DNA from: an uncultured Reyranella sp.
Lineage (GTDB): Bacteria > Pseudomonadota > Alphaproteobacteria > Reyranellales > Reyranellaceae
Direction: 5' to 3'
Assembly: GCA_937919085.1 (NCBI GenBank)
Contig: CALFRN010000235.1
Span: forward strand, 1-39,323
DNA length: 39,323 nucleotides
In this document: piece by piece, positions 1 to 39,323 of the stretch
Layout of the letters: every line of letters begins with the position of its first letter
Numbering within the stretch: the stretch's first letter is position 1
Translations under genes and position numbers: made by a program
The notes under the pieces: model-generated
What the model was told of the DNA's origin: nothing
The model's input: only the letters and a program-made list of their open reading frames with translations
The model's database searches: none

Positions 1-558
1 TGGCGCCTGATGGAAGCGCTGTGGATCAGCGACACCAGGGGCTGGGAGCGCTTCGCCTGCTATCAGCCGCAGTACAGCCTCGTGGTGCGCGACATCGACG
101 AGGAGATCGTGCCGGCGCTGCAACTCAAGGGGCTGGGATGCGTGGCCTGGTCGCCCATGGCGTCGGGCTATCTCGCCGGCAAGTACACGCCGGGCAGCCT
201 GAAGGTGCAGGGCACGCGTTCGGCCGAGGGCTGGGGCTTCCAGAGCAGGTTCTTCGCCGCCAACCACGGCGAGATCCTGCAGACTCTGCTCGATGTCGCG
301 AAGGAGCTGGCCAGGTCGCCAGCCGAGGTGGCGTTGCGCTGGGTGATGGACCAGCCCTTCATGACCTCGGCCATTGTCGGCGCCCGCAACGTCGAACAGC
401 TCCGCCTGACGCTGAAGGCGGGCGGCTGGCGCCTGCCAGCTGGAGCCCTTGAGAAACTCAACAAGGTTTCCGCCCAGGCAAACAGATACCCGCGCTCCTT
501 CGAGGACCCGATGCCCGAGCGACGCCACTCGGCCGTCAGGATGCCGGGGATGAATTAA
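1..558 (+). CDS. Aldo/keto reductase, C-terminal part (5' end outside window)
   Basis: The frame is open from base 1 and ends at TAA 556-558, so only the last 185 or so residues are present. The fragment has the second half of an aldo/keto reductase TIM barrel: a CYQPQYSLV strand, the stretch LGCVAWSPMASGYLAGKY, and a helix with SPAEVALRWVMDQP followed by SAIVGARNVEQL. The last segment normally contacts the adenine phosphate of NADPH. The catalytic Asp/Tyr/Lys lie upstream of the window and cannot be checked. Members reduce aldehydes or ketones with NAD(P)H in the cytoplasm; the substrate cannot be inferred. It converges on the minus-strand oxygenase operon. Confidence 0.85.
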   Translation, partial: WRLMEALWISDTRGWERFACYQPQYSLVVRDIDEEIVPALQLKGLGCVAWSPMASGYLAGKYTPGSLKVQGTRSAEGWGFQSRFFAANHGEILQTLLDVAKELARSPAEVALRWVMDQPFMTSAIVGARNVEQLRLTLKAGGWRLPAGALEKLNKVSAQANRYPRSFEDPMPERRHSAVRMPGMN

Positions 559-854
559 CCCATCGGGGTTACGGGTTGCCGCCCGCAAGGTCGTTACAGG
601 AAAGGCGGCGCCAACAATCGTGACGCAGGCCACGGACAAGGCCGACATGAAGCGAAGGACGGGGACTACGAAGTGCAGAAAGGACAAGGCGGGGTTCTCC
701 CGGGATCGACAGGTCCATTTAGAGTTAGCTGCCGGATCGGAAATCAAGCCAAAACCGCCTGATCGCGCGAAGGGATTCACATCGACGCCGCAAGTGAATC
801 GAAAATGAACGCTCGGGTATCGTCTCGATGACCGAGGATGGAGCCGCCGAGCGC
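559..854. other. Intergenic region between convergent genes
   Basis: No convincing gene is visible. A short dyad (TAACCC, loop ATCG, GGGTTA, 556-571) begins in the reductase stop codon and could be a weak terminator, but no T-tract follows. A 62-codon GTG-initiated frame at 620-808 has biased, low-complexity composition, no Shine-Dalgarno and no recognisable domain, so I do not call it a gene. Confidence 0.5.
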
Positions 855-1739
855 TCAGGTCCCGCCGGCCAGCACCGGTTCTCCGACAATCTGGGTTCGA
901 TGCATCAGCCGTCGCAGACTTTCATCGAACGCATCTCGGCGGTGCATGACGCAGCGGTTGTCCCACAGCACCAGGTCGCCGGCGCGCCACTTCTGGTACC
1001 AGGCGAAGCGCTCCTGAGTGGCGTGCCCCCATACGGCGTCGAGGAGAGTTTCGCTGTCCTCGACACTTAGTCCATGGATGTAGGCACCGGGGCGGCGGCC
1101 GAGGAACAGCGCCTTGCGCTTCGTCACGGGATGGAGCCGGACCAGCGGATGCACCGCGCCCGGCGTCCGGCGCGGGTCGAGCGTCGTCTGGAAGCCCTTG
1201 CGCAATTCGCCGGCCGAGTTGCGGCTGGAATCGTGGATGCAGCTCTTGCCCTCAACCGCGCGCTTCAGCTCGTCCGGCAGGGTTTCATAGGCGGCATACA
1301 TGTTGAGGTAACCGGTGTTACCCCCGGCCGGCGGCACTTCCAGCGCATAGAGCAGCGAGGCGCGCGGCGGCAGCGGGTTGTAGGACATGTCGGTGTGCCA
1401 GACGAGCTCGTAGCTGCCGAGACTGCCGACCGCCTTGCCGTCCTTCTTGACGCTGGCGATCACGGCGACCCACTCGGCCGCTTCCGGGACGACACCGGAG
1501 TTGGCGCGGTCGAGGCCGGCTGCCGCGATCGGCACGCGGTCGAGCTCGCCGAAGCGGGCGCTGAACCTCATCAGGGCCGGATCGTCGAGCCTCTGGCCGG
1601 AGAAGCGCAGGACGAGATGCTCGTTCCAGGCCTCGGCAATGCGCTCGAAGGCGGCGTCGCCTAATGATTGCGACAGGTCGATGCCGTGGACATCGGCGGC
1701 CAGCGCGCCGCCGCTCGGCTGGATCCAGAGTTCGCTCAT
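855..1739 (-). CDS. TauD/TfdA-family Fe(II)/2-oxoglutarate-dependent dioxygenase
   Basis: This 294-residue protein has the TauD/TfdA fold signature. The first iron ligands are in WHTDMSYN (His115 and Asp117) and the distal ligand is His266 in NRCVMHRRDAF. Arg277 or Arg281 is the likely 2-oxoglutarate carboxylate contact. Length fits the family (about 280-300). Such enzymes couple decarboxylation of 2-oxoglutarate to hydroxylation, or to hydroxylation-driven cleavage, of a substrate such as taurine, a carnitine precursor or an aryloxyacetate. The start ATG overlaps the TGA of the ligase gene upstream (ATGA at 1736-1739), so translation is probably coupled. The frame is open further upstream on this strand, but that part is out of frame with the ligase and is not real. 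The substrate is unknown. Confidence 0.88.
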   Translation of the reverse strand: MSELWIQPSGGALAADVHGIDLSQSLGDAAFERIAEAWNEHLVLRFSGQRLDDPALMRFSARFGELDRVPIAAAGLDRANSGVVPEAAEWVAVIASVKKDGKAVGSLGSYELVWHTDMSYNPLPPRASLLYALEVPPAGGNTGYLNMYAAYETLPDELKRAVEGKSCIHDSSRNSAGELRKGFQTTLDPRRTPGAVHPLVRLHPVTKRKALFLGRRPGAYIHGLSVEDSETLLDAVWGHATQERFAWYQKWRAGDLVLWDNRCVMHRRDAFDESLRRLMHRTQIVGEPVLAGGT

Positions 1740-2881
1740 GCGTTGCTTCCCGGTTCGAAATAGTGCGGCACGAAGCGGCTGTTGTTGTGGGTGATGCGGC
1801 GCTCGTCCTCGCGCATGCCGATGCCGGCCGCAGTACCTTCGATCACCCAGGAGCCGACCAGGGCACGGTTGCCGTCGAAGGCGGGCAGGGGACAGTAGGC
1901 CTGCCAGATGAAGCCCTCGCCGCCGTATTCGCCGCCCGCGGTGTCGAAGACCCCCGGGCCGACAATGGTGACGTTGTGGCCCTCGCGGCCGAAGATCGGT
2001 TTCTTGGCGAAGGCGCCGCCGAGATCGGCGTGCTCGGTATCGAACGCCGGCAGCAGGTTGGGGTGGCCGGGGAAGCCCTCCCACAGCAGCGGCAGCAGCA
2101 TCTTGTTGGAGAGCAGGATTTTCCAGGCGGGCTCGATGAAGGCGGTCGTGTCGCCGAGGACATGGGCGCCGAACGCCTCGTGCATCATCCATTCCCAGGG
2201 GTAGAGCTTGTTCAGGACCTGGATCGGCATCTCGTCGGTGTCGGTGAAGCGGCGCCCGTTCCAGCCGATCTGCGGCACCGCAATGGGCTTGCCGGCGAGG
2301 CCCGCCTGCAGGGCGGTGTCGCGCAGGTACTCAGACGTCGCGAGATCCTCGGGATGGTCCTCGAAGCGGGCGAAATGCACCATCGCCTCGGGTGGCAGGC
2401 GGCGCAGGATGCCGCGCCAGGCCTCGATCAGCTTCTCGTGGATCGAATTGAACTGGTCGGCATCGGGCTTCACATCCTTCAGCCAATGCCATTGCACGAC
2501 GGCAGCCTCGTAGAGCGCGGTCGGGGTGTCGGCGTTGTATTCCAGCAGCTTGGGCGGGGTCTTGCCGTCATAGGCGAGGTCGAAGCGGCCGACCAGGGTG
2601 GGATCGCCGCGACGCCACACCTGTTCGATGTATTCGCCCCAGGCTGGCGGAATACGCATGCGCTCCCACAGCTGGTTGTCGATCACGTGCTCCACCGCCT
2701 TGAGGCACAGGCCATGCAGTTCCCCGGTCGCGGCATCGAGTTCGTCGACCTCGTCCGAGGTGAAGGCATAGCAGGCCTGCTCGGTCCAGTAGGCCTTGCC
2801 GTCCAGCGTGTAGTAATCGAAGCCCAGCTCCTCGAGCTTGTGCTGCCATCCCGGGCGTGGCGTCATCAACTCACGGTGCAT
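1736..2881 (-). CDS. Glutathionylspermidine-synthase-like ATP-grasp ligase (YgiC/YjfC family)
   Basis: The 381-residue protein matches the synthetase domain of glutathionylspermidine synthase, a C-N amide ligase of the ATP-grasp fold. Family hallmarks include LLEYNADTPTALYEAAVVQW near residues 115-135, LLSNKMLLPLLWE, the KKPIFGREGHNV nucleotide-binding segment, and a terminal region with GSWVIEGTAAGIGMRED. It has no amidase (CHAP) domain, so it resembles YgiC/YjfC and not bifunctional Gsp. Known members ligate a carboxylate to a polyamine or amino group using ATP. The substrate of YgiC/YjfC-type stand-alone proteins is not settled. It starts 3 bp after the small YgiB-like gene and overlaps the oxygenase start by 4 bp. 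Confidence 0.9.
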   Translation of the reverse strand: MHRELMTPRPGWQHKLEELGFDYYTLDGKAYWTEQACYAFTSDEVDELDAATGELHGLCLKAVEHVIDNQLWERMRIPPAWGEYIEQVWRRGDPTLVGRFDLAYDGKTPPKLLEYNADTPTALYEAAVVQWHWLKDVKPDADQFNSIHEKLIEAWRGILRRLPPEAMVHFARFEDHPEDLATSEYLRDTALQAGLAGKPIAVPQIGWNGRRFTDTDEMPIQVLNKLYPWEWMMHEAFGAHVLGDTTAFIEPAWKILLSNKMLLPLLWEGFPGHPNLLPAFDTEHADLGGAFAKKPIFGREGHNVTIVGPGVFDTAGGEYGGEGFIWQAYCPLPAFDGNRALVGSWVIEGTAAGIGMREDERRITHNNSRFVPHYFEPGSNA

Positions 2882-2884
2882 CGT

Positions 2885-3214
2885 TCAACTCGACCCGGTG
2901 GAGCCGCCCTGCGTGCCGCTGCTGCCGAAACCGCCACGCTGGCTCTGGGCGGGCGTTGCCTTGGCCGCATCGGGCTTGGTCGTACCGGGCGAGGTGGCGG
3001 CCGAACCCGGCGTTACCGGTGCGGAGGTGGCCGCGGGCCCGCGGAAGAACGGGTTGGCGAGGAACCAGAGGTAGGGCAGCGCGCCCAGGCCACCTCCGGC
3101 GCCGCCAATGGCCGGGGCACAGGAATAGAGGACCGCGGCGCCGGCGACGCCCATCAGCGCGAGCTTGACGCCGCGCGACATGCGCCGGCTGCCGCCGGGA
3201 CCGGGAGTTTCCAT
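2885..3214 (-). CDS. Small YgiB-like (DUF1190-like) membrane-anchored protein
   Basis: The predicted 109-residue protein has a basic N-terminus, one hydrophobic segment (about residues 15-33, ALMGVAGAAVLYSC), a short YLWFLANPFFRG motif, a Pro/Ala/Thr/Ser-rich linker, and a Gly/Ser tail with RGGFGSS. From family knowledge, E. coli YgiB, encoded beside YgiC, has the same order: a membrane or lipoprotein N-terminus, an aromatic/glycine segment, a low-complexity linker and a C-terminal RGGFG motif. I infer that this is a shortened relative. A Cys lies within the hydrophobic stretch, but a lipobox is not clear. ATG 3214 is preferred because GAGGG lies 7 nt upstream; an in-frame GTG at 3223 is the alternative. 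Biochemical role unknown. Confidence 0.65.
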   Translation of the reverse strand: METPGPGGSRRMSRGVKLALMGVAGAAVLYSCAPAIGGAGGGLGALPYLWFLANPFFRGPAATSAPVTPGSAATSPGTTKPDAAKATPAQSQRGGFGSSGTQGGSTGSS

Positions 3215-3233
3215 GGGTGGCACCCTCGACCGG

Positions 3234-3986
3234 CTAGCCGTGCATGGTCAAGCCGCCGGAGACGCTGATCGTCTGGCCGGTGATGAAGGCGGCGTCGTCG
3301 CTGGCGAGAAAGCAGACGGCACCGGGAATGTCCTCGGGCTGGCCGACCCGCTTCATCGGGATGGCGCCGACCAGGGCGGCACGCACCTTCTGGCCGCGTT
3401 CGTCGTCGCCGGCGACGGCCGCCAGCAGCGGCGTGTCGGTCGGGCCGGGGCAGACGGTGTTCAGCGTGATGCCCTTGCGGGCGACCTCGCGCGCCACCGT
3501 CTTGGTGAAGGCGATGATGCCGCCCTTGCAGGCCGAATAGACCGCTTCCTGGGAGGACCCGACTCGTCCGGCGTCGGAGGCGATGTTGACGATGCGGCCG
3601 CTGCCGCGCGTCACCATGGTTTTCAGCACGAAATGGCTCATGTTGAGCGGGCCGCGCAGGTTGATGGCGATGAGCTGGTCCCAGAGGTCGGGCGTGGTGT
3701 CGACGAAATTGACGAAGCGGTCCCAGCCGGCGTTGTTCACCAGAATGTCTGTGGGGCCGGCGTCGGCCTCGAACGCAGCGATCGCCTTGCCGACAGCCTC
3801 GTAATCGGCGATGTCGACGCCCGACGCAAAGCCGTTGATCTCGGCGGCGACCTTCCTGGCGCCATCGAGGTTCTTGTCGAACACGCCGACCCGCGCGCCG
3901 TAGCCGGCGAAGCGACGGCAGATCGCGCTGCCGATGGCACCGGCGCCACCCGTAACGATGACGTTCTTTCCGTCCAGTCCGCGCAT
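3234..3986 (-). CDS. SDR-family dehydrogenase resembling 2-hydroxycyclohexanecarboxyl-CoA dehydrogenase (BadH)
   Basis: The 250-residue classical short-chain dehydrogenase has the cofactor motif TGGAGAIG near the N-terminus, NNAG around residue 87, and the Ser-Tyr-Lys set in NIASDAGRVGSSQEAVYSACKGG, followed by CPGPTDTPLL. The wording IVNIASDAGRVGSS, the NNAGWD segment and the C-terminal SVSGGLTMHG closely recall BadH of the cyclohexanecarboxylate/benzoate CoA pathway, which oxidises a 2-hydroxyacyl-CoA to the 2-keto form with NAD+. That precise substrate is an inference. The start ATG 3986 has GAGGA 8 nt upstream, overlapping the stop of the crotonase gene. An extended frame upstream of 3986 lacks such a site. 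Confidence 0.85.
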   Translation of the reverse strand: MRGLDGKNVIVTGGAGAIGSAICRRFAGYGARVGVFDKNLDGARKVAAEINGFASGVDIADYEAVGKAIAAFEADAGPTDILVNNAGWDRFVNFVDTTPDLWDQLIAINLRGPLNMSHFVLKTMVTRGSGRIVNIASDAGRVGSSQEAVYSACKGGIIAFTKTVAREVARKGITLNTVCPGPTDTPLLAAVAGDDERGQKVRAALVGAIPMKRVGQPEDIPGAVCFLASDDAAFITGQTISVSGGLTMHG

Positions 3987-3996
3987 GGCCTGTTCC

Positions 3997-4809
3997 TCAG
4001 AGGGGCGAGTAGGGGTCGAACTTGGGCTTGCGCCTTTCGAGATGTGAGGCAAGCCCTTCCTTCACCTCGGGGCCAAGGAAGCCCAGCATTTCCAGGCCGA
4101 GTGAGGTATCGAAGGTCGGCCCCATCATACGCAGCCAGTTGTTGAGCGCGTACTTGGTGAAGCGGATCGAAGTCTGCGCGCCCTCGGCGAGCTTGGTGGC
4201 GACTTCGAGACCCTTTGCCTCGAGCTGGTCGTCCTCGACGCAGAGCGAGACCAGGCCGATGCGCTCGGCTTCCTCGCCATCGATGGCTTCGCAAAGCAGC
4301 AGATAATATTTGGCCTTGGCCATGCCGCAGAGTAGCGGCCAGACGATGCAGGCGTGATCGCCAGCGGCGACACCGAGACGCGTATGGCCATCGATGATCT
4401 TGGCCTTCTTCGAGGCGATCGAGACATCGGCCAGCATGCCGGCAACGAGGCCCGCGCCGACCGCCGGCCCGCGCATGGTGCTGACGATCGGCTTGGAGCA
4501 GTTGATGACGTTGTAGACGATGTCGCGCGCCTCCTTCCAGGTACGCAGCAGCGCGTTGTAGTCCTTGATGTTCTTTTCGATGATGTCGAAGTCGCCGCCG
4601 GCCGAAAACACCTTCCCGCCGGCGCCCTGGATGATGACGCAATTAACCGTGTCGTCGCCGTCGATATCGCGCCACACATCGACCAGTTCGCGATGCATGA
4701 TCGCGTCCGTGGCGTTGTATTTCTCCGGGCGATTCATCGTCACCCTCAGCACCTTGGGATGCGGGCGATCGAATAGCAGGCGCTGATAGCGGTTTTGCCA
4801 ATCGGACAT
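3997..4809 (-). CDS. Crotonase-superfamily (enoyl-CoA hydratase/isomerase-like) protein with atypical active site
   Basis: This 270-residue protein has the crotonase fold. Its oxyanion-hole segments are FSAGGDFD (near residues 68-75) and [11 protein letters not shown] (114-124). A no-gap comparison with rat mitochondrial enoyl-CoA hydratase, from memory, places Val122 where catalytic Glu144 should be and His142 where Glu164 should be. It is therefore probably not a standard hydratase; an isomerase, hydrolase, dehydratase or C-C lyase of the superfamily is more likely. Asp151 in the AAGDHA stretch is a candidate catalytic acid. It is the first gene of the five-gene minus-strand operon, with a strong Shine-Dalgarno (GGGAGG) 7 nt upstream of ATG 4809. 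The next gene starts 10 bp after its stop. Confidence 0.85.
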
Positions 4810-4816
4810 GAGTTTT

Positions 4817-4832
4817 CCTCCCTGCCGGGAGG
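4817..4832 (-). promoter_or_regulatory. Hairpin sequestering the Shine-Dalgarno of the crotonase gene
   Basis: On the minus strand the leader reads CCTCCC, loop GGCA, GGGAGG, then seven bases to the ATG at 4809. The right arm is the Shine-Dalgarno itself, and the left arm is its exact six-base complement. If formed in the mRNA, the stem would block ribosome loading on the first gene of the operon. This structure is read directly from the sequence; a regulatory role is inferred. Confidence 0.5.
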
Positions 4833-4880
4833 TTAGCATGTCCGGCCGCGACGCGGGCCCCTCCGAGCCATTGGGCGAAA

Positions 4881-4896
4881 TGGCATGCCGATTGCG
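4881..4896 (+). promoter_or_regulatory. Sigma-54-type -24/-12 promoter upstream of the binding-protein gene
   Basis: The sequence TGGCATG, four bases, TTGCG matches the RpoN consensus TGGCACG-N4-TTGCW, with one mismatch in the -24 box and one at the last base. The invariant GG (4882-4883) and GC (4894-4895) are exactly 10 bp apart. The implied start near 4907 gives a leader of about 29 nt with a strong Shine-Dalgarno before ATG 4936. No clear NtrC binding site was found upstream. Confidence 0.55.
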
Positions 4897-4935
4897 TTGC
4901 ACACGGGGCGCAATTGGATGAGCAGGGAGGTGATC

Positions 4936-6498
4936 ATGCGAGCGATGAACTGGTTTCTCGGCGCCACGACAGCGGCGCTGCTTTCGTTTTCCGCCCAAGC
5001 GCAGACGCTGCGCGCGGTCATGCATGCCGACATCAAGATTATCGACCCGATCTGGACCTCGGCCTACAACATCCGCAACTACGGCTACATGGTCTACGAC
5101 ACCCTGTTGGCCATGGACGAAAACCTTGTCGTCCGGCCGCAGATGCTCGAAGGCTGGAAGGTGAGCGACGACAAGCTCGTCTACAACTTCACTCTGCGTG
5201 ACGGGCTCAAGTTCCACGATGGCGCGCCCGTAACCTCCGCAGATTGCATTGCCTCGCTGCAACGATGGGCAACCAAGGACGGCATGGCCCAGAAGCTGTT
5301 CAGCTTTGTGAAGTCGCTGGAGGCGGTCAACGACAAGACCTTCGTGCTGACGCTCAAGGAGCCCTACGGCCTCGTCCTCGAGACGCTCGGCAAGCCGTCA
5401 TCATATGTGCCGTTCATCATGCCCAAGCGCGTCGCCGATACGCCGAGCAATGTGCAGATTACCGATTCTACCGGCTCGGGCCCCTTCGTCTTCCGCAAAG
5501 ACCTGTGGCGGCCGGGCGAAATGACGGTCTACGACAAGTTCAAGGACTACAAGCCGCGCAGCGAGCCGGCCTCCGGCCTCAGCGGTGGCAAGGTAGTGTA
5601 CGTGGATCGCGTCGAATGGCTCAACATCACCGATGCCCAGACCGCAGTGAACGCCCTGCTCAATGGCGAGATCGACTACATCGACCAGCCTCAGATCGAT
5701 CTTCTGCCGCTGCTCGAGAAGGACAAGAACGTCAAACTGAGCAACCTCAACCCGCTCGGCGTGCAGCTCAATTTCCGCTTCAACACCCTGCACAAGCCCT
5801 TCGACAACCCGAAGATCCGCCAGGCCGTTCTCTATGCGCTCAACCAGAAGGATCTCCTTGTGGCGGGGTTCGGCAGCCCGGAATACTACACGGAGTGCAA
5901 GGCACTGTTCGTCTGCGGCACGTCTCTGGCAACCACCGCAGGCTACGAGGATAAACTCGAGTCCGATTTTGCCAAATCGAAGGCGATCCTGAAGGAGGAG
6001 GGCTACGACGGCACGCCTGTCGTGCTACTCTATGCCACCGACACCCAGACGGGCAGGCTGACGCCGGTTGTGAAGTCGCTACTTGAACGTGGAGGCTTCG
6101 TCGTCGACATGCAGGCGATGGACTGGCAGACCGTGCTTTCGCGGCGCACGCGCAAGGAAGCGCCGGACAAGGGTGGGTGGCATGGCTTCATCACCACCTG
6201 GGTCTCCGCCGATATTCTCGATCCGGTCATGACGTCTTATCTCGCTGCCAATTGCGAGAAGGCGAATGTGGGCTGGCCGTGCGATGCCACGATCGAGAAG
6301 CTGCGCGGCGAGTACGCCAAGGCGGGAACCGACGCCAAGCGCAAGGAATTGGCGACCGCGGTCCAGGTACGCGCCTCGGAATTTCCGACGCACGTGCAGC
6401 TTGGTCAGTACAATACGCCGTCTGCGATCCGTAATACGCTTTCAGGCCATCTCCAGGCGCCTGTGCCGATGTTCTGGAATGTGAAGAAACAGAAATAG
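4936..6498 (+). CDS. Periplasmic substrate-binding protein of an ABC transporter (peptide/nickel-type, SBP_bac_5)
   Basis: This 520-residue exported protein begins with a signal peptide ([22 protein letters not shown], probable cleavage before QTLRAV). The mature part has cluster-C binding-protein features: [28 protein letters not shown], the ESWKV-like [33 protein letters not shown], and a second lobe with [26 protein letters not shown]. These proteins deliver oligopeptides, opines, amines or similar ligands to a membrane permease. No permease or ATPase genes are adjacent, so its partners are elsewhere. ATG 4936 is chosen because GGGAGGTGAT lies just upstream; an in-frame ATG at 4885 would overlap the -24/-12 promoter. 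It is followed 39 bp later by the amidohydrolase. Confidence 0.9.
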
Positions 6499-6537
6499 GC
6501 GGGATTCCTGTCAAACAACCGCCGAATGGAGGAAGCG

Positions 6538-7923
6538 TTGACTACCGTCATCCATAATGCCGCGATCGTCACCGTCGACGATGACGATGCCGTGCACTAC
6601 AACGCCGCCATTGCCATCGACGGCGACCGCATCGCCGAAATCGGGCCGAGCGCCGATCTGCTGGCGCGCTATCCTGCGGCCGAGCGGATCGACGGCTCGG
6701 GCAAGCTGGTCATGCCGGGCTTCGCCAACATCCATACGCATTTCACCATGACCCTGGCGCGCGGCGTATTCGAGGACCTCTCGCCGCCCCACAAGCCGCC
6801 GTTCTCCGGCGGCCTGTCGCCGATCCCGCTGCCCGACATGAAGCCCGAGGAACGGCGCACCATGGCGCTTCTCGGTGCGCTGGAGGCACTGCGCAGCGGC
6901 ACGACGCATGTGCTGGAGGACTCGAACGATGTCGACCATTACGCCGGCGCTCTGGCCGACACGGGCATGCGTTTTCTGCTGGCCGAGCGCGCCTACGATC
7001 GCGTCGGCACCTCGATCGGCGATCCGGCACCTTACCAACTCGATCGCGCGCTTGGTCAAAGTCACATCAGGAACATCGAGCGAAACCACCGCGACTGGAA
7101 CGGCAAGGCAGACGGTCGCATGCGCATTGCCATTTCGGCTTGGGCGCCTGACATGTGCTCGCCCGAGCTGCTTCAGGATCTGAGTGCGCTACAGAAGCAG
7201 CTCGACACGCGAATCACCATCCATCTCAACCAGATATGGGGTGAGGTCGCCGCCGTGCGCGCCCACCGCAACCGCCTGCCGACCGAATATCTCGCCGATC
7301 TCGGCTTCCTGAACGATCGGGTGATCTGTGCCCATTGTCGATGCATGGAGCCGGCCGAGGAAAAGATTCTGGGCGAAGCGCGGGTCAACGTCTCGTTCAA
7401 TTCGGCGATCGCCGCGCGCCGCGGTCTAAGCCCTAGGGTCACCGACCTCGAGAAATACGGCTGCAATATCGGCATGGGATCCGACAACATGGCCGAGGAT
7501 ATGGTCGAGGTGGTGCGTACCGGCCTCTTCATGGAGCGCGTGCGGCGAGCCGATGGCCGCCAGCCGACGCCCGAGCAGGCGTTGCGCTGGGCGTCGCGCA
7601 ACGGCTATCGCGCCCTCGGCGTCCCCGACGGCGGCTGGCTGGCGCCGGGCAACAAGGCCGACCTCATCGTGATCGACCTGCAGCGTGCCCACCTCATCCC
7701 CGTGCTGCGCGTCGTTTCCGACTTCGTCCACAACGGACAGGCGCGCGACGTGCAGTCGGTGATGGTCGACGGCAAGTGGCTGATGAAGGATGGCGTCGTG
7801 CTGACGATGGACGAGGAGTCGATCCTGCGCGATGCGCAGAAAGTCGCCAACGCGGCCTGGTCGAGGACCTTCCGGACCCGCTTCACGCCACCCGCCGGCT
7901 TCTCTCCGGATGCGTTGCCGTAA
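6538..7923 (+). CDS. TrzA/AtzA-like metal-dependent amidohydrolase
   Basis: The protein (461 residues from TTG 6538) belongs to the amidohydrolase superfamily branch of TrzA, AtzA and related aminohydrolases. Metal-site elements are the HTH pair (His66, His68) in ANIHTHFTM, His229 in ITIHLNQ, His in VICAHCRC, and Asp in GMGSDNMAED. Cytoplasmic members hydrolyse C-N or C-Cl bonds on N-rich rings or deaminate purine-like compounds. The usual HxxE motif reads HLNQ, with Gln232 in place of the catalytic Glu. TTG 6538 is preferred because GGAGG ends five bases before it; ATG 6526 overlaps that Shine-Dalgarno and has none of its own. It probably acts on whatever the preceding binding protein imports, but that is inference. 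Confidence 0.85.
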   Translation: MTTVIHNAAIVTVDDDDAVHYNAAIAIDGDRIAEIGPSADLLARYPAAERIDGSGKLVMPGFANIHTHFTMTLARGVFEDLSPPHKPPFSGGLSPIPLPDMKPEERRTMALLGALEALRSGTTHVLEDSNDVDHYAGALADTGMRFLLAERAYDRVGTSIGDPAPYQLDRALGQSHIRNIERNHRDWNGKADGRMRIAISAWAPDMCSPELLQDLSALQKQLDTRITIHLNQIWGEVAAVRAHRNRLPTEYLADLGFLNDRVICAHCRCMEPAEEKILGEARVNVSFNSAIAARRGLSPRVTDLEKYGCNIGMGSDNMAEDMVEVVRTGLFMERVRRADGRQPTPEQALRWASRNGYRALGVPDGGWLAPGNKADLIVIDLQRAHLIPVLRVVSDFVHNGQARDVQSVMVDGKWLMKDGVVLTMDEESILRDAQKVANAAWSRTFRTRFTPPAGFSPDALP

Positions 7924-7926
7924 GCG

Positions 7927-9459
7927 CTAACGGCGGGTGTTACCCGCGCTCCACTGGCCGGCGCTGGCGAAACGCACAGCTTCTTCCGCCGCGTCGACCA
8001 GGGCACGCGCCTTGAGCACGCTCTCCTGGAACTCTGCCTCAAGGTCGGAGTCGGCGACGACGCCGACGCCCGCCTGGACGTACATCACGTCGTCTTTCAC
8101 CAGCGCCGTGCGCAGCAGGATGCAGGTGTCCATCGAGCCGTTGGCCGCGAAATAGCCGGCGCAGCCTGCGTAGATGCCACGCCGCACCGGCTCGACCTCG
8201 TCGATGATCTCCATCGCCCGTACCTTGGGGGCGCCGGACAGCGTGCCGGCCGGGAATCCGGCCTTCAGCGCGTCGATGGCGTCGAGGCCGTCCTCGATCG
8301 TACCCTCGACGTGGCTGCTGATGTGCTGGAGGCGGCTGTACTTCTCGATGGTGAACTGCTCGACCACCCGGACCGAGCCGATCTTGGCGACCCGGCCGAC
8401 GTCGTTGCGTGCGAGGTCGAGCAGCATCAGATGCTCGGCGTGTTCCTTGGGGTCGGCCAGCAGCTTGTCGGCGAGTTGTCTGTCCTCTTCGGGCGTGGCG
8501 CCGCGCCGGATCGTGCCGGCGAGCGGCCGGATTGTGACGATGTTGTCGCGCAGGCGGACCAGGATCTCGGGGGAGGAGCCCACGATCTGGAAGTCGCCAT
8601 AGTCGAAGAATATCAGGAACGGTGAGGGGTTGATGCGGCGCAGCGACCGGTAAAGCGACAGCGGTGGCAGTCTGAAGGGCAGCGAGAAACGCTGCGACGG
8701 CACGATCTGGAAGGCATCGCCGGCGCGGATGTACTCCTTGCAGGTCTCGACCATCCTCTTGAAGTCGTCCTTCGACATATTGGCCTGCGGCTCGGGCAGG
8801 GCGTCGAGGGCGGCGGCGTCATCTCCGCGGGGGGGAAGCGCGCGTTCGAAATCCGACATCGCGTTGGTCAGCCGCTCTTGCGCGGCTTCGTAGGCTACGC
8901 GGGCACTGACGCCGGGCTGCGGCCACGCCGGCGTGACGAGGGTCACGTTGTCTTCGAGCCGATCGAAAATGCAGATCAGGGTCGGTCGGACCATTATGGC
9001 GTCAGGCAGGTCGATCGGGTCCGGGTTTTCATCCGGCAGACGCTCCATGTCGCGGACCATGTCGTAACCCAGGAAGCCAAACAGGCCCGATGCCATGGGA
9101 GGCAGCCCGGCGGGTAATTCCATCTGGCATTCGCGAATCAGGTGACGCAACGTCTCGAGCGGTCGGCCGTCCAGGGTTTCGAAGGCTTGGGCATTTGTCT
9201 GCGCGCGACGGTTGATTTCGGCTTGGCCCTTGCGACAGCGCCAGATCACGTCCGGCTTGAAGCCGATGATGGAATAGCGGCCCCGCACCGAGCCGCCCTC
9301 GACCGATTCCAGCAGGAAGGAGTTGGCCCGGCCGTCGGCGAGTTTGAGGTAGGCCGACACCGGCGTGTCGAGATCAGCAACCTGTTTGGTCGAAACTACC
9401 TGGGGCCTACCGAAATTGTAGCACGCCGCGAAGGCGTCGAAATCGGGCGAGAGCGACAC
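7927..9459 (-). CDS. trpE: Anthranilate synthase component I
   Basis: This 510-residue protein catalyses chorismate plus glutamine (or ammonia) to anthranilate, the first step of tryptophan synthesis, with TrpG as partner. Seen in the sequence: N-terminal TPVSAYLKLADGRANSFLLESVEGG, a site for tryptophan feedback (the LLES element), and the chorismate-binding domain with GSSPEILVR, RPLAGTIRRGATPEED, LDLARNDVGRV, FPAGTLSGAPKVRAMEII and YAGCAGYF. Length is typical. The start is GTG 9459, 7 bp after ppiD, with no clear Shine-Dalgarno, so translational coupling to ppiD is likely. trpG, trpD and trpC do not follow; the next gene is convergent, with only 3 bp between stops. Confidence 0.96.
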   Translation of the reverse strand: MSLSPDFDAFAACYNFGRPQVVSTKQVADLDTPVSAYLKLADGRANSFLLESVEGGSVRGRYSIIGFKPDVIWRCRKGQAEINRRAQTNAQAFETLDGRPLETLRHLIRECQMELPAGLPPMASGLFGFLGYDMVRDMERLPDENPDPIDLPDAIMVRPTLICIFDRLEDNVTLVTPAWPQPGVSARVAYEAAQERLTNAMSDFERALPPRGDDAAALDALPEPQANMSKDDFKRMVETCKEYIRAGDAFQIVPSQRFSLPFRLPPLSLYRSLRRINPSPFLIFFDYGDFQIVGSSPEILVRLRDNIVTIRPLAGTIRRGATPEEDRQLADKLLADPKEHAEHLMLLDLARNDVGRVAKIGSVRVVEQFTIEKYSRLQHISSHVEGTIEDGLDAIDALKAGFPAGTLSGAPKVRAMEIIDEVEPVRRGIYAGCAGYFAANGSMDTCILLRTALVKDDVMYVQAGVGVVADSDLEAEFQESVLKARALVDAAEEAVRFASAGQWSAGNTRR

Positions 9460-9466
9460 GGTACTG

Positions 9467-11434
9467 CTACTGCTGCTGTTGGGGGCGGAACGCGGCCGCG
9501 AAAGCGGCTTCGTCGACCGTTACACCATACTTGATGCGCAACGCGGCGATGAGTTCCAGGATCAGGTCATTGGCCATCATGGTGTCGAGCTGCTTGCCGA
9601 AGCGATCGAGTGCTTCCTTCTCCTTGGCAAGGTCGGGCGGCTCAATCTGTTGCAGGCGAACGATGACGTTACCCTCCGCAGTGCGTACCGACTGAGTTTT
9701 GCCGGGCGCCAGTTTGAAGAGCTCCAAGACAACCGGCTGACTGAGGTAATTGCCGGCGTCGGCTTCGAAGCGGGTCACCGGCTTGGCGGTGCGAAGCTCG
9801 AGTCCGAGATCCTTGGCGATGGTGGCCAAGTTGGTGCCTGCTTCGGCCTTGTCGACCTCCGCCTTAACCTTGGCGTCGGCAAGCTTGCGCCTCTCTTCAC
9901 TTTGCCATGCCTCGACGACCTTGGGCTCGACCTCGGCAAGTGTAGGGATGCGGGCAGGCGTAATGCGGTCCGTCCGCACGATGAAGTATTCGCCGCGCTG
10001 GGTCTCGAGGAGTTCGCTCTCGGCACTTTCACGTGTCGCAAAGGCTGCCTGGACCAGTTCGGCCGCCGCCGGGCCGATGACGACCTGCTTGCCTGCAGGA
10101 TCGACGCCGCGGGCATCGACGTTCTCGTAGGTCTTGATCTTGACGCCGAGGTCCTCGGCGGCGGCCTTCATCGACTGGGTCTTGCCCAGTACGCGCTCGA
10201 AATCGGTCACCAGCCTGATCAGGAGATCCGGCGCCTGCTGCGCCCTCATCTCCGTCTCGAGCTTCTCCTTGACGTCATCGAACGACACCGCTGTGCCAGG
10301 CTCGATGCTGTTGATACGTATAATATGCCAGCCGAGTGGCGACTGGATCGGCGCCGGCGCGATTCCGCTACCAAGATCGAAGATGCCATCGGCCAGCGGC
10401 CCCGGCGGAAGCTCCTTCTTGGTGACCGGGCCGAGCTTTATGACGCCATCGGCGCTGCCCATGACCTCCTTGGTGGCATCCTCGAGCGATTTTCCGCCGC
10501 TCGCAGCGGCGATGATGGCCCTGGCCTTGGATTCGCTGTCGACCATGGCCTGATCGACGTCGCGCTTCTCCGGCGTGCCGAACTCGGCGGCTCGAGCCGT
10601 GTATTCCTGCTTCACTTGCTCGGGTGACACCGAAACCTGCGGCAGGATGTCGTCGACCGTAAGCATGACGTACGAGAAGGCACGGTACTCGGGAATCTGG
10701 AACTTGGCCTTATTGGCTTCGAAGTAGCCGCCAAGTTGCTCGGCCGTGGGCTTGGGCACGTCGACGACGATGGAGTCGGGAACATAGATTGTCTCGGCGA
10801 CGCGCCTTTCGCTCTCGGCGCGGAAGATGTCATCACGCATTGATGTGGGCGAGAGGCCGTCGCTGCGCACCACGGCGAAAAGCTGGCCGGCGGCGATCTC
10901 ACGACGCGTATCGGAAACGAACTGCGCCTCGCCGATGCGCGCCTGCTGCAGGCGGCTCCGGAACAGCAGGGGGTCGAACGATCCGCCAGTGCCTTGGAAA
11001 GCGGGATTTCGGGCAATGGCGGCCTGGATCTCGGCATCGCTGACCGTCAGGCCGAATTGCTCGATGGCGTGATCGAGCACCGCGCGCTGGATCACTTCTT
11101 CAAGGGCCCGAATGTGAAGTCCGAAACGCAAAGCCTGTTCCGGCTCCGGACGCTGTCCGGTTTGGCGCTGGATTGCTTCGAGCTGGCGGTTGAACTGGTC
11201 CCGGACTTCAGTGACCGAAACCGGCGTGCCGCCGACCCAACCGTAAAGGGGAATACGAGTGCCGCCGACGTGGGCCACTTCGCTACTGCGCCCGTCGGTT
11301 CGGAGCATGTCGCCGATGCCCCAGAATGCGAAGCTGACGATCAGCGCGCCGAAGAGCAGAAACAGGACGATAAAACGAGCGAATTTGCGGAATTGATTCA
11401 CGGAGCCGGCGGGGTTTTCTTGACGGGGCGCCAT
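9467..11434 (-). CDS. ppiD: Periplasmic folding chaperone, PpiD-like peptidyl-prolyl isomerase
   Basis: The predicted 655-residue protein has a short cytoplasmic N-terminus, a single membrane anchor ([25 protein letters not shown], about residues 16-40), a SurA_N-like chaperone domain, one recognisable parvulin-type domain (around residues 250-380, ending [16 protein letters not shown]), and a long C-terminal region. PpiD assists outer-membrane and periplasmic proteins leaving the Sec translocon. The parvulin core lacks the usual RHI start (KRDVDQAMV instead), so isomerase activity may be absent, as in E. coli PpiD. It ends in four Gln codons. ATG 11434 is chosen for the anchor position; ATG 11452 and GTG 11503 are alternatives. 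It lies upstream of trpE and divergent to tpiA. Confidence 0.9.
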
Positions 11435-11473
11435 GCCTACCACCGGCCTCATTGGCAGGCAACTAACGGGACT

Positions 11474-11502
11474 TTGACCGTTAACACTGGTGCCGGTAGA
11501 CA
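11474..11502 (+). promoter_or_regulatory. Candidate sigma-70 promoter for tpiA
   Basis: TTGACC (11474-11479) and TAGACA (11497-11502) are 17 bp apart, placing transcription start near 11509 and leaving room for the GAGGA Shine-Dalgarno. A dyad TAACGG/CCGTTA (11464-11469 and 11478-11483) overlaps the -35 box. The -10 match is only moderate. Confidence 0.35.
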
Positions 11503-11530
11503 CGCCACAATACGAATCGCGAGGAACCGC

Positions 11531-12286
11531 ATGCCACGTTCGAGACGCCCGCTAATTGCCGGAAACTGGAAGATGAACGGACTGCGCGGCGACTCCTTGG
11601 CTTTGGCCAAAGGCGTTGCCGACGGTGTGAAATCGGCCGGATGGAGCGACCGCGAGATATTGATCTGTCCGCCGGCGACTCTAACTCTCGCTGTTGCAGA
11701 AGCGATAAGAGGGAGTGGGGCCCTAGTTGGTGGCCAGAATTGCCACGCCAGCGCCAGCGGCGCTCATACCGGCGATATATCGGCCGAGATGCTGCGAGAT
11801 GCCGGGGCGAGTCATGTGATTGTCGGCCATTCCGAGCGGCGTGCAGACTGTGGCGAAAGCAACGCCATGGTGCTTGCCAAGGTTGAAGCCGCGTGGCGGG
11901 CAGATTTGCTGCCGATCCTCTGCATCGGCGAAACCCTGGCCGAGCGCGAGGCAGGCCGGACGCTCGCGGTCCTGGAGGGACAGTTGAGGAATTGTGTGCC
12001 CGGTGAGGCGACGGCGGCGAAGCTTGTGGTCGCTTACGAGCCGATCTGGGCAATCGGCACAGGCAAGACGCCTACGTTGGCGGAAGTCTCTGCAACGCAT
12101 GCCTTTGTTCGGCAGATCATGACAACACTGGTGCCCGACGCCACGTCGCTCCGGTTGCTCTATGGTGGGTCCGTGAAGGGCAACAACGCCGGTGAACTGT
12201 TGGCCGCAGGGGACGTAGACGGTGCCCTGGTCGGCGGCGCCAGCCTGAAGGCCGATGAATTTTTGGCTATCGCCAAGGCCGCCTAA
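11531..12286 (+). CDS. tpiA: Triose-phosphate isomerase
   Basis: This 251-residue enzyme interconverts dihydroxyacetone phosphate and glyceraldehyde-3-phosphate in glycolysis and gluconeogenesis. All signature elements are present: Lys14 in AGNWKMNG, the catalytic His in VIVGHSERR, the catalytic Glu in [14 protein letters not shown] (flexible loop), and the phosphate-binding [16 protein letters not shown] and [13 protein letters not shown] 11531 has GAGGA at suitable spacing. It is divergent from ppiD and is followed by secG after 52 bp. Confidence 0.97.
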
Positions 12287-12338
12287 AGGGGCTAGAAGCG
12301 CCCGCTTGGCGGACATCCTTATCTAGCCCTGGACAATA

Positions 12339-12698
12339 ATGGACGCGGTACGAGGCTTTTTGCAAGATTGGCGACTGGTGTTGCTGATCATATTTGTCGG
12401 CGTAACAGTCGCAATGATCGTCGTTATCCTGCTCCAGCGCAGTGAAGGCGGCGGCCTTGGCATGGGCCGGACCGACGCACTGTTCTCGGTACGCGGCCAG
12501 ACGAATGTGCTGTCGCGGCTGACGGCGATTTTCGCCACCATCTTCTTTGCACTCAGCCTTCTGATGGCCTGGAGCATGACCGACTCTCGCCGGAGTGCGA
12601 AATCCATCATGGACAGCCTGCCGACCGGGCAGAGCGCGCCGGCAATGCCTGGCGGCACGGCGCCTTCACCCGGTCTACCGACTGCGCCTACCCGCTAA
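12339..12698 (+). CDS. secG: Protein translocase subunit SecG
   Basis: The predicted 119-residue protein has two transmembrane segments (about residues 12-34 and 59-82) separated by the conserved cytoplasmic loop LLQRSEGGGLGMG. A hydrophilic Pro/Ala/Gly/Thr-rich tail follows, as is common in alphaproteobacteria. SecG associates with SecYE in the inner membrane and stimulates SecA-driven protein export. The start has only a weak Shine-Dalgarno. It sits between tpiA and pyrG, a common alphaproteobacterial arrangement. Confidence 0.95.
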   Translation: MDAVRGFLQDWRLVLLIIFVGVTVAMIVVILLQRSEGGGLGMGRTDALFSVRGQTNVLSRLTAIFATIFFALSLLMAWSMTDSRRSAKSIMDSLPTGQSAPAMPGGTAPSPGLPTAPTR

Positions 12699-12757
12699 AC
12701 GCTCGGCGCGGGGCTCGGAATTGGCGGCCACCCTGCGGAATGGCTTCCGGGGGATGA

Positions 12758-14434
<1,677 letters not shown>

Positions 14435-14498
14435 GCGGGAAGGGGATTCCGTCCTGCTGGTCGCATTTCGGTCATGTTTTCAAGCTCAATATCGCGGT

Positions 14499-15272
14499 AT
14501 GATCCGCACCGTCCTCCTTGTTCTATTCGCCGCTGCAACACTGCTGTCGGGCACGTCAGGCGCCGGGGCGCAGCCGGCGGCCCAATCGCCCTATGGCAAG
14601 GCCGAACGGCGAGACCCCCTGTTCTTGCGCTTCAGCGACATGGCGGACCGCCACTGGGTCAATACCGAGACGATGGCGTCCAGCCACAAGGTCGTCGCGG
14701 TACCCATGCCGCGCCAATGCGCATTCCTCTATGCCGATGCCTACACGAAGGGGCAGCAGAGCGAGAGCGAAGTGCAGGAGACCGCGCTGTCCAAATGCAA
14801 TCGCCATCTCGCCGAACTGGGCCCGCTCGGCGAAAACTACAACGTGAACTGTCAGTGCAAGGTGGTGATCAGCGACGATACCTATGTCGTGCCGCGCGAT
14901 ACCTTGCCCGCCGAGTCCTACGGTCCAGCTTCGATCTTCTATCGCGACGACCGTGGCAATGTCGCGCGCCTGAACGGCGTTGCTCAATACGGCGCGCTGA
15001 TCGGGCGTGATCGCTCCGTTACCTTCACGGTCGAGAATGTCCGAGCCGAGCCGGTCTGCGACGGTACATTCACCAACGAAAGGCCGGGCAGCGGGAGGTT
15101 CTCGCTTTCGTGCTTCGGCGGCAAGTTCAGCGGCAATGGCAGCTATGAAATGAAGCCGGGAGATCCGAACGACCACATCGTCGCCCGAGGTCAGACGTCG
15201 CGCGGCCTGCCGGTCGTGCTGGTGATCGGGCTGCCGGCGCAGCTTGCGGCCGGGACCTACGGCGGCATCTAG
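14499..15272 (+). CDS. Secreted cysteine-containing protein of unknown function
   Basis: I do not recognise a family. The 257-residue product starts with a clear signal peptide (MIRTVLLVLFAAATLLSGTSGAGA, probable cleavage before QPAAQ). The mature part has six Cys, in RQCAF, SKCNRH, NVNCQCKV, EPVCDGT and LSCFGG, a number consistent with disulfides in the periplasm. Its second half (DGTFTNERPGSGRFSLSCFGGKFSGNGSYE) looks beta-rich. ATG 14499 is chosen because it begins the signal peptide. The next gene starts one base after its stop (TAG-G-ATG), so the two are co-translated and may act together. Confidence 0.75.
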   Translation: MIRTVLLVLFAAATLLSGTSGAGAQPAAQSPYGKAERRDPLFLRFSDMADRHWVNTETMASSHKVVAVPMPRQCAFLYADAYTKGQQSESEVQETALSKCNRHLAELGPLGENYNVNCQCKVVISDDTYVVPRDTLPAESYGPASIFYRDDRGNVARLNGVAQYGALIGRDRSVTFTVENVRAEPVCDGTFTNERPGSGRFSLSCFGGKFSGNGSYEMKPGDPNDHIVARGQTSRGLPVVLVIGLPAQLAAGTYGGI

Positions 15273-15273
15273 G

Positions 15274-16167
15274 ATGCGACGCGCGCTCCTCCTCCTGGGC
15301 TTTGCCGCCCTTCTACCGGGTTCGGCACTCGGGCAGAGTGCCAGCGAGGTTGAACGCTGCTTCCAGAATCCCGCAGGATGCGCGGCAGGTGGAGCTGCGC
15401 CTGCACAGGGACCAACTGCCGCCGGGGCTCCCACCCCAGCTACTCGGCCAGCGGCACCGGATTATGCGAGCGTCCTGCAGAGGCCGGACGTCGACCGCAA
15501 GCGCATCCAGGAATCGCTGCGCACGCTCGACAAGTATAACGGTCCGATCGACGGCGATCTGCAATCTGAAGCAACCAGAAAAGCAATCGGCGACTGGCAG
15601 AAAGGCCACGGCGCCGCAGCTGTCGGCAAGCTGACGCCGGCCGAAGTGGAACAGCTCAATGCCGAGGCATCCAAGGCACCGATCCGACGGATCGAACCGG
15701 CTACCCGGAATGCGTCGACGCCCGCTCAGCCCTCCAATGCCGAGACACTGAAGGCGCTTGAGGCCAAGCGGGCCGAGCGCCGCAAGGCCGCTGAACCGAA
15801 GGCCGAGGCGGCCGCACAATCGCTAGTCAGCGATCTCAAGGCCTATGTCGCCGCCGACGGCAAGGGCGTGGTGGGCGAACAGTTTGACACCTTCGCCAAA
15901 TGGTATGCCGACAACAAGGCGGCCGGCCGCAGGGTGGGGGTGATTACGCCTCTCATCGACGACTATGGCGATGGCAAGTCAGGAGCTGCTGCAACGGCAG
16001 AGGTCAGGTTCGACACGAAGCAGGGCCCCAATGCATTTCCGCAATGTCTCGTCTTCGCCTGGATCGAAGCGACACCGCGGCGGAACACTCAGGCATTTTC
16101 ATGCGACGATGTCGCCGCCGTCGAAAAATGGAAGACCGAGCAGTCGCTGAGGAGTGCCTGGCGGTAG
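15274..16167 (+). CDS. Secreted peptidoglycan-binding-like domain protein
   Basis: The 297-residue protein has a signal peptide (MRRALLLLGFAALLPGSALG, cleavage near QSASEV) and an Ala/Pro/Thr-rich linker. A segment at about residues 72-130 (RIQESLRTLDKYNGPIDGDLQSEATRKAIGDWQKGHG) fits the PG_binding_1 pattern. It is followed by a Lys/Glu/Ala-rich coiled-coil-like stretch and a C-terminal domain of unknown family with Cys in FPQCLVF and FSCDDV. The peptidoglycan-binding motif suggests a periplasmic, cell-wall-associated role; no catalytic motif is visible. It is translationally coupled to the preceding secreted protein. The pair occupies the pyrG-eno interval, where kdsA is often found in alphaproteobacteria. 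Confidence 0.75.
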   Translation: MRRALLLLGFAALLPGSALGQSASEVERCFQNPAGCAAGGAAPAQGPTAAGAPTPATRPAAPDYASVLQRPDVDRKRIQESLRTLDKYNGPIDGDLQSEATRKAIGDWQKGHGAAAVGKLTPAEVEQLNAEASKAPIRRIEPATRNASTPAQPSNAETLKALEAKRAERRKAAEPKAEAAAQSLVSDLKAYVAADGKGVVGEQFDTFAKWYADNKAAGRRVGVITPLIDDYGDGKSGAAATAEVRFDTKQGPNAFPQCLVFAWIEATPRRNTQAFSCDDVAAVEKWKTEQSLRSAWR

Positions 16168-16222
16168 CTCCCGATACCGACCGATCGCGCCGGCCTCGGC
16201 GTCACTTGCTCCGCATCGGGCA

Positions 16223-16241
16223 CGCGGCTAGAGAGGCCGCG
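16223..16241 (+). other. Short hairpin just upstream of eno
   Basis: CGCGGC and GCCGCG (6-bp stem) flank a seven-base loop, TAGAGAG. The stem lies 21 bp before the eno ATG and has no T-tract. It could be a leader structure or a weak terminator of the secreted-protein pair. Confidence 0.3.
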
Positions 16242-16247
16242 CCCTAA

Positions 16248-17540
<1,293 letters not shown>

Positions 17541-17544
17541 CATA

Positions 17545-17563
17545 TAGTTGACGAAGTCAACTA
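17545..17563. promoter_or_regulatory. Palindromic operator for the MarR-GNAT gene
   Basis: TAGTTGAC, GAA, GTCAACTA form a perfect inverted repeat with 8-bp arms centred 46 bp before the start codon. A further TTGAC half-site lies at 17569-17573. The form and position are typical of a MarR-family dimer site, so autoregulation by the next gene is the likely reading. Confidence 0.65.
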
Positions 17564-17599
17564 ATTGATTGACTGTGGCAACCTTCTTGGGAGGTCGCC

Positions 17600-18529
17600 A
17601 TGGCAAGGTCCACGCTTGCATCTCGCATCGAGGCAGTGCGCCGGTTCTCGCGCTTCTACACCCGTCGTATCGGCGTGCTCGAGGAAACCCTGCTGCACAG
17701 CCCGTTCACGCTACCCGAGGGGCGGCTGGTCTACGAGATCGCCAACCGCGACCAGCCAACGGCACAGGAACTGTGCCGCGATCTGGCACTCGATCCGGGT
17801 TACGTCAGCCGCATGCTGCAGGGTCTGCAGCGGCGGGGATGCGTTGCCCGCCGACAGTCGGTGAAGGACAGGCGTGAGACCAAGCTTACGCTGACGGCCA
17901 AAGGCCAGCGCCTGTGGGGCGCCATGAATGAGCGGTCGCGCCAGGACATCGCGGACCTGCTGGCCGGCCTGCCCAGCGCCCGGCAGGAGAAGCTGGTGGC
18001 GGCACTCGAGACCATCGAGAAGCTACTGGACGAGCCGCCGGAAAAGCGAGCGCCCTTCACCTTGCGGCCGCACCAGCCTGGCGACATGGGTTGGATCATC
18101 CGCCGCCAAACCCAGCTCTATGCCACCGAGTTTGGCTGGGACGGCAGCTTCGAGGCCCTGTTGGCCGACATCGCGGGCAAGTTCATCGCGAAGTTTGATC
18201 CCAACCGGGAGAATTGCTGGCTCGCCGAGCGCAATGGCGAGATCGCTGGCTCGGTATTCCTGGTCAAGGCCGGCAAGACCACCGGCCAGCTCCGAATGCT
18301 CTATGTCGAGCCGTCGGCACGCGGTCTCGGAATCGGCCAGGCGCTGGTCCAAGCCTGCATCGATGATGCCCGGGCCAAAGGCTACCGGAAATTGATCCTG
18401 TGGACCAACGACATCCTGGTCTCGGCCCGCAAGATCTATATCGCGGCGGGCTTCCAGCTTGTGAAGCAGGAGCGCCACAACAGCTTCGGCAAGAAGCTAG
18501 TCGGACAGTACTGGTCGCTCGATCTGTGA
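17600..18529 (+). CDS. MarR-family regulator fused to a GNAT acetyltransferase
   Basis: The 309-residue protein has two domains. Residues 1-145 or so form a MarR winged helix (helix-turn-helix around QPTAQELCRDLALDPGYVSRMLQGL, wing with VKDRRETKLTLTAKG). Residues 150-309 form a GNAT domain with the acetyl-CoA pyrophosphate loop in RMLYVEPSARGLGIGQALVQ and a C-terminal ARKIYIAAGFQL. MarR-GNAT fusions are known, but the acetylated substrates are mostly unknown. The strong GGGAGGT Shine-Dalgarno supports ATG 17600. A perfect palindrome upstream suggests autoregulation. The stop overlaps the GTG start of the exporter gene, so the two are translationally coupled. Confidence 0.9.
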   Translation: MARSTLASRIEAVRRFSRFYTRRIGVLEETLLHSPFTLPEGRLVYEIANRDQPTAQELCRDLALDPGYVSRMLQGLQRRGCVARRQSVKDRRETKLTLTAKGQRLWGAMNERSRQDIADLLAGLPSARQEKLVAALETIEKLLDEPPEKRAPFTLRPHQPGDMGWIIRRQTQLYATEFGWDGSFEALLADIAGKFIAKFDPNRENCWLAERNGEIAGSVFLVKAGKTTGQLRMLYVEPSARGLGIGQALVQACIDDARAKGYRKLILWTNDILVSARKIYIAAGFQLVKQERHNSFGKKLVGQYWSLDL

Positions 18530-19401
18530 CTGCCGGGCCTCTTTGGGCGGCTGCGGGAACGGGGATCCAAGTCGGTGCCGCGATAGTCGCGACTCGCTAT
18601 GTCGTCGATGCGGCCGGCCCGTCGTCGCTGGGCTTCCTGCGCTATCTCGTCGGCCTGCTGTGCCTTGCACCGGCGCTCTTGCTGGCGCCGTGGAAGCACA
18701 TCGCCGCGCGCGACATGCTTCCGATCGGATTGCTCGGTGTCGGGCAGTTCGGCTTATTGATCGTGCTGCTCAATTATTCGCTGCTCCACCTTCCGGTCGC
18801 CCGGGCATCGCTGTTATTCGCGACATTTCCGCTGATGACGATGTTTCTTTCGGCGTGCCTTGGCCGGGAGGAAATGACCAGGCACAAGATGGTCGGCTCG
18901 CTGATCGCATTCATGGGCGTGGCGATTACCCTAGGCGGCGCGGCCCTCGCGCCCGACGGGCGACAAGGTTCGACTTTGTTCGGGACTCTGGCAGCTCTCG
19001 GCGCGGCATTTTGTGGTGCCGTTTGCTCGGTTTTCTATCGTCCCTATGTCGCTCGCTATTCGACGTTGCACGTGACTGCCTTTGCCATGCTCGCGGCCGT
19101 CGCGATGCTGGGAGGACTGGCAGCAGAAGAAGGCCTGTTCATCTCGGTGCCGCGTTTCACCTTGGGCGAAGGCTTGGCGATCGCCTTCATCGGTGTTTCC
19201 AGTGGTGTCGGATTCTTTTCGTGGGTCTATGCGCTTGGCAATGCGCCGCCAACCCAGGTCAGCATGTTCCTGTCGCTCAGCCCGCTAACTGCGGTAATTG
19301 GCAGTGCCATGCTGCTCGGCGAAAACCCGCCGCTCACGGCATTGGTCGGCCTTGTCGCGGTCTCGGGGGGGCTATGGGTGGCGCTAAGGCCCTCCAGCTA
19401 A
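18526..19401 (+). CDS. EamA/DMT-family transporter
   Basis: The 291-residue membrane protein has about ten hydrophobic segments arranged as two EamA repeats. The first contains SSLGFLRYLVGLLCLAPALLL and LLNYSLLHLPVARASLLFATFPLMT. The second contains GFFSWVYALGNAPPTQVSMFLSLSPLTAVIGSAMLLGE, the repeat equivalent. DMT proteins usually export amino acids, metabolites or drugs across the inner membrane. The start GTG 18526 overlaps the TGA of the MarR-GNAT gene (GTGA). I infer a small module in which the regulator senses, or its acetyltransferase modifies, a compound that this pump exports. The substrate cannot be read from the sequence. Confidence 0.88.
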   Translation: MTAGPLWAAAGTGIQVGAAIVATRYVVDAAGPSSLGFLRYLVGLLCLAPALLLAPWKHIAARDMLPIGLLGVGQFGLLIVLLNYSLLHLPVARASLLFATFPLMTMFLSACLGREEMTRHKMVGSLIAFMGVAITLGGAALAPDGRQGSTLFGTLAALGAAFCGAVCSVFYRPYVARYSTLHVTAFAMLAAVAMLGGLAAEEGLFISVPRFTLGEGLAIAFIGVSSGVGFFSWVYALGNAPPTQVSMFLSLSPLTAVIGSAMLLGENPPLTALVGLVAVSGGLWVALRPSS

Positions 19402-19424
19402 ACGAAAATTCTTGACTTTCGGCC

Positions 19425-19467
19425 ACAACATATTGCCATATGACGTCAGGAATACGGCATATGTTGT
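19425..19467 (+). promoter_or_regulatory. Hairpin across the ftsB translation start
   Basis: The arm at 19425-19437 is complementary to 19456-19467 over twelve pairs with one bulged base. The 18-base loop holds the AGGAA Shine-Dalgarno, and the ATG at 19461 lies in the right arm. It could gate translation as RNA, or be a dyad site as DNA. Confidence 0.45.
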
Positions 19468-19760
19468 TGAGACCACGTCAGATTCTAGCTCCAATCGTCT
19501 TCGCGACGGTGTTTGGCTATTTTGGCTATCACCTCGTGAATGGCGACCGCGGTCTGTTGGCCATGGCTTACCTGCAACGTGAAGTACTGGTCGCCGAGCA
19601 GAACCTTGCCGAAGCCGAAGCAACGCGAAAGATCTGGGAGCGGCGGGTCGGCGCGCTTCGCAACCAGAGTCTCGATCCGGACATGTTGGACGAGCGCGCG
19701 CGCATGTTGCTGAATTTCGCACGCAAGGACGACACCATCATCTTCACGCCGACTCGCTGA
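19461..19760 (+). CDS. ftsB: Septum formation initiator FtsB/DivIC-like protein
   Basis: The 99-residue bitopic protein has one N-terminal transmembrane segment (about residues 6-26, ILAPIVFATVFGYFGYHLV), the NGDRGLLA motif common in alphaproteobacterial homologues, and a periplasmic coiled coil (LQREVLVAEQNLAEAEATRKIWERRVGALR). It ends in LDERARMLLNFARKDDTIIF. FtsB joins FtsL and FtsQ in the divisome to activate septal wall synthesis. ATG 19461 has AGGAA upstream and gives the family's usual N-terminus; ATG 19440 would add seven residues without a Shine-Dalgarno. Lying upstream of pdhA is common in this class. Confidence 0.9.
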   Translation: MLLRPRQILAPIVFATVFGYFGYHLVNGDRGLLAMAYLQREVLVAEQNLAEAEATRKIWERRVGALRNQSLDPDMLDERARMLLNFARKDDTIIFTPTR

Positions 19761-19831
19761 TCAAGGATCGCGACGCGGTCGCCTGAAAGAAACTGTCCGG
19801 CGCATTGGGGCATTTGCAAACAATCGCTCAA

Positions 19832-19865
19832 TTGCTGCGGCGCACCCGGGAGCAACCAGTTTTTT
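19832..19865 (+). terminator. Weak intrinsic terminator after ftsB
   Basis: A TTGCT/AGCAA stem (19832-19836, 19851-19855) with a GC-rich loop is followed, after four bases, by six T residues at 19860-19865. The stem is short, so this is tentative. Confidence 0.3.
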
Positions 19866-19881
19866 CTAGCTAGATCAAGCA

Positions 19882-19905
19882 CATCGCCATGGGCGATGCT
19901 ATAAG
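19882..19905 (+). promoter_or_regulatory. pdhA promoter -10 with adjacent dyad
   Basis: CATCGCC, ATG, GGCGATG (19882-19898) is a perfect dyad with 7-bp arms. TATAAG (19900-19905), a good -10 hexamer 26 bp before the pdhA ATG, follows immediately. No good -35 is found at 16-18 bp. A dyad in the spacer suggests control by a bound regulator. Confidence 0.4.
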
Positions 19906-19931
19906 CCGAGCGGGCCAACGAGGGGAATGCT

Positions 19932-20984
19932 ATGGCGAAGCCGGCCGTGAAGCCGAAGGTCGAATCTCTTGCCGCCAAATCGAAGTCGTCTCCCAAATCA
20001 TCTGGGCCGGGCGACAACAGCATCAGCGCCGAAGAGCTCAAAGCGTATTATCGCAGCATGCTTCTGATCCGCCGCTTCGAGGAGCGCGCGGGCCAGCTCT
20101 ATGGCATGGGCCTGATCGGTGGTTTCTGCCACCTCTATATCGGGCAGGAGGCCGTTGTCGTCGGCATGCAATCGACGATCAACGACAAGGATGCCGTCAT
20201 TACCTCTTATCGCGATCACGGTCACATGCTGGCCTGCGGCATGGAGCCCAAGGGGGTGATGTCCGAATTGACCGGCCGCAGTGGCGGTTATTCACGAGGC
20301 AAGGGCGGCTCGATGCACATGTTCAGCCGCGAAAAGAATTTCTACGGCGGCCACGGCATTGTCGGCGCCCAGGTACCGATCGGCACCGGACTGGCCTTCG
20401 CCCACAAGTACAATGGCAGCAAGAATGTCTCGCTGACCTATTTCGGCGATGGCAGTGCCAATCAAGGACAGGTCTACGAAGCCATGAACATGGCGGCACT
20501 CTGGAAGCTGCCCGTCGTCTACATCATCGAAAACAACCGTTACGGCATGGGCACGTCGGTCGAACGCGCCTCCGCAACCACCGAACTGTTCCGGCACGGT
20601 GAGGCATTCGGTATTCCGGGCGTGCGGGTCGACGGAATGGACGTTCTGGCGGTTCGGGCGGCGGGAGAGAAGGCGGTCGAGCACGCGCGGAGTGGTGCCG
20701 GTCCCTACATCCTCGAGATGCAAACCTATCGCTATCGCGGCCATTCGATGAGCGATCCGGCCAAGTACCGAACCAAGGAAGAGGTCGACAAGTACCGAAC
20801 CGAACGCGATCCGATCGATCACTTGCGAAAGCGCATGCTCGATGCCGGCCTGGTCGACGAAGCGGCGCTCAAGGCGGTCGACGCGGAACTACGCAAGATC
20901 GTGGGCGATGCCGCGGAGTTCGCGCAACACAGTCCGGAGCCCGATCCCTCGGAGCTCTGGACCGATATCCTGGTCGGAGCCTGA
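19932..20984 (+). CDS. pdhA: Pyruvate dehydrogenase E1 component, alpha subunit
   Basis: This 350-residue subunit of a heterotetrameric E1 decarboxylates pyruvate on thiamine diphosphate and passes the acetyl group to lipoyl-E2. The ThDP/Mg2+ motif is TYFGDGSANQGQVYEAMNMAALWKLPVVYIIENN. Other conserved parts are the GGFCHLYIGQEAVVVG N-region, SYRDHGHMLACG, the RGKGGSMHMF loop, and the phosphorylation-loop-like YRYRGHSMSDPAKYR. A Lys/Ser/Pro-rich N-terminal extension precedes the core. AGGGGAA precedes ATG 19932, and pdhB starts 3 bp after the stop. Confidence 0.97.
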   Translation: MAKPAVKPKVESLAAKSKSSPKSSGPGDNSISAEELKAYYRSMLLIRRFEERAGQLYGMGLIGGFCHLYIGQEAVVVGMQSTINDKDAVITSYRDHGHMLACGMEPKGVMSELTGRSGGYSRGKGGSMHMFSREKNFYGGHGIVGAQVPIGTGLAFAHKYNGSKNVSLTYFGDGSANQGQVYEAMNMAALWKLPVVYIIENNRYGMGTSVERASATTELFRHGEAFGIPGVRVDGMDVLAVRAAGEKAVEHARSGAGPYILEMQTYRYRGHSMSDPAKYRTKEEVDKYRTERDPIDHLRKRMLDAGLVDEAALKAVDAELRKIVGDAAEFAQHSPEPDPSELWTDILVGA

Positions 20985-20987
20985 GTC

Positions 20988-22361
20988 ATGTCCATCCCGG
21001 TTCTGATGCCCGCGCTTTCGCCGACAATGACCGAAGGCAAGCTCGCTAAATGGCACGTCAAGGTAGGTGACGCGGTCAAGTCTGGTCAGGTGATCTGCGA
21101 GATCGAGACCGACAAGGCCACCATGGAGGTCGAGGCCGTAGACGAAGGGGTTGTGGCGCAAATCCTGATCGAGGAAGGCACCGAAGGCGTTGCGGTGAAC
21201 ACACCGATCTGCGTCCTTGCCGAAGAAGGCGAGAGTGCCGCAGACGCGGCAAAGGCCACGCCAGCTGCTGCTACGCGAAGCGAACAGGCACCCGCCCAGG
21301 CAACGACACCAGTGCCTGCAGCCGCGGTTCCAGCACCTCCCGCGGCGGCGCCGGCGTCCGAGCCGGAATGGACTGGCAAGACGGTTCACATGACGGTACG
21401 CGAAGCGTTGCGTGACGCCATGGCAGAAGAAATGCGGAGCGACGGCACTATCTTCCTGATGGGCGAGGAAGTCGCGCAATACCATGGCGCCTACAAGGTA
21501 AGCCAGGGCCTGCTCGAGGAGTTCGGTGACAAGCGCGTCATCGACACCCCGATAACCGAGCATGGCTTTGCCGGCCTCGGCGTAGGTGCCGCGTTCGGCG
21601 GTCTGAGGCCGATCGTCGAGTTCATGACTTTCAATTTTTCCATGCAGGCGATGGACCAGATCATCAACTCGGCCGCGAAAACGCACTATATGTCGGGCGG
21701 CCAGATGACATGTCCGATCGTCTTCCGTGGGCCCAACGGAGCGGCTTCGCGAGTGGGCGCACAGCATTCGCAATGCTACGCGAGCTGGTACGCTCATGTT
21801 CCCGGGCTGCGTGTTCTCGCTCCTTGGAGCGCTGCCGACGCCAAGGGCCTGCTGAAGGCGGCCATCCGGGATCCCAACCCCGTGATCTTCCTCGAAAACG
21901 AGATGCTCTACGGACAATCCTTCGACGTGCCGGAAGATCCAGATTTCGTGCTGCCCATCGGCAAGGCAAAGATCGAGAGAGTGGGCAAGGATGTCACCAT
22001 CGTCGCATTCTCGATCATGGTCGGAAAGGCATTGCAGGCTGCCGAGGAACTCGCCAAGCAGGGGATCGATGCCGAGGTGATCAACCTGCGCAGCTTGCGC
22101 CCGTTCGATACCGAAACGATCGTCACATCGATCAAGAAGACCAACCGGCTGGTCTCGGTGGAAGAGGGCTGGCCGTTCGCTGGAATCGGCTCGGAACTGG
22201 CAGCTCAGATGATGGAGCATGCCTTCGACTGGCTCGATGCACCGGTCAAGCGGGTAGCCGGCCTCGACGTGCCGTTGCCTTATGCCGCCAACCTGGAGCG
22301 CATGGCTCTGCCGCAGTCCGACAATATCATCGAGGCCGCCCGCGCGGTCTGTAATCGCTGA
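20988..22361 (+). CDS. pdhB: Pyruvate dehydrogenase E1 component, beta subunit with N-terminal lipoyl domain
   Basis: The 457-residue protein has a lipoyl domain (residues 1-80, lipoylated Lys in [10 protein letters not shown]), an Ala/Pro-rich swinging linker (to about residue 125) and the E1-beta domain. The latter begins [19 protein letters not shown] and includes [52 protein letters not shown] and the C-terminal [18 protein letters not shown] lipoyl domain on E1-beta is a known alphaproteobacterial feature. Its lipoyl domain is nearly identical to that of the following E2, also at DNA level. Translation is probably coupled to pdhA. Confidence 0.97.
21003..21148 (+). repeat. Lipoyl-domain repeat, copy 1 (in pdhB)
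   Basis: This 146-bp block aligns without gaps to 22394-22539 with 16 mismatches by my count (about 89% identity). Most differences are at third codon positions. It encodes the core of the lipoyl domain, including the lysine to be lipoylated. Confidence 0.9.
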
Positions 22362-22378
22362 CGCGGGAGGATTTAGCC

Positions 22379-23653
22379 ATGGCCATCAATATCCTGATGC
22401 CCGCGCTCTCGCCGACAATGACGGAGGGCAAACTCGCCAAGTGGCACGTCAAGGTGGGCGACACGGTCACGTCTGGCCAGGTGATCTGCGAGATCGAAAC
22501 CGACAAGGCGACGATGGAGGTCGAGGCAGTAGATGAAGGCCGGATCGGTCAACTCGTCGTACCCGAGGGCGCCGAAGGCGTGAAGGTGAACGCGGTCATC
22601 GCCGTCCTGCTCGAGGAAGGCGAAAAGGAAGTCGCCAAGGTCGCCGCACCTGCTGCGGCTAGTCCAGCGCCCGCCACCAAGCCGGCCGCGCCGCCGCCGC
22701 CAGCTCCAGCCTCCGTATCGGCCCCGAAGCCTGCAGCCCCGGCCCCGGCTAAGCCGGGCAATGGCGCGCGTGTCTTCGCCTCGCCACTGGCCAGGCGTAT
22801 TGCGGCGGACAAGGGACTCGACCTTTCCCGGATCAGTGGCAGCGGCCCCGGTGGTCGAATCGTCAAGGCCGACGTCGAGGCGGCGAAGCCTGGCCGGGCC
22901 GCGGCGCCGACCACATCCGCCGCAGTCAAGCCGGCGACAACGGAGCAGCCGGTCATTGCCGCACCTGGCGACAGCCGCGTGCCACATACCTCCATTCGCA
23001 AGGTCATCGCGCGGCGGATGCTCGAGTCCAAGCAGACGGTGCCGCACTTCTACCTCACGGTCGAATTCGAGATCGATGCCCTGTTAGCGGCACGCCAGGC
23101 GATCAACGCCGTGACGGAGAAGAGGGGCACCAAGGTTTCGGTCAACGACATGGTGATCAAGGCCTGCGCCAAGGCGCTGCGCGATCATCCCGAATGCAAT
23201 GCCTCATGGACCGAGGACGAGATGATCCAGTACGGCGCGGTCGACATCTCGGTCGCCGTGGCGACGGACCGCGGCCTGATCACGCCGATCGTGCGAAACG
23301 CCGACATGAAGGGGCTGGCTCAGATCGCGGCCGAAATGAAGGATCTCGCGGCACGCGCCAAGGCCGGCAAACTCAAGCTCGACGAATTCCAGGGTGGAGG
23401 TTTCACGATCTCCAATCTGGGCATGTTTGGGATCAAGAATTTTGCTGCCATCATCAACACACCGCAGGCCATGATCCTGGCCGTTGGCGCAGGCGAGGAA
23501 CGGGTGGTGGTCCGCAAGGGCCAGATGGTGGTGCGCAACATGCTGGACTGCACGCTTGCCGTCGATCACCGTGTCGTTGACGGTGCACTTGGGGCACTGT
23601 TTCTCCAAACGCTGCGTGCCTATGTCGAACAGCCGGCTGCAATGCTGGCCTAG
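22379..23653 (+). CDS. pdhC: Dihydrolipoyllysine-residue acetyltransferase (E2 of pyruvate dehydrogenase)
   Basis: The 424-residue E2 has one lipoyl domain (residues 1-80, Lys in ETDKATME) and an Ala/Pro linker. A peripheral subunit-binding domain follows (around residues 133-165, FASPLARRIAADKGLDLSRISGSGPGGRIVKADV), then a second linker and the catalytic domain with the acyltransferase signature DHRVVDGALGALFLQTL near the C-terminus. It forms the core of the complex and transfers acetyl from lipoamide to CoA. GGAGG precedes ATG 22379. The lpdA Shine-Dalgarno overlaps its stop codon. Confidence 0.97.
   Translation: MAINILMPALSPTMTEGKLAKWHVKVGDTVTSGQVICEIETDKATMEVEAVDEGRIGQLVVPEGAEGVKVNAVIAVLLEEGEKEVAKVAAPAAASPAPATKPAAPPPPAPASVSAPKPAAPAPAKPGNGARVFASPLARRIAADKGLDLSRISGSGPGGRIVKADVEAAKPGRAAAPTTSAAVKPATTEQPVIAAPGDSRVPHTSIRKVIARRMLESKQTVPHFYLTVEFEIDALLAARQAINAVTEKRGTKVSVNDMVIKACAKALRDHPECNASWTEDEMIQYGAVDISVAVATDRGLITPIVRNADMKGLAQIAAEMKDLAARAKAGKLKLDEFQGGGFTISNLGMFGIKNFAAIINTPQAMILAVGAGEERVVVRKGQMVVRNMLDCTLAVDHRVVDGALGALFLQTLRAYVEQPAAMLA
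22394..22539 (+). repeat. Lipoyl-domain repeat, copy 2 (in pdhC)
   Basis: Partner of the 21003-21148 block, in direct orientation and ungapped, with about 89% base identity. It encodes the lipoyl-domain core of E2. Confidence 0.9.
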
Positions 23654-23662
23654 GAGCGACCT

Positions 23663-25075
23663 GTGGCCGAAACGAATTTTGACATCATCGTCGTGGGTGG
23701 CGGACCGGGTGGCTACGTGGCCGCCATTCGCGCGGCCCAGCTTGGCCTCAAGACCGCTGTCGTAGAGCGTGAGCACATGGGAGGGATTTGCCTCAACTGG
23801 GGCTGTATTCCGACCAAGGCGCTGCTGCGCACTTCGGAGGTCTACGGCCTCATCAAGCATGCCGATGCGTTCGGGTTGTCTGTCAAGGATGTTTCGTTCG
23901 ATGCCAAGAAGATCGTTGAGCGCTCGCGCAAGGTGGCAAGCCAGCTCAGCAACGGCGTCAAGGGGTTGATGAAGAAGAACAAGATCGCGGTGTTCGATGG
24001 TACTGCCAAGCTGGCGGGCACCGACGGGGCATTGCGCAAACTCGCTGTGGCGATGAACGACAAGAGCAGTGTGACGCTTACTGCCGCGAACGTGATCCTG
24101 GCGACCGGCGCCCGCGCGCGCCAGCTTCCCGGCCTCGAGTCCGACGGCAAGCTGGTGTGGAGCTACAAGGAAGCGATGGTGCCGCCGGAATTTCCCAAGT
24201 CGCTCCTGGTCATCGGCTCCGGCGCCATCGGCATCGAGTTCGCCAGCTTCTACCGGACCATGGGTGCCGAGGTCACGGTATGCGAGGTCCTCGACCGGAT
24301 CCTGCCTGTGGAAGACGAGGAAGTCTCGGCCTTCGCCAAGCGGGCGTTCGAAAAGCAAGGTATGAAGATCCTGACCGGGGCCACGGTTTCGAACCTGAAG
24401 AAGGCGGCCAACAAGGTCACGGCCACGATCACCGCGGGCGGCAAGGCGCAGGAGATTACTGTCGATCGTGTCATCAGTGCCGTCGGCATCGTGGGCAACG
24501 TTGAGAACCTCGGCCTCGAAGGCACCAAGGTGAAGGTCGAGAAGACCCACATTGCGATCGACCAGTGGGGTTTCACGGGCGAGCCCAATGTCTATGCGAT
24601 CGGCGATGTCGCAGGCCCGCCGTGGCTCGCCCACAAGGCGATGCATGAGGGCGTGCTGGTGGTGGAAAAGATCGCTGGCGTTAAGGGCGTGCATCCGATG
24701 AAAACCGAGAACATTCCCGGCTGCACCTACTGCCAACCACAAGTGGCAAGCATTGGCCTGACCGAGGCTGCTGCCAAGGCCAAGGGGCTGCAGTTGAAAG
24801 TCGGCAAGTTCCCGTTCATCGGCAACGGCAAGGCGATTGCGTTGGGCGAGCCGGAGGGCTTCGTCAAGACGATCTTCGACGCCAAGACCGGCGAGCTTCT
24901 GGGTGCCCACATGATTGGCGCGGAAGTAACGGAACTGATTCAGGGCTACAGCATCGCCAAGACGCTGGAGACCACTGAAGTTGAACTCATGGCCACGGTG
25001 TTCCCGCACCCGACGCTGTCCGAAATGATGCACGAATCGGTACTGGCGGCATACGGCCGGACGCTCCATATCTAG
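23663..25075 (+). CDS. lpdA: Dihydrolipoyl dehydrogenase (E3)
   Basis: The 470-residue flavoprotein reoxidises dihydrolipoamide with NAD+. Visible elements: FAD motif VVGGGPGGYVAAIRAAQLG, redox disulfide Cys43/Cys48 in GGICLNWGCIPTKALL, NAD motif VIGSGAIGIEFASFYRTMGAEVTV, FAD motif VYAIGDVAGPPWLAHKA, and the C-terminal dimer-interface active-site HPTLSEMMHES. The start is GTG 23663, with GGAG six bases upstream overlapping the E2 stop. There is no lipoyl domain, unlike some E3 proteins. Lying directly after pdhC, it probably serves the pyruvate complex. Confidence 0.97.
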   Translation: MAETNFDIIVVGGGPGGYVAAIRAAQLGLKTAVVEREHMGGICLNWGCIPTKALLRTSEVYGLIKHADAFGLSVKDVSFDAKKIVERSRKVASQLSNGVKGLMKKNKIAVFDGTAKLAGTDGALRKLAVAMNDKSSVTLTAANVILATGARARQLPGLESDGKLVWSYKEAMVPPEFPKSLLVIGSGAIGIEFASFYRTMGAEVTVCEVLDRILPVEDEEVSAFAKRAFEKQGMKILTGATVSNLKKAANKVTATITAGGKAQEITVDRVISAVGIVGNVENLGLEGTKVKVEKTHIAIDQWGFTGEPNVYAIGDVAGPPWLAHKAMHEGVLVVEKIAGVKGVHPMKTENIPGCTYCQPQVASIGLTEAAAKAKGLQLKVGKFPFIGNGKAIALGEPEGFVKTIFDAKTGELLGAHMIGAEVTELIQGYSIAKTLETTEVELMATVFPHPTLSEMMHESVLAAYGRTLHI

Positions 25076-25081
25076 GGCGTC

Positions 25082-26053
25082 ATGGACGGATCTCACGACA
25101 AGCTCTCCCCGAGCCGGGCCGAACGCCATCCTGAAAAGGCACATCGGCCGGACAATCCGATTCAGCGCAAGCCGGACTGGATCCGGGTGCGTGCTCCCAA
25201 TTCACCGGAATATGCCGAGACCAAGCGCTTGATGCGCCAGTATGGTCTCTCGACGGTGTGCGAGGAGGCCTCCTGTCCCAACATCGGTGAATGCTGGAAG
25301 CAAAAGCACGCGACGTTCATGATCATGGGCGAGGTCTGCACGCGCGCTTGTGCCTTCTGCAATGTTGCTACCGGCAAACCGGGCGCGCTCAACCCTCACG
25401 AACCTGACAACATCGCCGAGGCCGTGGGCAAGTTGGGTCTCGGTCATGTGGTGGTCACCTCGGTCGATCGCGACGATCTCGATGACGGCGGGGCAGGGCA
25501 CTTCGCCAAAGTGATCACGGCGCTGCACCGGTCGGCGCCGGCCACGACTGTCGAAATTCTGACTCCGGACTTCATGCGCAAGGGCGGCGCGATCGAAACG
25601 GTCGTCGCCGCACGGCCCGACGTCTTCAATCACAATCTTGAAACCGTGCCGCGGCTTTATCCGGCCATCCGACCGGGTGCGCGCTACTTCACCTCGTTGC
25701 GCCTGCTCGCAAGGGTGAAGGAGATCAATGCCTCGATGTTCACCAAGTCGGGCCTGATGGTTGGCCTCGGCGAGACACGCGAGGAGATTTTGCAGGTGAT
25801 GGACGACCTCCGCGCGGCCGAAGTTGATTTCCTGACCATCGGCCAGTACCTGCAGCCGACCCCCAAGCATGCGCCGATCGATCGATTCTGGACGCCGGCC
25901 GAATTCGATGAATTGGCTACACTGGCGCGCGCCAAGGGCTTTCTGATGGTTTCGGCGTCGCCGCTGACGCGATCGAGCTATCACGCCGGCGATGACTTCG
26001 CCCGCCTGCGCGCTGCCCGGGAAGCACAGTTGGCGCCCCGGGCGCGAGCTTGA
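25082..26053 (+). CDS. lipA: Lipoyl synthase
   Basis: The 323-residue radical-SAM enzyme inserts two sulfur atoms into octanoyl groups on lipoyl domains. It has both iron-sulfur motifs: Cys60, Cys65 and Cys71 (CX4CX5C, auxiliary cluster) and Cys86, Cys90 and Cys93 (CX3CX2C, SAM cluster). The C-terminal [10 protein letters not shown] contains the conserved RSSY element. It starts 6 bp after lpdA, so the operon encodes both the lipoylated complex and the enzyme that matures its cofactor. Confidence 0.97.
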
Positions 26054-26060
26054 ACGCAGT

Positions 26061-26546
26061 TTGATCACTCGTCACGCCGAGCGCCGCATCGTCGGCCATG
26101 CCCCCGCGCAATTGTTCGACCTCGTGGCCGACGTCCGGCGTTATCCCGAATTCCTGCCGTGGTGCCAGGCCGCCCGGGTTAGACGGCGAGAGGGCCAGGT
26201 AGAGATTGCCGAGCTGGCGATCGGTTTCGGTCCATTCCACGAGAAGTTCGTCTCCAGGATTGAGCTGGTGCCCGAACATGCCGGCGGGCCGCGCATCGAT
26301 ACGACCGGCGTTGAAGGTCCGTTTCGCCGGCTCGTCAGTCGCTGGACCTTCCAACCTCATCCCGAAGGCACACTGATCGACTTCGAACTCGAATTCGACT
26401 TTCGCTCGATGCTGCTGCAACAAACGGTCCGCCTTCTATTTGCCGAGGCGGTCCGCCGAATGGTGTCGGCCTTCGAAGCGCGTGCGACCGCGCTTTACGG
26501 CAAGCCTACCGGTCGGCCAGGGACGCCAGCATCGCGAGCGCGGTAA
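26061..26546 (+). CDS. ratA: COQ10/RatA-type START-domain protein
   Basis: The 161-residue protein (from TTG 26061) has the polyketide-cyclase/START fold of COQ10 and RatA: HAPAQLFDLVADVRRYPEFLPWCQAARV, a central IELVPEHAGG segment, PFRRLVSRWTFQP, and FELEFDFRSMLLQQ. COQ10 homologues bind ubiquinone and support respiration; E. coli RatA was described as a 50S-binding toxin. Next to lipA a ubiquinone-related role is more plausible, but this is inference. TTG 26061 gives the family's usual N-terminus; ATG 25992 would overlap lipA by 62 bp. Its 3' end overlaps the convergent pncC by 41 bp. Confidence 0.85.
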   Translation: MITRHAERRIVGHAPAQLFDLVADVRRYPEFLPWCQAARVRRREGQVEIAELAIGFGPFHEKFVSRIELVPEHAGGPRIDTTGVEGPFRRLVSRWTFQPHPEGTLIDFELEFDFRSMLLQQTVRLLFAEAVRRMVSAFEARATALYGKPTGRPGTPASRAR

Positions 26547-26997
26547 GGACGGCGGCGCGGCGGATCGCGTCGCGGTCGCCCGGAAAGACATGACGTTCGA
26601 TGATCGGCTCGTAGCCCGACCGGACTGCAGCAAGATGGACCAGCCCAACAGGCTTTTCCTCCGTTCCGCCACCGGGACCGGCGACGCCGGTTACCGATAC
26701 GGCGATGTCGGCTTGAGAGTGGCCGAGGGCGCCAGCCGCCATTGCGCGAGCCACGGGATCGCTTACCGCGCCATGGCCTAGAAGGGCATCCCATGGCACC
26801 CCAAGCATTTCACGTTTGGCCTCGTTGGCATAGGTCACGAAGCCGCGTTCGACGACATCGGATGAGCCCGCAATGGCGGTGAGTGCGGCGACAACCAGGC
26901 CTCCAGTGCACGATTCGGCTGTCACAACCTTGAGTCCGCGCCGGCGACAAGACACCAGTACATGCTCTGCCGCGTTTCTCATCTCGTGGTCGAACAT
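26506..26997 (-). CDS. pncC: Nicotinamide-nucleotide amidohydrolase (CinA C-terminal domain protein)
   Basis: The 163-residue stand-alone CinA C-terminal domain converts nicotinamide mononucleotide to nicotinate mononucleotide in pyridine-nucleotide salvage. Characteristic segments: VTAESCTGGLVVAALTAIAGSSDVVERGFVTYANEAK and the glycine-rich VTGVAGPGGGTEEKPVGLVHLA. The N-terminal MoCF-like domain of full CinA is absent, as in E. coli PncC. ATG 26997 has GAGGT upstream, and ispDF ends 8 bp before it, so the two form an operon. Confidence 0.93.
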   Translation of the reverse strand: MFDHEMRNAAEHVLVSCRRRGLKVVTAESCTGGLVVAALTAIAGSSDVVERGFVTYANEAKREMLGVPWDALLGHGAVSDPVARAMAAGALGHSQADIAVSVTGVAGPGGGTEEKPVGLVHLAAVRSGYEPIIERHVFPGDRDAIRRAAVLTALAMLASLADR

Positions 26998-27005
26998 ACG
27001 GACCT

Positions 27006-28172
27006 CTAATGCTTTGGAATTTCGACTGTTGCCACGGCCTGCGCGGCAATGCCTTCACGGCGACCGGTGAAGCCCAGCCCTTCCGTCGTGGTCGCCTTTA
27101 CGCTCACGCGGTCGCGGTCGATACCGGCGATGCGCGCGATGCTGCCGGCCATTGCCTCGCGGTGAGGGCCGATGCGCGGCGCTTCGCAGATAAGAGTGAG
27201 ATCGAGGTGGACGATCCTTCCGCCGCGTTCGACAAGAAGCCCCACGGCATGACGCAGGAAGCGGTCGGAGGAGACGCCGAGCCATTGCGGGTCGGACGGC
27301 GGAAAGTGCGTGCCGATGTCGCCGGCTCCAATTGCGCCCAATACGGCATCGGTAAGTGCGTGCAGGGCAACATCGGCGTCCGAATGGCCGCTGAGCGACT
27401 GGGCATGGGGGATGGGGATACCCCCAAGAACCACGGCGCTGCCGGGAGCGAAGCCATGCACGTCGAAGCCGAACGCGACACGAGTTTCCATTGTCGACAA
27501 CTGCTGTAGATCCTCGATCGTGGTGATCTTCCGGTTGTCCGCGCTGCCGGGCACCATGACGATCCGCAGGCCAGCATGCTCGGCGACGGCAGCGTCATCG
27601 GTGAGCGCCGTGGCTTCGGTTCCGGCCAGCGCTGCCGCGGCGCGATGTGCTTTGAGCACTGCCGCGAACCTGAAGACTTGAGGGGTCTGCGCTCGCCACA
27701 GATTGTGGCGAGACACGGTTTCGGAAACGGCGTGCCCCTCCTCGACACGCTTCAGTGTGTCGAGGAGGGGCACGCCGAGAATTGCGCCATCAACGCCGGA
27801 TGCGGCTGCGGCTTCGAGGCAGGCGGTGATGTCGCTTGCCCGTACGAACGGCCGGGCGGCATCATGGATCGCGACAAAATCGGGGGACTCGGGGACCAGA
27901 GCCTCAAGGCCGTTCAGTACCGACTGCTGTCGGCTTGATCCGCCCAGGACTGGTGCTGGCAGGTCGAAACCGGCGGCCGACGCCTGGTAGTGAAGCTCAT
28001 CACCAGGGGCGATCACAACCTGCAGCCGGCCGATGCCGGGGGCAGCCCGAACCGCGGCCAGGGTATGCCTCAGGACTGGTTGGGTGCCCAAAAGCGCGTA
28101 CTGCTTAGGCAGCGGACCGCCAAAGCGGCTACCGCGGCCTCCGGCGACAATCAGGGCAGTACAAGTAGCCAC
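27006..28172 (-). CDS. ispDF: Bifunctional IspD/IspF (MEP cytidylyltransferase / MECDP synthase)
   Basis: The predicted 388-residue fusion carries out steps 3 and 5 of the non-mevalonate isoprenoid pathway. The IspD half (residues 1-230) has ALIVAGGRGSRFGGPLPKQY, the FVAIHDAARPFV motif and LWRAQTPQVF. The IspF half (about 233-388) has VAFGFDVHGF, the metal-site GHSDADVALHALTDAVLGA, DIGTHFPPSDP and the C-terminal VSVKATTTEGLGFTGRREGI. Fused ispDF is frequent in alphaproteobacteria. GTG 28172 gives the usual N-terminus; TTG 28181 and GTG 28187 are alternatives, and a longer frame to 28268 would run into the palindromic regulatory region. A perfect 21-bp inverted repeat lies inside the IspD part. 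Confidence 0.95.
   Translation of the reverse strand: MATCTALIVAGGRGSRFGGPLPKQYALLGTQPVLRHTLAAVRAAPGIGRLQVVIAPGDELHYQASAAGFDLPAPVLGGSSRQQSVLNGLEALVPESPDFVAIHDAARPFVRASDITACLEAAAASGVDGAILGVPLLDTLKRVEEGHAVSETVSRHNLWRAQTPQVFRFAAVLKAHRAAAALAGTEATALTDDAAVAEHAGLRIVMVPGSADNRKITTIEDLQQLSTMETRVAFGFDVHGFAPGSAVVLGGIPIPHAQSLSGHSDADVALHALTDAVLGAIGAGDIGTHFPPSDPQWLGVSSDRFLRHAVGLLVERGGRIVHLDLTLICEAPRIGPHREAMAGSIARIAGIDRDRVSVKATTTEGLGFTGRREGIAAQAVATVEIPKH
27728..27777. repeat. Perfect 21-bp inverted repeat inside ispDF
   Basis: Bases 27728-27748 are exactly complementary to 27757-27777, with an eight-base loop GCTTCAGT between. On the coding strand the repeat spells the IspD residues GVPLLDTLKRVEEGHA. An 11-bp near-palindrome (GTTTC/GAAAC) follows on the coding strand. 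No T-tract is present. Confidence 0.95.
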
Positions 28173-28203
28173 GGCATCCAATATCACTGTCCCTGTTGGA
28201 GTG

Positions 28204-28290
28204 CACTTGAGACACTTGCAAGAAGTGCCGGGAGCCGGTATTGCTCGATTAATTATTGTGCACTGCACAAGATGCCCATTAAGTGAGCAA
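28204..28290. promoter_or_regulatory. Dyad-rich regulatory region between ispDF and dusB
   Basis: Three elements are visible. First, CACTTG repeats at 28204 and 28213, the second paired with AAGTG at 28223-28227. Second, a perfect 15-bp odd palindrome TTGTGCA-C-TGCACAA (28256-28270). Third, an imperfect outer inverted repeat, TTGCTCGATTAAT against ATTAAGTGAGCAA (28241-28253 and 28278-28290, 11 of 13 pairs), encloses the palindrome. It lies just before the dusB start, so it probably controls the nitrogen-regulation operon, ispDF, or both. Confidence 0.55.
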
Positions 28291-28295
28291 GTTGA

Positions 28296-29303
28296 ATGGT
28301 GAGCATTCCGCGCCTTCGTCCCATCGACCTTGGCGCCGTCCGCATCGAAGACCCGGTAATTCTGGCGCCGATGTCGGGGGTAACCGACATGCCTTTCCGC
28401 CAGATGGTCAAGCGGGGCGGTGCAGGCTTGGTCGTGTCCGAGATGATCGCCTCGGCGGCGATGGTGCGCGAAAACCGCAAGACTCTGCTGATGGCCAAGA
28501 ATTCACCGGAAGAGTTTCCAATGTCCGTTCAACTCGCCGGCTGTGAACCCCAGGTGATGGCCGAGGCTGCGAAGCTGAACGAAGATCGCGGTGCGGCCAT
28601 TATCGACATCAATTTCGGCTGTCCGGTGAAGAAAGTCGTCAACGGCCATGCCGGTTCCGCGCTGATGCGCGACGAGTTGCATGCCGCAAGGATCCTTGAG
28701 GCAACGGTTAATGCGGTGAAGTTGCCGGTAACCTTGAAGATGCGGACCGGTTGGGACGAGATGAGCCGCAACGCACCCAACCTCGCGCGCATCGCCGAGG
28801 CCTGCGGTATCCGGATGCTCACCGTGCATGGCCGCACCCGGTGCCAGTTCTACGACGGCCAAGCCGACTGGGCGTTCGTTGCCGAGGTCAAGGCGGCCAC
28901 GAGCCTGCCGGTAATCGTGAACGGCGACATCAATACCCTCGATGACGTCGACCAGGCACTGGCTCAGTCGGGTGCGGATGGCGTGATGATTGGACGTGGT
29001 GCCTACGGGCGGCCGTGGTTCCTCAATCAGGCAATCCACTATCTGCGCACTGGGGCGAGGCTGCCTGACCCGGCCCTCGCGGAGCAGTTCGCCACCGTGC
29101 GGAGCCACTTCGAGTCGATGCTCGATCACTACGGCCGCGAAACCGGAGTCCGCATGGCGCGTAAGCATCTCGGTTGGTATTCGAAGGGCTTGCCGGCATC
29201 GGCCGACTTTCGCAGCCGGGTCAATCGCGAGGCCGACCCGGACAAAGTGCGGATGACGCTTGCTGCGTTCTTTCTGCCGGCGCTCGAACAGCAGGCGGCC
29301 TAG
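28296..29303 (+). CDS. dusB: tRNA-dihydrouridine synthase B (NifR3 family)
   Basis: The 335-residue FMN enzyme reduces a uridine in the tRNA D-loop with NADPH. Visible: N-terminal [30 protein letters not shown], the catalytic Cys in [42 protein letters not shown] and the phosphate-binding NGDINTLDD and [13 protein letters not shown]. Historically called nifR3, it is usually the first gene of the ntrBC operon in alphaproteobacteria, as here. Its stop is followed one base later by the ntrB ATG. The Shine-Dalgarno is weak and overlaps the right arm of an upstream dyad. Confidence 0.96.
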
Positions 29304-29304
29304 C

Positions 29305-30423
29305 ATGGCATTGCGCCCATTCAAGCGGTCCAGCGCGCCGACCGAGCCGCTTTCCGTAGCCATCCTCGATTCGCTGTCGGAGGCGGTCGTGGTGATCGAT
29401 CCCACCGGCCTCATCCGCTATGCCAATCTGGCCGCCGAGCAGTTTTTCGGTGTCGGGCGGGCGCGCCTCGTCGGTCATCCATTGAACGAATTCGTACCTG
29501 ACGATACGCCGCTTTTTTCCCTGCTCGAACAGGTGCAGACGAGTGGCGGTGCGGTGGCGGAGAATGGCATCGCGCTGTCGTCGCCGCGGATCGGTAACCG
29601 GTTTTGCGCCCTTCGTTTGTCGCCCGTCGCCGACACTGATGGGTTGGTTGCCATTTCCCTCGTCGAGCAGACGATCGCACGCAATATCGACCGACAGATG
29701 TCGCACCGCAGCGCTGCCCGCTCGGTGAGTGCGCTTGCTGCCATGCTGGCGCACGAGGTCAAGAATCCGCTATCCGGTATTCGAGGCGCCGCCCAGCTTC
29801 TCGAGCAGTCAGTGCCGGATGGCGACCGAGAACTGACCAGCCTGATTTGCGAGGAAACCGACCGCATCGTGGCATTGGTCGACCGGATGGAGGCCTTTGC
29901 CGATGGCCGTCCGATCGATCGCGGCCCGATCAACATCCACCAGGTACTGAACCACGTTCGGCGGCTTTCTGAAAACGGCTTTGGCAAAGGCGTGCGTTTC
30001 ATCGAAACCTACGATCCATCGCTGCCCGAAGTCCACGGCGACCGCGATCAGCTCATCCAGGTTCTCCTCAATTTGGTGAAAAACGCCTGCGAAGCGCCCA
30101 GCGATGGCGTCGGTGAGCGCGAAATTGAACTTTCGACGGCCTTCCGCCATGGGTTGCGGCTGGCCATTCCCGGCCAGCAAGCCAGGGTCAACCTTCCCCT
30201 GGTCGTTTCGGTCCGGGACAACGGCCGTGGTGTGCCCGACGAGCTTCGCACGCATCTGTTTGACGCATTTGTGACCAATAAGCCGACCGGAACCGGCCTA
30301 GGTCTTGCTTTGGTAGCCAAGATCATCAACGACCATGGCGGGGCCATCGAATTCGACAGCGAACCCGGCCGCACAACATTCCGAGTGATGCTGCCAATGC
30401 AATTTCCCCAGGTTACACCATGA
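29305..30423 (+). CDS. ntrB: Nitrogen regulation sensor kinase NtrB (GlnL)
   Basis: The 372-residue cytoplasmic histidine kinase phosphorylates or dephosphorylates NtrC in response to PII. Domains in order: PAS (about residues 15-120, [30 protein letters not shown]), HisKA with His150 in [20 protein letters not shown], and HATPase with [12 protein letters not shown] (N box), [11 protein letters not shown], and [19 protein letters not shown]. There is no transmembrane segment, as expected. The stop overlaps the ntrC start (ATGA), a sign of coupled translation. Confidence 0.95.
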
Positions 30424-31898
30424 CCGACGCCGCGACGATCCTCGTCGCCGACGATGACCGGGCGATTCGGACCGTGCTGCATCAGGCCTTGGGACGCCAA
30501 GGCCATACCGTTCGAAGCACCGGCACGGCTGCGACGCTTTGGCAGTGGATCCAGGAAGGTGAAGGACAACTTGTCATCACGGACGTGGTTATGCCGGACG
30601 AGAACGGCCTCGACCTGGTGCCGCGAATCCGCAAACTTCGGCCGGACTTGCGAATCATCGTGATGAGCGCGCAGTCGACCCTGCTAACGGCCGTGCGAGC
30701 TACCGAGCGTGGTGCATTCGAATACCTGCCTAAGCCGTTCGATCTCAATGAACTGGTCTCGGTGGTAAACCGGGCGCTTTCTGCCCCGGCGTCGTCGCAG
30801 CCGCGCGGCGCGCATCCGCCTGAGGAAAGCGAGCGGCTACCGCTGATCGGGCGGTCATCGGCCATGCAGGAAATCTATCGTGCACTGGCCCGCCTGATGT
30901 CGACTGACCTCACCGTGATGGTTTCGGGTGAATCGGGCACTGGCAAGGAGCTGGTGGCCCGGGCGCTGCACGACTACGGAAAGCGCCGGAAGGGGCCATT
31001 CGTGGCGCTCAATATGGCGGCCATTCCGCGCGAGCTGATCGAGAGCGAGCTGTTCGGCCACGAGCGTGGTGCCTTCACCGGCGCCGTGCAGCGGTCTTCA
31101 GGGAAGTTCGAGCAGGCGTCGGGCGGAACTCTGTTTCTCGACGAGATCGGCGATATGCCACCCGAGGCCCAGACCCGTCTCCTGCGCGTCCTGCAGGAAG
31201 GCGAGTATATGACGGTCGGCGGACGGACGCCGATCAAGGCCAACGTCCGCATCGTCGCTGCGACTCACCGCGACTTGCGCAGGCTGATCCAGCAGGGGCT
31301 GTTCCGTGAGGATCTGTTCTACCGTCTCAACGTTGTGCCGATCCGCCTCCCGCCGTTGCGCGAGCGCCTTGACGACATTCCTGAGTTGGCCAATCACTTC
31401 CTGCGCGCCGCGACAATGGACGGGTTGCCGACCAAGGTGCTGTCAACCGACGCCATGACGCGCCTGCGCCGGCACCGCTGGCCGGGAAATGTTCGCGAAC
31501 TGGAGAACCTGGTTCGCCGCCTGTCCGCGCTCTACTCGGAAGAAGTGATCGGCGTGGAGACAATCGAGGCCGAACTGGCCGATGCTGTCGAGGCATTGGA
31601 GCCCGAAGCTGCCGCCAATGGCATTGGCGTAGCCGACGTCTCTCTCGCCGATGCCATGGACCGCCATCTGCAGGCCCTGTTCGAGGCCCATGGTGATCGG
31701 TTGCCACCGGATGGCATGTACGACCGCATCATATCCGAGGTCGAGCGGCCGCTGCTGGCGCTCGCCCTGGGGGCTACCCGCGGGAATCAGTTGCGCGCAG
31801 CCCGTCTCTTGGGGCTCAATCGCAATACGTTGCGCAAAAAGATTAGGGACCTCGACGTTCCAGTGGTTCGTACGCCGCAGGTTCGCCGAGGCGGGTGA
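30420..31898 (+). CDS. ntrC: Nitrogen regulation response regulator NtrC (sigma-54 activator)
   Basis: The 492-residue activator has a receiver domain with phospho-acceptor Asp55 ([12 protein letters not shown]) and a sigma-54 AAA+ domain. The latter has Walker A GESGTGKE, a full GAFTGA loop ([10 protein letters not shown]), Walker [14 protein letters not shown] and the sensor region with [18 protein letters not shown] Fis-type helix-turn-helix ([20 protein letters not shown]) follows. It should activate sigma-54 promoters under nitrogen limitation; the -24/-12 element at 4881-4896 is a potential target. It overlaps ntrB at the start and ntrY at the end (GTGA). Confidence 0.96.
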
Positions 31899-34135
31899 CT
31901 TTGGTGACATCTGCGCTGGGCGTTTCGCGCTTGGGCGACATCGCGAGTAAGGTGGCCCGCGGCCTGAGCGGCCGCTTTGCCGCCGCGTCTCTGGCCGTAC
32001 TGGCAATCGCAGCAGGTGCCGTCACGTACGCTTGGCTCGCAGGCTTCGTGCCTGCGGCGTTTGGGACCCTTGGCTGGATGACCGGCCTTCTGGTCGCAGA
32101 CCTCGTCATTGCGATTGCGCTCGTGGCGGTGCTCGCTGTCCGTCTCACGCAACTCTGGCTGGATCGCAGACGCGGAGCTGCCGGATCGCGGCTGCACATG
32201 CGGCTCGTCCTGGTCAGCAGTGTGTTTACCATTACGCCGACTCTGATCGTTGCCATCATCCTGTCGCTGCTGTTCCTCAATCTGACAGATTTCGTCGTGA
32301 AACCGTCGCAGGCCGCCTACGAGGCGGCGCGAGCGATCGGCGAGCCGGTGCGGCGCGCGCGGGAGGAGGAAATATTGCGCGATATCGGCGCGATCGCCAG
32401 CCCACTGCAGGCTCTGGGTATCGATGGCATTCGCGACGGCGAGGCTACGAGGCGACTGTTGGCGACCTCGTTGGAAGGTCGACCGATCGTCGAGGCGACG
32501 GTATTGGATGCAGACAAGGGGGTGATCGCCCAGGCCCGCGCTCCCGATGCTGAGGGCATGCCCGACCCCATTCCATCCGCCCGGTACCTTTGGCAGGCTG
32601 TCAGCCAGGGGCGGCCTGTGCAGTTCGATTCGGACAAGGGTGCCTACTTCGTAATGCAACTGTTCGTTGGCGAGCCGTTGTTCCTGGCGACAGGACATGC
32701 AGTCGACCTCCGGGTTGTCGATTACATTAAAAGCATCGAATTTGCCGGTACGTTCTACTCTCAGATCGAATCCGCGCTGCAGCGTAGCCAGGTCATCATA
32801 TTCGTGGTTTGCGGGGCGATCGCGTTCCTGATGCTGCTGGCGGCAGTATGGCTTGCGATCTTGTTCGCAACCAAGCTCACCGCGCCGATTGGCGGGCTGA
32901 TGCAAGCTGCTGAGCGGGTGCGAGGCGGCGACCTGACAGCGAGGGTGGAGGAGGGGCCGCCCAGCGACGAATTGGGGCAGCTTTCTCGATCGTTCAATCG
33001 AATGGCGAGTCAGATCGAGCAGCAACGCCGGGAGTTGGTCGATGCCAACAAGGAGCTCGATACCCGACGACGATTGACCGATGCGGTGCTGGCGGGGGTT
33101 TCAGCTGGAGTACTCAGTGTTGACGCCAAGGGTTTCGTGGCCCGCAGCAATCGCTCGGCGCTTGAACTTCTGGCGCTGCCCGAAGACGGCGTCCTGGGGC
33201 GCCCGCTGACCGACGTCATGCCTGAATTATCCGCACTCGTCGCGCAGGCGGCGGAACGCGTGGATCGTGTGACCCAGGGCCAAGTTGAAATCCTGCAACG
33301 TGGCGTTCGGCGCATTCTGCTGGTTCGCATCAACGCTGCCTCTGACGCCGGCTCCGTCGTCACCTTCGACGACGTGACCGACCTGATGTCGGCGCAACGC
33401 ATGGCGGCCTGGGGTGACGTGGCACGGCGTATTGCACATGAAATCAAGAATCCGCTTACGCCGATCCAGCTTTCCGCCGAGCGGCTGAAGCGCCGCTATT
33501 TGAAGCAGATCAAGGAAGATCCTGAAACCTTCACGATCTGCACCGATACGATCATTCGCCAGGTCGGCGACATCGGCCGGATGGTCGACGAATTCTCGTC
33601 TTTTGCCCGCATGCCGCGCCCGACGGTTCAGGAGGAAGACGCCAGAGAACTCTGCCAACAGGCCCTGTTCCTTCAGCGCAGCGGCAACCCCGACATCCAC
33701 TACCTCTCGCGGCTGCCTGACGGTCCGATTTCGCTGATCTGCGATCGCCGTCAGGTCGGCCAGGTCCTGACGAACATCCTCAAAAATTCCGCCGAGGCAA
33801 TCGAAGGCAGGGATGCCCCGGCAGCCGGGTCGCTGCCGCCGGGCGAGATTTCACTGACTTTGAAGGATGACGGCGCCACGGTGAGCGTTGTTGTGGAGGA
33901 CAATGGCAAGGGATTGCCGAAGGAAGGGCGTGAACGGTTGACGGAACCCTACATGACGACCCGCAGCAAGGGCACGGGGCTGGGACTGGCCATCGTCAAG
34001 AAGATCATGGAAGACCATGGTGGTTATCTGGCTCTTGAGGACCGTGAGGGTGGCGGGGCCTGCATCAGTCTGGTATTCTGTCGGGACGCGAAGGAAATCG
34101 CGTCGGCTCGACCGCATGCGACAGCCGCACAATGA
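31895..34135 (+). CDS. ntrY: Membrane sensor histidine kinase NtrY
   Basis: The 746-residue kinase has three hydrophobic segments in the first 140 residues, a periplasmic sensor region and a fourth membrane segment (around residues 296-325). Then come a HAMP domain ([25 protein letters not shown]), a PAS-like domain, HisKA with His515 in [23 protein letters not shown], and HATPase with [21 protein letters not shown] and [19 protein letters not shown]. NtrY phosphorylates NtrX in a second two-component pair linked to nitrogen, redox and envelope control. GTG 31895 overlaps the ntrC stop; GTG 31904 is an alternative. Confidence 0.94.
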
Positions 34136-34166
34136 TCCGCACCAGCAGCGGACTGTTTGAAGAGTC

Positions 34167-35579
34167 ATGGCTCACGACATTCTGATCGTCGACGACGAAC
34201 GCGACATCTGCACGTTGATCGCGGGCATCCTTGAGGACGAGGGTAATACCGCACGCCGTGCTCATAATAGCACCGAGGCGATCGATGCCGTTCGCCAACG
34301 TCGCCCCTCGCTAGTGATTCTCGATGTCTGGCTGCAGGGCAGTGAACTCGACGGCCTGCAGCTCCTGGAGGCTATCCGTCGAGAGGATCCGCCGATCCCG
34401 GTCGTCATGATCAGCGGTCACGGCACGATCGATACCGCCGTATCGGCAATCAAGACCGGGGCATACGACTTTATTGAAAAACCGTTCAAGGCCGACCGTC
34501 TGCTATTGGTGGTCGAGCGCGCAATCGAGGCCGACCGCCTGAAGCGCGAGAACGCAACCTTGCGTCGACGGGCGGGAGGCGATGTAATTTTCGTCGGCTC
34601 GTCACCGGACGCCGCCTCAGTTTGTGCCCAGATCGATCGAGTAGCACCTACCGGCAGCCGCGTGCTGATCACCGGCGCCTCCGGGGCAGGCAAGGAAACC
34701 ATGGCCCGGCTGATCCATCAGGGTTCGAAGCGCGCTAGCGGGCCGTTTGTCGCCGTCAATTGCTCGACGCTGCCGGCCGAACGCCTTGATATCGAGTTAT
34801 TTGGCACCGATGGCGAAACGGTGGGCGACTCGCTTCGTGTTTCTGGTGCTTTTGAAATGGCACACGGCGGTACTTTGCTGCTGAAGGAAGTTGGGGACCT
34901 GCCGCTGCCACTGCAAAACCGGCTGGCGCGCGTGCTCCAGGAACAATCATTCGTTCGCGACGGCGGCAAGACCCGCGTCGAGGTCGATGTGCGGGTGCTG
35001 GCATCGACGGCCCGAGTTCTGCAGGAGGAGATCGCCGCGGGACAGTTTCGCGAGGATCTGTACCACCGCCTGAATGTCGTCTCCCTTCCGGTACCGCCGC
35101 TCAGCGAGCGTCGGGAGGATATTCCGGAACTGGCGGCCGACCTCCTGCGCCGTGTCGCAGATGCGACCGGGCTGCCCTCACGGACAATCGGCGAGGATAC
35201 GCTGGCGGCGCTGCAAGGCCACGACTGGCCGGGAAATATCCGGCAGTTGCGCAATGTCATCGAGCGGCTGTTGATTATGGCACCGGCAGGTGGCGGTCCG
35301 ATTCGTGCGGATGTCCTGCCGAACGATGTCAGCGAAGATGCACCATCGGTTCTGCGCTGGGAGAAGGGCGGTGAAATCATGCAATTGCCGCTGCGCGATG
35401 CCCGCGAGGTATTCGAACGGGAGTATCTACTGGCCCAGGTCACTCGGTTCGGCGGAAACATTTCGCGCACAGCAACCTTCGTGGGCATGGAACGCTCGGC
35501 ATTACATCGTAAATTGAAGTCGTTGGGCCTTCATGGCGGCGCGCCTGATGAGCGCAACGGCTCGGAACCCGCAGGCTGA
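34167..35579 (+). CDS. ntrX: Response regulator NtrX with altered AAA+ Walker B
   Basis: The 470-residue regulator has a receiver domain (Asp53 in VILDVWLQGSELDG), an AAA+ domain and a Fis-type helix-turn-helix (GGNISRTATFVGMERSALHRKL). The AAA+ part has Walker A GASGAGKE (170-177) but no GAFTGA loop, as is usual for alphaproteobacterial NtrX, which does not need sigma-54. Unusually, Walker B reads GGTLLLKEVGD, with Lys240 where Asp is normal, which should weaken Mg2+-ATP hydrolysis. The C-terminal region WPGNIRQLRNVIERL and the LPLREAREVFEREYLL-like segment are typical. It starts 31 bp after ntrY. Confidence 0.93.
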   Translation: MAHDILIVDDERDICTLIAGILEDEGNTARRAHNSTEAIDAVRQRRPSLVILDVWLQGSELDGLQLLEAIRREDPPIPVVMISGHGTIDTAVSAIKTGAYDFIEKPFKADRLLLVVERAIEADRLKRENATLRRRAGGDVIFVGSSPDAASVCAQIDRVAPTGSRVLITGASGAGKETMARLIHQGSKRASGPFVAVNCSTLPAERLDIELFGTDGETVGDSLRVSGAFEMAHGGTLLLKEVGDLPLPLQNRLARVLQEQSFVRDGGKTRVEVDVRVLASTARVLQEEIAAGQFREDLYHRLNVVSLPVPPLSERREDIPELAADLLRRVADATGLPSRTIGEDTLAALQGHDWPGNIRQLRNVIERLLIMAPAGGGPIRADVLPNDVSEDAPSVLRWEKGGEIMQLPLRDAREVFEREYLLAQVTRFGGNISRTATFVGMERSALHRKLKSLGLHGGAPDERNGSEPAG

Positions 35580-35599
35580 GAACATAAGGAGACGACGTC

Positions 35600-36463
35600 A
35601 TGGCGCGTTATGCCTACGTCAACGGCCGCTACGTCGATCACCGTGAAGCCAGTGTTCATATCGAGGATCGCGGTTACCAGCTGGCCGACGGCGTGTACGA
35701 GGTCGTGGGTGTCCGCGACGGGCGGCTGATCGATGAAACCCTGCACATCGACAGATTGGACAGGTCGCTGCGCGAGCTCAGGATCTCGTGGCCGATTTCG
35801 CGGGCGATTCTGGGTTTCGTCATGCGTGAATTGATGCGCCGCAACCGTCTGCGCGATGGATTGATCTATATGCAGGTGACCCGCGGGGTCGCCCGGCGCG
35901 ACCACGCCTTTCCGACTTTGCCGGTCAAGCCTGCCCTTGTGCTCACCACCAAGAACACCAAGCGGGCCGAGGCCGATCCTGGCGCGGGTATTGCCGTAAA
36001 GAGCCATCCCGACATCCGCTGGGGACGCTGCGATATCAAGACCGTGGCATTGCTGCCTAACGTGCTGGCCAAACAGGCAGCGCGAGAAACTGGGGCATAT
36101 GAGGCCTGGCTGATCGATACCGATGGCTGCGTTACAGAAGGGGCGTCGACCAATGCCTGGATCGTGACGCCCGATGGCGAGTTGGTAACGCGCCAGACGG
36201 ACAATGGCATCCTGGCCGGCATTACTCGCCAGACTTTGAAATCGATGTGCAAAGCGCTTCAGCTCAAGCTGGTTGAGCGGTCATTTTCGCTGAAAGAGGC
36301 CAAACTGGCCCAGGAGGCGTTCATCACCAGCGCAACCTCTTTCGTGACGCCGGTAGTGAAGATCGACGGTGAAATCGTGAACGACGGCAAGGTTGGGCCG
36401 GTGGCACGACGTCTGCGCGAGGAATATATTCGGTTTGCGGCTGCGGGAGAGCCGGTCACGTGA
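35600..36463 (+). CDS. dat: D-amino-acid (D-alanine) aminotransferase
   Basis: The 287-residue fold-type IV PLP enzyme interconverts D-alanine and 2-oxoglutarate with pyruvate and D-glutamate. Evidence: N-terminal YAYVNGRYVDHREASVHIEDRGYQLADGVYEV, PLP-lysine Lys147 in CDIKTVALLPNVLAKQ, EGASTNAWIV (phosphate and cofactor contacts), GILAGITRQTL, and EAFITSATSFVTPVV. Branched-chain aminotransferase and aminodeoxychorismate lyase are related, but RWGRCDIKT and length favour the D-amino-acid type. A clear AAGGAG precedes ATG 35600. It lies 20 bp after ntrX and overlaps the HAD gene. Confidence 0.92.
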   Translation: MARYAYVNGRYVDHREASVHIEDRGYQLADGVYEVVGVRDGRLIDETLHIDRLDRSLRELRISWPISRAILGFVMRELMRRNRLRDGLIYMQVTRGVARRDHAFPTLPVKPALVLTTKNTKRAEADPGAGIAVKSHPDIRWGRCDIKTVALLPNVLAKQAARETGAYEAWLIDTDGCVTEGASTNAWIVTPDGELVTRQTDNGILAGITRQTLKSMCKALQLKLVERSFSLKEAKLAQEAFITSATSFVTPVVKIDGEIVNDGKVGPVARRLREEYIRFAAAGEPVT

Positions 36464-37113
36464 GCATTGCGGATTCTTTCAGGCCGCGTGCCGTTCTCTT
36501 CGATTGGGACAACACCCTGGTCAACACCTGGCCGACGATCGTCCAGTGCTACCACGACACTTTCACAACGCTCGGCATGACGCCATGGTCTGCCGAAGAA
36601 GTGCAGGACCGGGCCCACGGCTCCCTGCGGGACGTGTTTCCCCAGCTGTTTGGCGCACGTGCCCGCGACGCGGAGCGGGTTTTCTACGAGACATTTCACC
36701 GAATCCATCTGGAGCGGCTGGAGCCTTTGCCCGGCGCGGATGCGCTTCTGGCTCGCTGCCAAGAGATCGGCTGCTATGTGGCCGTCGTCAGCAATAAGGT
36801 GGGCGACAACCTTCGCACCGAGATGGCGCACCTCGGCTGGCAGCGCTGGATTGCCCGGGCGGTCGGCGCCAAGGATGCCAAACGTGACAAACCGGCGCCA
36901 GACCCGATCTATTTGGCTCTCGACGGCACGGGAATTGCCCCGGACGACACTGTGTGGATGGTCGGGGATACTCTCGCCGACCTTCAATGTGCCCATGCGG
37001 CGGGGTGTTTGCCCGTTCTGGTCGGCGGGGCGGAAATGCTTTCCGCTGCGCTGCTGAAACATCCGCCACGCCTGCGCGCACGTAATTGTAATGAGTTGCT
37101 GGCATTGCTTTGA
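36460..37113 (+). CDS. HAD-superfamily phosphatase (phosphoglycolate-phosphatase-like)
   Basis: The 217-residue haloacid-dehalogenase-fold hydrolase has motif I LFDWDNTLVNT (catalytic Asp pair), motif II in VAVVSNK, motif III Lys in KRDKPAPDPIYLAL and motif IV VGDTLADLQCAHAAG. A helical cap lies between motifs I and II, as in phosphoglycolate phosphatase and other subclass I enzymes. The substrate is not determinable. GTG 36460 overlaps the aminotransferase stop (GTGA). The likely hfq promoter overlaps its 3' end. Confidence 0.88.
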   Translation: MSIADSFRPRAVLFDWDNTLVNTWPTIVQCYHDTFTTLGMTPWSAEEVQDRAHGSLRDVFPQLFGARARDAERVFYETFHRIHLERLEPLPGADALLARCQEIGCYVAVVSNKVGDNLRTEMAHLGWQRWIARAVGAKDAKRDKPAPDPIYLALDGTGIAPDDTVWMVGDTLADLQCAHAAGCLPVLVGGAEMLSAALLKHPPRLRARNCNELLALL

Positions 37114-37132
37114 TCCAAGCGTTCCCTATATT
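37105..37132 (+). promoter_or_regulatory. Candidate sigma-70 promoter for hfq
   Basis: TTGCTT (37105-37110) and TATATT (37127-37132) are 16 bp apart and overlap the end of the HAD gene. The predicted start leaves a leader of roughly 80 nt before the hfq ATG, in keeping with independent hfq transcription. Confidence 0.4.
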
Positions 37133-37218
37133 TGTTTCAACTTGGTAGCGGGAAGAGACCTGCGCCACCCAAACCGGCGACCCTCGGGCAGCCGGCCGCC
37201 CAGCAAGAGGCCAAGAAT

Positions 37219-37467
37219 ATGAGCGAAAAGGCACAAAATGTTCAGGACGTATTCCTGAACCATCTGCGTAAGAACAAGACTCCGGTCACGATATTCCTTG
37301 TGAACGGCGTCAAGTTGCAGGGAATCGTCACGTGGTTCGACAATTTCTCGGTGCTTCTGCGCCGGGACGGACACTCGCAGCTTGTCTACAAGCACGCGAT
37401 ATCGACCATCATGCCTGTCACTCCAGTGCAGTTGTTCGATGGGGACAAGGCCGACGCAGCAGGATGA
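37219..37467 (+). CDS. hfq: RNA chaperone Hfq
   Basis: The 82-residue Sm-like protein forms a hexameric ring that pairs small RNAs with mRNAs. Visible: the proximal-face [27 protein letters not shown], Sm1 region [12 protein letters not shown], and the Sm2 signature YKHAIST. The C-terminal tail is short, as in alphaproteobacteria. ATG 37219 is preferred (AAGAGG upstream). The frame is open further 5', but no good start with a Shine-Dalgarno is seen. It lies directly before hflX, a widely conserved pair. Confidence 0.97.
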
Positions 37468-38815
37468 TTTGATCGAAGACCCCGAGCAAGTCGAATACGA
37501 GAAACGCGAGCGCAGGCCTCTCGGGACGGCGCGGCCGGCGACGGTTGCTGCTGTCCTGAGCCCATTTGTACGTGTCCGCGGCGAAGAGCGAGACAGCGAC
37601 GCCAAGCTCGCGGAAGCGGTAGGCCTTGCCCGTGCCATCGACATCGACGTTCGCCTGGCGCAAACGGCGCCGCTGCGGCGGGTTACGCCTGCCACCTTGC
37701 TCGGCAAGGGTGTCGTCGCTCGACTGAAGGATGCTGTCGACGAACTGGGCATCGGTCTGGTGATTGTCGACGACAAGCTCACGCCTGTTCAGCAGCGCAA
37801 TCTCGAGAAGGCGTGGCAGGCCAAGGTCATCGACCGGACGGGGTTGATCCTGGAAATTTTTGGCGCCCGCGCCCGGACCCACGAAGGCAGGCTCCAGGTC
37901 GAGCTCGCGGCTCTGGATTACCAACGCGGTAGGCTGGTTCGTTCGTGGACCCATCTTGAACGCCAGCGCGGCGGCTTCGGCTTCCTGGGCGGTCCCGGCG
38001 AATCACAGATCGAAATCGACCGCCGACTGATCGGCGAACGGATCGTTCGCATCAAGCGCGACCTTGAAGGTGTTCAGCGAACGCGCACCATCAATAGGGT
38101 CGGCCGCAAGAAAGCTCGGCTACCGACTGTCGCCCTGGTTGGTTACACCAACGCCGGAAAATCGACATTGTTCAATCGTGTCTCCGGCGCTGGCGTCGTG
38201 GCCAAGGACCTGCTGTTCGCAACCCTTGACCCAACCATGCGGTCTATCAAGCTGCCCAACGGCAAGGCCTGCGTCATCTCCGACACCGTGGGCTTCGTCT
38301 CCGACTTGCCGACGCATCTCGTTGCAGCCTTCCGGGCAACGTTGGAGGAGGTCGTCGAGGCGGATCTTATCGTGCATGTGCGTGACATCTCCCACCCAGA
38401 GAGCGGGCAGCAACGGGCGGACGTCGAAGCCGTTCTGCAGGAACTCGGAGCAATTGAGGAAGGCACTGGCACGCCGCTGATCGAGGCACTGAACAAGATC
38501 GATGCGCTTTCGGCCGATGGGCGGACCACCTTGCAGACCCGTGCCGCCGCCGGTGCCGAACGAGCCCGTCAGTACCCCGTTTCTGCCGTGACCGGGGAGG
38601 GAGTTGACCGCCTTCTGGAGGCGATCGGCACATTCCTGGGCCAGGCAGGGACGGCCCGGGAGGTTTCCGTGCCTTTGAGCGATGGGGCGACCATCGCCTG
38701 GCTCTACCGTCATGGTGAGGTGCGCAATCGCCGCGACGATGGCGAAGTCGCCCTGCTGACCGTGGCCCTCGATGCCGCAGCGGCGGCCCAGTTCGAACGC
38801 CGCCTCGCGCGTTGA
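37439..38815 (+). CDS. hflX: Ribosome-associated GTPase HflX
   Basis: The predicted 458-residue GTPase rescues or splits stalled ribosomes. It has the HflX N-terminal domain ([30 protein letters not shown]), a linking helical region with [25 protein letters not shown], and the G domain: G1 [13 protein letters not shown]3 [11 protein letters not shown]4 NKID. ATG 37439 overlaps hfq by 29 bp without a Shine-Dalgarno; TTG 37469, two bases after the hfq stop and behind AGGA, is a serious alternative (448 residues). Confidence 0.93.
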
Positions 38816-38841
38816 CATAGCGCCGGGACGATACATATAAG
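38812..38841 (+). promoter_or_regulatory. Sigma-70 promoter for groES
   Basis: A perfect TTGACA (38812-38817) overlaps the hflX stop codon. TATAAG (38836-38841) follows after 18 bp, 29 bp before the groES ATG. I see no CIRCE inverted repeat and no convincing RpoH-type promoter in the gap. Confidence 0.55.
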
Positions 38842-38870
38842 CGGCATCGCGCCAAAATTAAGGAAACACC

Positions 38871-39158
38871 ATGAATTTCAAGCCTTTGCACGATCGGCTT
38901 CTGCTCAAGCCCGCGATCGCCGAAACCAAGACCAAGGGTGGTCTGATCATTCCTGATACAGCCCAGGAAAAGCCAATGCAGGGCGAGGTCGTCGCGGTTG
39001 GCAAGGGTAAGCGACTTGAGGATGGCCGGTTGGTGCCGCTCGATGTCAAGGTCGGCAATACGGTCATTTACGGCAAATGGTCCGGCACCGAGGTCAAGAT
39101 CGGTGGCGTCGACCACGTCATCCTCAAGGAAGAGGATCTGTTCGGCATCGTTGGCTGA
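38871..39158 (+). CDS. groES: Co-chaperonin GroES
   Basis: The 95-residue protein is the lid of the GroEL chaperonin. It has [33 protein letters not shown] (mobile loop with the GGLIIPD hydrophobic tip), [11 protein letters not shown], and the C-terminal [15 protein letters not shown]. Length is typical. AAGGAAA precedes ATG 38871. groEL does not follow; the next gene is an inositol-monophosphatase-family gene starting 4 bp after the stop. Confidence 0.96.
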
Positions 39159-39162
39159 GGTC

Positions 39163-39323
39163 GTGCCTGCCAAAGGTGATCTTTCGCAGGTCGCCGATCT
39201 GATTCGCGACGTGGCGGCAGCCGAGTTGATGCCGCGGTTTCGCAATCTTTCCAAGGACGATATCCGCCAGAAGCGGCCCAATGACTTCGTCACCGTCGCC
39301 GATATCGCCTCGGAGCAGCGACT
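39163..39323 (+). CDS. Inositol monophosphatase family protein, N-terminal fragment
   Basis: The gene runs off the window after about 53 codons. The fragment (VADLIRDVAAAELMPRFRNLSKDDIRQKRPNDFVTVADIASEQRL) matches the N-terminus of the inositol-monophosphatase/SuhB/HisN superfamily, with the conserved pattern of VTVADIASE near the metal-binding face. These enzymes dephosphorylate inositol phosphate, histidinol phosphate or adenosine 3',5'-bisphosphate; the subtype cannot be set from this piece. GTG 39163 is the most likely start, with a close GAGG; TTG 39151 is an alternative. Confidence 0.75.
   Translation, partial: MPAKGDLSQVADLIRDVAAAELMPRFRNLSKDDIRQKRPNDFVTVADIASEQR

Follow-up and report, generated by a model that had tools for sequence, protein, structure and literature searches.

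A perfect 21-bp inverted repeat inside the ispDF gene of an uncultured Reyranella sp. is most probably (rough probability 0.87) the scar of a quasi-palindrome correction, in which template switching during replication would have started from a seed made of the codons for the motif D-T-L-K-R-V, possibly in two steps. The repeat was confirmed, as the original prediction had it, at positions 27728-27777 of the window (the whole stretch of 39,323 nucleotides that was analysed), where one arm of 21 bases (27728-27748) is matched base for base by the reverse complement of a second (27757-27777), the two enclosing an 8-nt loop (27749-27756). With one mismatch allowed, the stem reached 24 bp with a 2-nt loop. 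The features of the site are given here with their coordinates in the window.

27006-28175, minus strand: ispDF, bifunctional MEP cytidylyltransferase / MECDP synthase, 389 aa, read from a putative TTG start at 28175
27757-27777, minus strand: 5' arm in coding sense, C GGC GTG CCC CTC CTC GAC AC, taken as the template
27749-27756, minus strand: loop of 8 nt, in coding sense ACTGAAGC, inside the T-L-K-R codons
27728-27748, minus strand: 3' arm in coding sense, GT GTC GAG GAG GGG CAC GCC G
27729-27737, minus strand: tract putatively rewritten, window coding GGGCACGCC versus sister GGCGGCATC
27744-27761, minus strand: seed, the codons of the D-T-L-K-R-V motif, GAC ACA CTG AAG CGT GTC

The gene was assigned as a fusion of IspD and IspF from matches to NCBIfam NF006899, TIGR00453 and TIGR00151, each over its cut-off. 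The seed codons alone already make an inverted repeat, though an imperfect one, and do so in many relatives as well as in the window; the DTLKRV residues are encoded in many species as GAY ACG CTG AAG CGY GTC, an inverted repeat centred on CTGAAG. Both arms are in codon register on either side of the two codons CTG AAG, so that length and frame survive. Folding of 70 nt of the plus strand as RNA gave -53.1 kcal/mol (z -9.4), and none of 200 shuffles was as good. The coding-strand fold (72 nt) gave -49.5, the lowest value among 60 same-genus homologues (next -42.3, median -29.05, sd 5.6).

The list of relatives comprised the best 80 of 585. There were 129 distinct ispDF rows, 63 of them at least 70% identical to the window, and these were reduced to 60 by dropping L159, in which the site lies outside the aligned piece, and L040 and L043, which repeat the species of L158 and L160. 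Within the genus, 65 genomes were searched, among them that of the window, and a readable site was found in 60; G006 and G034 gave no match, and G007 and G020 gave a short match only. The full stem was present in one of the 60 same-genus ispDF genes, that of the window. The original prediction placed the repeat in a conserved part of ispD, which holds for G134, D139, T140 and K142, each invariant in 60/60 genes, but not for the EEGHA codons (145-149), which vary among the 60 genes. Codon 138 encodes Ala in 56 of these genes, and Leu (CTC, the complement of GAG) in the window and its sister only. A search of solved structures listed entries for IspD, IspF and IspDF; the stretch probably lies in the IspD dimer arm.

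The sister species (L114, a record identical to L004 and L033) was paired with the window at 100/100 support in a tree of 61 rows, namely the 60 rows minus the partial L165, plus the outgroups L047 and L048, from which the hairpin codons had been left out. The two ispDF genes share 84% DNA identity and differ at 180 of 1167 sites (about 15%). Their coding sequences across the repeat are:

Window: GGC GTG CCC CTC CTC GAC ACA CTG AAG CGT GTC GAG GAG GGG CAC GCC GTT
Sister: GGC GTG CCC CTC CTC GAT ACG CTG AAG CGT GTC GAG GAG GGC GGC ATC GTT

The 5' coding arm of the sister equals that of the window save for one transition (GAT for GAC), and the inner 3' arm, CGT GTC GAG GAG, is identical in both. 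At the loop edge the sister has ACG and the window ACA. The outer 3' arm reads GGG CAC GCC in the window versus GGC GGC ATC in the sister, and five differences fall there within six bases of one arm (27730-27735, plus-strand positions). All five complete pairs with 27768-27776, where Watson-Crick pairs take the place of three mismatches and two G-T pairs, and every base of the window tract is that of the 5' arm in reverse complement. The random chance that five differences would all favour pairing is (1/3)^5 = 0.004, codon constraints being ignored in this figure. The sister is already a quasi-palindrome centred on CTGAAG; of its 14 pairs one is G-T, and CTCCTC / GAGGAG is included. In the opposite sense, the window has lost the innermost pair of the sister, with ACA/CGT in place of ACG/CGT. 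A degenerate query of 29 bases, taken from the sister-type arm, gave no match in viral contigs.

Of the five differences, one leaves the protein unchanged, and the other four alter two residues, Gly148 to His and Ile149 to Ala as compared to the sister. Because these four change residues, the stem was not built by codon choice alone; the earlier statement that codon choice had created the hairpin was wrong, since pairing requires both replacements and Leu138 as well. Codon 148 encodes Gly in 38 and His in 2 of the 60 genes, a frequency that suggests that the change took place in the window, as judged from present-day relatives and for a 3' arm that is variable.

The window was aligned with the sister contig of 28,085 bases, with a main block at window 7929-33037 (88% identity); the scan for clustered differences also took in another block, of 2.9 kb, and two short secondary matches. 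A cluster was defined as at least four near-adjacent differences, and for each window tract a source was sought within 60 nt in the sister, in that direction only and on this one contig. Four of 139 clusters had any reverse-complement source, which was 18 nt long for the hairpin and 4-5 nt for the other three. The reverse-only control gave 4 matches (longest 10) and the complement-only control gave 6 (longest 7). The hairpin cluster was the only one of the 139 to stand out.

Two other tracts were observed in the course of the scan. A second dense cluster of differences (7/9 bases) lies at window 27800-27808, in ispDF codons 123-126 and 22 bases from the hairpin, and no reverse-complement source for it was found within 60 nt in the sister contig. 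At window 22742-22751, a 10-base tract occurs nearby in the sister reversed and uncomplemented; this is a match of the reverse-only control and is probably due to chance.

The course of events that we propose starts from the self-complementary DTLKRV codons around CTGAAG, which would let the nascent strand fold back on itself. The starting state would have been as in the sister, with the seed extended to 14 pairs, one of them G-T. In the window lineage, the replicating strand may then have switched to the opposite arm, taken over the outer 9 bases from the 5' arm in reverse-complement form, and resumed synthesis on its proper template. A single event of this kind would have turned the quasi-palindrome into a perfect 21-bp stem, with five bases and two residues changed in a variable part of IspD. 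Template-switch correction was among the explanations first put forward for the hairpin, and it is supported by the arms of the sister (a prior imperfect repeat, with the changes clustered on one arm), by the tree, and by the cluster scan, in which a match of 18 nt was obtained for the hairpin versus 5 nt for the next cluster and at most 10 nt in the controls. Counterpoints are the 180 differing sites of the gene, which leave room for ordinary substitutions, and the dense cluster at codons 123-126, by which the hairpin cluster is not unique in ispDF. One sister species alone separates the window from the rest, and the change may have come about in one event or in several. An earlier copying step of the same kind may well have produced the shared CTC CTC / GAG GAG extension, because Leu138 and these codons are common to the window and its sister; the evidence for this step is less strong, since the window-sister branch is not divided by any of the species sampled.

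The rarity of the stem bears on whether it could have built up by chance. A census of perfect stems with loops of 3-20 nt was made in 61 stretches of the window's own genome (561,791 bases, 11% of the genome, window included), and the 21-bp stem was the longest, followed by stems of 15, 14, 14 and 13 bp. Those of 15 bp (L219:4983-5016) and 14 bp (L195:24-54 and L222:4851-4889) also exceed the maximum of five shuffles of this sample (562 kb, within 120-base blocks), in which no stem was longer than 13 bp. The longest stem in other genomes was 13 bp (82 stretches, 352,771 bases, with L033 overlapping L167/L168). The window's 16-residue peptide was also redrawn 200,000 times with synonymous codons, using the codon frequencies of 17 long window ORFs (putative genes), and the 20 outer pairs were reached in none of the draws, the best run being 14. 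The stem was originally said to be far beyond chance, and these results uphold that view. Divergence of 15% from the sister allows many substitutions, a high G+C content makes pairing easier, and the genome sample has its other stems of 14-15 bp above the shuffles; but with such shuffles and draws, and with the hairpin as the sole cluster of 139 to have a long reverse-complement source, a chance build-up of independent substitutions is scarcely credible. Equally little can be said for homologous-recombination import of a different allele, with the pairing incidental. Clustered differences can be recombination tracts, but the 9 nt of this tract agree with the opposite arm at every base, GGG CAC GCC occurs at these codons in 0/59 other same-genus genes, and the sole other gene with His148 reads GGC CAC ACC. 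When a stretch of 101 bases was searched against the complete genome of the window (525 contigs, 4.9 Mb) at E <= 0.001, it matched only its own site and its own opposite strand; no second copy of the palindrome was found, nor the further genome copies of a dispersed palindromic repeat element. The assembly in 525 contigs leaves some room for an assembly or library artefact, by which template switching in vitro, or a read folded back on itself, would have put the palindrome in the sequence only, and chimeras are reported to arise in strand-displacement amplification (PMC9484634). Such an artefact is improbable, in that the length, the reading frame and the flanks on both sides are preserved, which would take a short double switch returning to the right place; a simple fold-back chimera would presumably not return, and the sister already holds 14 of the pairs.

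The stem might instead be a selected RNA or DNA element that sets IspDF output through transcription attenuation, ribosome slowing, protein binding or RNase III cutting. Its fold is very stable, the lowest of the 60 homologues, and its length would in principle suit RNase III. When the 3' arms were dealt anew among the 58 of 60 genes that are gap-free at the site, the true arm pairings beat the reshuffled ones: of 2000 deals, the observed value was reached by 0 for the mean stem run, 2 for stems of at least 14, 73 for the longest stem and 37 for the pair count. Without the window and its sister (56 genes), the signal was weak, with 65, 150, 1143 and 260 of 2000 deals reaching the respective values, and shared ancestry can explain the remainder. 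Covariation of the two arms across ispDF relatives, a check named at the outset, was not borne out, with the full stem in one gene of 60; the innermost pair of the sister is broken in the window. No run of at least four T was found within 12 bases past the stem on either strand, the hairpin was not listed in the terminator scan, and no Rfam family reached its gathering score (the best two scored 23.6 bits against 84 and 22.9 against 50). The T-run expected after the G+C-rich stem of an intrinsic terminator or attenuator is thus absent from these 12 bases, and a stem kept with compensatory changes, as in a conserved structured RNA, was not seen in the 60 genes. The intragenic attenuator or processing site that had been suggested, and a conserved structural role in general, found no support in these comparisons; as to protein binding, it is the lack of conservation that bears on it. 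Selection for such an element is quite unlikely as the origin of the repeat.

Template switching at a quasi-palindrome, the preferred explanation, has known parallels, which are compared here as far as excerpts of the reports describe them. Quasi-palindrome correction by this route is known from the E. coli thyA, rpsL and lacZ reporters under the Ripley model (PMC7202029, PMC8604942). As in ispDF, an imperfect inverted repeat in a gene is brought closer to perfection there by copying from arm to arm; the E. coli cases, as excerpted, are laboratory mutations (loss of function or reporter reversion), whereas that of ispDF would be an in-frame change in a wild species. Template-switch multinucleotide changes are described for 39 yeast protein-coding genes (PMC8604942), where arm homogenisation in coding DNA likewise alters neighbouring amino acids and is detected by comparing relatives. 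The yeast work in that excerpt used strains with inferred ancestors, in contrast to one bacterial gene and one sister species, without ancestral states, for ispDF. Perfect inverted repeats in protein-coding genes with working products are also reported for Nematomorpha mitochondria (PMC6649704, in part), but those palindromes are numerous and up to 284 bp long, and the ispDF stem is a single one of 21 bp, an outlier in its genome sample. A perfect stem from one event, as proposed for ispDF, is described for template switching that gives rise to RNA hairpins (PMC8794818); the excerpted cases are RNA genes with functional structure, whereas the ispDF stem is apparently a by-product. Inverted-repeat frequencies in bacteria are given, in the portion consulted, by PMC10434271.

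The mechanism is already known, and the ispDF palindrome is a natural bacterial example of it, a clear case in an isoprenoid-pathway gene, and no new class of system. By this route one known mechanism would account for a two-residue change that codon-based tests would score as several independent substitutions. It also illustrates that a very improbable hairpin in coding DNA need not have a function. It is doubtful, as far as the sequences go, that the DTLKRV codons act as a standing template-switch seed and that inverted copying writes part of the IspD variation among Reyranella-type species; if they did, the codon-register arms and loop would let codons cross the motif repeatedly with the frame unbroken.

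Quasi-palindromes of 14 pairs, with G-T counted, were also observed at ispDF codons 136-147 (window numbering) in L150, L165 and L044, each with its own arms, unlike those of the window. L150 and L165 read CCC CTC GCC GAT ACG CTG AAG CGT GTC GGC GAG GG at the site, and the repeat of L044 has one mismatch inside. L150 and L044 fall within one part of the tree of five rows (94/64, not starred), and L165 is not among the rows of the tree.
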